Of a stretch of 64,000 nucleotides of DNA, positions 1-64,000 are shown in pieces. The notes beneath the pieces are model-generated. The model saw only the letters and a program-made list of their open reading frames with translations. It was not told where the DNA came from and searched no databases. The stretch lies in NCBI RefSeq assembly GCF_004114615.1, contig NZ_CP035300.1, positions 496,001-560,000 on the forward strand. Direction: 5' to 3'. Within the stretch, counting starts at the first letter, position 1; each line of letters starts with the position of its first letter. The position numbers and the translations under genes were made by a program. The stretch comes from Dyella sp. M7H15-1. Its GTDB lineage: Bacteria > Pseudomonadota > Gammaproteobacteria > Xanthomonadales > Rhodanobacteraceae.

Positions 1-1046
1 TGGATGGACATGAAGGTGGCGGCCAGGCCGGTGCTGAACCACGCATCCAGCGCATACGCCGACGCCTGCAGCATGGCCCAGCGGTCGCCGGCCAGTTCCT
101 TGTTGAGGAACTGCAGCCGCTTGGTTTTGATGAAGGGGAACTCGATCTTGCGGCCGCGCAGCAGCTCGGACACCATCGGATACTGGTCGATGATTTCCCA
201 GAATTCCTCTTCGCCATTGCGGTCGTTTTCCGGATACAGGTCGATGTCCAGGTTGACGCCGACGCTGGTGATGCCGTTGTCGAAGGGAATGAACCAGATC
301 CAGCCGCCTTCAAAGCAATGGTGCTGGGTGGCGCGTGAACGCGGCACCGGCGAGCGATCCGGATACTCGGTGCTCTTGCGGATGGTCTCGTCGAACGCGC
401 CGATGTCCCTGAAGTGCGTGAAGATGCTGCGGCTCTTCAGCGGCGTGTCCAGCGCGTCGCCGGTGAGCTTCAGGTCGAACTTGCGGCCGATGATGGAATT
501 GAAGCCGGTGGCATCCACCACGAAATCGGTTTCCACGGTGAATTCGCGCTCACCCTTCTTGCAGGAAAGATCCACCTTGTCCGTGCCGAACACGATGTCC
601 TCGACCGAGGTCATGTCGCTGTATTCCACGCCGTACTTCACGGCCACCTCGGTGATCTGCTGATCCGACGCGGCGCGGTAGTACTGCGCGTCCACTTCGG
701 ATGTCTGTACGATCACTTCGGGAAACGGTCCGAATTCGTCCGGCCGGGTCTGGCCTTTCTGGTGCACGAAGTACTGGAACATCTCCTTCGGTCCGCACAT
801 CACGCCGTTTTTCGACGCGTGAATGTTGTTGTAGGTGGACAGATCGTCCAATTCCGGAATGCCGTAGGCGCGGCTGATGTAGCGCATCTTGCGGCTCAGC
901 GCGGGCGTGCCCGATTCGCCCAGCGCAAAGCGCGGGTGCGTGCCGCGTTCGATCAGCAGCACGCTGTAGCCCAGTTTGGCCAGCACCAGCGCGCAACCGC
1001 TGCCGCCCATGCCGCTGCCGATCACGGTAACGTCGTATTTCTTCAT
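1..1046 (-). CDS. Flavin-dependent halogenase-like oxidoreductase (partial, C-terminus outside window)
   Basis: An open frame runs from ATG at 1046 off the left edge, about 348 codons. The N-terminus carries a Rossmann FAD-binding motif (GSGMGGSG, about residues 9-16) followed by LLIERG. About residue 248 there is GGWIWFIPF, which matches the GWxWxIP signature of flavin-dependent halogenases, and near the cut end a DAWFSTG stretch resembles the FxxPxxSxG region. The family uses FADH2, oxygen and halide to halogenate aromatic or carrier-bound substrates. Some members instead act as plain monooxygenases. It is the last visible gene of the minus-strand operon that starts at 6987. The family call is fairly firm; halogenase activity is inference, because a catalytic lysine and the substrate cannot be assigned. 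Confidence 0.75.
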   Translation of the reverse strand, partial: MKKYDVTVIGSGMGGSGCALVLAKLGYSVLLIERGTHPRFALGESGTPALSRKMRYISRAYGIPELDDLSTYNNIHASKNGVMCGPKEMFQYFVHQKGQTRPDEFGPFPEVIVQTSEVDAQYYRAASDQQITEVAVKYGVEYSDMTSVEDIVFGTDKVDLSCKKGEREFTVETDFVVDATGFNSIIGRKFDLKLTGDALDTPLKSRSIFTHFRDIGAFDETIRKSTEYPDRSPVPRSRATQHHCFEGGWIWFIPFDNGITSVGVNLDIDLYPENDRNGEEEFWEIIDQYPMVSELLRGRKIEFPFIKTKRLQFLNKELAGDRWAMLQASAYALDAWFSTGLAATFMSI

Positions 1047-1080
1047 GTGGATATCCTTGTGAACGAATGGCTGCGTGGAT

Positions 1081-1102
1081 CCGCTCCGCCGTGGCGGAGC
1101 GG
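1081..1102. repeat. Short perfect hairpin between two operon genes
   Basis: A 10-base perfect inverted repeat, ccgctccgcc and ggcggagcgg, is separated by 2 bases. It lies in the 63-base gap between the di-iron protein gene and the halogenase-like gene. It has no T-tract in either direction, so it looks more like an mRNA processing or stability hairpin than a terminator. Confidence 0.5.
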
Positions 1103-1109
1103 GCGGTGC

Positions 1110-2120
1110 TCAGGCGACCTGCGCTTGCGCTTCAAGCTGGTCGGCGGCGATCTTGCGGCTTTGCGCTTCCAGGCGGCGGCGCAGGATGCCGGCGAGAATG
1201 CCGTCGTAGACGCCGGCGCGCGCGTCCAGCATGCGCATCGCGGCGACATAGACCTTCTCGAAATCCGAACGGGAACGGATGTATGGCAGGCCGGCGGCAA
1301 ACCAGCCGTCGCCGTGCGATTCGTCCAATTCGCAATGCACCACGAAGAAGCGCACCAACTTTTCGTTCAGGCCGCGGCGGCGCAGGTTGGCCAGGATGCG
1401 GCGCTGCTGCGCGGGAATCGTCAGCTCCAGCGCGCCCATGCCGCCCAGACCGTATGGCAGGCCGTCGGCGAACCAACACAGGTTGATCTTGGTGTTGAGC
1501 AGGTGGAAGGTTTCGGGATTCCAGTCGTCCTCGCGCGCGCCGCCGAAGTGATCCATCAGCGGCTCGAACAGGTTGGGATGGGCCTGCTCGAAATCGCCCT
1601 CGCCGAATTCGTCGTGCAAGTTTTCGTACAGTTCCTCGCGCATCTTGAACGGCACGAACAGACTGTAGGCGGCGACGTGCAGGTGGAAGCGCTGCATGTT
1701 CACGCGATAGTTGGACAGAAAGTAGCGAATTTCCTCGTCGCTGAGGTCGTTCTTGTCGAAATACACGAACAGCTCGTGATCGGTGACGCGGTGCTCGTAG
1801 ATCCTGGCCTTGAGCCAGTCGAGGAATTCCTCGGGATCGACGATGTGCGGGGGAATATGCGCCTCGGGCAACATTTCCTTTTCCACGCTTTCCACCAGCG
1901 CACGGAATTTCCATTCCAGCTCGCTGCGCTGCGTGCCGAGGGCGAAGCCTTCGGACATGAGCTTAAGGTTCATGTGGAACAGCGTTTCCTGCAACGCACC
2001 CCACAGCGGGGAGCGCCGGTTGGACAGGGCCTCGCGAACGAGACCCTCCAGGTCGCCCAGGTATGCCATCGAACGCAATGCGTCGCTCTTGATTTGAGGA
2101 TGACTAGCCAGATGTTTCAT
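1110..2120 (-). CDS. Heme-oxygenase-like di-iron (HDO / iron-containing redox) family protein
   Basis: This 336-residue, mostly helical protein has acidic and histidine motifs of the iron-containing redox family. One is an ENLHDEFGEGD segment near residue 184; the other is a VHCELDESHGDGW segment near residue 277. Together these resemble the E/D/H ligand pattern of heme-oxygenase-like di-iron enzymes (UndA, BesC and SznF types), which perform oxidative C-C cleavage, desaturation or N-oxygenation. No signal peptide is seen, so it should be cytoplasmic. It lies 51 bases after the AMP-ligase gene and 63 bases before the halogenase-like gene, in one operon. The reaction is unknown. The family assignment is from motif pattern only. 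Confidence 0.65.
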   Translation of the reverse strand: MKHLASHPQIKSDALRSMAYLGDLEGLVREALSNRRSPLWGALQETLFHMNLKLMSEGFALGTQRSELEWKFRALVESVEKEMLPEAHIPPHIVDPEEFLDWLKARIYEHRVTDHELFVYFDKNDLSDEEIRYFLSNYRVNMQRFHLHVAAYSLFVPFKMREELYENLHDEFGEGDFEQAHPNLFEPLMDHFGGAREDDWNPETFHLLNTKINLCWFADGLPYGLGGMGALELTIPAQQRRILANLRRRGLNEKLVRFFVVHCELDESHGDGWFAAGLPYIRSRSDFEKVYVAAMRMLDARAGVYDGILAGILRRRLEAQSRKIAADQLEAQAQVA

Positions 2121-2171
2121 GTGTAGTCCTTGATGAAAGTGCCGGGAAATTTTTGTTGCGGCGGTACGGCA

Positions 2172-3806
2172 TCAAGCCACTCCCAACTCGGCCGTCCGTC
2201 GCTTGGTGACTTCGTCTCGCAGGGCTCCCTTGACAACTTTTCCGGTAGCCGTCTTGGGGATGTTCGCTTCCATGGCGTGCGCGGGAACCTTGAAATCCGG
2301 AAGATGTTTCCTGCAGTGATCCAGAATGGCCGCCTCGTCGATCTGGGCGTGCGCGGCCTTTTCATAGACAAGAATGATGGTTGGTTTTTGTTGTTCGTCT
2401 TCCATGCCGATCACGGCCACGTCCTTGATGCCGGGGAACTGGCTGGCCACGTTCTCGATTTCCAGCGATGAAATGTTTTCCCATCCATAGGGCGTTTCCA
2501 CGTGGATCAGGTCTTTCATCCGATCCTTGATTTCCAGATAGCCGTCCGGATGCACCACCGCCATGTCGCCGCTGTGGAACCATCCGTCGCGGAAGGCGCT
2601 TTCGGTGGCGCGCGGGTTGTCGTAGTAGCCCAGCGCCACCGTGTTGCCGGCCATCAGCACCTCGCCCAGCGTGGCGCCGTCCCAGGGCACGTCGCGCATG
2701 TCCTGGTCGACCACGCGCAAACCCGTACCGGCATGGATGGCGGCGATGCCCTGGCGCATGCGCAGGCGGGTCTGCTGTTCCCGCGGCAATGCATCCCATT
2801 CCCCGCGCGCTTCGCACATCACGAACGGGCCGAGCGTTTCGTTCAAGCCGTACTGGTGGATCAGCTCCACGCCTAGACGTTGCATGCCATCGACCAGGTC
2901 GGGCGGCGGCGCGGCGCCGCCGGTGAGCACGGTCAGCCCTTGCAGCATCGACGGCGCGAACGTCTCGTCGCCAAGCTGGCGCACCAGGCGCGGCGAGCCG
3001 GCCATGTGCGTGATCTTGTACGCCGCGATGCCTTGCCTGAGCGATGCGGGCGTGGCCTGCGCCACGTTCTGCTCCACCACCTGCTGCGCACCGGCCGCGA
3101 CCGTGGCCCACATATGGCCCCAACCGTTGACGTGGAACATCGGCAGCGACCAGTAGTACACCGACGCGGCGGTGAGATTCATCATCAGGATCTGGCCCAT
3201 CGCGTGCAGATAGGCAGCGCGATGGCTGTACACCACACCCTTTGGGTTGCCGGTGGTGCCGGAGGTGAAATTGATCGCGATGGGATCGTGCTCGGAGCGC
3301 AAGTAGCGGTCGAGCGGTACTAGCGAATCGTATTTATGCTGCTCGATGTCGAAGCAGCGGAACTTGCTGTCGATGTCGCCAGGGGCCGAGGCCGCGTCCA
3401 GCAGTACCACGATATGCCCGGACAGTTCCGTGAATAGCTCGCGATGCTGTTGGAGCAGCGCGGCGCTGGCCAGCACCACGCGGGTGCCGCTGTAGAGCAT
3501 CTGCTTCTTGATGTCCGCCGACGGCAGCCACGGATTGAACGACACGATCACGCCGCCCGCAGCGGGAATCGCAAAGTGCGCCTCGATCGATTGCGGCGAG
3601 TTGTGCGTGAGCAGGCCGACCCGGTGTCCGTAGGCCACGCCAAGATTGCGCAGCAACGCCGTCATACGCCGGGCGCGCTTGAGCAGCGTGCCGAAATCGA
3701 CGTCGCCTTCGCGGCTGCTGATCGCCACCCGGTCGGAAAGATAACGGCCGCAGCGCTCCAGAAACGTCAGCGGCGTGAGATTCGCATGGTAGTGCGTGTT
3801 CTTCAT
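2172..3806 (-). CDS. Acyl/aryl-CoA synthetase (AMP-binding enzyme)
   Basis: The 544-residue protein has the full adenylate-forming layout. The P-loop INFTSGTTGNPKG lies at about 180, the medium-chain acyl-CoA synthetase-like PMFHVNGWGH at about 218, the A5 motif YGLNETLGP at about 317, HSGD at about 413, and a C-terminal lysine in KTATGKVVKG. It is expected to activate a carboxylic acid as an acyl-AMP and then transfer it to CoA or a carrier. The usual GGENISS segment reads YGWENISS after an insertion. It sits in the same operon as the di-iron and halogenase-like genes. The substrate could be a fatty acid or the dihydroxybenzoate predicted from the neighbouring operon; the sequence does not decide this. 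Confidence 0.85.
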   Translation of the reverse strand: MKNTHYHANLTPLTFLERCGRYLSDRVAISSREGDVDFGTLLKRARRMTALLRNLGVAYGHRVGLLTHNSPQSIEAHFAIPAAGGVIVSFNPWLPSADIKKQMLYSGTRVVLASAALLQQHRELFTELSGHIVVLLDAASAPGDIDSKFRCFDIEQHKYDSLVPLDRYLRSEHDPIAINFTSGTTGNPKGVVYSHRAAYLHAMGQILMMNLTAASVYYWSLPMFHVNGWGHMWATVAAGAQQVVEQNVAQATPASLRQGIAAYKITHMAGSPRLVRQLGDETFAPSMLQGLTVLTGGAAPPPDLVDGMQRLGVELIHQYGLNETLGPFVMCEARGEWDALPREQQTRLRMRQGIAAIHAGTGLRVVDQDMRDVPWDGATLGEVLMAGNTVALGYYDNPRATESAFRDGWFHSGDMAVVHPDGYLEIKDRMKDLIHVETPYGWENISSLEIENVASQFPGIKDVAVIGMEDEQQKPTIILVYEKAAHAQIDEAAILDHCRKHLPDFKVPAHAMEANIPKTATGKVVKGALRDEVTKRRTAELGVA

Positions 3807-3894
3807 GGCGTTCCTTGACGAAAGTGAGATGTGATCTGATGCGTTTGCTCAGGATCGAGGGACCGGCAAGCGCGCCTGGTTTCCTCGTTCCCTA

Positions 3895-4401
3895 CTACTT
3901 CCCGCTACCTGACAGCTCCGTCGCGATCGCCTGCACGCCGGCCGCAGCGCAGGCTTCATCTTTTTCTCCGCCCGGCGCGCCACCTACGCCCAGCGCGGCG
4001 ACGATGCTGCCGTTCGCCTTGATCGCCACGGCGCCCGGCAGCAGCGCGATGTCCGGAATGGTGAGAAACGAAGGCTCGCTCGGTTTGCCATTGAACGCGG
4101 CGGCGGCTTGCGAGCTGCGGTCGAACTTGAAGATCGGCCCCAGCGTTATCACGGTATAAGCCTTGCGAAAAGCGGTGTCCTTGACGTGCACGGTGCTTCC
4201 GTCGGCGCGCAGGAACACGCGCAATGCACCAGCCCTGTCCACCACCGCCGCACCGATGTGATAGCCCTGCGCGTTGCAGAACTTCACGGCGCCCTGCGCG
4301 GCATGCAGCGCAATGTCGAGCGGCAGCTCGTAGCTTTGCGCGTGGACGTTGCCGCAGATGGCGACGATGGTGGCGAGTACCATTGATGCGATTTTCTTCA
4401 T
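3895..4401 (-). CDS. Exported GlcG/HbpS family protein
   Basis: The frame opens upstream at 4443, but ATG 4401 (MKKIASMVLA) is preceded by ggagaacgca and gives a clean signal peptide ending near AHAQS-type residues (VHAQS). The mature part, about 145 residues, is the single GlcG/HbpS domain: GYHIGAAVVDRAG, a KAYTVI segment and the terminal GVGGAPGGEKDEAC. Family members bind heme or small organic ligands; biochemical roles are poorly fixed. It starts 51 bases after the stop of the exported di-heme protein, so the two are probably co-exported partners of one pathway. The family call is firm; the ligand is unknown. Confidence 0.85.
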   Translation of the reverse strand: MKKIASMVLATIVAICGNVHAQSYELPLDIALHAAQGAVKFCNAQGYHIGAAVVDRAGALRVFLRADGSTVHVKDTAFRKAYTVITLGPIFKFDRSSQAAAAFNGKPSEPSFLTIPDIALLPGAVAIKANGSIVAALGVGGAPGGEKDEACAAAGVQAIATELSGSGK

Positions 4402-4452
4402 TGCGTTCTCCGCTGGTTTTTTGTGTTGCTGCGAGTCAACCATTACGCCGAA

Positions 4453-6987
4453 TCAAAACGGCTCCGTATTCGCATCGATCGATTCCAGAAACTTCATCAG
4501 CACGCGTTGCGCCTTCGGATCGAATAATGGATCCTGCAAGGTCGACAGCCCCGCGCTGCGGTGATTGACGTCGGACACCACGCAGCGCAGCGTTTCGCAC
4601 GCACCGTTGTGGTAGTACGGCGGCAAGCTGTAGGTGCCGAGAATGGAGGAAATGCTGAAACCCGAACCTTTGCCGTCGCCATTGAAGTCGTAGCCGAGCG
4701 CCTTCAATCCCGCGCTGTCCGTCTCCACGCCGCCGATGGCGGGAAAGTCTGCGATGGCGTTGCCGGAGCCGGGAACGTTCAGGCCATACGAATGAATGTC
4801 CTTCAGATACCGATACATGAACTGCGAGGTGTCGGCGCCGGTGGCTGCCGCTTCCGTTTCAAGGTCGCTGGCCGGCGGCGGCGAAAGGAAATTCTTGGAA
4901 CTCAGGCTCCATTTGCCGGTGGCATGGCAACTGCTGCAACCCGCGCGCTGGAATAGCACGCGGCCCTCCGCAATCGCCGCGTCGTCCACGCCGCCAGATG
5001 GATCGCCGCCGCGCAGCGCCAGCTCCTGTCGCGTCATTGGCCGGTTGGGCGTGCGGATGCCGAAGTGCTGCCACTCCTTCATCGCATCCAGCACCGGCAC
5101 TTCCACCGTGCTGCCCGGCAATTGCACGGTTGGCTGCGGACGTCCGCCATTGGGCAGCAGGAATGCATTCATCACACACGGCGCTTCGGCGAAATCGTGC
5201 CACTTGCCGATCACCAGGCCATGCTCGGGATCGATCGTGCTTTGCGTGATGTCGGGGTAGCCTGGCGATACCACGCACGGCAGCGGCTCGGGCAGCGGGC
5301 CGGGGCTGGATACGTTGCGCGTGTTGAGATCGGCATCTTCCACTTCGTCGAAGATCGCCGAGGCATCGATGATGCGCTGGTCGAGCGGATTGTGCGGATT
5401 GAAGGTGCCGTTGATCGCCAGCGTCTTGCGTGGTCCGGTACTGAACTGCCACACCACGCCGTCGGTCAGTCCGCCCGGATGGCAGCTTGCGCAGCTTTGC
5501 CGGCCCAGTTCCGACATGCGGTTACGACTGGAACCGATGCCCGAAGGATTGACGAAGTTGCCGCGCGAGGAAAAGAACACTTCGGCGCCGACCAGCATCT
5601 TTTCCGACTCCGAGCCTGGCGTCGGCAGATCTTCGGTGCGAATCACCTGCACCACCTTGTCGCTGCGCAGATCGACCACTGAAACGTTGCGCGATACGTA
5701 GTTCAACACGTAGGCGATGCTGCCGGAGGCATCGATCGCCAGCCCGATCGGGTTCTTGCCCGCGTTCTCGCCGCGGGTCTCCGGCACGTCCGGATCGTTC
5801 AAATCGATGTAGCGGGTGGTGGTGGCGTTATCGGTGAAGGCGAGCGCGCCGTTGCCGAGCACTTTCAGCTTCACCAGCACGTCGCTGCCGCCGGAGGCCA
5901 CATAGGCGTAGCCGGCGCCGCTTTCGCTGGTGAAGGCGATGGCGTCGGGATTGGCGAAATAGAGTTCCGCCTTGCCCGCTTCCGGCACGCGCGCGCCCAG
6001 GTGCATGTTGATGTCGCCGTCGTCCGCCGGCGTGCTTTCGACGTTGTCGATGGCGTTGACGTAGGCCTGCGTATCGGTCTGGTAGTAAAGCGGACCGGAA
6101 GGCGACGCTGCCACGTTGGGCAGGTACGCCGTGCCACCGCGCACGACAATACTGCGCAACTGATTGGGGAAGGCGTAAGTGGCATTGCCTTTCTGGTCGG
6201 CAAAACCGGCGTTCTGCGGCGCCAGGCGCACCACCACCGGATCGCCCAGCGCGTTAGCGGCGTTGCTCCAGGTGTCCACGCTCAGGCGGCAGACGACACC
6301 CTCCTTACCCATGTCGTCGCGTTGCACGCCGCCTGGAGCGGTGAAAGAGAGGTAGCGCGTCACCAGCAGATAGCGACTGTCTACCGTCATCGCCAATGCG
6401 CCCGGCTGGAAATGCCGTTCGCGGTCCGGTGCGTTGCAGGCGCTGTCGCGCAGATCGTAGGTGCCGAGAATGCGCTGACTTTGCGCATCGATCCACACGA
6501 TGGTGTCCTGGCTGCGGTTGGCGACGAACACGCGCCGGCCATCGGGCGAAACCACCACGCTGCCCGGTTCGGCGCCGGTGGTCAGCGCACCGTCGACACC
6601 AGCAGCGCGGTCGATGGCGGCGGCGAAGCGGTTGGGATCGCGCTCGCGCACCTTGATCACGGAAACCGTGCCATCCGCGGCATTGGCCACATAAGCATGC
6701 AACCCATCGGGCGACAGCGCGATGCTGCGCGGATCCTTGCCGACCGGAATCTTCGCGACGACGCGCCGCGTGTCGGTGCGAATCACCGTGACGGTATCCA
6801 GATCGGGATTCACCGCCCATAGAAACTGATCGTCGGCGCTGAGCGCGATCGGGCTGGAATAACTGCCTGCATCGCCGCGCTCTCGCGCCGTGGCGGCGCC
6901 TGGCGGCGTGAACATACATGCCACGACGAACGCCATCAGCGGCGCGCATGCGCGAAAAAAGAATCTTCCGAGTGCAACCTGAAGCAT
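4453..6987 (-). CDS. Exported YVTN beta-propeller / di-heme cytochrome c fusion
   Basis: The start was set at ATG 6987 (MLQVALGRFF), which gives a signal peptide and follows a G-rich stretch. The product is about 844 residues. Residues about 40-440 form repeated propeller blades (for example SPDGLHAYVAN, SPDGRRVFVAN). The C-terminal half has two c-type heme sites, CASCH (about 499-503) and CSSCH (about 684-688), as in the di-heme cytochrome c peroxidase/MauG group. A DFNGDGKGSG loop near 757 looks calcium-binding. It should be periplasmic and perform electron transfer or peroxide-dependent oxidation. It is the first gene of the operon reading 6987 to 1. Upstream in-frame ATGs exist but lie before the signal peptide. 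Confidence 0.8.
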   Translation of the reverse strand: MLQVALGRFFFRACAPLMAFVVACMFTPPGAATARERGDAGSYSSPIALSADDQFLWAVNPDLDTVTVIRTDTRRVVAKIPVGKDPRSIALSPDGLHAYVANAADGTVSVIKVRERDPNRFAAAIDRAAGVDGALTTGAEPGSVVVSPDGRRVFVANRSQDTIVWIDAQSQRILGTYDLRDSACNAPDRERHFQPGALAMTVDSRYLLVTRYLSFTAPGGVQRDDMGKEGVVCRLSVDTWSNAANALGDPVVVRLAPQNAGFADQKGNATYAFPNQLRSIVVRGGTAYLPNVAASPSGPLYYQTDTQAYVNAIDNVESTPADDGDINMHLGARVPEAGKAELYFANPDAIAFTSESGAGYAYVASGGSDVLVKLKVLGNGALAFTDNATTTRYIDLNDPDVPETRGENAGKNPIGLAIDASGSIAYVLNYVSRNVSVVDLRSDKVVQVIRTEDLPTPGSESEKMLVGAEVFFSSRGNFVNPSGIGSSRNRMSELGRQSCASCHPGGLTDGVVWQFSTGPRKTLAINGTFNPHNPLDQRIIDASAIFDEVEDADLNTRNVSSPGPLPEPLPCVVSPGYPDITQSTIDPEHGLVIGKWHDFAEAPCVMNAFLLPNGGRPQPTVQLPGSTVEVPVLDAMKEWQHFGIRTPNRPMTRQELALRGGDPSGGVDDAAIAEGRVLFQRAGCSSCHATGKWSLSSKNFLSPPPASDLETEAAATGADTSQFMYRYLKDIHSYGLNVPGSGNAIADFPAIGGVETDSAGLKALGYDFNGDGKGSGFSISSILGTYSLPPYYHNGACETLRCVVSDVNHRSAGLSTLQDPLFDPKAQRVLMKFLESIDANTEPF

Positions 6988-7515
6988 ATAGCCAAGACCC
7001 CCCGAAACCGTCGGTTGAAAGCCGTGTATCCCAAAGACACATGCCCTGCAGGCGCGCATGTGCTCGCCCGGCCCACATTTGCTATGACGCTTTGTTTCTA
7101 TTGAACGCGCTGCCGGACGGCTTCCGTTGGACGCCGCTTGATTCATCGACAAATGAACTGCATCCACACGTTGTTGCCTGGCATGGATCACACCCCTTCC
7201 GATTCCGGCGAATGCCGGAATGCGGCTGTTTGCATTTGGATCGTTCGTCCCTGATGGAATGACGCCAGTGAGACGGATCCTTTTTACTACCTCGCGTGTA
7301 ACCCCTGATCGCTTCGATACATATTAATAATCGATTATTTCAATTTCAATAAACTAAAGTATCCGATTCGTTTCATTATTCATCTGAACATTGCTTTAAA
7401 TAATATAAAATGTTAGCCTGCAACTGCAGTCTTAAATGTGTATTTCATGTGAAGAAAATATCACGTGAATTCACTGGTAACGGTTTATTCATGGCGGCAT
7501 AACTATCGTTCTTCG
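6988..7515. other. Long AT-rich leader/intergenic region
   Basis: About 530 bases without a convincing gene separate the promoter at 7516-7544 from the cytochrome gene start. Bases about 7310-7450 are strikingly AT-rich compared with the surrounding DNA. If the promoter at 7516-7544 drives the operon, this is a long 5' leader. No riboswitch family or small ORF was recognised with confidence. Confidence 0.5.
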
Positions 7516-7544
7516 AGATTACATAACGATCACTATGTTGTCAA
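7516..7544 (-). promoter_or_regulatory. Minus-strand promoter with embedded operator (P1)
   Basis: Read on the minus strand there is a -35 TTGACA (7539-7544), a 17-base spacer and a -10 TAATCT (7516-7521). The spacer holds an imperfect copy of the palindrome (acataacgatcactatgt, 7521-7538) that is perfect at two other promoters in the window. It points to the cytochrome/halogenase operon and lies 38 bases before the divergent TetR gene. Repression by that TetR protein is inferred. Confidence 0.7.
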
Positions 7545-7581
7545 CCCAATTGATTGTCAAATGCAGCGCGAGTAGCAAGCC

Positions 7582-8208
7582 ATGATCCAGAGGGAAGAAC
7601 AGAAGAAAATGACCCGTCAACGCATCGTCGACGCCGCCGGTCGCGGGTTCCGGCGCGGCGGCTACGGCGGCATCGGCGTGGACGGCTTGGCGAAGGAGGC
7701 CGGTATGACCTCCGGCGCCTTCTACGTGCATTTCGATTCCAAGAAGTCCGCCTTCCGCGAATCGATGCTGCGGGGCCTGGTCGAACTGCAGGAAGGCGTG
7801 AATTACCTGCAGGCCGAGCACGGCGCCGACTGGTGGCCGGAGTTCGTGCGCTACTACCTCAGCGCCAAGCGCACGTGCGACCTCTCCGAAAGCTGTGCAC
7901 TGCAAAGCCTGCCACCGGAAGTGGCGCGCCTGGATGCATCGCTGCGCACCGAGTTCGAAGCCGCGCTGCGCAAGATCGCCAAATCCATCGCCGCCGGCCC
8001 GCCGTCCCCCATCACGCCCGCGGACGAGGAATCCGCCTATGCCGCCTTGGCGCTGCTGACCGGCGCCGTTACGCTCGCGCGCGCCGTATCCAGCGAAAGC
8101 CTGGCGAAGAAGATCGCGCAAGGCGCGTTGCGGACGCTGTTGCCGGTGGCGACGTCCGCAGTAAAGAAGTCGCCAGTGAAGAAGGCGCCAGTGAAGAAAA
8201 AGAAATAG
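7582..8208 (+). CDS. TetR/AcrR-family transcriptional regulator
   Basis: This 208-residue protein has an N-terminal TetR helix-turn-helix. RIVDAAGRGFRRGGYGGIGV is followed by GLAKEAGMTSGAFYVHFDSK, about residues 13-54. The C-terminal part is a ligand domain of the usual size. ATG 7582 is used; ATG 7609 is a possible later start. It lies between two minus-strand operons and next to an operator-like palindrome, so it is the best candidate for the repressor of the aromatic cluster. The last 18 residues are a lysine-rich tail with repeated SPVKK/APVKK units, unusual for the family and reminiscent of histone H1-type DNA-binding tails. The inducing ligand is unknown. Confidence 0.9.
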   Translation: MIQREEQKKMTRQRIVDAAGRGFRRGGYGGIGVDGLAKEAGMTSGAFYVHFDSKKSAFRESMLRGLVELQEGVNYLQAEHGADWWPEFVRYYLSAKRTCDLSESCALQSLPPEVARLDASLRTEFEAALRKIAKSIAAGPPSPITPADEESAYAALALLTGAVTLARAVSSESLAKKIAQGALRTLLPVATSAVKKSPVKKAPVKKKK

Positions 8209-8228
8209 CAAGCCTACAAAAGCCGCAA

Positions 8229-8630
8229 TCAGGCCTGCTCCGTGCAATTGAGCATCCACTGCACGCCGAATTTGTCGGTGAGCTTGCCGTAATAGCTTCC
8301 CCAGGGCTGCACGCCGAACGGCGTGGTGATGTTGCCGCCTTCGGCGAGCCGGCGGAAAAGCTGTTCGGTCCGCGCCAGGTCATCGATCATGAAGATCATC
8401 GCTGAGCCGCGCATCGGTTCCGCGTCATCGTTGTCCGACGCGTAGAAATTCACGCCGGGACCGGCGAATTGCGCATGCATCACCTTGCCGCGCATCGCTT
8501 CGGCGCGCACCGGCATGCCGTTGTCGCCGTGTCGCGACATGGATACCACCTTGCCGAAGCCGCATTCCGTATAGAACGCCAGCGCCGCTTCGCAATGGAC
8601 GGTGAAGAACAGGTAGTTCGATAGCTGCAT
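8229..8630 (-). CDS. VOC-family (glyoxalase/PhnB-like) protein
   Basis: This 133-residue single-domain protein has the beta-alpha-beta-beta-beta pattern of vicinal oxygen chelate proteins. Its N-terminus reads LFFTVHCEAALAFYTECGFG and the C-terminal part PWGSYYGKLTDKFGVQW, typical of the PhnB/YjdN-like subgroup. Such proteins may be metal-dependent isomerases or dioxygenases, or resistance proteins that bind the product. It begins 12 bases after the isochorismate synthase stop and is the last gene of the operon starting at 11932. A role in product modification or self-protection is plausible but not shown. It could also be a plain stress-type VOC protein. Confidence 0.75.
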   Translation of the reverse strand: MQLSNYLFFTVHCEAALAFYTECGFGKVVSMSRHGDNGMPVRAEAMRGKVMHAQFAGPGVNFYASDNDDAEPMRGSAMIFMIDDLARTEQLFRRLAEGGNITTPFGVQPWGSYYGKLTDKFGVQWMLNCTEQA

Positions 8631-8642
8631 AAGCGCCTCGGG

Positions 8643-10055
8643 TCAGGAATACACGGTATACGGGTTGTCCAGGAACGGCTTCATCTTGTTCGACGTTTCC
8701 AGCCATTCCCGATAAGGATCGCTGCGCCGGACGATGCCGCTGCCAGCGTACACGCGCACTTCGTTGTGCGTCATCCTCGCGGTGCGGATCGCCAGCGCGA
8801 AATTCGCGTCGTCGTTCAGCGTGAAAAACCCGAAGCCGCCGGTGAAGAAGTCGCGCTCGATGTGTTCGTGCCGACGGATGCGTTCGCCGCTCAGCGCGAC
8901 CGGTTTGCCCCAGATGGTCGCGGGCGGATAGATCGCCGCAAGCAGATGGAACACGTTGCAATCGGGCCGCAGCGTGGCGGCAATCTTGCTCTTCAGGTGC
9001 TGCACGTAGCCGAGGTCGATGATGCCGCGCGATTCGAGCTGCTGGATCGACGCCGGTTCGCACACCTGGCCCAGCATGTCCAGAAACATGCGTGCGGCGG
9101 TTTCGTGCTCCTCGATCTCCTTGCCGTCATTGAGCAGTTCCTGCCGGTAGCGCTCGCTTTTGTCCTTGGCGTCGGAACCTTTGCGCGTGCCCGCGAGTGG
9201 CTCCACCACGATATTTGCGCCCTGCTTGCTCACCAGCATTTCCGGCGATACGCCCACCCAGGCTTCGCCGTCGAGCCAGCGGAACACGTAGCGGTACTTG
9301 GCCGGCTTGCCGGAGGCCGCCATCAGCAGAAGGTCCACCGGCGACACCGCCGATTGCAGGAATAATCGCACCTCGCGACAGATCACCACCTTGTCATTCG
9401 CTTCCTGCGAGAGGCTGGCGATCATTTCGCTTAGCGCGCCGATGTAGTCACGGCATTCGGGAATATCCCTGCGCCCGGCGATCTTCAACGGCGTGCTGGG
9501 CGACACCTCGCGCGGCAGATCGCTCATCGCCTGGATGATGTCGGCGTCGCTTTCGTCGCCCAGCAAGGTGAAGACGCATGCCTCGCGCGTCACATGGCAG
9601 GCGATGCGCGGAATGGTGAAGATCAACGGCTCCTGCATTTCGTCCGGGTGCGTGCCGCAACGCCATCCGCCCAACAGCATGGTCGATGGAGGCAGCTGGT
9701 GCGTGCCCATCAGCAGCACGCGCGCGCCGTACACGAAATGCGCGGCATGGCCAAACACTTCCTCGTGCAGATCGCGTCCGGCGAGTGCATAACTGACTTC
9801 GCGCAGCACGCTGCCGCGATGCTTCAGGCACAAGTGCAGCGTATCGCCCTGCTTGCGCGATTCCACCTGGAACTCGCTGCCCACGCCAGCGATCGAATAC
9901 GCGCCGTCGTCCGCGGTGTGCGCGAACAGCCCGAGGAATTCCGCCGCGGCCTGCGGATAACGGCTTTCCAACCATTGCGCGATGGCGGCGCCAACCATGC
10001 CGGTATCGCCGTCCGGATGTGGGTTCTTGAAGGTGAACTGGCGCACCGTATTCAT
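8643..10055 (-). CDS. Isochorismate synthase (chorismate-binding enzyme)
   Basis: The start is ATG 10055, overlapping the TGA of the upstream gene (ATGA), giving 470 residues; the frame itself opens earlier. The C-terminal half is a chorismate-binding domain. NDKVVICREV carries the KVV lysine typical of EntC/MenF/PchA, PLAGTRKG and KEIEEHETA are present, and so are GGFGFFTLND and AGSGIVRRSDPYREW. No glutamine amidotransferase domain is fused, which argues for isochorismate rather than aminodeoxyisochorismate synthesis. It converts chorismate to isochorismate, feeding the isochorismatase at 12137 and the dehydrogenase at 11144. The N-terminal 150 residues are poorly conserved. An ammonia-using ADIC synthase is the alternative. 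Confidence 0.8.
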   Translation of the reverse strand: MNTVRQFTFKNPHPDGDTGMVGAAIAQWLESRYPQAAAEFLGLFAHTADDGAYSIAGVGSEFQVESRKQGDTLHLCLKHRGSVLREVSYALAGRDLHEEVFGHAAHFVYGARVLLMGTHQLPPSTMLLGGWRCGTHPDEMQEPLIFTIPRIACHVTREACVFTLLGDESDADIIQAMSDLPREVSPSTPLKIAGRRDIPECRDYIGALSEMIASLSQEANDKVVICREVRLFLQSAVSPVDLLLMAASGKPAKYRYVFRWLDGEAWVGVSPEMLVSKQGANIVVEPLAGTRKGSDAKDKSERYRQELLNDGKEIEEHETAARMFLDMLGQVCEPASIQQLESRGIIDLGYVQHLKSKIAATLRPDCNVFHLLAAIYPPATIWGKPVALSGERIRRHEHIERDFFTGGFGFFTLNDDANFALAIRTARMTHNEVRVYAGSGIVRRSDPYREWLETSNKMKPFLDNPYTVYS

Positions 10056-11083
10056 CGCTCGCCACCCCATGCGCCGGCCAGTTCGCTGCAAACGCGTAGC
10101 GCCTGCTGAAAATCCAGGCGCCGCCTGCCTGCCACCGGTAGCTCATGCGCAATTTCCAGGCGTAGGCCGGCCAGCACACTGCCTTCGTCGGCATGCAGCA
10201 AGGCGGTGTGTTCCACTTCGGCAGTGACCGCCTGCATCAGCGCGCCCGCATCGTTGCTCGCATGTGCGGTATGCGCCCAGCACGGATCGCACATCCACAC
10301 GACTGGCGCCGCGGCGTCGCGGAATGCGCCGATAAAATGCCGCAGCCTGCCAAGATCCTCACCCAGACTCGACACCAGCACGATCTTGCCGGTTTCGCGC
10401 GAAGGATTGAGCTGGCGGTAGATGCCAAGCAGATCCTCCGGTGACGAGTGCGCACTCACGCGCATGCCGATCGGATTAAGCAGGCCGCACAGAAATTCGA
10501 GCTGGCTGCTGAGCGCCGGCAACGGCACACCCTCCAGCCACAGCAGGTGCGTGCTGGACGCGTAGAAGCCATCCAGCATGCCCGCGTTTCGAACCAGTGC
10601 TTCCTCGGCGTGCAGATTGGCTGCATCGTGCGAGATGTAAGGGTGGAAACGATGCCGGCGCATCGATTCGAGCGCCGCCAACATCGCTTCGTAGTAAGCC
10701 GCGATGGTCGTGCCATCGGCCGCTGCATCCACCCCGGCGACCAGGCCCATCGACAGCACCGGCATACGCAACATTAGTGCGAGATACTGTTGCATCGATT
10801 CGAGACTGCGCAGGTATTCGCTCACGTCCGCATCGCCGGCATCTTCCAGATGCCGATCCGGATTGCCGAGCTGCAGCACGAAGGTTTGGCCCTTGGCCGC
10901 CGCCCGAAGCGCGGACCTGAGTTCCTTCACTTCTTCGGCATCCACCAGTCCGGGCATGCGCGACAGGCGCGCGGTCACGCCCAGCGGGCATTCCTCCTGC
11001 GGCGGCTGCGGCATGTGCCTTAGCGGCGCATCGCGCCATTCGCGCGGCGTCCATCGGTCAAGCTGCGATTCGTGTCTGCTCAT
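10052..11083 (-). CDS. Degenerate class II DAHP synthase-like protein
   Basis: The 343-residue protein aligns along much of the class II DAHP synthase fold: WTPREWRDAPLRHMP at the start, LRSALRAAAKGQTFVLQ, the LLNPIGMRV stretch, and PVVWMCDP near 259. However, the signature QGGDCAE reads QLGNPDR, DPMHGNT reads DPCWAHT, and the terminal ACDPRLN motif is missing. The family's cysteine, histidine and aspartate metal ligands are therefore absent. It is also shorter than catalytic members (about 390-470). It may be a regulatory or repurposed protein rather than a true DAHP synthase. It is co-transcribed between the dehydrogenase and the isochorismate synthase, whose start it overlaps. Confidence 0.7.
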   Translation of the reverse strand: MSRHESQLDRWTPREWRDAPLRHMPQPPQEECPLGVTARLSRMPGLVDAEEVKELRSALRAAAKGQTFVLQLGNPDRHLEDAGDADVSEYLRSLESMQQYLALMLRMPVLSMGLVAGVDAAADGTTIAAYYEAMLAALESMRRHRFHPYISHDAANLHAEEALVRNAGMLDGFYASSTHLLWLEGVPLPALSSQLEFLCGLLNPIGMRVSAHSSPEDLLGIYRQLNPSRETGKIVLVSSLGEDLGRLRHFIGAFRDAAAPVVWMCDPCWAHTAHASNDAGALMQAVTAEVEHTALLHADEGSVLAGLRLEIAHELPVAGRRRLDFQQALRVCSELAGAWGGER

Positions 11084-11143
11084 ACTTGTTTCAGCCTCCG
11101 TGGAGGAATGAAGTGATGACGCAACAGGAAAAGCCAGCCGCGG

Positions 11144-11932
11144 CTACAGCGTGGCCCCGCCATCCACCACCAGGTCGTGCAAGGTGATGTGATTGGCTTC
11201 ATCGGAAAGCAGAAATATCACCGCCCGGGCGATGTCTTCCGGTTCGGCGATCTTGCGCAGTGGAATGCCGAGCCGGTATGCGTGCTGGTCGCCATCGATC
11301 AGCATGCGGTCGCGCTCCGCACCTTCGCCCGCCATCGCCGTGAGCATGGCGGTGTTGGTGGAACCCGGCGACACCACATTGCAACGGATGCCATGCCGGC
11401 CCAGTTCCAGTCCCATGCACTTGGTAAGCATCGCCGCGGCGGCCTTCGATGCGCAGTACGCCGCAAGATTCATCCTCGGCGTGGTGGCGGCATTGGAAGC
11501 GATCGTCACGATCGCACCCTTGCGACGCTCGATCATCCGGCGCGCAACACTGTGCGACATGAAGAAAGTGCCATGCACGTTGACGTCGAACATGCCCGAC
11601 CATGCCTCTGGCGTGATGGCTTCGAACGGCGCGGGTATCAGGACGCCGGCGCCGTTGACCAGGCCGTCGATGGGCCGTCGACGCTCGATCTGCGCCACCG
11701 CCGTTTCCACCGCTTCGCGACGACTGATGTCGATCGGGATCGCTTCGCAGCATTCGGTATGCTCGTTCATGGCCGCACAAAGCTGCTGCAGCGGCTCCTG
11801 GTTGACGTCGAGCGCATGGACGAAAGCGCCTTCGGCAACCAGCATACGCACAACCGCCGCACCAATGCCCTGCGCCGCGCCGGTGACCACGATGGTTTTG
11901 CTGCTGAATCTCGACGTTGCGGGAATCACCAT
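11144..11932 (-). CDS. Short-chain dehydrogenase, EntA/DhbA-like
   Basis: ATG 11932 gives 262 residues, close to EntA; a longer reading to 11980 is possible. It has the nucleotide motif TGAAQGIG, an NGAG-type segment (VNGAGV), a catalytic serine (TIASNAATT) and YCASK as YxxxK. In the context of isochorismate synthase and isochorismatase it should oxidise 2,3-dihydro-2,3-dihydroxybenzoate to 2,3-dihydroxybenzoate with NAD+. It is the first gene of the operon driven from promoter P2 (12120-12148), with a roughly 180-base leader. Another SDR reaction on a related cyclohexadiene is possible. Confidence 0.8.
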   Translation of the reverse strand: MVIPATSRFSSKTIVVTGAAQGIGAAVVRMLVAEGAFVHALDVNQEPLQQLCAAMNEHTECCEAIPIDISRREAVETAVAQIERRRPIDGLVNGAGVLIPAPFEAITPEAWSGMFDVNVHGTFFMSHSVARRMIERRKGAIVTIASNAATTPRMNLAAYCASKAAAAMLTKCMGLELGRHGIRCNVVSPGSTNTAMLTAMAGEGAERDRMLIDGDQHAYRLGIPLRKIAEPEDIARAVIFLLSDEANHITLHDLVVDGGATL

Positions 11933-12119
11933 GTGTTTCGTCTCAGTGAAAGTGAGCATCAGGACGTGCGGCCCTTTCATCCCCCTCGACCGACACTCCC
12001 ACGAAAGCTGAGGCGCTTTTCAACAGCGAAACGGGTCAATGACGGCCGAACACGGCTGGCGTACATCTTGTTCCCCGATCGCATTGCTCTGATCGAAGAG
12101 TTTCAATCCATCCTCATAA

Positions 12120-12148
12120 GGATTACATAACGATCGTTATGTAGTCAA
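12120..12148 (-). promoter_or_regulatory. Minus-strand promoter with embedded operator (P2)
   Basis: On the minus strand there is -35 TTGACT (12143-12148), a 17-base spacer and -10 TAATCC (12120-12125). The spacer contains the perfect palindrome ataacgatcgttat (12127-12140), extendable to acataacgatcgttatgt. It lies over the stop codon of the isochorismatase gene and reads into the dehydrogenase operon. The arrangement is identical to the promoters at 7516 and 16721. Confidence 0.75.
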
Positions 12149-12790
12149 CAGCTCGCTCGCCAATGCCTGTTTCACCTGCATCGCCGGCAGCACTCTTCCC
12201 GAGCAATGCGCCACGAGACGCAACGCCATCTCGTGATGGGCCAGCGAAAAATCGCCGAGCGCGTCGGCCACGAAGAACGGCTGTATGTCGGCCATGAACG
12301 CGTCGGTGGCGGTCACCATACAGCCGATGTGGGCGTATACGCCGCAGATGACGAGCTGCGAACGTCCGGCCTGCCGCAAACGTTGCAACAGGTCGCTCCT
12401 GGCGAATGCGCTGTAGCGATGCTTCACCAATATCTGGTCGACGCCGGGCACCGGCTCCAGCCCCGGCACGATCGCCGTCGCTTCGTCGTCCTGCGGCATG
12501 CCTGCGCCCCAAAAGTCGAGCAGCAGGCCGCGGTGTTCCTTGCTCTGTCCGCCAGGTTGCGCGGTGTAGTAGACCGGCACGTTCAGCTCGTGGCAAAGCC
12601 GCCTGATCGCGACAATGTTGTCGATGATGCCGTGCACGAAGCGCGCGGATTCATACGGGCGCAGAAAGTAGTTCTGCATGTCGTGCACCAGCAGTGCCGC
12701 ACGCCGCACGTCCAGCTTCCAAGGGAGCGGCGAACGCGAGAGCGCGACATCGGTGGGTGCGTCGTAGTGCGGAATTTTCGGAATGGCCAT
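12137..12790 (-). CDS. Isochorismatase, EntB/PhzD-like
   Basis: This 217-residue protein corresponds to the isochorismatase domain alone, without the aryl carrier domain found in EntB. It has [10 protein letters not shown] (catalytic Asp), [10 protein letters not shown] (catalytic Lys) and [16 protein letters not shown], which is nearly identical to the EntB loop; PhzD has a different residue there. It hydrolyses the enolpyruvyl ether of isochorismate, giving 2,3-dihydro-2,3-dihydroxybenzoate. The gene ends inside promoter P2 of the following operon. It is divergent from the aldolase gene, 111 bases away, so it probably has its own promoter there. PhzD-type action on aminodeoxyisochorismate is the alternative. 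Confidence 0.88.
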
Positions 12791-12901
12791 GGGTGTCCTC
12801 GTTGAAACGCGTCGTAGTGATCACCATTGCACGCTCGTTGTGTTTCAATCGTGCGATTCGCCGCTTCACTATTTTTTTGCAGCCAGCAGACAAGGGAAAA
12901 C

Positions 12902-13684
12902 ATGGTTTCGACATTCGAAACGGAAAAATCGGAACTGGTCGGCCGTGCGCACGCCGCCATGCGCGAGATGCTGACCGACGCGGGATGGACGGTGCGCCAG
13001 AAGCTCGCGCTCGCCTGCCGCATCCTGTTCGAGGCCGGGCACGCTTCCGGCCTGTCAGGGCAGGTCAGCGCGCGCGGTTCTGCGCATGGCACGTTCCATA
13101 CCCAGCAGTTCGGCCTGGGTTTCGACGAGATCCGCGTTTCCAACCTCGTCGAGGTCGATGAAGACCTCCGCGTCATCGATGGCCACGGCATGCCCAATCC
13201 CGCCAACCGCTTCCATGCCTGGATTTATCGCCATCGCGCGGACGTGCAATGCATCATCCATGCGCATTCGCCGCACGTCATCGCCCTGTCCATGTTGTGC
13301 ATGCCACTGACGGTATCGCATATGGATTTTTGCCCGCTGTACGACGATTGCGCGTTTCTTCCCGATTGGCCCGGCATTCCGGTTGGCAACGAAGAGGGCC
13401 GCATCATCACGCAAGCACTCGGCGACAAACATGCCGTGCTGCTCGCGCACCATGGTTATCTCACCGCCGGACGCAGCGTGGATGAAGCCTGCGTGCTTGC
13501 CCTGCTGATGGAACGTGCCGCCGCCGCGCAACTGCGCGCGATGTCGGCCGGCGAAATCAAGCCTCTGCCGCACGACCTTGCCCAGGAAGCCCGCGCCTGG
13601 ACCACCACTGAAAAACGCCACGCGGCAAGCTTCGCCTATTACGCACGCGGCGTGCTCGGCAAGCACGCGGACTGTCTAGTGTGA
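12902..13684 (+). CDS. Class II aldolase/adducin family protein
   Basis: The 260-residue protein begins at ATG 12902 with aagggaa upstream. It contains the zinc-binding features of the class II aldolase/adducin fold: HAHSPH near residue 120 and AHHGYL near 184. SGQVSAR stands in place of the usual GNxSxR phosphate loop. Members catalyse retro-aldol cleavage or decarboxylation of hydroxylated acids. It is transcribed away from the isochorismatase gene and is the only biosynthetic gene here on the plus strand besides the regulator. Its substrate is not predictable; adjacency suggests a role in the aromatic pathway. Confidence 0.8.
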   Translation: MVSTFETEKSELVGRAHAAMREMLTDAGWTVRQKLALACRILFEAGHASGLSGQVSARGSAHGTFHTQQFGLGFDEIRVSNLVEVDEDLRVIDGHGMPNPANRFHAWIYRHRADVQCIIHAHSPHVIALSMLCMPLTVSHMDFCPLYDDCAFLPDWPGIPVGNEEGRIITQALGDKHAVLLAHHGYLTAGRSVDEACVLALLMERAAAAQLRAMSAGEIKPLPHDLAQEARAWTTTEKRHAASFAYYARGVLGKHADCLV

Positions 13685-13717
13685 TGACTCAATAATAACG
13701 TGAACAATTCCACTTTC

Positions 13718-13743
13718 CCCGTGGGCGGCTCCCCGCCCACGGG
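13718..13743. terminator. Hairpin between convergent genes
   Basis: An 11-base perfect stem, cccgtgggcgg and ccgcccacggg, has a 4-base loop. It lies between the converging aldolase and NHL-propeller genes. No long T-tract follows, so termination is inferred from position. Confidence 0.55.
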
Positions 13744-13786
13744 ATAACGCCGATGCCAGGCCTGGCAACGCCGGACTTGTATGGAT

Positions 13787-15070
13787 TTACATGGGTGGAA
13801 CGTCCACCTCCGTCGTCGCCATAGTGGTAAGCCCGTGGCTGTTGGTTGCGATGTAGGAAATGGTGTAGTGCTGTTCGGCACCGCTACGGTTGGCGAAATC
13901 CAGCTGGAAGTTGTAGTCCGGCTTTCCGATATGCGCGTGCAGCACCATCTTGCTCACGTCGACGCTCTTGTCGCTGTAGTCGATCGACATCAGCACCGCG
14001 TCAGGCGACGAGTCGCTGAAATCCTTAAGCTCATGATCGACGTGCACGTGCTTGAAGTCGTGGATGCCCGGTATGGACACATCGCCGAGCACCTTGGCGT
14101 ACACGTTGAAGATCGGGCGCGGCGTGAAGGTCAATCCCCTCGCCTGCGACATGCCATCCTTGTTTCCGTCCGCCTCGATGCCCAGGAACTTGCCGGTGAC
14201 GCGGTCATACGTCATCACCTGGTTGGTGCCGGTGCTGACCACGTACAGGTTGCTGTTGGGACCGCCGAAGCGGATCGCATGCGGATTGGAGATGCCGCCG
14301 TAACCCGGCGGTACGAAAATGTCCTTGAAGGCGCAGTGGCCTTTACCGTCGCGTGTGAAGCGAACCACCGAGTTGGTGAGCGCGCTGCCCGCATACAGAT
14401 CGCCATTGGGACCGATCTCCAGCCCGATCGGTTGCTGCATATCGGCAGGATTGGGCGGAACGCAGCGATCGGTAACCTGCTTGGTCCACACGTTGTAGAC
14501 GATCACCTGGTTGGTGCCGCCGGCGGCGATGTACATATAGTTCTGGTCGAATGTCTGCATGAACGGCAGAACCAGCCCGGAGGATGCGTCAGCGAATACG
14601 TCGACGAACTTGCCGTCCTGCGTATAGCGCAACATCTGATTCGAGCAATTGTCGCCGACGTACACCAGGCCATCCGGTCCGAAATTCGGCGCCGTCGGGC
14701 AATTCAGTCCGCCGTTACCCTTATCGATGAAAACGCCCTTGTATGCGCCGGTGAAGCCGTCAAAGCGCAGTACCTGCCCCGAGCCAGCGGCGGACTGATA
14801 CAAATCCGCGCCGGGGCCGATCTGCGAAGCAACCGGTGCGGATACGGCCGCGACCACGCCAAGGAACTTGCCGGTGTCCTCGTTGTACATCATCACCTGG
14901 TTGGAACCGTTGCTGGCGATGAAATAGTTGGCATTGGGATTGTTGGCGTCACTGGCATGTGCTGCCTTCGGCACGGCGCACATGCCCAGCAGTGCCATAG
15001 CGGTGAGCATCTGGAAAGCTTGCTGGCTGACGGTGAATCGACGAACGTTCGACACAACTTTGAAAAGCAT
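13787..15070 (-). CDS. Exported NHL/SMP-30-type beta-propeller protein
   Basis: ATG 15070 follows a strong aggaggtg at 8 bases and was preferred over the longer frame to 15130. The 427-residue product starts with a signal peptide (cleavage near AHASD) and then has at least six similar blades with SNQVMMYN, SGQVLRFD, SNQMLRYT, TNQVIVYN, TNSVVRFT and TNQVMTYD motifs. A C-terminal beta domain of about 100 residues follows. It is probably periplasmic or surface-exposed and of unknown ligand. It could use the weak operator-like site at 15210. The family call is firm; the function is not known. Confidence 0.8.
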   Translation of the reverse strand: MLFKVVSNVRRFTVSQQAFQMLTAMALLGMCAVPKAAHASDANNPNANYFIASNGSNQVMMYNEDTGKFLGVVAAVSAPVASQIGPGADLYQSAAGSGQVLRFDGFTGAYKGVFIDKGNGGLNCPTAPNFGPDGLVYVGDNCSNQMLRYTQDGKFVDVFADASSGLVLPFMQTFDQNYMYIAAGGTNQVIVYNVWTKQVTDRCVPPNPADMQQPIGLEIGPNGDLYAGSALTNSVVRFTRDGKGHCAFKDIFVPPGYGGISNPHAIRFGGPNSNLYVVSTGTNQVMTYDRVTGKFLGIEADGNKDGMSQARGLTFTPRPIFNVYAKVLGDVSIPGIHDFKHVHVDHELKDFSDSSPDAVLMSIDYSDKSVDVSKMVLHAHIGKPDYNFQLDFANRSGAEQHYTISYIATNSHGLTTMATTEVDVPPM

Positions 15071-15463
15071 AAACATCACCTCCTGCACCGGGAAAAGGTT
15101 TGTCTGTTCTCTTGTGTTGGCGCACTGCAACGGCTGCCCTTACCGGCCCTGCTCTTAATTCGGTCATTCGAATAAGATTGTCTGGATGGACGCCCGTGCT
15201 GCGCGATTGATAACGATAGTGATTCAAGCTTAAATTAAGGGTCGCTATTCAGTTAACCCGGGAAGCGGCAGAAATCGGGCACCGACCCATCCCGTTGCTA
15301 AACATAGAAGGCCATTGTGACACTCACATTAAAATCCGAGCGGAAAATCGTCCAGGTGCGCCAGATCTGATTATCGATCTGCACGTTTTCTTCACGCGCT
15401 TCGTGTTTTTGCGACGTGCCGGCGCATTTTCCATTCAATAAACCCGTATCGAAGGATATCAGC
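15071..15463. promoter_or_regulatory. Divergent intergenic region with a weak operator-like site
   Basis: This region of about 390 bases between the propeller and cupin genes holds no convincing gene. At 15210-15223 ataacgatagtgat matches the cluster palindrome in its left half only. Good -35/-10 boxes around it were not found. Confidence 0.35.
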
Positions 15464-15994
15464 ATGACGTTCCCACCCATTGATGGCCCGAACGGATTTT
15501 TCCGCGCATCTGCGCGAGTCGCGGACATACATGTTTTCTTCACGCAGAGGATGCACGCCTTGCGCCGAACGATTCCGCGCTGCGCGCTATCGCTTGCCGC
15601 CGCTTCCGTGTGTTCCGGTGTGGGCATGGCTTCACCTTCCAGCTCGCACGCAAATACGGTGCCGCCGATCAGCCGCACTGTTCTTGAACGGCACTCTATC
15701 GCGGGTACCGATCGCGAAACCGAAGTGATTCTGGTGATCTATCAGCCAGGCGTGAGTGCACCACCGCACCATCACGCATCCGCGGGCTTCAATTACGTAT
15801 TGGAAGGCACGGCCGAAACCGCTTACGGCGGGGAAACACCAAAACGCTATCAGGCCGGCGAGGTGTTCATGGATCAGGCGAAGGTTCCGCACACCGTATT
15901 CCGCAACGCCGATCCGCGACACGTGCTCCGCTTCCTGATCGTCGCCGATGTGCGGAAAAACCAGCCTTATACGTATCTAGATCTTTCGCGCTGA
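15464..15994 (+). CDS. Exported cupin-domain protein
   Basis: ATG 15464 with gaaggat upstream gives 176 residues; ATG 15551 would start directly at a typical signal peptide (RRTIPRCALSLAAASVCS). The mature part is one small cupin: APPHHHASAGFNYVLEG supplies the His-rich first motif, and VPHTVFRN the second histidine. Such proteins bind a divalent metal and may act as isomerases or dioxygenases, or sense small molecules. It lies divergent from the propeller gene, near the aromatic cluster. No partner is evident. The cupin call is firm, the start is uncertain. Confidence 0.75.
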   Translation: MTFPPIDGPNGFFRASARVADIHVFFTQRMHALRRTIPRCALSLAAASVCSGVGMASPSSSHANTVPPISRTVLERHSIAGTDRETEVILVIYQPGVSAPPHHHASAGFNYVLEGTAETAYGGETPKRYQAGEVFMDQAKVPHTVFRNADPRHVLRFLIVADVRKNQPYTYLDLSR

Positions 15995-16001
15995 AACAAA
16001 C

Positions 16002-16028
16002 GATTGGCGCGTCGTCGACGCGCCAATC
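16002..16028. terminator. Perfect hairpin after cupin gene
   Basis: A 12-base perfect stem, gattggcgcgtc and gacgcgccaatc, with a 3-base loop begins 8 bases after the cupin stop. There is no run of T, so it may stop transcription only weakly or stabilise the transcript end. Confidence 0.5.
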
Positions 16029-16234
16029 CACCATTTGCTTGCACGAAAACCGGCACATCCTTGTGCCCCCGCGTGAGCGGGAATGATCAGTCGGAGCCGT
16101 ACGCAAACGGCCACGACAGCCATAGGGAAACCGTCACGCATCACGCAAACTTATCTTTTCGCCCCAACCCGCTCAGGTACGGGGACGGTTCTTACGCCTG
16201 CCTCCGGGGAGAGGCGCCGACGATTTCAAGCGGA

Positions 16235-16648
16235 TCAGGCGGGCACCTGGCCCGTCAGTTGCTCATTGGTCAAGGCGTGGCCCGCAATGCCCCATGCACC
16301 ATCGACGGCGTGCACCACGTTCACCCAAATGCGGTCCTTCGGCTGCTTGCCGCCGGATGCCTCGTGCACGATATTGGTGGCTTCCTCGATATAGCCCTGC
16401 TGGATTTTGCGATCCGCAAAAAGGAAGGCCGGCACCTTCCATTCAACGAACACCACCGGCGACTCGACCAGGCCGGAAAACGTGTGCTCTTTTGGAATCA
16501 CATGGATCGATCCGATGATGTTGGGCCTCAAGTCTTCGTTCTCGGACTGCCCGTGCCACTTGAGCATGCATTCGGAAAGGCGGGAAAACGTCTTCTTCTC
16601 GGTGCCCTTGGGCAGTACGCCTTCGGTAAGTGTCAGGGTGAGCGGCAT
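16235..16648 (-). CDS. Tautomerase-superfamily protein (4-oxalocrotonate tautomerase-like)
   Basis: ATG 16648 has aggagcctctt upstream and puts a proline directly after the initiator Met, the catalytic Pro-1 of this superfamily; the frame opens earlier at 16687 without such support. At 137 residues it is longer than single 4-OT subunits (about 62) and fits the fused-dimer or long type. Such enzymes isomerise or hydrate unsaturated keto acids, as in catechol meta-cleavage. It has a promoter with the same embedded operator as the dihydroxybenzoate genes, which links it functionally to that cluster. Its substrate is unknown. Confidence 0.75.
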   Translation of the reverse strand: MPLTLTLTEGVLPKGTEKKTFSRLSECMLKWHGQSENEDLRPNIIGSIHVIPKEHTFSGLVESPVVFVEWKVPAFLFADRKIQQGYIEEATNIVHEASGGKQPKDRIWVNVVHAVDGAWGIAGHALTNEQLTGQVPA

Positions 16649-16704
16649 AAGAGGCTCCTGGTTGATGGTTGGCGCCGTCTGGCGCACGATGTCCGCGACC
16701 GTCG

Positions 16705-16749
16705 ATAACGATCGTTATCTATATTAGATAACGATCGTTATTATGTCAA
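16705..16749 (-). promoter_or_regulatory. Minus-strand promoter with two operators (P3)
   Basis: Read on the minus strand there is -35 TTGACA (16744-16749), a 17-base spacer and -10 TAATAT (16721-16726). A perfect ataacgatcgttat lies in the spacer (16728-16741) and a second one downstream at 16705-16718. Their centres are 23 bases apart, about two helical turns. It drives the tautomerase gene. Confidence 0.8.
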
Positions 16750-16798
16750 CGGGTGGCGTGCGATCAAATGTTTTGGCATAGGAAGAAGGGCCTTTCGG

Positions 16799-17428
16799 AT
16801 GAAGACCGTATATTTGGCGAGTATTCAATCTGAAGAACATCCAAGGATCATAGGCTGTCAAAAGCGGACGGTGGTCGAGGAGGTGTCGACAGACGATCCA
16901 CTTGTCGGCAAGGTTGCCGCTGCCATAGGGGTGGAATGGCAGAAAAAAGGCGGAAATCCCAACAGATATAAACACACATACCAATGCTCCGGAGATGCAT
17001 GGACGCTGGAAGATGAGGGCGCTGAAGTTGCCAGGGATTTAGGAAAACCAGGAAGTCGTAAAAAACTCCGGGCCGACCAATATCAGAAAATCTTCGTTGC
17101 GCGGTATGCGGATGAAGACGAAGCAATTGCCATCATGGTCATAGAGATGAGGCGAGAAGACGATAACTATAAAGACGACAGACCACCTGGCCGAGAATAT
17201 CTGTACATCCGGTGGCTGCTTGCAAGCCCCATCAAGCGAGGGGGCGGCTCCGCACTTGTCGCGCAGGCAAAAGTGGCTTCTGCCATACATTCAGGGGGCG
17301 ATCTTCGCGTGGATTCAGCTGGGGCGGCGGCTGGATGGTATGAAAAACAGGCATTTAAAGTTCTTTATGCCGCGGCACACCACTTCAATGGCGATTGTGG
17401 CTGCAAATGCATGGCCTGGGGAAGATGA
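16799..17428 (+). CDS. Hypothetical protein with GNAT-like C-terminus
   Basis: The frame encodes 209 residues. A central acidic region and IRWLLASPIKRGGGSALV are followed by GWYEKQAFKVLY, which resembles the late strand-helix of GNAT acetyltransferases (neighbouring Y and F near the C-terminus). Key acetyl-CoA motif A (Q/RxxGxG/A) is only loosely represented by KRGGGSA. The C-terminus, CGCKCMAW, is cysteine-rich. Base composition is more AT-rich than the neighbours, suggesting acquisition. It is divergent from the tautomerase gene. No function is assigned. Confidence 0.55.
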   Translation: MKTVYLASIQSEEHPRIIGCQKRTVVEEVSTDDPLVGKVAAAIGVEWQKKGGNPNRYKHTYQCSGDAWTLEDEGAEVARDLGKPGSRKKLRADQYQKIFVARYADEDEAIAIMVIEMRREDDNYKDDRPPGREYLYIRWLLASPIKRGGGSALVAQAKVASAIHSGGDLRVDSAGAAAGWYEKQAFKVLYAAAHHFNGDCGCKCMAWGR

Positions 17429-17779
17429 GCGTGTTGCGAGTGTGGCCTGCCGCCGGTCAACAGTGTGTGATTCTGGGGCGGTGGTGTATTGCCGCAATGT
17501 GTCGCTACCTGCGCTTGCGCAAAGCGCCGGCATTCCGGCGCATAAGCGCAATCCGGCCTCCATGAGTGAAACAGACGCCGGCTAGTTGCTCAATCTGCAG
17601 GGTCAGTCGATGGACGACCTTGCCACCGAGTGGTGACGGCCTTTGCAGGCATTGTCGCGGCGCCGGGCGAGATGCGCGTGACATGAGCGATCAAACCCAA
17701 CGCAATGACACCGTCTGGCAACGCAAGCATGCTACCGAACACCCTTGAAGCAAGTCATGCCTTTCCCATCGATAGCCAT
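17429..17779. other. Intergenic region with no recognised feature
   Basis: About 350 bases contain only short, unconvincing frames. A stretch near 17585-17620 could be a gene remnant, but no family is recognisable. Confidence 0.4.
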
Positions 17780-18211
17780 CTATCGCCGGTCAATGGAATA
17801 CCTTCCTGGTCCACTCAGGCACAACAGTAGCAATCCGCCAGCAATGCTGAAATTCTTGTAGAAATTGATCATCACATCGATCCGTGCGCTCGGGTTGTCG
17901 TCCACCAGCCAGTAGCGGTGTCCGAGCATTGCGGTGACCAGCGTATAGATCGCAAGCAACAGGGCTAATGGGCGAGTGTAGAAACCAAGCAGGATGGCGA
18001 TGCCAACCACGAATTCCATGATCAGTGCAATGGCTGCTGCGAGTGTGGGAAGCGGCAATCCCACGGCTTCCATGTATGCTTCGGTAGCTGCGAAATGGAT
18101 AAATTTGTCCCAGCCAAAAATCAGGAACAGTGACATCAGGAATATGCGGGCAAGCAGGAGTGCCTCATCCTTGCGATGCTCGAACAAGGTGTACCGCGGG
18201 ATGTATCGCAT
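17780..18211 (-). CDS. DoxX-family membrane protein
   Basis: ATG 18211 lies 7 bases after an aaggag site and was preferred over ATG 18217, which is too close to it. The 143-residue product has four predicted membrane helices: ARIFLMSLFLIFGWDKF, LAAAIALIMEFVVGIAILLG, PLALLLAIYTLVTAML, and a final one around FSIAGGLLLLCL. The order and the FGWDKF motif fit the DoxX/DoxD group. Such proteins occur in inner membranes and are linked to redox or thiosulfate metabolism in some hosts. It is monocistronic as far as seen. Confidence 0.88.
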   Translation of the reverse strand: MRYIPRYTLFEHRKDEALLLARIFLMSLFLIFGWDKFIHFAATEAYMEAVGLPLPTLAAAIALIMEFVVGIAILLGFYTRPLALLLAIYTLVTAMLGHRYWLVDDNPSARIDVMINFYKNFSIAGGLLLLCLSGPGRYSIDRR

Positions 18212-18501
18212 GGCCATTCTCCTTAGGAGGGAGCGCTACAGGCCACGCGTCCGGCCACTCCTCAGACTTCGCGCCGGGCGCGTTGCTGGTGCTTACTATG
18301 AACCTAATGGGGGCTGCCTTCCAAGTGGCATAGTTTTCGCGTTGCGCGGTGCAGCGTGCATCGATGATTTGCTGCAAAAAAAATTAATCATCTCATGCGC
18401 AAGCTCGAAACCTTCGGGCTTGCGCCCTCGCTACTCATCTCATCCCTCGCCGCTTGATCGACGCAGTAGCATGAATGCGGTCAATTGGCGCTTTCAATCA
18501 C

Positions 18502-18588
18502 TTACGTCAGCATGGCTGTCAGGGTGGACACGCAGATCACGACGCAGGCGGCGAAAAAGCTGTTGAGCATCAGGGTTTCGAATTTCAT
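18502..18588 (-). CDS. 28-residue hydrophobic peptide
   Basis: A short frame encodes MKFETLMLNSFFAACVVICV and eight further residues; it has a good ggagaa site 6 bases before the ATG. The peptide is a single hydrophobic helix with two cysteines and could be a small membrane protein. It lies 243 bases after the graspetide ligase gene on the same strand. It is shorter than any known RiPP ligase substrate in this family, so it is listed as a possible small protein without assigned function. Confidence 0.45.
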   Translation of the reverse strand: MKFETLMLNSFFAACVVICVSTLTAMLT

Positions 18589-18831
18589 GATGGTTCTCCG
18601 AAGTAAGGAAGCAAGGCTTTCGCTGGATATACAGCAAAGCCTGTGCCAACTGGGGCGATCCTTTGCAAGCTGCATTCCAGAGCCATTTGTCGACGTGGTC
18701 GAAAATGCCTGGGTTTGTCCGCGGACAGTTGTTTGCGCTGTCCGGACAGGGCACGGACATGGCGCGAACAGGGAGCGAAGGTTGCAGAGTCTGGAGTGTC
18801 GCCTGATATCCGCGACAGCCTGGTTGGCGGA

Positions 18832-19926
18832 TTATTCCAGCGTAAAAAGCTGTCTATCCGGTGTGAGCTTTCCGGCTCTTTCCTTAAGTTGGGCATAGGC
18901 ATCGGAAGCCCGAAACGCTTTCATCGATACGGCTTTCAAGCCGTCGATACGGAAGTCCTGCCGTCCGCTGGCAAGCATTGCCGTCATGGCTTGCAGCATT
19001 GGATAGGCCGGCAACATGTCTTCCACGAACAGGAATTGGCCAGCCTGATTCACTTCCAGAAAATGGTAATCACCATGCCGGTCCACGACCAGGTCAATGC
19101 AACCGAAGACGAGACCAAGGTCGTGCATCAGCGCGCGTAATTTGTTTTCCATGAAAGCAGGCAGCGTGATGGCCTCGGCAACCAGTTCCGGATCGCCGCT
19201 ATGCGGTCGCCAGTCGACGAACCCGCCGCTGGAAGCCTTGCGCAGGCATAGCGCGAACAGGTGTTGTCCCATGACCGTAACGCGAATATCGCAGGACTTG
19301 TCGATATAACGCTGGTAGATGCCGGGGCAGACAGCGATGGCGTCCGCAGGAAGGTCGCTGCGCTCATCCAGCAGGGTGACACCCACAGCATGCTTCTTGC
19401 CGGTTTCATCGTCTTCCCATTGGTGAATCATGAAACTCTTGAAGATGATTCGCCCCCATTTTTTCCGCAGCGTATCCACTTCGTCGACATGGGTCGTCAC
19501 CACTGTTTCAGGAAATGGCAAGCCGAGCCGACGGCAAGCGCTTAGCTGGGCGAGTTTGTTTTCGGCACGTTGTGCCGCGGGCAGGGGGTTGATCCACAAT
19601 GCATCGTGGTAGCTGTTGGCCAGGCCAAAAAGGTTGCGCTGAAATAGCTTCCATTCCAAGCCTGCAAACGCTTCGTCGGCTTCCGCACAGGTGGGCTGTG
19701 GATCGTGCAGGCGCCGGTTCCAGGCTGCGCTGATAGGGGTGTGGCGGGTGGTTGCGTCGAAGAAGTTTTCGCGATCGGCGTCGATATGGAACGCGTAATG
19801 AAAACCAGGCTTCGCCTGCAATGAAGGTGTCCAGGCGGCGTGGATACCTTGTTGCTCCAGTGCCCATGCCAGGGCGCACGCATGCGGGTCGGTATCGGGC
19901 GCAAGTATGAGTACGCTGTGTTGCAT
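18832..19926 (-). CDS. ATP-grasp ligase, graspetide (microviridin-type) maturase
   Basis: ATG 19926 follows aaggagagg; a longer frame to 19962 runs into the attenuator. The 364-residue protein has the ATP-grasp layout: an N-terminal domain with FLEVNQ-type magnesium site late in the chain (HYFLEVNQAGQFLFVE region near 300), ATP-binding RIIFKSFMIHQ near 170, CDIRVTVMGQ near 230, and GCIDLVVD near 290. This matches MvdC/MvdD-like ligases that join Asp/Glu side chains to Thr/Ser/Lys in a precursor peptide. Directly upstream is a short gene with a matching precursor. No acetyltransferase or ABC transporter lies nearby. The assignment is good; ring pattern is unknown. Confidence 0.85.
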   Translation of the reverse strand: MQHSVLILAPDTDPHACALAWALEQQGIHAAWTPSLQAKPGFHYAFHIDADRENFFDATTRHTPISAAWNRRLHDPQPTCAEADEAFAGLEWKLFQRNLFGLANSYHDALWINPLPAAQRAENKLAQLSACRRLGLPFPETVVTTHVDEVDTLRKKWGRIIFKSFMIHQWEDDETGKKHAVGVTLLDERSDLPADAIAVCPGIYQRYIDKSCDIRVTVMGQHLFALCLRKASSGGFVDWRPHSGDPELVAEAITLPAFMENKLRALMHDLGLVFGCIDLVVDRHGDYHFLEVNQAGQFLFVEDMLPAYPMLQAMTAMLASGRQDFRIDGLKAVSMKAFRASDAYAQLKERAGKLTPDRQLFTLE

Positions 19927-19944
19927 GACCTCTCCTTCAAGCCG

Positions 19945-19979
19945 AAAAAAAACGCCCCGCAAGTGCGGGGCGCATTTTT
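19945..19979 (-). terminator. Attenuator/terminator between graspetide precursor and ligase
   Basis: Read on the minus strand, an 8-base GC-rich stem (cgccccgc and gcggggcg, loop of 4) is followed by eight T. It lies 13 bases after the precursor stop and 18 bases before the ligase ATG. Such placement is common in peptide natural-product operons and would give more precursor than enzyme. Confidence 0.8.
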
Positions 19980-19992
19980 CCAGCGATGGGTA

Positions 19993-20169
19993 TTATCCGC
20001 CGAAAATGCCGAACTCTGGTTCGGGATGGGTTGGGTTGGTGGTGATCGTCAGAAACAAACCTTCCTCGCTCTGTTCATCGACAGCCTGGGTGACTTCAAT
20101 GGCGGTGATGCGAGCAAAAGCACGGGGTGTTGTCGATATCGCGTTGGACTTGGAAGCATAGCTGTGCAT
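19993..20169 (-). CDS. Graspetide precursor peptide
   Basis: This 58-residue frame starts at ATG 20169 with aaggag 8 bases upstream. The leader contains PRAFARITAIE (residues 15-25), which resembles the PFFARFL helix recognised by microviridin-type ligases. An acidic linker (DEQSEEG) precedes a C-terminal core, TITTNPTHPEPEFGIFGG (residues 41-58). The core has four Thr and two Glu, the residues joined by ester bonds in this family. The only ATP-grasp gene in the window follows immediately. The core differs from the microviridin TxKYPSDxE pattern. The core boundary and links are inference. Confidence 0.85.
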   Translation of the reverse strand: MHSYASKSNAISTTPRAFARITAIEVTQAVDEQSEEGLFLTITTNPTHPEPEFGIFGG

Positions 20170-20917
20170 AGCTTGAACTCCTTAAGGTAATCACACGAAT
20201 GTCTCTCGTAGGGGATGCGCGGGAGACTTTTCAAGTCTACGTGTGTTTCGATGGTAGAGCTGTCGAGAGCGTGTGACGATACCCGCAAAGGTCAGCAGGA
20301 ATTCACTTCTGTGGATGTCGTGTGCTCAGGTCAATGCTATCCCTTGATCAGTAGCGGGGTTGTTGGCGATACGTCGGCAGGCATGGGGATTGGCGAAAAC
20401 GCAACGCTTATCGCGCGCGATACATCTCGATTCGTATCGCGCATTATTCGATGTTGCGATGGCATATGACGTGTCGGAACGCGTGTTACGCATGCGCGTT
20501 CGCCACACAAAAAATAGCGATGCAAAGCACTGTTTTATCGCAAGCTTTTGCGGACGCAATCTTCACGACTTCTGCACATGTTTGTCTGCATGCTCGAGTA
20601 AACACGTCGAGTGAATTGAGCTTTCGTGTTGACTGGATTAGGGGAATCCAAAGTGGCTTGGGGGAGCCGCATGCAAAATCACTATTGATTGCCTTGACTG
20701 TTGGCGCACAAGCGTCCGGTGGAGAAGGCATTAGTCAGAATGGATTTATCATTGTTTGGTTCTCTTCCCCTTGGGGATGCGGGAGAGGGCAACGACAGGG
20801 GTCTCACTGCGAGTGCTTTCGCTGCTCGTGTGTGGGTAAGTTGTAGTTGTAAGTGCAAACGGCTACCGGATGGTCCGGGGCTGTAACTGTCTGCTATTGC
20901 TTCTGGGGAGAATTGCA
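20170..20917. promoter_or_regulatory. Divergent intergenic region, graspetide operon and secreted protein
   Basis: About 750 bases with lower GC content separate the precursor gene from the plus-strand gene at 20918. A small inverted repeat (agactt-ttc-aagtct, 20224-20238) lies 55 bases before the precursor start and could be an operator. Frames inside are short and lack family features, so no gene is called. Confidence 0.4.
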
Positions 20918-21970
20918 ATGCAAGCAAAGAAACTTGTGTTCGTGGCTGGTCTTGTAAGCGCCGCCCTCGTTCCTGCTGTTTTTGCGGCGCCATCCGCGAA
21001 CGTCTATGGATCGCCATCAAATCAACAGGTGGGGCCGATCGAAGCGCTGGCGCGTCAGGCTTGGCGTGAAGATATCGCACAGATTGTCGCGCCGTCGGAA
21101 GGTTGTTACCACGCTTCCTATCCGAGCATTGTCTGGCAACAGGTTGCGTGTCGGACCGCTTCGGCAAACCATGTGCATCCGGTGCCTCACTACTATCTTT
21201 TTGGCTCGCCGATGACCGCGGGCAATGGCAATGACTACACCATTCAGACGGGTTCGAACCTGATCACGAAGGCCGTCGGTAGCTTCCCAACCTTTTCAGG
21301 CGAAACATCCGAAAAGAGTGTTGGGGTGGCGGCGTACGGTGATGGCGGCATCCTTGGCACGAATGAGTATTCGTTGCAGATGAATACACAATTCACGTCC
21401 ACCACGACGGCTTGCAAGAACCATTCCGGTTGCACGGTGTGGCAGCAGGCTGTGTATGGCACAGACTATGATGTGAAGGGTGAAGGGTCCGTCTTTTGGC
21501 AAGACTGGCTGATCGGTTACGGCAGCAGCCGTTGCCCGAGCGGGTTTGGGAGCGATGGTGCGGGTGACTGCTACAAGAACAGCAGCCTGACCCAGCTTGC
21601 AGATATTTCTCCGGCAGACCTGGCTGGCGTTACGATGACGATAACCGTAGCGACGGGTGGCAACGATGTGGTCACGCTCGCTTATAACGGCGATGCCTAC
21701 AGCGCAAGTCAGAGTGACAGCACCCTGGACATCGCGTCGGTGATGAACACTCTCGAATACCAAATTGTCGGTGATGCTGGCGGTTCGGAAGCGGAGTTCA
21801 ATAATGGCGTCTCCGCCACAGTGAAAGTGGCGGTGACCGACGGTTCCACCAGCACTCCGTCCTGCGTGGCCGACTCCGGCACCACCGGCGAAAGCGTCAA
21901 TCTGAACCTGGGTAACTGTACCGCTTTGGGAGGCACGAGCCCGTCGATCAGCTTCACCGAATCGAACTGA
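20918..21970 (+). CDS. Secreted protein of unknown function
   Basis: ATG 20918 with ggggag upstream gives 350 residues with a clear signal peptide (KKLVFVAGLVSAALVPAVFAA). The mature part is rich in Ser, Thr, Gly and Asn with several Cys (CYHAS, TACKNHSGC, RCPSGFGSDGAGDCY, SCVADSG, GNCTALGG). These probably form disulfides in a beta-rich extracellular fold. No catalytic motif was recognised. It is divergent from the graspetide operon and ends at a good terminator. It may be secreted or surface-bound. A link to the graspetide is only positional. Confidence 0.75.
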   Translation: MQAKKLVFVAGLVSAALVPAVFAAPSANVYGSPSNQQVGPIEALARQAWREDIAQIVAPSEGCYHASYPSIVWQQVACRTASANHVHPVPHYYLFGSPMTAGNGNDYTIQTGSNLITKAVGSFPTFSGETSEKSVGVAAYGDGGILGTNEYSLQMNTQFTSTTTACKNHSGCTVWQQAVYGTDYDVKGEGSVFWQDWLIGYGSSRCPSGFGSDGAGDCYKNSSLTQLADISPADLAGVTMTITVATGGNDVVTLAYNGDAYSASQSDSTLDIASVMNTLEYQIVGDAGGSEAEFNNGVSATVKVAVTDGSTSTPSCVADSGTTGESVNLNLGNCTALGGTSPSISFTESN

Positions 21971-21995
21971 TTGGCCAGGGATTTGTTGAAACGGA

Positions 21996-22026
21996 AGCCA
22001 TGGAGATTAACCTCCACGGCTTTTTC
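21996..22026 (+). terminator. Rho-independent terminator
   Basis: The stem agccatggag / ctccacggct (one G-T pair) with a short loop is followed by a T run. It lies 26 bases after the stop of the secreted protein gene. Confidence 0.8.
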
Positions 22027-22041
22027 TTAGACTTGAACGTG

Positions 22042-22704
22042 CTATCGATGGTTGGGCAGTGTTAGGGGCAGATCTTCTCGCAGCATGGCAAGCAAGGCGT
22101 TGCCGCAGATCAGCTCGATCGGCTTGCCGTTGGCGAAGCGCTGGGCATCGTCCGTGTATTGGCCGATGGCGATTATCTTCACGGTATCGGCATGGTGATG
22201 CACCAGCAGGCCGTACATCTCGCGCACCAACTTTACATCCACCAGCTTGGTGCGCCATTGCCGGTATTGCACCAGGGTCGTTAGGCCGTCCTTGTGCAGA
22301 ACTAGGTCGATCCCATCGTCAACGCCACTGGGGCCCGTTTCGCGCACGCTATAGCCCTGGCGCCGGAAGGCGTTGGCGATGCGCATTTCGAATTCGCGCC
22401 AGTCCATGGTGCTGAGTATGCCCAGGCCGGTTTGTGTTCCCAACAGATGTTTGCGTCGCCGGCTGTCCAGAAAGGAAATAAGCGCGGCGAGCCAGCAGGC
22501 ACCAAGCAGCAACCAAGCAATAGGCGCGTAGGTGCTATCGGCAAGCGAGCTGCCCAGCTCCTGATCTAGGGAGCCGCTAAAAGCGGAGATACACCAGGCC
22601 ACGCCATAACGCACGGCGATGTAACTGGTTGCGCCGAGCGCGATACCCGCTTGCCAAGGCAGTCCTGAGATCATTTGGATGCTGCTGTCTTTGCGCCTAG
22701 TCAC
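22042..22704 (-). CDS. Membrane-anchored restriction-endonuclease-like (Mrr-cat) protein
   Basis: The start is GTG 22704 with aggaag upstream, giving 220 residues; the frame extends to 22824 without support. Two membrane helices occur in the first 110 residues (ALGATSYIAVRYGVAWCISA and APIAWLLLGACWLAALIS). The C-terminal 110 residues are a PD-(D/E)xK-type fold: WREFEMRIANAFRRQGYSV, DDGIDLVL, and LVQYRQW where active enzymes have Q-x-K. The lysine is therefore an arginine. The role may be in sensing or degrading foreign DNA, or a diverged non-nuclease. The convergent neighbour ends at 21970. Confidence 0.65.
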   Translation of the reverse strand: MTRRKDSSIQMISGLPWQAGIALGATSYIAVRYGVAWCISAFSGSLDQELGSSLADSTYAPIAWLLLGACWLAALISFLDSRRRKHLLGTQTGLGILSTMDWREFEMRIANAFRRQGYSVRETGPSGVDDGIDLVLHKDGLTTLVQYRQWRTKLVDVKLVREMYGLLVHHHADTVKIIAIGQYTDDAQRFANGKPIELICGNALLAMLREDLPLTLPNHR

Positions 22705-22949
22705 CGCGCTTCCTGAGCGCCCGATTGCAGGATGGGCGAGTCGTTGGTTTCGGCATGAAATACCTTCAGGCAAAAGGTAAGCAGGAAATGCGCCAAGCCG
22801 TGGCGCTGCGAAGCGGGGTTCCATAACTTGGCAATGCTGGTGCGTGGTGTGTGGAAGTGTTTGTTTTCACTGGCCTGGCTCGTGTTGTGGTTAAAACCTG
22901 AGCAGGAAAACGAAGCTTGATCACGTTGTCGGGCTGACTCGGGGCGTCA

Positions 22950-22991
22950 CCTGACACAGCAGGTAAGGACGTAATCGGATGCTGTGTCAGG
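22950..22991. repeat. 12-base perfect inverted repeat in intergenic DNA
   Basis: The arms cctgacacagca and tgctgtgtcagg are separated by 18 bases. The region 22705-23125 (about 420 bases) holds no convincing gene besides this hairpin. Its role is unknown. Confidence 0.5.
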
Positions 22992-23125
22992 CCGGAGTAC
23001 TCGCACTTCATGCCTTGGCGATGCGGACGTCATGGCATGCGCCCGCGCTAGACACACCTATGACATAGTCCTGCTCCGCTTGGTGATAGTCTGGATCCGT
23101 CCCCACTCAATCTAAGGAGCCGTCC

Positions 23126-23440
23126 ATGGAAGTCAGCTTCAATAACTGGGGTGAGGCCATAGCCTTCCTTTCCGAGCGCACGGATATGGCGCTGGAAGGC
23201 GTGATGGCGCTGAGCGCGCAGCAGATGGTGGACCAGCAGGTGATTGCCGCGCTGCTGGCCTCGCATTCCCATCTGAGAGATGCCGCCGATACCTGGCGAC
23301 AGATGGCATCGGCCACCTTGCCGATCACGCTTGTACGCAGCCTGCAGAATGACCAACCCGAATCCGTACGCGAAGCGTATTCGGAACGCATGGCGTATTG
23401 GGAGGACATTTTCCGCAAGGCCATTCCTGAGAACGAATAA
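23126..23440 (+). CDS. Small hypothetical helical protein
   Basis: A 104-residue frame starts at ATG 23126 with aaggag 6 bases upstream and is followed by a strong terminator, which supports a real, single-gene transcript. The protein looks fully helical and soluble: ERTDMALEGVMALSAQQMVDQQ, then a region ending with AYSERMAYWEDIFRKAIP. No signal peptide or membrane segment is seen. I do not recognise a family. Confidence 0.65.
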   Translation: MEVSFNNWGEAIAFLSERTDMALEGVMALSAQQMVDQQVIAALLASHSHLRDAADTWRQMASATLPITLVRSLQNDQPESVREAYSERMAYWEDIFRKAIPENE

Positions 23441-23481
23441 GGCAGAACGCGGACAAGTACGCGTATGCGGGTGCATTGAGA

Positions 23482-23525
23482 GAGGTGGCGTGTAACCATA
23501 CACGCCACCTCTGGTTTGGTTTTTC
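23482..23525 (+). terminator. Rho-independent terminator
   Basis: A 12-base perfect stem (gaggtggcgtgt and acacgccacctc), loop of 6, is followed by tggtttggttttt. It closes the 23126-23440 gene. Confidence 0.85.
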
Positions 23526-23543
23526 CTGCAAGGCTTGTTGAAC

Positions 23544-24359
23544 ATGCGCTATTCATTAGGACGCGTTATCGCGTCAGTCGTTTTGCTGATTGCCGCTCAT
23601 GCGTCGTTTGCGCAAACACCGCAAACCGTGCAACTGCAGAACCTCACCTGGACCGAGTTGCGCGATCAGGTCCGCGCAGGCAAAACCACTATCATCATTC
23701 CCGTTGGCGGCACCGAACAAAGCGGTCCTTATATCGCTGTGGGCAAACATAATGTGCGTGCGCAATACCTTGCCGAAAAGATCGCGCAGAAACTTGGCAA
23801 TGCGCTGGTTGCGCCGGTGGTGGCGTATGTGCCGGAAGGCGGGTACGCGCCGCCGACCTCGCACATGCGTTTCCCGGGCACCATTACTATTCCCGATGAC
23901 GTCTTCGAAAAACTGTTGGAATCGGCGGCAAACAGCTTTGCTGTGCATGGTTTTCGAAACATCGTTTTCCTGGGCGACCATGGTGGTTACCAGAAAGACC
24001 TGAAGCGGGTCGTGGCGCAGCTCAACAAGAGTTGGGCGAGCACGAATGCCCGCGCCTTCCTGCCTCCGGAATACTACACCGCCACCTCCGACGGCTATGC
24101 CCAGATCTTGCGCCAGCATGGTTATCGCGACGATGAAATCGGTACCCATGCAGGGCTGGCTGATACCTCGCTGCAATTGGCCGTTGCGCCGCAGATGGTG
24201 CGCCTGAGCGAGCTCAAGGCGGCCCCAAAGCTGAGGGCTGCGGATGGAGTTTATGGCGGCGATCCTCGTCGTTCCAGCGCTGAACTTGGCCAGCTTGGCG
24301 TCGATGCTATAGTTTCGCACACGGTCGATGCCATTCAGAAAGATACAGTGGGGCGCTGA
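23544..24359 (+). CDS. Exported creatininase-family protein with altered metal site
   Basis: ATG 23544 gives 271 residues with a signal peptide ending near HASFAQ. The mature protein follows the creatininase fold: IIIPVGGTEQSGPYIAVGKHN, RFPGTITIPDDVF, FRNIVFLGDHGGYQ and HAGLADTSLQ. In catalytic amidohydrolases the corresponding motifs are TEQHGPH, GTD, NGHGG and HAGEWETS. Here the second histidine is Ser, the Asp is His, and the GE glutamate is Leu. Family homology is clear; whether two metals are bound and what is hydrolysed is unclear. It may act as a periplasmic lactonase/amidase or be diverged. Confidence 0.75.
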   Translation: MRYSLGRVIASVVLLIAAHASFAQTPQTVQLQNLTWTELRDQVRAGKTTIIIPVGGTEQSGPYIAVGKHNVRAQYLAEKIAQKLGNALVAPVVAYVPEGGYAPPTSHMRFPGTITIPDDVFEKLLESAANSFAVHGFRNIVFLGDHGGYQKDLKRVVAQLNKSWASTNARAFLPPEYYTATSDGYAQILRQHGYRDDEIGTHAGLADTSLQLAVAPQMVRLSELKAAPKLRAADGVYGGDPRRSSAELGQLGVDAIVSHTVDAIQKDTVGR

Positions 24360-24497
24360 CGTTGAACCTGTAGAAGTATGTGCTGGCGACGCCCGACTCC
24401 CCGGACTTCTAGCATTCGCTGGGATGACGGATACGAAGCGTGGGAGCGTGTGTCAAGTACTGACTGTTCTGTTGTTTTCTCTACATAAGGACACGCT

Positions 24498-25661
24498 GTG
24501 AAATTTGATCGTTTTGGGCTTCTAGCCTTGCGTGCCGGTACTGTGCTGGCAGGTTTGTGCGTCTGCGTCGTTGCCATCGCACAAACGGTAATCACCGTTC
24601 CCGGCATGCCGCCAGTGACCAATCCGGCTGACATGTACAGCAGCGCTGGCTACAACCTGTTCAGCCCGGCCGTGAAAGGTGCATTGCCGCGCATCTATGT
24701 GCCCAACCTGCGCTCGAACGACGTCTACGTCATCGATTCGGCCACCTTCAAGGTCGTCGACAAATTCCCGGTCGGACGCAGCCCGCAGCACGTCGTGCCT
24801 TCGTGGGACCTAAAAACGCTGTGGGTAACCAACAACGCCGAAGGCCGCACCGATGGCAGCCTCACCCCCATCGATCCGATGACCGGCAAGCCGGGCAAGG
24901 AGGTGATGGTCGACGATCCGTACAACATGTATTTCACACCCAACGGCAAGGAAGCGATCGTGGTGGCCGAGGCGCACGCGCGCCTGGATTTCCGTGATGC
25001 GCACACCATGGCGTTGAAGAGCCAGTTGCAAGTGCCCGAATGTAAGGGCATCAACCACGCCGATTTTTCGATTGACGGCAAGTACGCCATCTTCACCTGC
25101 GAATTCGGTGGCAAGGTCGCCAAGATCGATATGGTCAACCGGAAGGTGGTTGGCTATCTCCTATTGCGCAAGGGCGGCATGCCGCAGGACATCCGTGTCT
25201 CGCCCGATGGCAAGGTGTTCTACGTGGCCGACATGATGTCCGATGGCGTGTTCCTGATCGATGGCGACAGCTTCACCAAGATCGGCTTCATCAAGACCGG
25301 CATCGGCACGCATGGCATGTACCCCAGCCGCGATGGCACCAAGCTGTATGTCGCCAATCGTGGTTCGAACAAGGTACACGGTCCGCGCAACGGCCCGGGC
25401 AGTGTGTCGGTGATCGACTTCGCTACGCGCAAGGTCGTGGCCCATTGGCCGATCCCCGGCGGCGGCAGCCCGGACATGGGCAATGTCACGGCCGATGGTA
25501 AGTACCTGTGGTTGTCGGGCCGTTTCGACGACGTGGTGTACGCGTTCGACACGACTACCGGGCAGGTGAAAATCATCAAGGTCGGCATGGAGCCGCACGG
25601 CTTGGCGGTGTGGCCGCAGCCAGGCCGTTACTCGCTGGGTCACACGGGTATCATGCGCTGA
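24498..25661 (+). CDS. Exported YVTN-family beta-propeller protein
   Basis: The 387-residue protein carries a signal peptide (ALRAGTVLAGLCVCVVAIAQ) and about seven blades with typical PNLRSNDVYVIDSAT, TPNGKEAIVVAE, SPDGKVFYVAD and DGTKLYVANRGS motifs. YVTN/YncE proteins are periplasmic scaffold or binding proteins; some hold cofactors. No heme motif is present. It lies 138 bases after the creatininase-like gene and may be a separate transcript. A perfect 10-base hairpin follows. The cargo or partner is unknown. Confidence 0.82.
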   Translation: MKFDRFGLLALRAGTVLAGLCVCVVAIAQTVITVPGMPPVTNPADMYSSAGYNLFSPAVKGALPRIYVPNLRSNDVYVIDSATFKVVDKFPVGRSPQHVVPSWDLKTLWVTNNAEGRTDGSLTPIDPMTGKPGKEVMVDDPYNMYFTPNGKEAIVVAEAHARLDFRDAHTMALKSQLQVPECKGINHADFSIDGKYAIFTCEFGGKVAKIDMVNRKVVGYLLLRKGGMPQDIRVSPDGKVFYVADMMSDGVFLIDGDSFTKIGFIKTGIGTHGMYPSRDGTKLYVANRGSNKVHGPRNGPGSVSVIDFATRKVVAHWPIPGGGSPDMGNVTADGKYLWLSGRFDDVVYAFDTTTGQVKIIKVGMEPHGLAVWPQPGRYSLGHTGIMR

Positions 25662-25670
25662 TCTGACTGC

Positions 25671-25700
25671 TCGTCGTCCCGGGTTGCACAGGGACGACGA
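25671..25700 (+). terminator. Hairpin after propeller gene
   Basis: A 10-base perfect stem (tcgtcgtccc and gggacgacga) with 10-base loop is followed by atcttct. It separates the propeller gene from the convergent fabV. Confidence 0.65.
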
Positions 25701-25738
25701 ATCTTCTAGCCATGCGTGCAAAATGTGCAGCGAGCGAC

Positions 25739-26944
25739 TCAGGACTCGACCACATCAAAACGCACATCCGGATTCACATCCGCGTTGTAATCCACATCTT
25801 TGCGATCAAAGCCGAACAGGCGCAGAAAGTCGTGCTTGTAACCGGCGTAGTCGGTTTGCTCCCACAAATTGTCCGTCGTCACTGTGGGCCATAGCGCTTT
25901 GCATGCTTGCTGCACGTCATCGCGCAGTTCCCAGTCATCCAGGCGCAGGCGGCCTTCGTCGTCGGTTACTGGCGCCTTGCCATCCATGCGATACAGGCAC
26001 TGGTGGAACAGGCGGTTGATTTGCTCGATGGTGCCTTCGTGAATGTTTTTTTCCTTCATGATGCGGAACACCATGGAGACGTACAGCGGAATCACCGGAA
26101 TGGCCGAGCTGGCCTGCGTGACGACCGACTTCATCACGCCCACGTAGGCGTGCAAACCTTCGGCGGCGTAGCGCGTGCGCAGTTCGCGCGCGGTGTTGTC
26201 CAGGTGCTGCTTGGCTTGGCCGAGCGTGCCGTGCCAATAGATCGGCCAGGTGATTGCGGTGCCGACGTAGCTATAGGCGATGGTGGTGGCGTCCTTGGCC
26301 AGCACGCCGGCCTTGCTCAGCGCATCGATCCACAACGCCCAGTCTTCGCCGCCCATCACGGTGACGGTGTCCTTGATTTCCTGTTCGGTCGCCGGTTCTA
26401 CCGTGGCCTGCATCACCGTGTCGCGATGGGTGTCGACCGACGATGCGGTGAACGTATTGCCGATGGTCTTCAGCGCGGAGCGCACCACTTCACCGGTTTC
26501 CGGCATCTTGCGCACCGGCGAGGCGAGCGAATAGACCACTAGATCGATTGGACTGCCTATGTCGTTCTTGATCAGCTCGATCGCGCGCTGGCGGGTTTCG
26601 TGCGAGAACGCATCGCCATTGATCGAGCGGCTGTACAAACCGGCCTGCTTGGCCAGCTTGTCGAAGGCGGCCGAGTTGTACCAGCCGGCGGTACCTGGCT
26701 TGCTGTCGCTGGAGGGTTTTTCCAGAAACACACCCAGGGTGGCGGCGCCGTAACCGAAAGCCGCCGTGATGCGCGATGCCAGTCCGTAGCCGGTCGAGGC
26801 GCCGATCACCAGTACCCGCTTCGGGCCGCTGGCGAAAGCACCGCTGGCCTTGGTGATGTCGATTTGTTCTTGCACGTTTTTCTCGCAACCGAGCGGGTGC
26901 GCAGTGACGCAGATAAAGCCACGAACCTTGGGATGGATGATCAC
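25739..26944 (-). CDS. fabV: Enoyl-ACP reductase FabV (trans-2-enoyl-CoA reductase)
   Basis: GTG 26944 starts a 401-residue protein matching FabV along its length: [20 protein letters not shown], then the nucleotide loop [27 protein letters not shown], and the Y-x8-K active site in the [20 protein letters not shown] / K region. It reduces enoyl-ACP in the last step of fatty acid elongation, using NADH, and is the triclosan-resistant enoyl reductase type. It is monocistronic and convergent with the propeller gene. The identity is very secure. Confidence 0.96.
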
Positions 26945-27037
26945 GAAGAATCCTCACGCGACGACAAACCATTCATTATAATGGGCGGAGGGAACACTCG
27001 CTGGCGAAGGGATTTTTTTTCACGAAAAGTACATGGG

Positions 27038-27772
27038 TCAAGCCTTGGCGCGGAACGTCACCACCAGCACATCCCGGTGCGCCGGCTCGCCAGGAACCAG
27101 CGGTGTGACTGGCGTAACGCCATGGAACACGCGCGGGTCATGGATCAGCGCCGAATCGAACGCATGCGTCAGCGTGAAATCACCCAGCAATTTTCCATCC
27201 GGAGCGTGAATGGTGGTGGTGCCGCTGGCGATATTGTGGCGATCCACCAGCAACACCAGCACGAAATCCACGCCATCGCGATGGCTGCCTTCGGGTGTGG
27301 GTTCGCCGGCCGAATCAACACTGGCCTCGATGCGAAATTGATGAACTTCCACGTGCCAGGTCGCTATGCTTGGTGCGAGCGAGCTGAAGAAGTCGTTGCA
27401 GAAGGCGAGGATGGTGAGCAGGCTGACGCCGTTCGCCATGGCCGGGTCGACCGGCTCGAACCATCGCTCGATATCGCCTTGCAAGGTGTTGTATTGCAGT
27501 GATTGATAGTGCGCTTGATGCGGTGCGAGTGCGACGGCACCGTGTGCGCTGGCGATAAAGGTGGCGTGCCGGCGTCGGCGGAAACGGCCTTTGGCTGCGA
27601 GATAGGGATCGGGGCCCAGATCATTCCAGCTTTGCACAAAAGCCGGCCAGTCGGTGAGCTGCCTCGCCGACGTCAGTAGCGGCTGCATGGCATCTGCGGT
27701 CACGAAGGAGAACCCATCGCGCCGCACAGCATCGAACAGCGAAGAAACTAGCGAGTCGGGCGGAGTAGGCAT
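27038..27772 (-). CDS. 2-oxoglutarate/Fe(II) dioxygenase, BsmA-like (2OG-FeII_Oxy_2)
   Basis: The 244-residue protein has GSHRDGVDFVLVLLVDRHNI, which supplies the HxD iron ligands, and ALIHDPRVFHGVTPV, which supplies the distal His. RDVLVVTFR carries the likely 2-oxoglutarate arginine. This pattern fits the family that includes L-isoleucine hydroxylase and biofilm-stress protein BsmA. It probably hydroxylates a free amino acid. It is read toward fabV, with an 80-base gap, and the hydrolase lies 62 bases upstream on the same strand. The substrate is not known. Confidence 0.8.
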   Translation of the reverse strand: MPTPPDSLVSSLFDAVRRDGFSFVTADAMQPLLTSARQLTDWPAFVQSWNDLGPDPYLAAKGRFRRRRHATFIASAHGAVALAPHQAHYQSLQYNTLQGDIERWFEPVDPAMANGVSLLTILAFCNDFFSSLAPSIATWHVEVHQFRIEASVDSAGEPTPEGSHRDGVDFVLVLLVDRHNIASGTTTIHAPDGKLLGDFTLTHAFDSALIHDPRVFHGVTPVTPLVPGEPAHRDVLVVTFRAKA

Positions 27773-27834
27773 GCAGCATTATAAGTGTTGCGCTGGTTGG
27801 AAGCATGGCGCCGAAACGATCCGGCCATGCAAGG

Positions 27835-28692
27835 TCATGCAAGCAACGCACTGGCAATATCATCAAAGCGATTGCACAACGTCGACAGATGCGCCTCGTG
27901 CGTATAGGTGGTTAGTTTGGCCGCGGGTATATCGGCTAGCGCTTCGCGCACCAGGGCAACAGGGACACTGGCATCTTTCTCACCGTGAAACACCTGCAGG
28001 GGCATGTGGATATCCTGCAAGCGGATGTCGAAAGGATGCACGAACAGGCGCATATCCCAGATAGGCCCTTTAGGTCCCTGGCGCATCGCTTCGCGTAGCA
28101 CATAGCCGAAGGTTTCGTATCGCCCGGCACTTTCGAAGGCATCGTAGTCGGCCTGGGGCAAGATGTTTTTCATCTGCGACAGGTCATCGCCCACACGTGC
28201 AACCATGTTTTTCAGCAGCAGGCGTAGCAGTGCTGGTGCATGCTTGGTGAGTTGCCAAGTGACCCGCGTCATGAAGTGCAGGTTGGCAAGAGCACGCGGC
28301 CGGTCCATGCGCCAGCCGCCAGATACGATGACTGCGCTGTGCAGGCGTTGTGGGATGCGGACTGCGCACGCAGCGGCATAAGGACCGCCACTGAAATTCC
28401 CAAGCACGGAGAATTTTTCCAGCCTGAGCGCATTGGCCAGCGCGATGACATCCATCGGCCAATCGCCAAAACCACGGTGTGGCTGAAACGTGGAACGGCC
28501 CATGCCGGGACGGTCGGGTGCAATGATGCGCAGCCCATAACGTGCGAAGGTGCCATCGCCGATCAGCAACGGCTCCAGCCGCGACGAGGGGGCGCCGTGA
28601 AAGTAGAGCACCGGGTGACCAGCAGGTGAGCCGTATTCGGCATAAGACATGCGCCTGCCATCGGTAAGTACGACGTTGCCTTCAGTCGCCAT
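27835..28692 (-). CDS. Alpha/beta-hydrolase
   Basis: ATG 28692 was chosen (gcggagggtcacc before it, GGAGGG as ribosome site); the frame itself goes back to 28809. The 285-residue product has an N-terminal strand order of an alpha/beta hydrolase: PVLYFHGAPSSR (oxyanion), GLRIIAPDRPGMGRS, and the nucleophile elbow LGNFSGGPYA (Ser). The C-terminal part has FHGEKDASVPV with the acid and THEAHLS with the histidine. It hydrolyses an ester or related bond. No substrate can be inferred. It shares direction with the dioxygenase, possibly as an operon. Confidence 0.85.
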   Translation of the reverse strand: MATEGNVVLTDGRRMSYAEYGSPAGHPVLYFHGAPSSRLEPLLIGDGTFARYGLRIIAPDRPGMGRSTFQPHRGFGDWPMDVIALANALRLEKFSVLGNFSGGPYAAACAVRIPQRLHSAVIVSGGWRMDRPRALANLHFMTRVTWQLTKHAPALLRLLLKNMVARVGDDLSQMKNILPQADYDAFESAGRYETFGYVLREAMRQGPKGPIWDMRLFVHPFDIRLQDIHMPLQVFHGEKDASVPVALVREALADIPAAKLTTYTHEAHLSTLCNRFDDIASALLA

Positions 28693-28859
28693 GGTGACCC
28701 TCCGCCATCCTCCGCACGAATTGTGCACGGTGGCGATAGGCGTTTGACGGGGTGCATGTCTCGATTTACTGACGCACAAGCTGACTCGTGCGGTAAGCCA
28801 ACACGCCAAGACTAGAGACAGGCATGCCGCTGGCCTTGGCGTAAAGCGGAGTTGTCAGC

Positions 28860-29399
28860 TCAGGTACTGGGCGAAGTGGCCGAAGACGATGCGCTGGCCG
28901 GCTTGTCTCCATGCTTTTCGTGGCCCTTGCGCCCACTCGGCGGACGGTTCTTGAACAGCTCGTCGGCCGTCTGTTTCTGCTCCGTCGACAGCACGGTGTA
29001 CAGGGCGCTGAAGGCGGAGGACAGCTTCTGCATGTTGTCCGCATTGATCTGGGCGATGTTCGCGTAGGACTTCATCGAGTCGTCCGCGTTCATCATCTCC
29101 ATGTTCTTGTGGCGATTCCTCAGGGCTTCGCCCATGCGCTGGGCGTTGTCGTGCATCACCTGGGCGTAGGCGTTCCACTGGCCCGATTCGGCATCGGTGA
29201 TGCCCAGTGCATCGTGGTAATCGCTGATCTGCTGCTCAACTTCGTCCATACGCTTTTGCATATGGGATTTCTTGGCAGCCGGTGCGGCTGATGACGATGA
29301 GGTCGATGCGGGCGCGGTGCTCTGCGCCGCGACCGTTCCGGTCAGCAGGGCAAGCGACAGTGCAACGGGTATGGCAGCCTTGCGAAGGACAATGTTCAT
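28860..29399 (-). CDS. Spy/CpxP-like periplasmic protein
   Basis: ATG 29399 with ggagc 8 bases upstream gives 179 residues: a signal peptide ending at VAAQS, a low-complexity Ser/Ala/Thr linker, and a helical domain with two degenerate LTxxQ motifs (LGITDAES and LSTEQKQ). The tail (GRKGHEKHGDKPASASSS) is again low-complexity. Proteins of this type are ATP-independent periplasmic chaperones or stress regulators. It is a stand-alone gene with no kinase or regulator next to it. Confidence 0.7.
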   Translation of the reverse strand: MNIVLRKAAIPVALSLALLTGTVAAQSTAPASTSSSSAAPAAKKSHMQKRMDEVEQQISDYHDALGITDAESGQWNAYAQVMHDNAQRMGEALRNRHKNMEMMNADDSMKSYANIAQINADNMQKLSSAFSALYTVLSTEQKQTADELFKNRPPSGRKGHEKHGDKPASASSSATSPST

Positions 29400-29513
29400 G
29401 ATGGGAAGCTCCAATTCATGAGTGCAGGTCGGATGGTAACTACAGGCCAAAATAAGTACGGACCGAAAGCGGCCCGACAAAGGCTCGAAGTGGCTGGATT
29501 ACGCTAAGGATGC

Positions 29514-29858
29514 TCAGTATCCCGGTGAATAGACCACACCCGGCGGCGGTGGCGGCGGTGGCGCTGACTGATAGACCACGCCGGGCGGTGGCTGCGACGC
29601 CGCGGCGGCGGAATTGGCGATGGCCGCGCCTACGGCCAGGCCGAGTACGCCCGCGACGATGGCTACGCCCGCATTGTTGCCGCCGCGATGGCGGCGATCC
29701 CAGCGAGGTGGCGGCGGTGGCGGTGGCCGGTGCCAGCCTGGGCCAGGACGATGGTAATACTGGTGGGCCTGGACGGGCATGGAAGGGACGACCACGGCCA
29801 GGGCGATGGCCACGGCAGCAAGCTGCCGGAGTACCGGGGTGCGAGAGGTGCGAGTCAT
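29514..29858 (-). CDS. Exported Pro-rich protein with glycine-zipper segment
   Basis: ATG 29858 is preceded by gaggaggg. The 114-residue product has a signal peptide (VAIALAVVVPSMPVQA), then proline runs, and an AGVAIVAGVLGLAVGAAIA segment that looks like a glycine-zipper membrane helix. The C-terminus repeats PPPPPGVVY. Such proteins are common in envelope fractions of proteobacteria, with poorly known function. The Spy-like gene lies 114 bases further on the same strand. Confidence 0.65.
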   Translation of the reverse strand: MTRTSRTPVLRQLAAVAIALAVVVPSMPVQAHQYYHRPGPGWHRPPPPPPPRWDRRHRGGNNAGVAIVAGVLGLAVGAAIANSAAAASQPPPGVVYQSAPPPPPPPGVVYSPGY

Positions 29859-30247
29859 CAACTTACCCTCCTCAAAATAGGCAACGTTCGTCGCATGCAC
29901 CCGGCCAGTATCGCGTGCTTGCGAAATGAAAAATTCACATGGCGATATTCGATGACGATTACTGCATCTGGCGCGTCGCTATCGCTCGCCGTGGGCGCAG
30001 TCTATGACAAATTGCGGGTAGTTTTATTCAAGGCGCAACGCCGTTTGGGGATTGGTTCATCCAGTCGACATGGCGCCTGCCCAACCGTCTGGCTCTTGCC
30101 CCACCGTCTGGCTGCAAAGTGCATGGCAATCGATTGACGCCTGTCATTGGTTGGCGCGAACCCGATTCCCACAATGGTCTTGCATGACGCGGGTCGTGGG
30201 GATCGAAGGAACCTATCTGCTCTTTCGTGGCTGAACGCCATCGAATG

Positions 30248-31360
30248 CTACGGGCTGAACACCAGCACCAGGAACACCACGAACAAGGACAGATGAACCG
30301 CGCCTTCCAACATCGTCGTGCGTGAGTTGGAGAAGGTGATGGAGCTGAGGATCAGCGTGGAAACCAACATCACCATGCCAGATGGCGCCAGCCCCAGTAA
30401 CACCGGATGACTGGTGAAAAGACTGATGCCGAGTACGGCTGGAACGGTCAGGCCCAGCGTTGAGGTCACCGCGCCCAGGCAAAGGTTGATGGCGCGTGTC
30501 AGCCGGTCTGCACGAATGGCGATCAGGGCGGAAATGCCTTCGGGTGCAAACACCAACACGGCGATCACAATGCCGCCCAGTGCGGCGGGTGCGCCGGTGA
30601 CGTCAATGCCGTAGTCGAGGATCTTCGCCATGCTCTTGGCGAGTATCACGATCGGCAGGATGTTCACCAGCAACAGCGCGAAGTGAACCAGTAGGGCTTT
30701 CTTGTCGAGTGCTTCCGGACGCTGGTGCTCCATTTCCTTGGGGTCGATCGGTTGCGCGTCCGGCGCTACGAAGTAGCCGCGATGGCGGCCGGTCTGCAAC
30801 CACAGGAAAATGCCGTACAGGCCGATGGTGAGCAGCGAAAACATCACTGCCTGCACCGGCGAGAGTGTTCCATCGTGGGTGGAAGTAGTGAAGTTCGGCA
30901 GTACTAGCGCGATGATCGTGAGCGGAATGATCACCGACAAATACGCCGACGCGCCCTTCAGGTTGTAGGTCTGCTCATAGTGCCGTATGCCGCCCATCAG
31001 CAGGCCCAACCCGACCACGCCATTGAGTACGATCATCAGCACGGCGTACATGGTGTCGCGTGCCAGCGTGGCATTGCCTTGCGAGGCCAGCATCACCGCC
31101 GAAATAAGCACCACCTCGATCACGACGATGGACAGCGTAAGCACCAGCGTGCCCAGCGGCTCGCCTAGCATCTCGGCCAGGGTCTCGGCCTCGTGCACCA
31201 CGCCGAAGGCCACCCACACGATCACCAGGAACAGCCATACAAACAGGCTCAGGGCCATGGCGTAGTTGAGATGAGTCATCCAGCCGGCTCCGAACAGCAG
31301 GAAGACCGCGACCGTAAGCCAGCCAGTAAAAGGGCGCATGGATGTCATTGTTATCCGCAT
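30248..31360 (-). CDS. chaA: ChaA-type calcium/proton (cation/H+) exchanger
   Basis: The 370-residue protein has about ten membrane helices and the acidic motifs of the CaCA superfamily: VVHEAETLAEMLGEPLGTLVLT in the first half and FAPEGISALIAIRADR in the second half, with a charged cytoplasmic loop (DAQPIDPKEMEHQRPEALDKK) between. It should export calcium, or sodium and potassium, in exchange for protons at the inner membrane. It stands alone; upstream is the structured element 31409-31702. A strong call for family; gene symbol by similarity. Confidence 0.9.
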   Translation of the reverse strand: MRITMTSMRPFTGWLTVAVFLLFGAGWMTHLNYAMALSLFVWLFLVIVWVAFGVVHEAETLAEMLGEPLGTLVLTLSIVVIEVVLISAVMLASQGNATLARDTMYAVLMIVLNGVVGLGLLMGGIRHYEQTYNLKGASAYLSVIIPLTIIALVLPNFTTSTHDGTLSPVQAVMFSLLTIGLYGIFLWLQTGRHRGYFVAPDAQPIDPKEMEHQRPEALDKKALLVHFALLLVNILPIVILAKSMAKILDYGIDVTGAPAALGGIVIAVLVFAPEGISALIAIRADRLTRAINLCLGAVTSTLGLTVPAVLGISLFTSHPVLLGLAPSGMVMLVSTLILSSITFSNSRTTMLEGAVHLSLFVVFLVLVFSP

Positions 31361-31387
31361 GGTGTCGTCGATCCTGTTTGTCGTGGG

Positions 31388-31412
31388 GATACTTAATTTA
31401 GCGTTGCCTTAA
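31388..31412. repeat. Dispersed 25-base motif, copy 1
   Basis: The sequence here contains atttagcgttgccttaag and matches copies at 41826 and 60302 at most positions. It abuts the structured element starting at 31409. Confidence 0.55.
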
Positions 31413-31702
31413 GGATGCTCTGATTTATTCCACGCACCCGGCATGACGTCCAGAAGGCCCGCAGGCTGTGCTGCGTGTCGCAGGGCAGACTGGCCGTCTG
31501 TGCAAGACGCGCGGCATAGCCTGCGGGCCTTCTGGACGTCACCCCGTCCTTTAAATTCAAGATGTTGGGGCCGCATTGTCTGCGCGTGTGGCTGCGGCCC
31601 AACGTCTTGACAGACAGCCAGTCTGCCTTCACCGTTGGGCCGCAGCCACACGCGCAGACAATGCGGTGACGAGTACGTGGAATAAATCAGAGCATCCTTT
31701 AA
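31409..31702. repeat. Structured palindromic element with terminal inverted repeats
   Basis: The roughly 294-base element has terminal inverted repeats of about 25 bases (31409-31434 and 31676-31702; outer part aaggatgctctgatttatt). Inside are two long perfect hairpins. One has a 23-base arm pair (31445-31467 and 31518-31540), the other a 34-base arm pair (31571-31604 and 31633-31666). It has no credible coding frame. A non-autonomous mobile element is the simplest reading. The terminal repeat recurs singly at 55533-55557. Confidence 0.7.
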
Positions 31703-31748
31703 GCGTAATGGCACTAACTTAAGCCGCACCTCGCTCGACAATTTTGAA

Positions 31749-32141
31749 TCAAGGCAATGCCGACCTCGCCAGTGACTTGATCCGCTCCGGATCGGTGACG
31801 CCCACCGAACGGCCGGTTTCCTTGCTGCCGCGGAAGGCGATCAGCGTGCTTTGCGTAACAATCCCTAACGCCTGCTTTTCGGTGTTCTGGTTGTCGTAGT
31901 CCAATCGCAGAATCAGTAACTTGTCGAAGGCAGGGTCTTTGGCGATGGCCTCGATGGTCGGCGCCTGTTTGCGGCAGGTGGGGCACCACGGTGCGTAAGT
32001 ATCCACCAGAATGGATTTTCCGGCCGTTTGTGCGGTTTTGAGCGCAGCGATGGTAAAGGGCTGGACGGGCTGCGCCATCGCTGGTGCACTGAGTGCAAGA
32101 CCAAGCAGGCAGAACGTGGAAAACACGCGAAGCGTAGGCAT
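31749..32141 (-). CDS. Thioredoxin-family periplasmic protein
   Basis: The 130-residue protein has a signal peptide (FCLLGLALSAPAMAQ) and a thioredoxin fold with the active site APWCPTCRKQAP near 51-62. The cis-proline region is replaced by VTQSTLIAF, in which Ser-Thr stands where Thr-Pro is usual. It is probably a periplasmic dithiol-disulfide protein. The CcdA-like membrane protein is encoded divergently 182 bases away and may be its electron source. No cytochrome c maturation genes are near. Confidence 0.85.
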   Translation of the reverse strand: MPTLRVFSTFCLLGLALSAPAMAQPVQPFTIAALKTAQTAGKSILVDTYAPWCPTCRKQAPTIEAIAKDPAFDKLLILRLDYDNQNTEKQALGIVTQSTLIAFRGSKETGRSVGVTDPERIKSLARSALP

Positions 32142-32323
32142 AGGGAACTCCCTTAGGGTGTCTTATAGCTATTTGATGGTCTGAGTGTGAGGGTTACGTT
32201 ATGTAACCCAGGGAATGGCCATGGCGAATGTCAGTGCAGAAGCTACCATGCCGTCGCATGGCGTCTATTGAGAAGTCTGATCGTGTCCGGTAAACGTCAT
32301 ACACATTGCATAGGCAAAACAAT

Positions 32324-33043
32324 ATGAGCCTGAATCCTTGGATCGCCTATGTGGCAGGCGTGCTCACCATTTTGTCGCCTTGCGTCATCCCGCTGGTGCC
32401 GATCGTGCTGGGCAGTGCGGCGCAACGTCATCGCTGGGGGCCGTTAGCGCTCGCTGCGGGGCTCGTGGTGTCGTTTACGCTGGTGGGTCTTGTCACGGCC
32501 ACGGTCGGTGCGTCGATCGGTTTGAATGGAGTCGCCATTCGTGGATGGAGCGCGGCGTTGCTGGCGGTGGTCGGGCTGATATTGCTCGTGCCACGGCTGC
32601 AGCAGCTTTTTGAGCACATTGCCAGCCCTATTGCGAATTGGGCCGCAGCGCATCAGGAAAGACTGGAGCGTTTCGGTTTGCTGGGGCAGGCGGGCATTGG
32701 TGTGCTGCTTGGCCTGGTATGGAGTCCGTGCGTGGGGCCGACGCTTGGCGCGGCGATCGTGCTGGCGGCGCAGGGCAAGGATCTTGGACAGGTGATCCTA
32801 GTGATGCTGGCCTTTGCCGCAGGCATTGCCACGGTATTGCTGGCGGTAGCATTCGCGGCGCAAGGCTTGCTTGCACGCTGGCGCAGAGGGTTGATGAGTG
32901 CAGGCGCGCGCGGCAGACAGGTGTTCGGCGTGCTCATGCTGCTGGTTGGCGTATTCATCATGACCGGAGCCGATCGACATCTGGAGACCGTATTGGTTGG
33001 CTTGCTGCCAGATTGGATGACTACCCTCTCCACATCGTTTTGA
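32324..33043 (+). CDS. CcdA/DsbD-like transmembrane electron carrier
   Basis: ATG 32324 is used (frame opens at 32306). The 239-residue protein has six predicted membrane helices and the two conserved cysteine sites of the family: TILSPCVIPLVP in helix 1 and LVWSPCVGPTLG in helix 4. It should pass electrons from cytoplasmic thioredoxin to a periplasmic partner, most likely the divergently encoded thioredoxin-like protein. No obvious strong ribosome site is seen. The family call is secure; the biological role (cytochrome assembly versus disulfide reduction) is not fixed. Confidence 0.88.
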   Translation: MSLNPWIAYVAGVLTILSPCVIPLVPIVLGSAAQRHRWGPLALAAGLVVSFTLVGLVTATVGASIGLNGVAIRGWSAALLAVVGLILLVPRLQQLFEHIASPIANWAAAHQERLERFGLLGQAGIGVLLGLVWSPCVGPTLGAAIVLAAQGKDLGQVILVMLAFAAGIATVLLAVAFAAQGLLARWRRGLMSAGARGRQVFGVLMLLVGVFIMTGADRHLETVLVGLLPDWMTTLSTSF

Positions 33044-33082
33044 CGTGCAAACACGATATTCGACCGCTCTGCCGCAATTGCG

Positions 33083-33248
33083 CTAGTGTGGTGTTTCGCA
33101 AGTAACGTGAATAAATTGCGAGTGGATTTCGTCGCGAGACAAGGCGCGAGGAGGAGTCATAGTGGGCACTATGGCGACGACGAGCAACGCAGGATCGTGG
33201 CGAAAGACGCCGGAATTTGTTCGCGTTAATTGTGAGACACCACACTAG
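33083..33248. mobile_element. Small MITE-like element with 12-base terminal repeats
   Basis: The 166-base element ends in perfect inverted repeats ctagtgtggtgt (33083-33094) and acaccacactag (33237-33248). It includes a central hairpin, catagtg-gg-cactatg. It has no coding frame and lies between the CcdA-like gene and the kinase gene. The layout resembles non-autonomous repeats of proteobacteria; the parent transposase is not in the window. Confidence 0.6.
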
Positions 33249-33297
33249 ATTCTAGGAGCTGTCTCACTTTCCGGTCTGGTCAGCAGCAGAGGGGACG

Positions 33298-36200
33298 ATG
33301 GAGCATAGCCAACGCAGGCAAGTGTCGAACGGCGGGATGCATACGGATGCTGTCCCAGGAGGGCGCGAACTATCCGCCTTGCACCGGCATCAGCGTCGCC
33401 TGTTGTATGGTGGTGGATGTCTGCTCTCGCTGCTGATCCTGCTTGCGGCGGCAAGCAGCATCCTCTCGGGCATCAATCGCTATCACGCGCAGCAGCGCGC
33501 GGTTTTCCAGGATGGTCAGGGCGCCATGGATTACTTCTTCGTCCAGCGCGACAGGGCCTACGCCAGCAGTATCAATGCCAGCGATACCTTATGGGCGACA
33601 CGACAGGATTTACTGCTGCAAATCGGCGCTCCGATCGCACGAGATTTTCTGGCGCAGGGACAGCGCGCGCTGGTTACAGCGTCCAACAAAGTCGCGGTAC
33701 CGTGGCTGACGCTTGGCCGCGATGCGGATGGGATGCCGTCCAGCAAGCTAAGCGCCTATCTGGGCCTGATTCATGAGTACTCCGCTTACACCGCCACCAC
33801 GGTTGATTTCGTGCAATCGTCAGGGCGATTGACTGTCTATGCTTATGATCCGTCTGGCGAGCTCTTTACCGTTACAGGTTTTCAGGATGAGGCAGAGCTG
33901 CTTCGTGCGCTCAAGGTTTCTACGCGGGAACAGGCATTTGCCCTGCTCATGCGTAGTGAATTGCACGGCCGCAACATGGATTCCGTTTCTGGAAAGAATG
34001 TGCAAAGCGCAAACGACGAAAGAATGGTGTCCTACTACGGCCTGAATCCTTTCAACGGCGAGCCTTCATTGATTGGATGTACTACGCTGATGGCCGACGG
34101 CAGCATCTATTTACGCCGCATCTCACTGGTGCCCGTGGACAATCTCAAGCAGCGTCTTGTTGATGAAGCATCAGGTACCTTCGCCATCTTCACGCATGAA
34201 GGCGACATGGTGTTGGAGACTGGCGTGTCCTCCTTGTTCCAGCAGGCTGATCTTTCCTCGGCACTGCAGAACCGCGAACTTTGGAAGCATCCATCCGTGG
34301 CTCCCGTGCTGCTGCGTCAACACGGCATCTATCTGGTTGTCGGTTCGTTGCGAGGGGTGGACTGGACCATGGTCCATTTGTATAGCTGGCGGGATGTGGT
34401 GGTAGCCGAGAGAGCCCACGCAACCAAGGTAGCGGCGATGCTGCTGCTGATTTTGGCCGTGTTGTGGATTTTGCTGTGGCGCATGGATCGCCGTGGTTTT
34501 GCTCCTGCTTTGGAGGGAGCTTCCCGGGTCTACGAAAGCGAGGCCTTGAATCGCACCATCATTGAAACATCGCCGATCGGGCTGTGCCTGCTCGATCCGG
34601 AATCAGGTCATCCGATTCTGCAGAACGACATGGTCCGACGCGTTGCGGGTATTGGCGACGCGGCTGAGACCGAAGCATTGCTTGGGCAGCTTGTTTCGCA
34701 CGTGAAAACATTGGGTGATAGCCCGACACACGAATTTCTGTGGATGCTTGAGCTGCCTGATGGCCATTTTCGCCATTTGCAGGTGGCCATGTCGGCGGCC
34801 CATTATCGTCACCAGCCGATACAAGTTTGCACGCTACGCGATGTCACCGTGCAAGCCGAGCTGGAAGAAAATCTTCGCAGGGCCCAGCATGATTCGGAAC
34901 AGGCGCGTGTTGCCGCGGAGTCGGCCAGCCACGCCAAAAGCCATTTTGTGGCGACCATGAGCCATGAAATACGTACGCCGCTCAATGGGGTGCTCGGTCA
35001 TCTGGAACTGTTGGCGCGATCGTCTTTGGGTCCATCGCAGCGTGAGCGGCTTGGTCGCATTCGCCAATCGGCGGATGCATTGCTCGCGATCATCAGCGAT
35101 GTGCTGGATTTTTCGCGCATCGAGGCAGGGCAACTGGATATTGATCCGGCGCCGTTTTCACTCAGATCGTTGATCGAGCAATCGGCCCTGCTGTTTGCGC
35201 CCGCTGCGCAGCGCAATGGCGTGAAATTGTACTTCGCCATCGATACCGAATTGGCGTCGACGTATGTTTCAGATGTGCATCGCATCAGGCAGATTCTCAA
35301 CAATCTGTTGAGCAATGCGGTCAAGTTCACGCAGTCGGGGCGGATCATCCTGCGTGTATCGCCCGGTCCTTCCACAACCGAGGCGGAATCCTGGCTGCGT
35401 TTCCAGGTTATCGATTCAGGCATTGGCATGAACGAGCAGCAGCTTGCGCAGCTCTTCCAGCCATTCGCCCAAGCGGATGCCAGCATTGCCCGTCGCTATG
35501 GCGGCAGCGGCCTGGGTTTGGCGTTATGCCAGCAGATGAGCCAGTTGCTGGGTGGGCGCATCCAGGCTGAAAGCACGGAAAGTGTGGGTAGCGTATTCAC
35601 GCTCGACATTCCTGCGAAAGCGGCAGAGGTATCGGCAGAGGCAGCTAAGCCCTTACTCGGACGTCATCTGGCATTGCTTTCAGCGGCACCGGAATGGCGA
35701 GCGGAAATCGGATCGCTGCTGACTGTCTGGGGCGCCACGGTGACGGTGGCGGCACTGCCTGCCGACTGGCCACTCAATGCAATCCATGCGGGCGATACGC
35801 TGGTGATCTTCGGTATGTCAGGAGCATGGAATCAGGAGGACGAGCAGGTACTGCTTTCGCGCTATGAATACGTGATTCGCGCTTATGCAGAAGGACCGCT
35901 TGTGCCGGAGTTGCGTGATCAAGCGATTGTCGTTTCCTGTTACGACAGTCAGGCTTTGTTGTCGGCGCTGGGAATGGAAACAGAAAACGCCGCCGCATCC
36001 GTGCAGCACGTTGTATCCGAAGGTGTTGCGGTCCGCGGCGCTCGCGGCAGAATCCTTCTGGCCGAAGATAACCCGGTCAACCGTGAACTCATTCAACAGC
36101 AGCTTCAGGAACTGGGATTCGATGTGGATGCTGCAGAGCATGGTGCGGCGGCGCTCGGCAAATGGGTGAATGGCAAGTACATGGCTGTGCTGACCGATAT

Positions 36201-36759
36201 CAATATGCCGCAGATGGATGGCTATGAGTTGGCGCACGCATTGCGCGTGCATGATAGAGAATTGCCCATTCTTGCGATTACCGCTACCGCGTTGGCCAGT
36301 GAAAAGGCGCGTTGCCGTGAGGCAGGCATTTCCGATGTGTTGCTCAAACCACTTACGCTCGACCGTCTTGAAGAGGTGCTGAGCCGTTATGTCCCTTACG
36401 CTCCCAAGACAGAGCAGCGAATTGTTTCTGGGATCGTAACCGACAAGGTATTTCCGCTGCATGTACGTCGCGTGTTTGTGGATAGAGGGATGAGCGACCT
36501 CGTCGTCTTGCGTGATGCTATGGCCAGACAGGATGCCCAAGGATTGATCGATGTGATCCATGGTTTCAAAGGCGCACTGCTTATGCTTGGTGAATCCGAT
36601 GCCGCGAGGGAGTGCTCAGTGCTGGAGTCGCGATTACATGAAGCAGGGCTGGCAGCCGTGACTAGTGATGTGTCCCACTTGCAACAAATTCTGCTTGAAG
36701 TGGTGCAGCGTTACGAGGCAGGTCTGGGCGAGTCTGAAGTGCCGGCCTCTGGTGGTTAG
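33298..36759 (+). CDS. Hybrid sensor histidine kinase (CHASE-type sensor, PAS, HisKA, HATPase, REC, HPt)
   Basis: The 1153-residue protein has a first membrane helix at about 37-57, a periplasmic sensor domain (about 60-370, with the CHASE4-like [12 protein letters not shown] near 78) and a second helix at about 378-395. A PAS-like region follows (about 415-515). HisKA has the phospho-His at 556 ([11 protein letters not shown]), and HATPase runs about 660-775 ([25 protein letters not shown]). A degenerate receiver-like segment comes next (about 785-890). The receiver has Asp 967 ([11 protein letters not shown]). A C-terminal HPt has His 1088 (VIHGFKGA). All phosphorelay residues are intact. 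No response regulator is adjacent, so the output is elsewhere. The degenerate segment is placed like the ABL domain of RcsC. Confidence 0.92.
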
Positions 36760-36797
36760 AGAGTCGGACAATCCGAGGATACTATTCGGCTGTGTCT

Positions 36798-36809
36798 GAT
36801 AGCGCTATC
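36798..36809. promoter_or_regulatory. Short palindrome upstream of small ORF
   Basis: gatagcgctatc is a perfect 12-base palindrome 84 bases before the 36882 frame. It may be an operator; evidence is weak. Confidence 0.3.
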
Positions 36810-36881
36810 GACCTATAAGTTTAGGCTTGCGTCATAGGTTGTTTTATTTGGCGTTAAGCGTAAACAGAAGAGTGCAAGCAA

Positions 36882-37115
36882 GTGAAAGAGTTTGATGAAA
36901 TGGAAGTCGACTCGCTCTTGCTGGGTTTCAGCGACTTGAGCGAGATTCAGCAAGCGATGTTTCTGGAAGGCTTGAACAGATACCTGTTCGTCTCACCAAG
37001 TCGTCGGCGTCAGTTGCGCCTGCATTGGAGGAAATCCTGGCAGTGCAGGGATAAAAGTGCGAGCGAGGATATGCATGAATCCGATGTGGATTGTTCGCCC
37101 GACGATGCTCCATGA
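36882..37115 (+). CDS. Small hypothetical acidic protein
   Basis: The 77-residue frame starts with an acidic N-terminus (KEFDEMEVDSLLLGFSDLSE), then has LEGLNRYLFVSPSRRRQLRLHW and a Ser/Asp-rich C-terminus. It has no membrane or signal segment, and no family is recognised. It follows the kinase by 122 bases on the same strand but overlaps the toxin-antitoxin remnant on the other strand from 36993. A GTG start at 36882 and the weak ribosome site leave its reality uncertain. Confidence 0.4.
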   Translation: MKEFDEMEVDSLLLGFSDLSEIQQAMFLEGLNRYLFVSPSRRRQLRLHWRKSWQCRDKSASEDMHESDVDCSPDDAP

Positions 37116-37373
37116 AGCGATGCGCATCACTTCTTCGGCCACTGCTGTGCACGCCTTCAACGCTTCGCGTTGACGCTGCATGTTATCCTTCACGACGTCG
37201 TGCGGCACCCACTCCGTATTCTCCGTATTCGGGTCGTCAGCCTCGGCGAGGCCTTGCTCGACCTGCACGCGGAACCATTTATCGTGTTCGACCGCCTCGT
37301 GCGTTCGCTTCAATGCTTCTACACGGTCAGGCCGCGTTCGCGCTGTCGGTCTGTCTTTCGGGTGCCGAAGCAT
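36993..37373 (-). pseudogene. Remnant of a ParD/StbD-type antitoxin with toxin fragment
   Basis: From ATG 37373 the frame encodes a protein with HDKWFRVQVEQGLAEADDP, followed by WVPHDVVKDNMQRQREALKA. The latter resembles StbD/ParD-like antitoxins, whose genes end soon after a VPH(D/E) motif. The frame runs on into TAVAEEVMRIASW, which resembles the start of a RelE/ParE toxin, but the rest is unrelated. It appears to be a decayed toxin-antitoxin pair fused by deletion. It sits next to tRNA-Phe, a common integration spot. Upstream of 37373 the frame simply translates the tRNA and should not be counted. Confidence 0.5.
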
Positions 37374-37462
37374 ATAGCTCCCATGACTTTGCCGCCTGTG
37401 GTGAAGCAGGGAGTGGGCGTAGAAAGAACATATCACCCCGCTCCCTAGTGCTCCCACAAACG

Positions 37463-37492
37463 AAAAAGCCCACTCATCGGAGTGGGCTTTTT
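37463..37492. terminator. Bidirectional terminator downstream of tRNA-Phe
   Basis: The sequence aaaaagcccactcatcggag plus tgggcttttt forms a 12-base stem, with T runs in both directions. It begins 12 bases after the tRNA 3' end on the minus strand, so it is the tRNA terminator. Confidence 0.88.
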
Positions 37493-37504
37493 CGTTGAAT
37501 TCAA

Positions 37505-37580
37505 TGGTGGCCGGGGACGGAATCGAACCGCCGACACAGGGATTTTCAATCCCTTGCTCTACCAACTGAGCTACCCGGCC
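37505..37580 (-). tRNA. tRNA-Phe (GAA)
   Basis: The minus strand reads a complete 76-base cloverleaf beginning GGCCGGGTAGCTCAGTTGG and ending with an encoded CCA. The anticodon stem gggat / atccc encloses a loop with GAA (37544-37546 region), and the T-arm GGTTCGATTCC is intact. The terminator follows directly. It is a complete, functional tRNA. Confidence 0.96.
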
Positions 37581-37627
37581 AGGGTATTGCGTGGAGCCGC
37601 TCATTAAATCGAATGAAGGACTCTGCG

Positions 37628-37912
37628 TCAAGACTCTGCGTTGGGGGCTTTGTAGCCTTCGGGCTTTTTGGCCTCGTCTTCGCCGCCAAACAAGAATTTT
37701 TCCATTTCGCCGCCAAGGAACTGGCGGGATTTTGGGTCGAGCGGGTTGAGACGGTATTCGTTAATCAGCATGGTTTGATGTTTCAGCCACTGCTGCCATG
37801 CAGGCTTGGAAATTTCGGCGTAGATGCGCTGACCCAGTGGGCCGGGCCAGGGGGCAAAGTCCAGGCCTTCGGCGTCGATGCCTAGCTTGGCGCAGTGAAT
37901 CGTGCGGTTCAT
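37628..37912 (-). CDS. yggX: Fe(II)-trafficking / oxidative-damage protection protein YggX
   Basis: The 94-residue protein has the conserved N-terminus [22 protein letters not shown] with the single cysteine, and the [21 protein letters not shown] core. These define YggX, a small cytoplasmic protein that protects iron-sulfur clusters. It is the last gene of the mutY-yggX group, 41 bases after the MutY stop and across a 20-base palindrome. The assignment is very secure. Confidence 0.95.
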
Positions 37913-37932
37913 CGGTATATCTCGTCTTTGTA

Positions 37933-37952
37933 TTAAGGCAGCGCTGCCTTAA
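37933..37952. repeat. 20-base perfect palindrome between mutY and yggX
   Basis: ttaaggcagcgctgccttaa is a perfect palindrome one base after the mutY stop. Half of it equals the dispersed motif agcgttgccttaa seen elsewhere, so it may be a related repeat as well as a transcript hairpin. Confidence 0.55.
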
Positions 37953-37953
37953 G

Positions 37954-39003
37954 TTACGACCCGACAGGTTCGGGCAAGGTCGTCAACAGGGTTCGTACGG
38001 GGGCAGGCAGGCCAAGCGAAGGCAGTTCGTTTAGGGCGCACCAGCGCAGGCTGGGATTATCCGCGATTGCGTGCGCAGGTGCTGCATGGTCGAACAGCAA
38101 AGGCTGGATCTGCAGGCGGTAATGACTGAATACATGCACGAAGGGTGTGAGCGATTGTGCGTCTTCGATTCGCGCGTTGCACTGCGCTTGGCGCCATGCG
38201 CTATCGCTGTCTTCAGCCTCGGGAAGGCTCCACAAACCCGACCATACACCTTGTAGGCCACGTCGCTGCAGCATCACGCGACCTTCGCGATCGCGAACGA
38301 TCAGCATGACGGTACTGCGCGTTGGAATAGCCTTGCCAGGTTTCGGTGTGGGGAGTTGTGCGGTGAGATTGTCGCGTACGGCAACACAATCGACACGTGC
38401 TGGGCATTCGGTGCAAAGTGGTCGCGTACGCACGCAGAGGGTGGCGCCCAGATCCATGATCGCCTGCGTATAGTCGGCCGTGCGCCCAACCGGAGTGTGC
38501 TCGTCGGCGCGTTGCCAGAGTTGTTTCTCAACGTCACGTTCGCTCGGATGGCCGAAGATACCGTGGAAGCGCGTCAGAACGCGCTTTACATTGCCATCGA
38601 GGATGGGCAAGCGCAGACCATAAGCCTGGGCAAGTATCGCGCCGGCGGTCGAGCGGCCAATGCCCGGTAACGCCATCAGTGCAGCGAAGTCGCGCGGCAT
38701 GTCACCGTTATGTTGCTCCACGCACAGTTGTGCGGCCTTGTGCAGAAAGCGCGCCCGGCGGTAATAGCCAAGTCCGGACCACAGTGCGAGCACAGTGTCT
38801 TCATCGGCCGTGGCAAGATCGCGCAACGTAGGCAACTGCGTCACGAAGCGCTGGAAGTAAGGAATGACCGTGGCAACTTGTGTTTGTTGCAGCATGATCT
38901 CCGACAGCCATACACGATAGGCATCGCGCGGATGCTGCCAGGGCAGGTCGTGGCGTCCATGGTCATCGAACCAGGCAAGCAGAGTGTTGGCGAACGAAGT
39001 CAC
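37954..39003 (-). CDS. mutY: A/G-specific adenine glycosylase MutY
   Basis: The frame is open to 39591, but GTG 39003 overlaps the TGA of the upstream gene (GTGA) and starts exactly at the MutY N-terminus (TSFANTLLAWFDDHGR), giving 349 residues. It has the helix-hairpin-helix LPGIGRSTAGAI, the catalytic Asp in ILDGNVKRVLTR, and the 4Fe-4S cysteines CVRTRPLCTECPARVDC. A C-terminal NUDIX-like domain (MLIVRDREGRVMLQRRG) recognises 8-oxoG. It removes A opposite 8-oxoG. It is co-transcribed with an AsmA-like gene, ftsY and yggX. Confidence 0.96.
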   Translation of the reverse strand: MTSFANTLLAWFDDHGRHDLPWQHPRDAYRVWLSEIMLQQTQVATVIPYFQRFVTQLPTLRDLATADEDTVLALWSGLGYYRRARFLHKAAQLCVEQHNGDMPRDFAALMALPGIGRSTAGAILAQAYGLRLPILDGNVKRVLTRFHGIFGHPSERDVEKQLWQRADEHTPVGRTADYTQAIMDLGATLCVRTRPLCTECPARVDCVAVRDNLTAQLPTPKPGKAIPTRSTVMLIVRDREGRVMLQRRGLQGVWSGLWSLPEAEDSDSAWRQAQCNARIEDAQSLTPFVHVFSHYRLQIQPLLFDHAAPAHAIADNPSLRWCALNELPSLGLPAPVRTLLTTLPEPVGS

Positions 39004-40088
39004 GGATGCGGTGCTGCGGTTTTGGCGGAAGCGGCAACAGTACTGGCGCTGGCAGGTACGGCGTTGCCGGTCTGGATGCTCAGACCTTCGATATGCACGC
39101 GGCCTATGTCGAACGTAGCCATGTCGACCTGGCCGTTGCCGGGTGGCGTGGAAATCTGTGGGCCCTGTGGATTGGCCAACTGGTTCCACCATTGTGCCAA
39201 GGCCAACGGCGATAGCTCCAGATCTATATGGTTGTCCTTGCCCAACAGGCTGATGTGCAGCAGCAAGGGATTGTTTTGTCCGGCGGGTGTCAATAACACG
39301 GCGGCGTCGTAGTTGCTTTCGTTCGCCTCGCTGTATTTGCCATGCAACTGCAGGGAAATATCGGTGGCACCTTTCCAGCGAGCACGCCCGGCAAGATGCA
39401 GTGCAGTCGCGCTGCTGTCGGTCGCATGTACGGTGATATCGTCGAGCATCAATACGCTGTTGGCGATGCTTGGCACGATGGATAGTTCCAGTTGCAGGGG
39501 TCTGCCACGAGGTTCCTTGCCCGACAGATGGATGCTGAAGGCTTGCCCAGACATCAAGCGGCCAGTATCGAGCGAAACATCGCTCAGCCATTCATTGTTG
39601 TTTTCCATCACGCTGCCATTGCGAATGCGTACACCCGTAACGATACGAGGAATCTGGCCAGGCATGGCGGCCGATTGCGGTGGCAGCGACATTAGCCAGG
39701 CTTGTAACGCATCCAGATCCACGCGCGGTGAATTGATCTGCATGCGCGAGATCACCATCGGGCCGCCGAACACCGTACGCCAGGGCAGCACGAGCCGTCC
39801 GTTGGCAGCCTGCAGGATTGGGTAGTTCGCCGTGTTACCCGTGCCCACGCTGCGCGCGATCAGCGTGATGCCTTCCAGATGCAGCGCCGGGCGTGGAAAC
39901 AGGGTGGGGCTGGCAGGGCTGGACAGGGTGAGCTGCAGGCCGGCATCCACGGCTTGCTCTTTCAACATTGCCGTAAAGCGATCCGGTTGCAGCAGCAAGT
40001 AGAGCGCTGCGAGCACCGCAAGCAGGCCGCCGCCGAGCACGCTGGCGGCGACAATCAGCAGCAGTCGCAGCGGGCGTGGCGAGGCCAT
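39000..40088 (-). CDS. AsmA-family-like envelope protein
   Basis: The 362-residue protein has an N-terminal membrane helix (LLLIVAASVLGGGLLAVLAAL) and a large periplasmic part of AsmA-type repeats: LSSPASPTLFPRPALHLEG, RMQINSPRVDLDALQAWL, VRIRNGSVM. It is shorter than full AsmA. The family is linked to outer-membrane lipid homeostasis. The gene starts by overlapping the stop of ftsY by one base (TGATG) and ends overlapping mutY, so the three form one operon. Its exact function is not established. Confidence 0.75.
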   Translation of the reverse strand: MASPRPLRLLLIVAASVLGGGLLAVLAALYLLLQPDRFTAMLKEQAVDAGLQLTLSSPASPTLFPRPALHLEGITLIARSVGTGNTANYPILQAANGRLVLPWRTVFGGPMVISRMQINSPRVDLDALQAWLMSLPPQSAAMPGQIPRIVTGVRIRNGSVMENNNEWLSDVSLDTGRLMSGQAFSIHLSGKEPRGRPLQLELSIVPSIANSVLMLDDITVHATDSSATALHLAGRARWKGATDISLQLHGKYSEANESNYDAAVLLTPAGQNNPLLLHISLLGKDNHIDLELSPLALAQWWNQLANPQGPQISTPPGNGQVDMATFDIGRVHIEGLSIQTGNAVPASASTVAASAKTAAPHP

Positions 40089-41170
40089 CAGGTGTGCGCG
40101 AACTCAGCAGGGAGCAATCCGTCGACGTAGGCTTCCGCGTCGAATACGCGCAAATCCGTGGCGGTTTCGCCGAGGCCGACAAAACGGATCGGCAGACCGA
40201 ACTCGCGTGCCAGTGCGAATACCACGCCACCTTTGGCGGTGCCATCGAGCTTGGTGACCACCAGGCCCGTCACACCAACGACCTGGCGGAACTGGCGCAC
40301 CTGGTTCACAGCGTTCTGGCCCGTCGTGCCATCAATCACCATCAGCACTTCGTGTGGCGCTTCGGCGTCGAGTTTTTTTAGTACGCGCGCGATCTTGCCC
40401 AGCTCGTCCATCAGGCCACCCTGGGTGTGCAGTCGGCCCGCAGTGTCGGCAACCAGCACGTCAGCACTGCGTGAACGCGCGGCTTGCAGCGCGTCGAAGA
40501 TCACGCTGGCGGCATCGGCATCTTGGCCTTGTGAAATAACCGGAACCTGGTTGCGCTCACCCCAGGTTTTGAGCTGCTCCACGGCGGCGGCGCGAAAGGT
40601 GTCGCCAGCGGCGAGCAGCACCTGGTGGCCTTCATCGCGCCAGCGGCGGGCGAGCTTGCCGATGGTGGTGGTCTTGCCCGCGCCATTGATACCCACCGTA
40701 AGCACCACGAACGGCTTGCGGCCGTTGATATCCAGCGAATGCTGCACCGGCTTGAGCAGGCCGATCAATTCTTGCCGCAAGGCTTGCAGCAGCGCGTCGG
40801 CATCGGCGAACTCTCGCTTATGCATCCGTTTGCGCAGGTTCTCGACCAGTGTCGTGCTCGCCTCGATGCCTACGTCGGCGGTGATCAGGGTGGTTTCCAG
40901 TTCATCCAGCAGGCTGTCGTCCAGCTTGGGATGGCGTGAGAACAGCGAGGAGAGGCCGCGTGCGAATACGCTGCCAGAAAGCCGCTCGCGCCAGCCGCGC
41001 TTGGCTGGTGCGTCAGCAGCAGATTCCGCTGCGATGGAGGCAACGGGGGGCGCTTCCACGACAGAAGGCGCTTCCGGCTCGGCTGTTTCCGCCGGCGCTT
41101 GGCTGATCGCTTCCTCGTTGGTTTCCCCGGTACCGTTCTCAGTGGGCTTCTTCTTCCAAAACTTGAGCAT
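40088..41170 (-). CDS. ftsY: Signal recognition particle receptor FtsY
   Basis: The 360-residue protein has an acidic N-terminal A domain (about 1-65) and the NG domain: VLTVGINGAGKTTTIGKLA (P-loop), VLVADTAGRLHTQGGLMDEL and VVTKLDGTAKGGV, ending with FVGLGETATDLRVFD. It docks SRP-bound ribosomes at the inner membrane, using GTP. The operon begins here; rsmD lies 73 bases away on the other strand. The identity is very secure. Confidence 0.97.
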   Translation of the reverse strand: MLKFWKKKPTENGTGETNEEAISQAPAETAEPEAPSVVEAPPVASIAAESAADAPAKRGWRERLSGSVFARGLSSLFSRHPKLDDSLLDELETTLITADVGIEASTTLVENLRKRMHKREFADADALLQALRQELIGLLKPVQHSLDINGRKPFVVLTVGINGAGKTTTIGKLARRWRDEGHQVLLAAGDTFRAAAVEQLKTWGERNQVPVISQGQDADAASVIFDALQAARSRSADVLVADTAGRLHTQGGLMDELGKIARVLKKLDAEAPHEVLMVIDGTTGQNAVNQVRQFRQVVGVTGLVVTKLDGTAKGGVVFALAREFGLPIRFVGLGETATDLRVFDAEAYVDGLLPAEFAHT

Positions 41171-41243
41171 GAGCGGCTTGATTCAAAGACAATAGGCGAA
41201 TGCTATCACTCCGACCCGTACTGTCCGCTGAGGGTGCCGGTAC

Positions 41244-41801
41244 ATGAAGGCCGCACCCGGACGTATCCGTATTATTGGCGGGTACTTGCGTAATTCGCGC
41301 CTGAACGTACCCGACCTCCCGGGATTGCGGCCCACCGCCGAGCGGGTGCGCGAAACCCTGTTCAACTGGCTCGCGCCAACGATTGCCGGGGTGCGAGCTC
41401 TGGACCTGTGTGCAGGCACCGGTGCGCTAGGAATCGAAGCGCTTTCGCGGGGTGCTGATAGCGTGCAGTTTGTCGAGTCGGATGCCTCGGTCGCAGACGC
41501 CTTGCGTGGCAATCTGATCCGGCTGAAAGCCAGCGGAGGCGAGGTGGCGAGGCTGGATGCGATGCGTTTTCTGCAACGCGCGGCCCAGCCGTTCGAACTG
41601 GTGTTCCTGGACCCACCCTTTGCTGCGCAGTTATGGACACCGCTGGCGCAAAAGTTGGAGGAGGGCGGTTGGCTTGCTAATGCAACTCAAATTTATGTGG
41701 AATCGCCACGTGAGCAGGTGCCCATGCTGCCCGTCAACTGGCTATTGCACCGCGAGGGCCATGCGGGAGAGGTGCGCTTTGCGCTCTATCGCCGCACCTG
41801 A
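41244..41801 (+). CDS. rsmD: 16S rRNA (guanine966-N2)-methyltransferase RsmD
   Basis: The 185-residue protein has the RsmD pattern: IRIIGGYLRNSRLNVPDLPGLRPT, the SAM site LDLCAGTGALGIEALSRGA, and the catalytic LVFLDPPFA. It methylates G966 of 16S rRNA in the small subunit. It is divergent from ftsY and followed by coaD, as in many gammaproteobacteria. The assignment is very secure. Confidence 0.96.
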   Translation: MKAAPGRIRIIGGYLRNSRLNVPDLPGLRPTAERVRETLFNWLAPTIAGVRALDLCAGTGALGIEALSRGADSVQFVESDASVADALRGNLIRLKASGGEVARLDAMRFLQRAAQPFELVFLDPPFAAQLWTPLAQKLEEGGWLANATQIYVESPREQVPMLPVNWLLHREGHAGEVRFALYRRT

Positions 41802-41825
41802 GTCGATCCGACTGGTGATGACGGT

Positions 41826-42918
<1,093 letters not shown>

Positions 42919-42930
42919 TGCACCGCGCTT

Positions 42931-42967
42931 CTCCCTCTCCCCTACGGGGAGAGGGCTGGGGTGAGGG
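42931..42967. repeat. REP-like hairpin after lipoprotein gene
   Basis: ccctctcccc and ggggagaggg form a 10-base stem with a 3-base loop at 42933-42955. It is followed by ctggggtgagggc, a common repetitive intergenic pattern in this group of bacteria. Confidence 0.6.
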
Positions 42968-42994
42968 CCAATCTTGTAGTGACTGGCCAAATAA

Positions 42995-45066
<2,072 letters not shown>

Positions 45067-45170
45067 GGCTGCACACAACACCGATCTCACATCCATGAAA
45101 CGCCTGGGTGCGATAATGACGCACCACTCCAGGCACTTGCTGCGCTGGCCCATCAGCCAGGATGTAACCC

Positions 45171-46019
45171 ATGCAGTTTTGGTCGATCAACGGAAATACG
45201 CAGAAACTCGATGGCGGCGCGATGTTTGGCAACGCGCCGAAGGCGATGTGGTCGCGCTGGATCGCACCGGATGAATTCAACCGTATCCCGCTGGCCTGCC
45301 GCTGCCTGCTGGTGAAAGATCTCGATGGGCGCAATGTGTTGTTCGAAACCGGTATCGGCGCATTTTTCGAACCTTCGTTGCGTGAACGCTATGGCGTAGT
45401 CGAAAGTCACCATGTTTTGCTCGAGTCGCTGGCCGAAGCGGGTTTGTCGCATGAAGACATCGACGTGGTGGTGCTTTCACATCTGCATTTTGATCACGCC
45501 GGCGGTCTGCTCGCGGCGTGGGCGGAAGGTAAGCCACCACAACTCCTTTTCTCGCACGCGAAGTTCCTGGTCGGTACGGCGCATTGGCAGCGCGCCCTGA
45601 AACCGCATCCGCGCGATCGCGCTTCATTCATTCCGGAACTGCAGCAACTGCTGATGCAAAGCGGTCGATTGGAACGGGTGGCTGGCGAGTACTCACAGAC
45701 ATTGGGACAGTCCGTGCGCTTCCATTTTTCCGACGGTCATACGCCCGGACTGATGCTGGCGGAATGCGCCGGCGTAGTTTTTTGCGCCGACCTGATCCCG
45801 GGCCGGCCGTGGGTGCATTTGCCGATTACCATGGGCTACGACCGCTTTCCGGAAGCACTGATCGAGGAAAAGCGCGCTTTTCTGGATGACAAGCTCGCAC
45901 GTAATGTACGGCTGTTCTTCACCCACGACCATGCCTGCGCCATGGCCCGCGTGACACGCGACGAGCGTGGGCGTTATGGTACGACTGACGAACAGCCTGC
46001 ATTACGCGGCACTATTTGA
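45171..46019 (+). CDS. Metallo-beta-lactamase-fold hydrolase
   Basis: The 282-residue protein has the metal-binding HLHFDHAGG (about 103-111) and further His/Asp ligands in [10 protein letters not shown] and FFTHDHAC. It lacks a signal peptide, so it is cytoplasmic. The extended N-terminus ([19 protein letters not shown]) resembles quorum-quenching or sulfatase-type MBL proteins of the AttM/lactonase group, but the specific reaction is open. It follows ggt by 104 bases and precedes a TMEM43-type gene. Confidence 0.85.
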
Positions 46020-46046
46020 CAATTCATCCTTCCGGCCGGAGGTTCG

Positions 46047-47105
46047 ATGAGCGGCGAGCGCAAGCCACCTCTCTCAATCCGTGAGTTGCCGTGGCCCGCA
46101 CTGGGTGCTGTGATTCTGCTTATTGGCGTGGGTGTTGCCGCAATCACCGAGAAAGGGCACATCGACTACCGCACGCAGATGCAGCGCCATGGCGGCGACG
46201 TGCTCAACCTGGGGAGCGACGGCCGGCCGGGCGCCGATGAACAGGGCAACATGGTGCGCGTGGTTGGCCCCGTGCAGGTGGTAGAAGAACCGCTGGATCA
46301 GCTATTCAATCAGCAAAGCAACCAGCCGGTGCTGATCCGTCATGTGCAGATGTTCCAGTGGCATGAGCTACGCTTAGGCGGTCCGGTTTCTTATGAGCTG
46401 GATTGGGAAGATCACCCGATCGATTCCAGTCATTTCGAACATGCCCAAACCCATGCCAATCCTGGCAAATTCCCGCTGAAATCGGCGCGGTTCGATGCCG
46501 GTTTGGTGCGTCTGAATGATTTCGTGCTTGATCCGGCACTGATCCATGCCCTGACCGGAAGCCGGCCGATGACGCCGGACTTGCGCAGGCTGCCGAGCAA
46601 TCTCGCGGCCAGCTTCAGTTTGTTCAACAACAGTTTGGTCACCAGCGCAGTGCCTTCCAATCCGCAACTCGGCGATCTGCGCGTGAGCTGGGAAGTCGTG
46701 CCGGTTCAGGACGTCACGATCGTGGCCAAGGTGAATGGCAACCAGCTGGTACCCGCCAGCGACGCTGCGGATGGGGTGGGTTTTGCCGTGCAATCGGGCA
46801 ATGTTCCGCTGGCCGATATTTTCCCGGACTTGCCGGTGCCGCCCGAATACGCGTGGTTGCGCCGCATCGGTTCGATGCTGCTCGCTACGTTCGGTACGGT
46901 GCTGCTGTTGCGCTGGCACTATCAGCGCATCGACCCGGTTCTCGCACCCGCGATAGCGGTGCTGGTGATGGGTGCGGTGGATACAGTGCTTTGGCTGGGC
47001 CATGACAACGCACGTGCTGGCTGGTGGTTCGTATTAACCTTTGTCGGTATCGCCTTGACGGTATGGCGCGTGCGCGCACTGGCCCCCGTTTCTGCGAAGA
47101 AGTGA
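46047..47105 (+). CDS. TMEM43-family (DUF1625) membrane protein
   Basis: The 352-residue protein has one N-terminal helix (PALGAVILLIGVGVAAIT), a roughly 230-residue outward domain and three C-terminal helices (SMLLATFGTVLLLRW, PAIAVLVMGAVDTVLWL, WWFVLTFVGIALTV). VRVVGPVQVVEEPLDQLF and the QMFQWHE motif identify the family. Eukaryotic TMEM43 organises the nuclear envelope; the bacterial role is unknown. It follows the MBL gene by 27 bases. The family call is good. Confidence 0.85.
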   Translation: MSGERKPPLSIRELPWPALGAVILLIGVGVAAITEKGHIDYRTQMQRHGGDVLNLGSDGRPGADEQGNMVRVVGPVQVVEEPLDQLFNQQSNQPVLIRHVQMFQWHELRLGGPVSYELDWEDHPIDSSHFEHAQTHANPGKFPLKSARFDAGLVRLNDFVLDPALIHALTGSRPMTPDLRRLPSNLAASFSLFNNSLVTSAVPSNPQLGDLRVSWEVVPVQDVTIVAKVNGNQLVPASDAADGVGFAVQSGNVPLADIFPDLPVPPEYAWLRRIGSMLLATFGTVLLLRWHYQRIDPVLAPAIAVLVMGAVDTVLWLGHDNARAGWWFVLTFVGIALTVWRVRALAPVSAKK

Positions 47106-47116
47106 GCCATTCCCTA

Positions 47117-47683
47117 TCAGTCAAATAGATGGGCGTGTTCGATAAACCACAATCCGGCAAACAGCTTCGGGTCGATCGAGTAACCCTCTGCGGCACGTGC
47201 CAGCAGCCACTTGCCAACCTCCTTGCGTGGCACTTCGTGCACCACGATGTTTTCGCTCTCATCACCGCCGCCGTCGCCGATCCTGACCAAGTCATGTGCT
47301 CGCACGAAAGCGATCATCTCGCTACTCATGCCCGATGATGTCGGCCCTTCGTGCACGAATGCCATGCGACCACAGCGATAGCCGGTTTCTTCTTCCAGCT
47401 CACGTTGTGCAGCGATCAGCACGCTTTCGTTTTCACTGCCGGACAGATCACCTACCAGGCCCGCCGGCATTTCAATCGTGAATGCCTGAACTGCGACGCG
47501 GTACTGCTCGACCAGCAGAATGTTGTCTTCGGGCGTCACCGCCAGAATGATCACCGCGCCACCTGGATTATTGCGTTCGGCATATTCCCATCGTCCGCGT
47601 TGGCACAGGCTGAGCCAGCGTCCCTGGTAGAGCGTTTCAGGCTCGGCGCCAGCATCGTGGGGTTTGCGATTTTCGTGACTCAT
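47117..47683 (-). CDS. NUDIX hydrolase, ADP-ribose pyrophosphatase type
   Basis: The 188-residue protein has the NUDIX box (AQRELEEETGYRCG, with GLVGDLSGSENES before it) near residues 72-107. Its N-terminus (YQGRWLSLCQRGRWEYAER) and VAVQAFTIEMPAGLVGD are typical of ADP-ribose pyrophosphatases. It hydrolyses ADP-ribose or similar nucleoside diphosphate derivatives. The exonuclease gene lies 36 bases upstream on the same strand, so they may form an operon with the nitroreductase gene. Confidence 0.9.
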   Translation of the reverse strand: MSHENRKPHDAGAEPETLYQGRWLSLCQRGRWEYAERNNPGGAVIILAVTPEDNILLVEQYRVAVQAFTIEMPAGLVGDLSGSENESVLIAAQRELEEETGYRCGRMAFVHEGPTSSGMSSEMIAFVRAHDLVRIGDGGGDESENIVVHEVPRKEVGKWLLARAAEGYSIDPKLFAGLWFIEHAHLFD

Positions 47684-47719
47684 GGGAACAGTTGGCCTGA
47701 TGTGGAATGAGGATGGGTG

Positions 47720-48619
47720 TTACACGCTGTTGAGTGCGCGCAGACGATTGCGTGTCAGCGGGCCAAAGCGAAGTTGCTCGCACAGTGGTTCGATGGACTC
47801 GGGATCGGGGCGGCGCAGCAAGGCTTCCGCCTGGCTTTCAACCGGGGCATCCAGTGCGATACGGGTAAGTTGGCGATACAGCTTTGCCAATTCACCATGC
47901 TCGCGCAGTTTTGCAGCACAACTGGCCGCGCCGCGCAGGCGCAGGAAGGGCACTTCTTCCACTCGCTCAAGCAGGGCATCAAGATTGCCAAAGTGTGCAA
48001 GCAAGGCGGCGGCAGTCTTCGCGCCGATGCCCGGCATGCCGGGAATATTGTCGACGGTGTCGCCGCACAGCGCGAGAAAATCCGCGACCTGTTCGGGATG
48101 CACGCCTAGTCGTTCAAACACCCCGGCCGGCCCCCAGCGCAGATTGCGCGCATAATCCCATTGCTCGTCCTGCTCGCCGAGCAATTGGCCAAAATCCTTG
48201 TCGGCTGAAACGATCACACTGCGAAAACCGTTGGCGCGCATGCCCCACAAGGTGCTGCCGATCAGGTCATCCGCCTCAAAACGGTGATCCATCAATACGC
48301 GAATGCCAAGTGCTTCTGTTACAGCACGGCATTGCACGAATTGTCGCTCCAGATCGGGCGGCGGCAACTCGCGATTGGCCTTGTATGGCGGATAGATGGC
48401 GTTGCGGAACGAGGTGGTCAACGAGGCATCAAACGCCACCGCAAGATGCGAGGGTTGCTCGCGTTCCAGCAACTCACACAGGAAGCGCGTATAGCCGTGC
48501 ACGGCGTTGGCCGGATGACCTTCCGCGTCGTGAAACTCATCCGGCATCGAATGCCAGGCACGAAACACATACAGGCTGCCATCGACCAGATGTGCGGTGG
48601 GGTGGCTGGACCGCTTCAC
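47720..48619 (-). CDS. 5'-3' exonuclease (ExoIX/Pol I nuclease-domain type)
   Basis: GTG 48619 is one base beyond the TGA of the nitroreductase gene and gives 299 residues (KRSSHPTAHLVDGSLYVFRA). It has the FEN/PIN-type acidic motifs: VAFDASLTTSFRNAIYPPYKANR, EADDLIGSTLW, SADKDFGQLL, and the helix-hairpin-helix GDTVDNIPGMPGIGAKTAAALLAHFGNL. It should cut flap or double-stranded DNA 5' to 3' in repair and replication. It is a stand-alone nuclease rather than a polymerase domain. The gene order nitroreductase-exonuclease-NUDIX on the minus strand is likely one operon. Confidence 0.92.
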   Translation of the reverse strand: MKRSSHPTAHLVDGSLYVFRAWHSMPDEFHDAEGHPANAVHGYTRFLCELLEREQPSHLAVAFDASLTTSFRNAIYPPYKANRELPPPDLERQFVQCRAVTEALGIRVLMDHRFEADDLIGSTLWGMRANGFRSVIVSADKDFGQLLGEQDEQWDYARNLRWGPAGVFERLGVHPEQVADFLALCGDTVDNIPGMPGIGAKTAAALLAHFGNLDALLERVEEVPFLRLRGAASCAAKLREHGELAKLYRQLTRIALDAPVESQAEALLRRPDPESIEPLCEQLRFGPLTRNRLRALNSV

Positions 48620-48620
48620 G

Positions 48621-49190
48621 TCATGCGTTCCATTGACTGAGCAGATTGTCCAGTGCAGGACGATCGCGATCGGGAATATCCGTTTGCGACGTGCCCAGGT
48701 GCACAAAGCCGATCACGCATTCGTTTTTTGCCAGACCGAGCAGGCTTGCCACTTCCGGATCATAAGCCGCCCAGCCAGTCAGCCACTGTGCGCCGAAACC
48801 CTGGGCATAAGCGCCAAGCAGGATGTTGTAGGCCACGTTGCCGGCACAGAGTTTTTGTTCGATCTCAGGAATGCCTGCATCATCGTGCAGGCGCGCAACC
48901 ACCACGATCACCAACGGCGCAAAGGTGTAACGAAAGCGTTCCTTCTCGCGCTTGGATTCCGGCAATTGCGGATCGCGCTGAATCGCGCGCTCGGTCAGCA
49001 ACTCACCAAACCTCAGCTTGCTATGGCCACGCAGTTCGATTAGCCGGAACGGCACCAGCTTGCCGTGATCAGGTACGCGAATTGCCGCTTCAAGCAGTGC
49101 ACGCAGCGTTGTGGCATCGGGAGCCGGTTCGCCGAGCTGGCGCGAGGGGGCAGAATGACGCTGTTGAAGTAGAGCGAGCGGGCTGGACAT
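48621..49190 (-). CDS. Nitroreductase family protein (YdjA type)
   Basis: ATG 49190 gives 189 residues; the frame opens at 49211. RHSAPSRQLGEPAPDATTLRAL, PDHGKLVPFRLI and GAYAQGFGAQWLTGWAAYDPEV are typical of the small YdjA-like FMN nitroreductases. It is expected to bind FMN as a dimer and reduce nitro or quinone compounds with NAD(P)H. It heads the minus-strand group with the exonuclease and NUDIX genes. The physiological substrate is unknown. Confidence 0.9.
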   Translation of the reverse strand: MSSPLALLQQRHSAPSRQLGEPAPDATTLRALLEAAIRVPDHGKLVPFRLIELRGHSKLRFGELLTERAIQRDPQLPESKREKERFRYTFAPLVIVVVARLHDDAGIPEIEQKLCAGNVAYNILLGAYAQGFGAQWLTGWAAYDPEVASLLGLAKNECVIGFVHLGTSQTDIPDRDRPALDNLLSQWNA

Positions 49191-49310
49191 GAGCGGGCGG
49201 TACCGAGGCAAATGCGTATCCTACAACTGCGGCCGGCGGGCCGGTAAGGAAGGTTCGCTCCGGCGCAGGCATCGGCTAGGATGGAGCGACTACTTTGCAG
49301 GGGATGGCCG

Positions 49311-50411
49311 ATGTCGATTATCGTGTCCGCATTGCGTGAAACTGCCACAGGCGAGCGGCGTGTGGCAATCACGCCGGAAGTGGCGAAGAAGCTGCGTGGC
49401 AAAGGTCTGCGCGTGCTGCTGGAGCGCGATGCCGGTGCGGCGGCGGGTTTTCCTGATACGAGCTATGCCGATGTCGAATTTGCCGATGCAGCCAAGGTAA
49501 CGAGCCAGGCCGACCTGCTGGCCTGCGTGCTGCCACCGGACGATGGTGTGCTTACCTGCCTGCGCGAGGGCAGTGTGATTGTCGGCCAATTGCGCCCGTA
49601 TGCCGCGGCGACGAGGATGGCGATGCTGGCCCAGCACACGTTGACCGCATTTTCCCTGGAGTTGCTACCGCGCACGACCCGTGCGCAAGCCATGGATGTG
49701 TTGAGTTCGCAGGCTGCGGTAGCGGGTTATCGCGCCATGCTGATGGCTGCCGAAAACGCCCCGAAGTTCTTTCCGATGCTGACCACTGCCGCGGGCACCA
49801 TTCGTCCCTCACGCGTGCTGGTGATCGGTGTGGGTGTGGCCGGTTTGCAGGCGATAGCCACGGCGCGTCGGCTCGGTGCCCAGATCGAAGGCTACGACGT
49901 ACGTCCGGAAACGCGCGAGCAGGTGGAGTCGCTGGGTGCGAAATTTCTGGATCTGGGGGTCAGTGCGGCGGGTGGCGGCGGCTATGCGCGTGAATTGACG
50001 GCAGAAGAACGCGCAGCCCAGCAACAAGCCTTGGCCGAACATCTTAAAGCATTCGATGTCGTGGTAACGACTGCCGCTGTACCGGGGCGCACCGCGCCGA
50101 AAATCCTCACCACCGCCATGGTGGGTGGCATGAAGCCTGGTGCTTTGATCGTCGATCTGGCCGCCGAGAGCGGCGGCAATTGCGAGTTGACCCGTCCCGG
50201 CGAGCGCGTCGAACATGGGAGTGTGGTGATCCTGGGACTGCTCAATCTCGCGGCCGGCGCGCCGCTGCATGCTTCGGAAATGTATGCGCGCAATATCTAC
50301 AACTTTGCCGAGTTGCTGATACGCGATGGCGCACTCAAGCCGGACTTTGATGACGAGCTGGTGGCAAAGAGTTGCGTGGTCCGTCAGGGCGAGGTCTTAT
50401 TCAAGACCTGA
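49311..50411 (+). CDS. pntAA: NAD(P) transhydrogenase alpha-1 subunit
   Basis: ATG 49311 has gcaggggatggccg upstream; the 366-residue protein contains the NAD(H)-binding domain I of proton-translocating transhydrogenase. SALRETATGERRVAITPEVA starts it, and VLVIGVGVAGLQAIATARRLGA is the nucleotide fold. GYDVRPETREQVESLGAKF, LTTAMVGGMKPGALIVDLAAESGGN and the RQGEVLF end are conserved. It works with alpha-2 (52308) and beta (52613) to make NADPH using the proton gradient. The other subunits lie 1.9 kb away, past three genes on the opposite strand. Confidence 0.95.
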   Translation: MSIIVSALRETATGERRVAITPEVAKKLRGKGLRVLLERDAGAAAGFPDTSYADVEFADAAKVTSQADLLACVLPPDDGVLTCLREGSVIVGQLRPYAAATRMAMLAQHTLTAFSLELLPRTTRAQAMDVLSSQAAVAGYRAMLMAAENAPKFFPMLTTAAGTIRPSRVLVIGVGVAGLQAIATARRLGAQIEGYDVRPETREQVESLGAKFLDLGVSAAGGGGYARELTAEERAAQQQALAEHLKAFDVVVTTAAVPGRTAPKILTTAMVGGMKPGALIVDLAAESGGNCELTRPGERVEHGSVVILGLLNLAAGAPLHASEMYARNIYNFAELLIRDGALKPDFDDELVAKSCVVRQGEVLFKT

Positions 50412-50416
50412 GATAA

Positions 50417-50459
50417 GCGCGATTAATCGCGCACCTGCGTTGGGGTTTGCACTCCAACG
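50417..50459. terminator. Hairpins between convergent pntAA and DUF3106 gene
   Basis: Two inverted repeats follow the pntAA stop: a perfect palindrome gcgcgattaatcgcgc (50417-50432) and the stem cgttgg / ccaacg (50438-50459). Neither has a strong T run, so the function is inferred from position. Confidence 0.5.
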
Positions 50460-50469
50460 TAACCAAGCT

Positions 50470-50988
50470 TCAGCGCCTCGGCATGCCAAATGCATGCTTG
50501 CCGGGCATCGTTGAGCGTGGCCCGATGTGTTGTAGCCATTGCCGCCGCTGTTCCGGGCTCTGTTCCTGCCACTGGCGACGCAAGGCGTCGCGCTGATCCG
50601 GTGGAAGCTGCTGGAAGCGTTTGAAGGCGTCGTGCAATTCCTGCTGCTTGGCAGGCGGCAAGGTGTCGTAGAGATGCTGGTTCTCGCGTGCTAGCTCACG
50701 TTGATCCGGCGTCATCTGCTGCCAGCGTGCAATGCGGTCGCGGATTTCCTGTTGCTTCTCCGGGGGGAGTTTCATCCAGTCCTGCGTGCGCTGGAGCATG
50801 CGTTCCTGTCGCTTGGGCGACAGGGTATTCCACTGCGACTGCAGCGGCTGGAGCATGTTCTGCTGGGCGGGGCTGAGCGTGTTCCACGGATGCGGTGCGG
50901 TCTGGTTTTGCGCATACGAAGGTGCTGCAGCCATCAGGCCAAGCATCAGGGTGAACAGCAAGGGCAGGCAGAGTCGTTGTGGCAGCAT
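50470..50988 (-). CDS. DUF3106 exported protein
   Basis: The 172-residue protein has a signal peptide (LPLLFTLMLGLMAAAPSYA) and a mature part of short amphipathic repeats with Pro-Asp/Glu-Lys-Gln motifs: LSPAQQNMLQPLQSQWNTLS, PPEKQQEIRDRIARWQQMTP, PPAKQQELHDAFKRFQQLPP. This is the DUF3106 pattern. It starts 3 bases after the anti-sigma-like gene and is the last gene of the ECF operon. It may sense or respond to envelope stress; no direct function is known. Confidence 0.85.
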   Translation of the reverse strand: MLPQRLCLPLLFTLMLGLMAAAPSYAQNQTAPHPWNTLSPAQQNMLQPLQSQWNTLSPKRQERMLQRTQDWMKLPPEKQQEIRDRIARWQQMTPDQRELARENQHLYDTLPPAKQQELHDAFKRFQQLPPDQRDALRRQWQEQSPEQRRQWLQHIGPRSTMPGKHAFGMPRR

Positions 50989-50991
50989 GGA

Positions 50992-51384
50992 TCAACGTTT
51001 GGTCTGGCCGCTGCTGTCGTTGGCAGCGAGCCAGTTATAAAAATCGAGATTCTGGTACAAGCGAGGATCGTTCTTGTCGGCGCTGGGCGGCAGCTCGGTG
51101 TCGGGTTGGGCGGCAGTGGCTATCGCGGCGGTCGGTGTGTTGCTTGCGGTCTGGTGCGGCATCGGTTGCCAGATCATCAGTGCGGCCAGGGTCATGGCAG
51201 CCAGCGCGCCAACCGGCAGCAGCATGCGCGCACGATGTTGTGTTGGGGCGGGTGCTGCGGCAGCCTCCACGGCCGTGCGGCGTGCGGCGCGCAAGCGGCA
51301 GGTCGTGACCGGATCGATGCGTTGGGTCGCTTCCTGGTACAGCGCACGAGTGCGTTTTTCCAATGGCTTGTCGGACGAGTTCAT
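50992..51384 (-). CDS. Membrane anti-sigma-factor-like protein
   Basis: ATG 51384 overlaps the sigma-factor stop (ATGA) with ggaggag before it; the frame shows an earlier GTG at 51390. The 130-residue protein has a charged N-terminus (SDKPLEKRTRALYQEATQR), one central helix (LLPVGALAAMTLAALMIW), and a C-terminal outward part (DPRLYQNLDFYNWLAAN). The position and architecture fit an anti-sigma factor that binds sigma with its cytoplasmic end. Sequence similarity alone is weak, so the assignment is by context. Confidence 0.65.
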   Translation of the reverse strand: MNSSDKPLEKRTRALYQEATQRIDPVTTCRLRAARRTAVEAAAAPAPTQHRARMLLPVGALAAMTLAALMIWQPMPHQTASNTPTAAIATAAQPDTELPPSADKNDPRLYQNLDFYNWLAANDSSGQTKR

Positions 51385-51962
51385 CGCCACTCCTCCAATG
51401 CCTCACGCAGGTGTTGCATGGCCCGCGAGAGATGTGTTTTCACGCTACCTTCCGAGCAGCTCATCGCCTGAGCGGTTTCCGCCACGTCCAAGCCTTCCAG
51501 TACCCGCAGGATGAAGGCCTCACGTTGGCGTTGCGGAAGTTGTTTCACCGCTGCGGCCACGTCCGCGTAGGACTTTTCGCCGTGCAATTTTTCCAGTGGG
51601 TCCGGACCGGTATCGGCCGGCTCCCACACCGGTAATTCATCGTCGTCGTGGCCGCCGCCGAGCCAGCCAACCACAATGGAGCGAACCTTACGTCGACGCT
51701 GCAAATCCACAATGCGCCGGCGCAGAATGCCCCAGAACAACGGCGTCCATTCCTCAGCGGGTTTCCCGCGGTAATGCTTGACCAGCCGGAGCATGGCGTC
51801 CTGCACGGCATCCAGGGCGTCCTCCCGGTTGCCAAGGTGCAACTCGGCCATGCGGAAAGCCCGCCGTTCCATGCTCGCCAAAAAGGCATCCAGGCTGGTG
51901 GGAACCGCCCGGGTTTCCTGTGCAATAAGTTCCGCCTCAAACAACGCCGAGACGCTGTTCAT
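51381..51962 (-). CDS. ECF-family RNA polymerase sigma factor
   Basis: ATG 51962 gives 193 residues; an in-frame ATG upstream could add about 15. Region 2 has RAFRMAELHLGNREDALDAV and a DAMLRLVKHYRG helix; region 4 has LPQRQREAFILRVLEGLDVA and the HTH SCSEGSVKTHLSRAMQHL. It directs transcription of target genes, probably its own operon. It precedes an anti-sigma-like gene and a DUF3106 gene on the minus strand, splitting the pnt genes on the plus strand. Confidence 0.92.
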   Translation of the reverse strand: MNSVSALFEAELIAQETRAVPTSLDAFLASMERRAFRMAELHLGNREDALDAVQDAMLRLVKHYRGKPAEEWTPLFWGILRRRIVDLQRRRKVRSIVVGWLGGGHDDDELPVWEPADTGPDPLEKLHGEKSYADVAAAVKQLPQRQREAFILRVLEGLDVAETAQAMSCSEGSVKTHLSRAMQHLREALEEWR

Positions 51963-52307
51963 TGCGTCGTTTTCCGAATTGTCAGGGCGAGCATCCCTTG
52001 GCTCCATCTGTTCGACTCTCGACATCAACGCACAAGCCCGACTGGGGTTGACCAGAGCCGCCCGTTGCAAGCTCTGCGATGGACATGGGGGCAGTGCTTT
52101 GAACTTAAGGACGACCCAGTCGCCGGAGATTCTCTGTTCGTCATCCCAGCTTTCGCTGGGATGACGATGCGCTCCGAGCGCTCCGAAATAACACCGACAT
52201 GAATCCTAAGTTCGGAGCATTGGGCACGAAGGAGCCTCGTGGCATGGATCAGAACGTCCCACACACCGTATGATGAGACGAAAACCACTGACTGGCGGGG
52301 GAAACAC
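51963..52307. promoter_or_regulatory. Divergent region between sigma operon and pntAB-pntB
   Basis: About 345 bases contain the promoters of both transcripts by position. A REP-like hairpin at 52139-52166 (cgtcatcccagc and gctgggatgacg, 4-base loop) is the only clear structure. Confidence 0.5.
52139..52166. repeat. REP-like hairpin
   Basis: Perfect 12-base stem cgtcatcccagc / gctgggatgacg with loop tttc, upstream of pntAB. A related fragment (cgctgggatgacg) is found at about 24417. Confidence 0.6.
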
Positions 52308-52616
52308 ATGCTCGACGGGTTCCTGGCGCTTTACATCTTCATGCTGGCCGCGTTCACGGGGTACGAGATCATCTCGCGGGTGCCAGTGATCCTACACACT
52401 CCGTTGATGTCTGGCTCTAATTTCATACACGGAATTGTGCTGATTGGGGCCATGATCGCGCTAGGTCATGCGCGAACCCCGTTCGAGATGACGATTGGTT
52501 TCATTGGTGTTCTGCTTGGCGCCGGTAACGCCGCCGGCGGCTATGTGGTGACTGAACGGATGCTGGAGATGTTCAAGTCCAGCAAGCCCGGGAAGGGCAG
52601 CGGGGAGGCCAAGTGA
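52308..52616 (+). CDS. pntAB: NAD(P) transhydrogenase alpha-2 subunit
   Basis: ATG 52308 follows gcgggggaaacac. The 102-residue protein has three membrane helices: FLALYIFMLAAFTGYEII, SNFIHGIVLIGAMIALG and MTIGFIGVLLGAGNAAGG, the usual small membrane piece of a split alpha subunit. With alpha-1 and beta it forms the proton-pumping transhydrogenase. Its stop overlaps the beta start (GTGA), so they are one transcript. Confidence 0.95.
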   Translation: MLDGFLALYIFMLAAFTGYEIISRVPVILHTPLMSGSNFIHGIVLIGAMIALGHARTPFEMTIGFIGVLLGAGNAAGGYVVTERMLEMFKSSKPGKGSGEAK

Positions 52617-54073
52617 TCGACGCCTGTTACTTCCTCGCGGCTCTCTTATTCATTCTTGGTCTCAAGCGCATGAGTTCGCCGCGCACGGCGCGGGGCGGCA
52701 TTGTGTGGGCCGGTTTCGGCATGTTGCTGGCCGTGATGGCAACTCTGTTGCTGCCCGATATGGAGCATCGGGGGCTGATCATTGCCGCCGTGCTGATCGG
52801 CGTGGCGGCTGCGTGGTGGTCCGGTCGCAAGGTGGCGATGACGGCCATGCCACAGATGGTGGCCCTGTACAACGGCATGGGCGGCGGGGCCGCCGCCGCC
52901 ATTGGGGCCAGCGAGCTGGTTGGCCACGTACAGAATTTCGCCGCACTGAATGGCGTGATGGCGCCGAATACCTATCCGTTGATGCCGGAAAGCGGGTCGC
53001 CGCTGCATGCCGCAACAGCGGTCGTGGCGCCGTTGAGTCCGGTCGCCTTGGCTCTGGGCGTTTTAGGTGCGCTGATTGGTTCGGTAAGTTTTTCCGGCTC
53101 CTTGATCGCCTTCGCCAAATTGCAGGGTTGGCTCGACCGCCGTTTCGTGTTTCCGGGACAGCGCGTAGTGAACATGCTGGTGCTGGCCGCCGCCGTGGTG
53201 ATCGGCGTGATGCTTGCCACCGGCCATCTGACCATGGTCCTGATTGGCGCCTTCTTTGTGCTCGCATTGTTATTCGGCATCCTGATGACGCTGCCGATCG
53301 GTGGCGCGGACATGCCGGTGGTGATTTCGCTCTACAACGCCTTCACCGGTCTGGCCGTGGCATTTGAAGGTTATGTGCTGCACAACGAGGCGATGATCAT
53401 TGCCGGCATGGTGGTCGGTTCGGCCGGTACCTTGCTGACCCAGTTGATGGCGAAGGCAATGAATCGTTCGCTGGGCAATGTGCTGTTCGGCGATTTCGGT
53501 GCGGTAGCCGGTGCTTCGGCACAAGCCATCGGTGGCAGCCAGAAACCGATCGAAGCGGCCGATGCCGCGGTGATGATGGCGTACGCCGAACGCGTAGTGA
53601 TCGTGCCCGGCTATGGCATGGCCGTGGCCCAGGCGCAGCACAAGGTATGGGAGTTCGCGCGGCTATTGATCGCGCGCGGGGTGAAGGTGAAGTTCGCCAT
53701 CCATCCCGTTGCGGGGCGCATGCCTGGCCATATGAACGTGCTGTTGGCCGAAGCGGGCGTGCCGTACGACCTGATCGTCGATATGGAAGACATCAATCCC
53801 GAATTCCCGGCCACGGACGTCGCGTTGGTGATCGGCGCCAACGACGTAGTCAATCCAATGGCCAAGACCGACCCGTCTTCGCCGATCTATGGCATGCCGA
53901 TTCTCGATGTGGCCGACGCGAAGCAGGTGATCGTGGTCAAGCGCGGCAAGGGCACTGGCTTTGCCGGCATCGAGAACGCGCTGTTCTATGCCGACAATGC
54001 ACGCATGTTGTATGGCGATGGTCAGGCCGCGGCTGGCCAGCTTGTGTCCGAACTGAAGACGCTGGACGATTGA
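52613..54073 (+). CDS. pntB: NAD(P) transhydrogenase beta subunit
   Basis: GTG 52613 starts a 486-residue protein with about nine membrane helices in the first 280 residues. The NADP(H)-binding domain III follows: ERVVIVPGYGMAVAQAQHKV, FAIHPVAGRMPGHMNVLLAE, VPYDLIVDMEDINPEFPATD and VIGANDVVNPMAKTDPSSPI. It completes the transhydrogenase complex. The overlap with pntAB is tight. The identity is very secure. Confidence 0.97.
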   Translation: MIDACYFLAALLFILGLKRMSSPRTARGGIVWAGFGMLLAVMATLLLPDMEHRGLIIAAVLIGVAAAWWSGRKVAMTAMPQMVALYNGMGGGAAAAIGASELVGHVQNFAALNGVMAPNTYPLMPESGSPLHAATAVVAPLSPVALALGVLGALIGSVSFSGSLIAFAKLQGWLDRRFVFPGQRVVNMLVLAAAVVIGVMLATGHLTMVLIGAFFVLALLFGILMTLPIGGADMPVVISLYNAFTGLAVAFEGYVLHNEAMIIAGMVVGSAGTLLTQLMAKAMNRSLGNVLFGDFGAVAGASAQAIGGSQKPIEAADAAVMMAYAERVVIVPGYGMAVAQAQHKVWEFARLLIARGVKVKFAIHPVAGRMPGHMNVLLAEAGVPYDLIVDMEDINPEFPATDVALVIGANDVVNPMAKTDPSSPIYGMPILDVADAKQVIVVKRGKGTGFAGIENALFYADNARMLYGDGQAAAGQLVSELKTLDD

Positions 54074-54141
54074 CCATATCAACGGCTTGCACCTGTGTGC
54101 ATGCGCGGGCTGTATTTTACAAAAGCCCTTCCGCCTAGCAT

Positions 54142-54330
54142 TTACAGCGTACGGCGCTCCGTCGGCCACTGGCTGAAGGCAAACACGTACATCATGATGA
54201 TGTTGACCAACGGTATGAAGATCAACAGCGACCACGCGCCGTTGTAGCCGGCTTTTGAGACGATTTTCCACGCCGGAATCAATCCCAGAATAGCCGCGAT
54301 CAATCCACCGAATAATGGATGCGTATGCAT
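54142..54330 (-). CDS. Small two-helix membrane protein (DUF805-like)
   Basis: The 62-residue protein has two predicted helices (LFGGLIAAILGLIPAWKIVS and WSLLIFIPLVNIIMMYVFAF). The KAGYNGAWSLLIFIPLVNI pattern is typical of small DUF805-related inner membrane proteins. It lies between pntB and the Kir channel gene, on the minus strand. No function is known. Confidence 0.7.
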   Translation of the reverse strand: MHTHPLFGGLIAAILGLIPAWKIVSKAGYNGAWSLLIFIPLVNIIMMYVFAFSQWPTERRTL

Positions 54331-54489
54331 AAACCCCTCGCTTGCCGGTTGGCTCCCCGATCGGAGTGATGGCTAGCTTAGCGGTAACGGCGCGTAAAGT
54401 GGGTAGGCTGATACGCGATGACTGGCTATGGCCAGTCATCGCGCCGTGCGAAGACATCGCCATGCGGCCCGCGAATGCGACATGGCAGG

Positions 54490-55401
54490 CTACATCGTGT
54501 CTTCATGCTCCTCGTCCAGCGGCAACACATGGTCGAAGATGGTGTAATCGATCACATTGAGTCCGTTCTCGTCTTTGCGCACCAGATCGAGATAACGATA
54601 GTTCCAGCGTACTTCCTTGATGCCCCACTGATGACGGGCCAGCATGGATTGCGAAGTGGTTTCGTCGATACCTTCGATGGTCAGCAGCAACGCGGATTCG
54701 CTGGCTTCCAGGTTTTCCGGCGTAGCCCCGTAAAGTGGGCTGCTTTCATCGATCACATGCATCAGGTTCCAACTCAGCATGAAGATCGGATGCTGCTCGC
54801 GCACCAGTTTCAGGTCTTCGATGCGGCGAATCTGGAAGCCTTCCGGGCTCTGGTGCCGGCGCACCAGATGCAATTGTGCGGACGCCTGCGCAATCAGGTT
54901 CAAGCGCATGTTGGCAGCACGCATCATCAGGGTTTGTTGGCCTTCGATCATACGCACTACCGGATGCTTGCCGAACAGGATCTTGGCGCGTGGCCGCGAG
55001 AAGCGCGCGAAGATCAGGCCGGTCATCACGGCGATATTGCCCATCCCGAGGATGATTTCCGTTGTCGCCACGATATGCGTGTAAATCGACTGCGGATGCA
55101 TGTCGCCGTAGCCGACGGTAGCTAAGGTTTCCACGCTGAAGAAAAAGGCGCCCGCCAGACCCTTCGGATACTGATTGGCAATGCCATTCGGATCGATCTG
55201 GTAGATGATCGCGAAGATCGCGTTGAAGATCAGGAAAACGCTGGTGCCCAGGCTGAAGAAGACCGGCCAGCTCACGGTGAGCGCGCGGTGGTAGAAGTCG
55301 TCCCAGATGCGTTCGGGTAAACCTTCCGACACAAACGGGCGGCCACCGACCTGCACGATGCGCGGCCTTTTCCGCAAGAGCTGGAATGGTTTGCCGACCA
55401 T
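54490..55401 (-). CDS. Inward-rectifier-type potassium channel (KirBac-like)
   Basis: The 303-residue protein has an outer helix (WPVFFSLGTSVFLIFNAIFA), a pore helix with the selectivity filter ATVGYGDMHP, an inner helix (VATTEIILGMGNIAVMTGLIFARF), and a beta-rich cytoplasmic domain of about 170 residues. The PRAKILFGKHPVVRMIEG motif and later RHQWGIKEVRWNYRY fit KirBac channels. It should conduct potassium inward across the inner membrane and be gated by its cytoplasmic domain. It is a single gene. Confidence 0.92.
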   Translation of the reverse strand: MVGKPFQLLRKRPRIVQVGGRPFVSEGLPERIWDDFYHRALTVSWPVFFSLGTSVFLIFNAIFAIIYQIDPNGIANQYPKGLAGAFFFSVETLATVGYGDMHPQSIYTHIVATTEIILGMGNIAVMTGLIFARFSRPRAKILFGKHPVVRMIEGQQTLMMRAANMRLNLIAQASAQLHLVRRHQSPEGFQIRRIEDLKLVREQHPIFMLSWNLMHVIDESSPLYGATPENLEASESALLLTIEGIDETTSQSMLARHQWGIKEVRWNYRYLDLVRKDENGLNVIDYTIFDHVLPLDEEHEDTM

Positions 55402-55532
55402 GTTTCATTTTTCCTGGTGTCTGCGCTGTCGGCTGAATTGTAGCGCTCGTGTCGTAGCCGGAACGGCCACTGCACTTGCTTTGCGGGCGAGGTAAGCTAA
55501 TTCACCCAGTGAAGCTGACGATCATGCGCATG

Positions 55533-55557
55533 TGAATAAATCAGAGCATCCCTAAAG
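55533..55557. repeat. Single copy of the structured-element terminal repeat
   Basis: gaataaatcagagcatcc here equals the terminal repeat of the element at 31409-31702. It abuts or overlaps the 3' end of pncA; no other parts of the element are seen. Confidence 0.5.
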
Positions 55558-56187
55558 GTCTTCTGCGGATTCAACAATCCCAATACCAGCGATCCTAAGC
55601 GCTTCACGTGTGACCTGATCGCTCTCCGCCGTCACTGGCCGCGTCAAATCCCACAGCACATGCGCACGAAAGCCCAGCGCCAGCGCATCCTGTACTGTCC
55701 ATAGCACGCACACATCCCGCGCCAGGCCCGCGACATAAACCTCATCCGCGCCACGCTCGCGCAGCCAGCCGGCCAGCCCTGTGCTGGGACGGTTGCCATT
55801 CGGGCCATGGTTTTCGCGAAAGCCGCTATACGAATCCACTTGTGGGTCGTTGCCCTTGCGCAGGATCAGGTCGACCGCCGACCAATCGATGGCTGGATGC
55901 AGCGACGCGCCTGGCGTGTTTTGCACGCAGTGATCAGGCCACAAGGTCTGCGGATGACCATAGAGCGAGATCTGCTGGAAAGGGGACTTACTCGCATGCG
56001 TGCTGGCAAAGGAGATATGGGTGCGTGGATGCCAATCCTGCGTAGCGACGGTTTGCTTGAACCGACGGCGGCGTAGCAGGCGATCGATACCGGGCACGAT
56101 CGTATCGCCTTCCTGGCAGGCCAGAGCACCACCTGGCATGAAGTCCGGCTGGACGTCGACAAGGATCAGGGCGGCATGGTTTTGCAT
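55552..56187 (-). CDS. pncA: Nicotinamidase (PncA)
   Basis: ATG 56187 gives 211 residues. The catalytic triad of the family is present: Asp in LVDVQPDFMPGG, Lys in LILRKGNDPQVDSYSGF, and Cys in GLARDVCVLWT. The metal-binding DWHPRTHISF and TLWPDHCVQNTPGA are also typical of nicotinamidase. It converts nicotinamide to nicotinic acid in NAD salvage. It is distinct from the isochorismatase at 12137, though of the same superfamily. It stands alone on the minus strand. Confidence 0.93.
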   Translation of the reverse strand: MQNHAALILVDVQPDFMPGGALACQEGDTIVPGIDRLLRRRRFKQTVATQDWHPRTHISFASTHASKSPFQQISLYGHPQTLWPDHCVQNTPGASLHPAIDWSAVDLILRKGNDPQVDSYSGFRENHGPNGNRPSTGLAGWLRERGADEVYVAGLARDVCVLWTVQDALALGFRAHVLWDLTRPVTAESDQVTREALRIAGIGIVESAEDL

Positions 56188-56284
56188 GGGAAGTGCTCGC
56201 GGGGAACCGTAAGATTCCAACGCCAATCGACGGCATAATGCAAGCGTAGGGTAAACGGGCCCTGGCTACCGGGAAAAAGCAACG

Positions 56285-56671
56285 ATGCATTACGACCAAT
56301 CGTGGATGGGATACGGCATGGTGGGCGGCCTCGAAGCCGGCGCGATCAGCGCGGTGGCGGCCTTCCTGCTGTATCTGATCGTGCATGCCATCGGCCGTCG
56401 CCAGGGTTGGAGTCCGTTGAAGAAAATCGCGATTGCCTTTCTGTTGGCGTTGCTGCTGACCGCCACGGGCGACATGTGGGATCTGTTCTACTTCAACTAT
56501 GGCCAGCTTCAATCCGTGACATTGCTTAAGGCCAAGCTGGCCAGCGTGCACGACCCGGACAACATCGGGGTGCGGGTGTTCTGCGAGATGGCCGGTGCGA
56601 TGGTGGGCGCATGCGTAGGCTGGATCATGCTTGGTGGCGATTGGCGCCGTGCGTTGCGGGGGGATGATTGA
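56285..56671 (+). CDS. Small membrane protein of unknown function
   Basis: The 128-residue protein has three predicted membrane helices: AISAVAAFLLYLIVHAIG, IAIAFLLALLLTATGDMWDL and MAGAMVGACVGWIMLGG. DLFYFNYGQLQSVTLLKAKLA is amphipathic between them. It is convergent with the cardiolipin synthase gene, whose end is 20 bases away. No characterised family was recognised. Confidence 0.6.
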   Translation: MHYDQSWMGYGMVGGLEAGAISAVAAFLLYLIVHAIGRRQGWSPLKKIAIAFLLALLLTATGDMWDLFYFNYGQLQSVTLLKAKLASVHDPDNIGVRVFCEMAGAMVGACVGWIMLGGDWRRALRGDD

Positions 56672-56691
56672 TCCCGTGGCCGCGAGGGCGC

Positions 56692-58092
56692 TCAAAGAAT
56701 CGGATCAAACAAGCGCGCCACATGCATGGCAAGACGTCGCAAATAAGGTGCCTTGCGATACTCCGCGCGCGTCACTTCCATGGCACGCCCGAAATCCTCC
56801 AGCAACATGTGTTCCACGTCCTGGGCAAAGGCACGATCCACGTTCAGTGTGCCGATCTCGAAGTTGAGCCGGAACGAACGATTGTCCAGGTTCATGCTGC
56901 CGACACAGGCGGCCTCGTCGTCGATCAGGATGATCTTTTCGTGAATGAAGCCGGGCTGGTAGCGGAAGATGCGAATGCCAGCACGGATGGCGTCGTGGGC
57001 ATGCAAGGCGGAGGCGAGAAATACCGTGTGATGATCGGGCCGTACCGGAATCAGCACGCGCACGTCGACGCCGCGCATCACCGCCAGACGCAAGGCCGAC
57101 ATCACCGCCTGGTCGGGTACGAAATACGGTGTGGTCAGCCACAAGCGCTTGTTTGCGGCGTTGATCGCGGCGGTAAAGTACAGCGAACAGCTTTCCTGTG
57201 GATCGGCCGGTCCAGTCGCCGCAATCAGTGTGCAGGCTTCGCCTTGTGCGGGGCGGGGCGGCAGCAGTGGCGGCAGTTCGCCGGTTACCCAATGCCAGTC
57301 CACGGCAAAGCAGCGCTGCAGGTCGAGTACGGCGGGGCCGCTGATTTGCAGGTGCGTATCGCGCCAGGGCGCCAGTGGCGGCTTCAGGCCAAGATACTCG
57401 TCGCCGACATTGAGCCCGCCGAGAAAACCCAGCCAGCCATCGACCACCACGATCTTGCGGTGATTGCGAAAGTTGAGCTGGAAGCGGTTGCTGTGACGCT
57501 GGGTGGCGAACGGATGAATCGCTACGCCGCCCTGGCGCAGGGTCTCGACGTACTGCCGGGGCAGGGCATGGCTGCCGATGCCGTCGAACAGTACAAACAC
57601 CTGCACGCCTGCTGCGGCACGTTCCAGCAATGCCTGCTGCATGCGTTGGCCTAGCTTGTCATCGTGGATGATGAAAAATTGCATCAGGATGCATTGTTCG
57701 GCCTGGGCGATGGCGCTGAAAATCGCTTCGAACGTCGCATCGCCATCGATCAGCAACCGTAGTTGCTGCCCCTCGCGGAAAGGGTAGCCAAGCATCTGGG
57801 TCAATGCCGCATATTGGGTGCAGCGCTTCGGCACGTCGATCGGCTCGCCACGCAGGGAAGCGTGCGCCAGTCGCTGTCGATGCACACGATGCAGGGTGAC
57901 ATAACCCTGGAAATGACTGCGTCCCAGATACAGATAAGGGATCAGGGTGACATAGGGCAGCAAGGCCAGCCCGAGCGCCCAAGCAAAAGCGCCCTGTGGG
58001 GTGCGTGTGTGCATCACCGCGTGCATCGCGGTGAGAATGCCTGCGACATGCAGCAGCATGGCAAGCAGGGTAAGAAGCTGCGCAAGGCTCAT
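56692..58092 (-). CDS. cls: Cardiolipin synthase (phospholipase D type)
   Basis: The 466-residue protein has two N-terminal membrane helices (LLTLLAMLLHVAGILTAM and FAWALGLALLPYVTLIPYLYLG) and two HKD motifs, NHRKIVVVDGWLGFLGGLN near 214 and HEKIILIDDEAACVGSMNLD near 391. It joins two phosphatidylglycerols into cardiolipin at the inner membrane. Its ATG lies just before the stop of the FAD protein gene (58093), so the two and the cysteine-dioxygenase-like gene form one operon. Confidence 0.93.
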   Translation of the reverse strand: MSLAQLLTLLAMLLHVAGILTAMHAVMHTRTPQGAFAWALGLALLPYVTLIPYLYLGRSHFQGYVTLHRVHRQRLAHASLRGEPIDVPKRCTQYAALTQMLGYPFREGQQLRLLIDGDATFEAIFSAIAQAEQCILMQFFIIHDDKLGQRMQQALLERAAAGVQVFVLFDGIGSHALPRQYVETLRQGGVAIHPFATQRHSNRFQLNFRNHRKIVVVDGWLGFLGGLNVGDEYLGLKPPLAPWRDTHLQISGPAVLDLQRCFAVDWHWVTGELPPLLPPRPAQGEACTLIAATGPADPQESCSLYFTAAINAANKRLWLTTPYFVPDQAVMSALRLAVMRGVDVRVLIPVRPDHHTVFLASALHAHDAIRAGIRIFRYQPGFIHEKIILIDDEAACVGSMNLDNRSFRLNFEIGTLNVDRAFAQDVEHMLLEDFGRAMEVTRAEYRKAPYLRRLAMHVARLFDPIL

Positions 58093-59463
58093 TCAGCCGG
58101 CCAGAATGTGGTCAGCCAGTTGTCGCGCCTGCTGGCGGATCTCCGGTATGGCGGTGGATTCCCACAACGTGCCGCGCAGCATGCTGCCCATGGCAAATAG
58201 CCGTGGCCACGCGGTGCCATTGTGCAGTACGCGTCCGTCCGGGGTAGTGTCGATACCCAGGCCGAAGGGGTCGGAACGGATATGGCCGTTGGTCATCATC
58301 TGCTGCAATAAGGTGTGTTGAGTGCGGCGCACATCGGTTTCCAGGCCAACGCTCTGGATGATCATGTCCGCATCGAGCACGCGTTCGGCATATTCACCCT
58401 TGGGTGCAAAGACCATCCGCAGTCCCTGCGTTGTCAACGCGATGCTGTGCATATGGCCGCGCAGGCATTGCAGGCGCCCTTCCTTTTCCAGTGCTTTGAT
58501 GGAGCAGGCGACCTGTGGTGGCAGTCGGTGGCGAGCACGCTCCCAAGCCCAGCGCGCGTGACGCAGGAAGCGGGCGCGATCGTCGTGTTGCAGTAAGCCC
58601 CACAGTTTTGCCGTGTACGGACGCAGGCTATCGACGACCCTGCGCCAATCGTCGGTGTGCTCGATGGCATCGCGCAGCACGTGGATCCAATAGCGGATGT
58701 CCGGGACCTCGCGCATGGATTCCACGAGATCTTCGGTATCTTCATAAGGCAGCGAGGTGCCAGCGCGATGCACTTCCGGCAGCATACCGTGGCGCGAGAT
58801 CGCCGTGAAGTGCGCCTTCGGCCACTTTGCGGCGAGCTCGACAATCACATCGACGGCGGTCAGGCCCAGACCGATCACCAGCACGTTATGCGCTTGCATG
58901 TCCGGTTGTGCATCGGCGAGAAGTTGCCACGGTAGGGTGACGTAGCGGCCACTGGCAAGCACATCGTCGTGGACGCCCGGCAAAGGGCAGGGCGTCAATG
59001 CACCGAGCGCAAGCACGGCCGCTTCGACACGCGTAGTCGTTTCGCCCTGGAGCAGCAGGGTGACGCCGTCATTCTCGGGAACCACTGCGTCGACGGCGTA
59101 CGGCACAATGCGTACGTCATGGCCGTTGTCGCGGGCGCGCGCCAGTGCAGCAGCTATTTCCCCTTCGAGATAATCGCCGTACCAGCATCGGGGCAGGAAA
59201 TCGGTGCCTGAGATCGACGGGTCGCGCTTTTGCATGTACTCGAGAAAACCGCCGGGGCGGTTGGCGAACATGCCCATCGATGCGGCGCGCACATTCAGCA
59301 GATGACGTTCCGAACGCGTGCCGTACGCCACGCCGCGGCCCGGCGTGGCGCCGCCGGTGTACCAGTCCAGATGCAGCGGCTGCGACACAGGGCGTTCCAG
59401 CAATTCGCTGAGCAACGTGGCTCCTGCGGCGCCGCCGCCAATGATGGCGACCCGTCGAAACAT
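58093..59463 (-). CDS. FAD/NAD(P)-binding oxidoreductase (NAD_binding_9 type)
   Basis: ATG 59463 gives 456 residues. FRRVAIIGGGAAGATLLSELL is the FAD loop; YGTRSERHLLNVRAASMG and NVLVIGLGLTAVDVIVELAA are typical of the NAD_binding_9 family (HydN/sulfide-type, function poorly known). It should be a soluble flavoprotein. The coupling with a cysteine-dioxygenase-like gene (59540) suggests a sulfur-related reaction. The cardiolipin synthase gene follows without gap. The family is clear; the substrate is not. Confidence 0.8.
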   Translation of the reverse strand: MFRRVAIIGGGAAGATLLSELLERPVSQPLHLDWYTGGATPGRGVAYGTRSERHLLNVRAASMGMFANRPGGFLEYMQKRDPSISGTDFLPRCWYGDYLEGEIAAALARARDNGHDVRIVPYAVDAVVPENDGVTLLLQGETTTRVEAAVLALGALTPCPLPGVHDDVLASGRYVTLPWQLLADAQPDMQAHNVLVIGLGLTAVDVIVELAAKWPKAHFTAISRHGMLPEVHRAGTSLPYEDTEDLVESMREVPDIRYWIHVLRDAIEHTDDWRRVVDSLRPYTAKLWGLLQHDDRARFLRHARWAWERARHRLPPQVACSIKALEKEGRLQCLRGHMHSIALTTQGLRMVFAPKGEYAERVLDADMIIQSVGLETDVRRTQHTLLQQMMTNGHIRSDPFGLGIDTTPDGRVLHNGTAWPRLFAMGSMLRGTLWESTAIPEIRQQARQLADHILAG

Positions 59464-59539
59464 GTCTTTCCTCACCAAGGATGACCCTGGTCAATGCCAC
59501 GCAAGCATTGATCAAGGCATTCATTCGTGTAGCTAGATA

Positions 59540-60118
59540 TCAGACGCGCAACGGACCGGCAATCCGTGCACGTTGCGGCTGGCTGTGCCGGAACCGTTCG
59601 GATCCGGCGAGCTCGTACGTGCTGTAATCTTCGAGGTCGCCACCGTACACATGCAAGGTCAACGCCGTTTCCTGTCGTGAAAGGTTGCGACAACGATGCA
59701 TGTGCGGCATATCCGCGTCGAACCATGTTGCGTCGCCCGGTCCAAGCCAATCGCGTCCGCGCAGTTGCCACGGTTCGGATGTAAATGTGCGCGACCAGGA
59801 TTCCACTTCGAGCGCGCCATACAAACTCAATTCAATGCCCCACAAACCCGCATGGTCGTGCGAGGGCGTGCTGTATCCCGGCGGCCAGGCCATCACCAGC
59901 ACGCTTACGCCAGGGTGGCTGCGGCGTCCCAACAGCCAGCGTTCGAAACCACGATGGCGTTGGCGCAGATCCGTCAGGCCATCGGCAAGTGCTTGCGCAT
60001 CGCGATGCACGATGCTGCCCAGTTCACGCGATAGTGAAGCGAGGTCCGGATTCTTTTCCAGCGTATACGCGAGCGCAGCGTCGCGTAATGCTTTGAGGCT
60101 GTATCGGTATGTACGCAT
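59540..60118 (-). CDS. Cysteine dioxygenase-family (cupin) protein
   Basis: The 192-residue protein has the cupin motifs of type I cysteine dioxygenases: YSTPSHDHAGLWGIELSLYG with the HxH iron ligands, and MPHMHRCRNLS with the third His. The cross-linked Cys-Tyr pair of mammalian CDO is not visible. It uses oxygen and Fe(II), perhaps on cysteine or 3-mercaptopropionate. It is the first gene of the operon with the flavoprotein and cardiolipin synthase genes. Confidence 0.8.
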   Translation of the reverse strand: MRTYRYSLKALRDAALAYTLEKNPDLASLSRELGSIVHRDAQALADGLTDLRQRHRGFERWLLGRRSHPGVSVLVMAWPPGYSTPSHDHAGLWGIELSLYGALEVESWSRTFTSEPWQLRGRDWLGPGDATWFDADMPHMHRCRNLSRQETALTLHVYGGDLEDYSTYELAGSERFRHSQPQRARIAGPLRV

Positions 60119-60301
60119 AAGTTCCGCGGGCGGACCAGAGGCAGCCCGCAGTGGAGCATGCCCGTCGTTAAATGGTCGTAAGGTGGTTCATGACAAGTCT
60201 GACTTCCGTAGCATGGACTGTCTGGCGCATCAGCCTATGCTTACGCCGAGCCCTAAACCTTTCATGGCCAGAGCGCATCTGAACATGCGGTTCACGTCGA
60301 C

Positions 60302-60327
60302 GATACTTATTCAGCGTTGCCTTAAAT
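60302..60327. repeat. Dispersed 25-base motif, copy 3
   Basis: The site holds ttattcagcgttgccttaa and matches the copies at 41826 and 31388. Confidence 0.6.
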
Positions 60328-60381
60328 TGATTCGACGTAAGTGGGCATCCGCTGGATGGGCTGATTAATCCGGCCAATTTC

Positions 60382-60410
60382 AAAAAAAACCCCGCAAGGG
60401 GTGCGGGGTT
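60382..60410 (-). terminator. Rho-independent terminator
   Basis: On the minus strand the stem aaccccgc / gcggggtt (loop of 7) is followed by a T run that is the A-tract at 60382-60389 on the plus strand. It would stop transcripts coming from the IS element side. Confidence 0.7.
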
Positions 60411-60418
60411 GCAGGATT

Positions 60419-60444
60419 ACGGATATCGGGGAGGCGATATCCGT
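60419..60444. other. 9-base perfect hairpin before hemolysin III remnant
   Basis: acggatatc and gatatccgt are separated by 8 bases (ggggaggc), which could expose a ribosome-like ggaggc in the loop. Its role is unknown. Confidence 0.4.
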
Positions 60445-60606
60445 AGAACATATCCTGCCTCGACACAGCTTGAAACAGCGTGCAGCCCTCGTGATGATCG
60501 TCTTCACGAAGCCGATGGCAAAACCTTTGCCACCCTATGTCCATGCACGGAGCTTTCAGGAGTGGTCCTTATGTCCCGCACCCGGTCAAGTGGTGCTATC
60601 GCGCTA

Positions 60607-61451
60607 GAGCATGTCGTCATAAGATTCTGAGCCACATGACGAGGCAGCGAATTTGCACAGCGGCAAGGAAAGAGGACAGATTCTTCGCGTAGCGTGTCGC
60701 CACACCACGCCACTGTTTCAGGTACAAAAACGCATTCTCAACCAGGTGGCGATGACGATACAGGTACGTGTCGTAGTCGCGCGGCTCTTTTCGGTTTTTA
60801 CGTGGCGGAATATGCGCCTGCATGCCTTGCTCATGAGCCTGCTCAACAATGGCATCACTGTCATAACCTTTGTCGGCCATGAGATGCTCAGCAGGAATGT
60901 CTTTGATCAGTTCCGCGGCCTGCGAACAATCTGCCCGGGTACCCTCTGTAACAAGAATTCGGACTGGCATACCATGCGCATCCACGGCCAAATGTATCTT
61001 GGTGTTGCGCCCCCTTTTGTGAGACCTATGCCCTGATTGCCGCCACGAGCTCCCGCTGCATGAGGATGAACCTTGCAGTGACTGGCATCGATCATCAGCC
61101 ACTCAAAGTCCGGCTCATCCATCACACGTTCCAACAGACCTTCCCATGTGCCGTTATCGCGCCAGCGACAAAAGCGCCGATGGGTATTCTTCCAATCGCC
61201 GTACTCGGGTGGTAAATCTCGCCACGGCGCTCCGGTGCGAAGTATCCAGAACACTGCGTTGATGAATTGCCGATTATCTTTGGCTACACGCCCCCATCGG
61301 CCCGCTTGACCCGGCAAATGGGGTTCAAGCAAACCCCATTTTTCATCGGAGATGTCATGGCGTCGATAGGCTGCAGTCACAGAGGATTCCATCCAGCAAG
61401 ATTCGATGGCGGGTAGTTAACCATATTTCAACACCTCATGACGACAGGCTC
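60607..61451 (-). mobile_element. IS5-family insertion sequence (IS427-like), 845 bp
   Basis: The ends match as inverted repeats: gagcatgtcgtcataagatt at 60607 and, reversed, gagcctgtcgtcatgaggtg at 61451, with 16 of 20 positions equal. Both ends are flanked by TA (60605-60606 and 61452-61453), the target duplication expected for this group. The element holds one transposase read in two overlapping frames. Confidence 0.85.
60617..61392 (-). CDS. IS5-family transposase, two frames joined by -1 frameshift
   Basis: The upstream frame (61392 to 60907) has an N-terminal ISDEKWGLLEPHLPGQAGRWG and the first DDE Asp (WLMIDASHCKVH). The downstream frame (61102 to 60617) has KIHLAVDAHGMPVRI, MADKGYDSDAI (second Asp) and RHLVENAFLYLKQWRG (the Glu motif). 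The two frames overlap at an acaaaaggggg stretch near 61015, where a -1 slip from aaa to aaa joins TKGG to KRGRNTK. This is the arrangement of IS427-type transposases. All three acidic residues are intact, so the element may be active. Confidence 0.85.
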
Positions 61452-61453
61452 TA

Positions 61454-61592
61454 CGGTTTTGGTGATGAACTGGTGAGCAGCGTCATCCATGGCATTGGCA
61501 TCCTGCTGAGCATCGTCGGGTTGGCCGTGCTGGTTGTGCATACCGCGGTCATGATAGGCGTGCCAGGCACGCGCCATGTACCGAAAGCTGGG
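61454..61592 (+). pseudogene. Hemolysin III (TrhA-like) N-terminal remnant
   Basis: Directly after the IS element the plus strand encodes YGFGDELVSSVIHGIGILLS and continues IVGLAVLVVHTA, which resembles the N-terminus of hemolysin III/YqfA membrane proteins. The upstream coding joins across the TA target site (60593-60606 reading into 61452). The downstream part ends about 45 residues in and gives way to the DUF456 gene. The gene is therefore both interrupted by the insertion and truncated. No start codon is certain. Confidence 0.55.
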
Positions 61593-62078
61593 CTACACGT
61601 GCAGCAGCCACACACCAGCGGCGAGGGCTACCATGATGAGCGACAGCACCAGCTTCACCAGCACCCCAAACAGCAGCCCCAGCCAGGTGCCGATACCCAC
61701 GTGGGCCGAGCGCAGCACACTTTTGCTGGAGAGCAGCTCACCGAGCAGTGCGCCCACGAAGGGACCAAGAATCAAACCGGCCAACCCCAAGAACATGCCC
61801 ACCATCGTGCCGATCCACGCGCCCCAGATGGCGCTCGAACTGGCACCCACGCGCTTGGCGCCGAGTGAAGCCGCGATGAAATCCACGGCGATGCCGAAGG
61901 CCGCCAGCACGCCCAGGATGATCAACCAGGTCATACCCAGATGGTGGTAGTCATCCAGCGCCGCTGCCAGCAGGATGCCGCCAAAGATCATCGGAATACC
62001 TGGCAGACTCGGCAACACCGTGCCAATCAGGCCACCCACGATCAGGGCAATGGCGAGTAGGTACAGTGCGATGTCCAT
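61593..62078 (-). CDS. DUF456 membrane protein
   Basis: ATG 62078 (one of two adjacent ATGs) gives 161 residues with five predicted membrane helices. The conserved LIVGGLIGTVLPSLPGIPMI at the N-terminus and GAWIGTMVGMFLGLAGLILG identify the DUF456 family. Family members have no assigned function; a transport or membrane-organising role is supposed. It runs toward the hemolysin remnant. Confidence 0.85.
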   Translation of the reverse strand: MDIALYLLAIALIVGGLIGTVLPSLPGIPMIFGGILLAAALDDYHHLGMTWLIILGVLAAFGIAVDFIAASLGAKRVGASSSAIWGAWIGTMVGMFLGLAGLILGPFVGALLGELLSSKSVLRSAHVGIGTWLGLLFGVLVKLVLSLIMVALAAGVWLLHV

Positions 62079-62182
62079 CATGGGCCGGTCATCCTCAGGC
62101 AGCATGGTCGCGAATCGGCCACAATAGTCCGTTGCCAGCGTGCGGTGGGCAAGCCGCATGCATCATTGCTACTGGTAGTCCT

Positions 62183-62836
62183 GTGCCAAATAACGAATCC
62201 ATCCTGCTCAAGGCTGATGAACTGGGCTGTATCGAGATCATCGAGCGCGATGGCGTGCGAATGATCCGCCGCGATATCCGCGCGGCGCGCTGGTGGGCGC
62301 GTGCCTTTGCGCGGCGCGCCGCGGCACGCGAAGCGCGTGCGCTGGCGAAGCTGGATGGCATCGATGGCGTGCCTGCCTTGCTGGGATGGGATAGCTACGA
62401 GTTGCTGCGCGACTACATCGCCGGCCAACCGATGCAACAGGCGCAACCACGCGATCCATCTTATTACCGTGAAGCCCTGCGTCTGCTGGCGCAACTGCAC
62501 CGGCGCGGCATCGTGCACAACGATCTGGCCAAGGAGCCGAATTGGCTGGTGCGCAGTGATGGACGTCCAGCGTTGGTGGATTTCCAGATTGCCTGGACGC
62601 GCGGCCGGCGCGGCCGATGGTTCCGCTTGCTGGCGCGAGAGGACTTGCGTCATTTGCTCAAGCACAAGCGCACGTATTGCAACCATGCGCTCAGCAAGCG
62701 TCAGCAAGCGATGTTGAAGACCCCGGCGCTGCACTCGCGCCTATGGCGTGCAACGGGCAAGCGTTTGTACAAATGGATTGCGCGGCGGGTGTTTGGTTAT
62801 TGGGACAACGAAGGCAAAGGACGCGTGCGCGATTAA
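62183..62836 (+). CDS. RIO/KdkA-like protein kinase-fold protein
   Basis: GTG 62183 (PNNESILLKADELGC) gives 217 residues. A kinase-like core is visible: RRDIRAARWWARAFARRAAA (nucleotide side), RRGIVHNDLAKEPNWLV (catalytic HxD...N), and ALVDFQIAWTRG, in which DFG reads DFQ. The small size and basic character resemble lipopolysaccharide- or RIO-type kinases of Xanthomonadales. Its substrate may be a lipid A or Kdo-like sugar, or a protein; this is inferred from family only. Fpr is encoded convergently. Confidence 0.75.
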   Translation: MPNNESILLKADELGCIEIIERDGVRMIRRDIRAARWWARAFARRAAAREARALAKLDGIDGVPALLGWDSYELLRDYIAGQPMQQAQPRDPSYYREALRLLAQLHRRGIVHNDLAKEPNWLVRSDGRPALVDFQIAWTRGRRGRWFRLLAREDLRHLLKHKRTYCNHALSKRQQAMLKTPALHSRLWRATGKRLYKWIARRVFGYWDNEGKGRVRD

Positions 62837-62849
62837 ACCCATACACACC

Positions 62850-63626
62850 CTACTTTTCGACGAACGCGCGCTCGATCACGTAGTCACCTGGCTCACGCGT
62901 GCGTGGCGAGGCTTTGAAACCACGCGCATCGAGTAGGGCGCACAGGTCATCCAGCATCGCGGGGCTGCCGCACAGCATCAGGCGATCGATTTCCGGATTG
63001 AGTGGCGGTAGGCCGATCGCCTGGCTCATCGCGCCATCGACGATGTTGTCGGTGATGCGTCCACGATGGCGGAACGGTTCGCGGGTGACGGCGGGATAAT
63101 AGATGAGTTTTTCGCGCACCAGCTCGCCAAGGTATTCGTGCTGCGGCAGCTCGTTCTGCAAGTAGTCCGAATAAGCCAGATCGTTGATCTGGCGCACGCC
63201 GTGGGCCAGCACGATCGTGTCGTACTGCGCGTAGGTGGCCGGATCGCGGATGATGCTCATGAACGGCGCAAGGCCCGTGCCGGTGCCGAGCAGATACAGA
63301 TGCTTGCCGGGCTTCAGGTCCGTCAGCACGAGGGTGCCGGTGGGCTTGCGGCTTATGGTGAGCGAGTTGCCGGGCTTCAGGTGCTGCAGGCGCGAGGTGA
63401 GCGGACCATTTGGCACCTTGATCGAAAAGAATTCCAGGTGTTCTTCCCACGCCGCGCTGGCGATCGAATAGGCGCGCATCAACGGCCGGCCATCCACTTC
63501 CAAGCCGATCATCACGAACTGCCCGCTATCAAAGCGGAAGCCTGGATCGCGCGTGGTGCGGAAGCTGAAAAGGTTGTCGTTCCAGTGATGGACATCAAGA
63601 ACTTGCTCGGTCGCCAAAGCCACCAT
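62850..63626 (-). CDS. fpr: Ferredoxin-NADP+ reductase
   Basis: The 258-residue protein has the FAD motif LMRAYSIAS near 51-59 and the FAD/phosphate segment ISRKPTGTLVL. The NADP domain has LLGTGTGLAPFMSIIRD near 112, and ILAHGVR- and LCGSPAML-type segments (VLAHGVRQIND, LMLCGSPAML). The length and C-terminal ERAFVEK match the bacterial Fpr subclass. It moves electrons between NADPH and ferredoxin or flavodoxin. It stands alone and is convergent with the kinase-like gene. Confidence 0.94.
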   Translation of the reverse strand: MVALATEQVLDVHHWNDNLFSFRTTRDPGFRFDSGQFVMIGLEVDGRPLMRAYSIASAAWEEHLEFFSIKVPNGPLTSRLQHLKPGNSLTISRKPTGTLVLTDLKPGKHLYLLGTGTGLAPFMSIIRDPATYAQYDTIVLAHGVRQINDLAYSDYLQNELPQHEYLGELVREKLIYYPAVTREPFRHRGRITDNIVDGAMSQAIGLPPLNPEIDRLMLCGSPAMLDDLCALLDARGFKASPRTREPGDYVIERAFVEK

Positions 63627-64000
63627 GGTTAATCTTCTCGGGTTGTGCGTTAGGGTAATGCACGCTGTGCGGCACAGCGGCTTGCTCGCGGGGAGGGCTG
63701 GGGGCCATTTGCCGTACGAGCGCCGGGTGTCAACCCGACGATGAGCGACATAGATTACGCGATTCGATCCGTTTTCGCGTTAGGAAGGGGCCATTCAGGA
63801 GGGGTTGTCGCGCGTTCAACACGTTGCGGCCTTCCCTTGGCGCGCCATCTTTGCGATGGTTTATCGTGCTTCGAAAGCAGTTATGTAGGATCACTTTTTT
63901 TGAACTGTACCCAAAGACGTAAAAACTCTCTGGGTTGCGCGCCGTTATTTGACGCTACGTTGTTATACGTGACACTGCTACTCCTCTTCGATTGGTTGCT
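63627..64000. other. Upstream region of fpr, no gene recognised
   Basis: About 370 bases contain only short frames. It should hold the fpr promoter; the right edge of the window cuts the neighbouring unit. Confidence 0.4.

Follow-up and report, generated by a model that had tools for sequence, protein, structure and literature searches.

A graspetide locus is recognised by a graspetide synthetase, which is an ATP-grasp ligase, by a short adjacent precursor that combines a recognition leader with a core of Ser/Thr/Lys donors and Asp/Glu acceptors kept among relatives, and by the ester or amide bonds that the ligase forms between side chains. A 2021 survey reportedly distinguished 24 graspetide groups. 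Thatisin is a product of Lysobacter with the core signature THAT (THATG..GDDP). In microviridin systems (MdnB/MdnC, MvdC/MvdD) two ligases act on a TxKYPSDxE core. Fuscimiditide and plesiocin are each made by one ligase that forms two esters per unit, and the plesiocin precursor carries repeats. In fuscimiditide, the Thr7–Asp18 ring lies inside Thr3–Asp22, according to the part of the source available (PMC12291112), and RPFG is given as the recognition tetrapeptide of its precursor in the accessible text of another report (PMC13003496). A 2026 survey, in its accessible portion, describes 43 groups and 21,584 predicted graspetides; groups 27, 28 and 35 consist of ligase and precursor only, group 27 being ascribed to many candidate phyla and group 35 often having long repetitive precursors (PMC13097080).

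The locus described here lies in a 64,000-nucleotide stretch of DNA from Dyella sp. M7H15-1 (the window). The cassette seems to represent a graspetide group found in Dyella, Luteibacter, Oleiagrimonas and Pinirhizobacter, within a kind of system already known, and we are highly confident in reading it as a minimal graspetide cassette, for which we propose a two-ester product, an attenuating hairpin and a protease target. It has the fold and the leader F-A-R in common with microviridin systems, but it has one ligase and its core lacks Lys, so no lactam is expected; none of the 14 full loci of this type has a TxKxPSD-like core with the Lys lactam of group 1. As in fuscimiditide and plesiocin, one ligase is predicted to make two esters. 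The two Thr and two acidic acceptors recall fuscimiditide, whose leader contains RPFG, although its acceptors are Asp with a different spacing and those of the window are Glu; unlike plesiocin, the window has no repeats. No methyltransferase was recognised near the window cassette.

The thatisin type (group 16) is represented by Lysobacter and Luteimonas ligases about 39–43% identical to that of the window, and its leader R[P][L/F]AR..AREL sits where the window has RAFAR..AIEV. Its core, DTTHATGPNGDDPGDPD, follows a Gly-Gly pair, whereas the window has TxxT..EPE without Gly-Gly. An HlyD protein and a C39-peptidase ABC transporter are encoded directly upstream in one thatisin-like locus (L054), and neither adjoins the window cassette. 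Group 16 is reported, in the available text, to co-occur with such transporters (PMC13097080). A THATG..GDDP core behind Gly-Gly was found in none of the 14 loci, and the two types form separate clades. The TxxT..EPE clade may already carry a published group number, and the size of the 2026 survey makes it likely that its tables include loci of the window type; among groups 27, 28 and 35, compared by description alone, only 28 is not contradicted by what the accessible text says of it (PMC13097080). In the literature searched we found no description of this clade, of its core consensus or of its missing Gly-Gly and transporter, and the one paper there that names both graspetides and Dyella reports a Dyella lanthipeptide.

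A conserved precursor and ligase gene pair

The 58-codon frame, the hairpin and the 364-codon ATP-grasp gene follow one another in this order on the minus strand.

20232..20241, minus strand: upstream element CGTAGACTTG, candidate promoter or operator, 72 bases 5' of the precursor ATG
20178..20183, minus strand: AAGGAG, precursor ribosome site, 8 bases 5' of the ATG
19993..20169, minus strand: precursor peptide gene, 58 residues plus stop (ATG at 20169, stop 19995-19993)
20092..20124, minus strand: leader recognition segment RAFARITAIEV, residues 16-26, from the aligned precursors
20014..20055, minus strand: predicted core FLTITTNPTHPEPE, residues 39-52, with predicted donors Thr41 and Thr44 and acceptors Glu50 and Glu52
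19996..20013, minus strand: hydrophobic tail FGIFGG at the C terminus, residues 53-58, with similar though varying sequences in relatives
19952..19973, minus strand: intergenic G+C-rich stem-loop, with T7 directly after it at 19951-19945
19932..19937, minus strand: AAGGAG, ligase ribosome site
18832..19926, minus strand: graspetide-type ATP-grasp ligase, 364 residues plus stop (ATG at 19926), with the FLEVNQ pattern

The first-pass annotation had described this arrangement of a 58-residue frame with a ribosome site, a hairpin and a FLEVNQ ATP-grasp gene, and we found every element again. The extent it gave, 18502..20169, is right for the pair at 18832-20169; positions 18502-18831 fall outside, because the ligase frame stops at 18832. 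We doubt its remark that the precursor is too short for usual gene calling, as the minimum length that gene finders normally apply lies under 58 codons.

Among 233 genomes of the family, 42 have a ligase match at E <= 1e-20. Full-length ligases at least 59% identical to that of the window number 14, the window included, and at all 14 loci a precursor of 50-58 residues lies 58-88 bases before the aligned ligase start. A profile built from these 14 copies and run against the 233 genomes gave matches in 18 genomes; 15 matches are strong (8.5e-22 or better), and each of these adjoins an orthologous ligase, which in the fifteenth (G116) is broken off. Five weaker matches, spread over four genomes, have E-values from 2.4e-5 to 0.004 and end at or before profile position 46 of 57, short of the EPE end. 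The precursor is directly upstream of all 15 orthologous ligases (14 complete, one cut near a contig end), so the frame passed the proposed check of its conservation beside related ATP-grasp genes, and at E 0.01 the 233 genomes contained neither an orphan precursor nor an orthologous ligase without one.

The relatives are 46-65% identical in protein sequence to the window copy, and ten positions are invariant in the 14 aligned precursors (R16, F18, A19, R20, A23, F39, T44, E50, P51 and E52), while position 41 carries Thr in 12 copies and Ser in the remaining two. Because the frame precedes a terminator-like hairpin, it could be imagined as an attenuator leader or a chance frame, the substrate of the ligase lying elsewhere. 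However, in such a case we would not expect the protein sequence to be kept beyond mere position, with different codons used for the invariant residues and dN lower than dS in all 8 listed pairs of 91 possible (0.18 vs 0.28 in the tightest pair, L008/L012), and we find this explanation hardly credible. The precursor is a genuine gene. It matches no model in Pfam, NCBIfam or PHROGs, and no relatives were found in viral contigs at E 1e-3.

The G116 locus (L099, 1227-1832) has an intact precursor with His at position 16 and an unchanged core pattern. Its ligase frame ends early and is followed, near the contig end, by a short frame that we take to resemble the start of a transposase.

Family and relatives of the ligase

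By sequence, graspetide synthetases rank above RimK for the window ligase, RimK-type models matching more weakly; PHROGs gives a weak match to a RimK-like model. The predicted fold is likewise closer to solved graspetide synthetases than to RimK, structures of which come directly after them in the fold list. We assign the enzyme to the graspetide synthetases among the ATP-grasp ligases, with scores below the curated NCBIfam cut-offs (TIGR04187, 162 of 350 bits). These RimK matches would be expected if the enzyme added amino acids onto Glu in the manner of RimK, or joined another molecule, but the listed graspetide synthetases outrank RimK in both comparisons, and the recognition leader with a core of two Thr and two Glu is what a cyclase requires, which makes such other chemistry very improbable.

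We built a ligase tree from 56 of 73 gathered frames; the 17 left out were 13 exact duplicates and, by choice, L061, L065, L099 and L112, and L032-L035, L037-L041 and L068-L072 were never entered. The 14 TxxT..EPE ligases form one branch (100/100) and the nine thatisin-like ligases another (100/99). Seven core labels, which are our own motif classes with "other" and "none found" mixed, require 10 changes on this tree vs a shuffled mean of 36.1. Four of the five named classes have a single origin, and SxxSG..PD needs three changes. The tree program warns of meeting long branches, L029 and two others with L062 and three others.

Named close relatives (10 records, 59-67% identity) come from Dyella, Luteibacter, Oleiagrimonas and Pinirhizobacter. 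No equally close ortholog outside the family appeared in 398 sampled genomes of the order or when 84,980 species genomes were scanned by pattern. Plasmids gave 69 matches among 72,556 records, all below 60% identity, the ten listed being at most 33% identical. The genome of the window has no second ligase at E up to 1, and G070, of the same genus, holds four ligase matches. Further two-gene graspetide-like loci of the family carry core types such as SxxSG..PD, TxxT..LDYD and ERIGTTTG together with a similar leader segment (L016, L018, L019, L023, L024, L100, L103, L105).

Leader, core and predicted rings

The invariant leader residues spell RxFAR..A in all 14 precursors. A likeness to the microviridin recognition helix had been claimed for the window leader, and RAFAR..A does fit published recognition motifs: it is compatible with PFFARFL of microviridin and roughly with Phhx(1,2)h, as these are given in the accessible text (PMC8939145), and also with RPFG of the fuscimiditide precursor. 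The motif R-[P]-[F/L/M]-[A/G]-R occupies the same leader place in most precursors beside less similar ligases, in a scan that searched for this motif and by design scored rows without it as "None". The other ligase clades retain the leader segment and have different cores.

All 14 full loci have the core pattern F[L/I][T/S]xxT-x(3-5)-EPE, and Lys is absent from all 14 cores. The first-pass annotation had rightly separated this core from TxKYPSDxE, a motif found in none of the 14. Its count of four Thr and two Glu in the window core needs narrowing: conservation extends to Thr41, Thr44, Glu50 and Glu52 but not to Thr43 and Thr47. With two conserved donors, chosen solely by their conservation, and two conserved acceptors, two esters are predicted; since just two of the four Thr are conserved, the product probably has two esters, from Thr41/Thr44 to Glu50/Glu52, in a stem-loop form. 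The Thr44–Glu50 loop reads NPTHP in the window and DPDRP in several relatives. Acidic residues occur within the core loop in 9/14 loci (seven with two, two with one) and in the window not at all, so a further acceptor is possible in those nine relatives.

In the mechanism that we propose, the ligase would bind the RAFAR...A segment and, with ATP, phosphorylate core Glu50 and Glu52; attack by Thr44 and Thr41 would then give two side-chain esters with a loss of 36 Da. By analogy with fuscimiditide, the rings would most likely be nested, Thr44–Glu50 inside Thr41–Glu52. The spacing of TxxT and ExE permits crossed esters (Thr41–Glu50, Thr44–Glu52) just as well, and microviridin rings interlock, according to the available part of the survey (PMC13097080). 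A single ester has a precedent in Gra-5, which has two conserved acceptors and is described, in the accessible text, as undergoing one dehydration in E. coli (PMC9576775). The presence of two donors and two acceptors in 14/14 loci and the nested rings of fuscimiditide, with its two Thr and two Asp (PMC12291112, in the part available), speak against these other ring forms, which we consider possible but on the whole doubtful. Two nested esters are our preferred reading.

Hairpin, surroundings and the fate of the peptide

An intergenic stem of 9-14 pairs is found at 14/14 ortholog loci (at most 4/500 dinucleotide shuffles as good) and at 13/15 other loci (at most 3/500), L021 and L022 failing and L027, a copy of L026, being excluded from the count. 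Stem sequences differ between clades. The window hairpin (19973-19952) runs directly into seven T, whereas the first nine bases past the stem contain 1-6 T in the other orthologs; the predicted terminator is therefore firm for the window only, and elsewhere the hairpin may protect the precursor message. In the proposed cassette, it would leave more precursor transcript than ligase transcript. Further upstream, at a distance of 65-94 bases from the ATG, 10/14 orthologs have the element [C/T][G/T]TAG[T/A][A/C]TC; by eye, the window, L005 and L007 show near matches and L010 shows none. The window element CGTAGACTTG is one mismatch from this pattern, which in its exact form is absent from the whole window. 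A looser pattern precedes 5/49 other rows, of which two copy ortholog loci and two copy each other. The element is a possible promoter or operator; sigma-70 consensus promoters in 17700-20950 numbered 0 vs 1.9 expected.

We compared 25 loci (the window with 6 kb, 10 ortholog loci, one on a 4.6-kb contig, and 14 others) with flanks of about 5 kb, frames of at least 80 codons and families present in at least three loci. Within these limits, the window has nothing in common with the other loci except the ligase and frames antisense to that gene; ligase-overlapping frames apart, the other families are confined to small subsets, for instance three Luteibacter loci or the Lysobacter group. Nine neighbouring frames were scanned and gave DoxX, an Mrr-type nuclease, a creatininase, a YncE-like propeller, a cupin and four without a Pfam match. 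The earlier statement that no transporter is nearby agrees with these nine frames, and the accompanying one on acetyltransferases is less sure. A 209-residue frame at 16799-17428 (plus strand) is GNAT-like by eye, but neither Pfam nor NCBIfam matches it at E 10, and the PDB gives no better than a 0.088 match; no acetyltransferase-like gene recurs among families in at least three of the 25 loci. The DoxX frame (17780-18217, minus strand), 0.6 kb downstream of the ligase, scores 45.5 bits against NCBIfam HvfX (Cu-binding RiPP maturation proteins; cut-off 80) and is not among the families common to at least three of these loci. Running divergently from the precursor gene, 20921-21970 (plus strand) encodes a protein of some 349 residues whose start resembles a signal sequence; it matches nothing in Pfam or NCBIfam.

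At 18502-18588 (minus strand) lies a 28-codon frame with a ribosome site, encoding the hydrophobic peptide MKFETLMLNSFFAACVVICVSTLTAMLT, which matches no Pfam, NCBIfam or PHROGs model. Its family occurs in 122/233 family genomes at E 0.001, and 16 Dyella-genus genomes hold 2-7 copies apiece at E 0.1, sometimes paired about 95-243 bases apart. Small membrane peptides in tandem are reminiscent of type I toxins. Copies beside graspetide loci number four among the places listed (the window, G070 and two in G076:C31). We rejected the idea that this frame is a third component of the cassette, because it is multi-copy and lies beside a ligase in just these four listed places.

Our guess at the target is a serine protease, which the mature bicycle would probably inhibit with the Thr44–Glu50 loop as contact site. 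No protease gene is linked to the cassette. Since the window cassette has neither a Gly-Gly leader site nor an adjacent peptidase-transporter, the bicycle might stay in the cell, perhaps with its leader still attached, and regulate a protease of the producer itself. The genome of the window has one C39 match, in a 277-codon frame too short for a C39 transporter. However, 9/15 ortholog genomes have C39 in transporter-sized frames elsewhere (11 matches, 704-770 codons), so the peptide could be processed in trans, which weighs against a strong version of this idea; we think a use inside the producer unlikely.

The retention of one leader segment across clades with wholly different cores makes these loci a clean case of ligase and core co-evolution. 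As a two-gene unit of about 1.3 kb, the cassette should be easy to express, and cores of this type, short and with two acceptors and 3-5-residue loops, are potential bicyclic protease ligands. It also raises the question of how such graspetides shed their leader and leave the cell; a use inside the producer, if true, would be a new role for graspetides.
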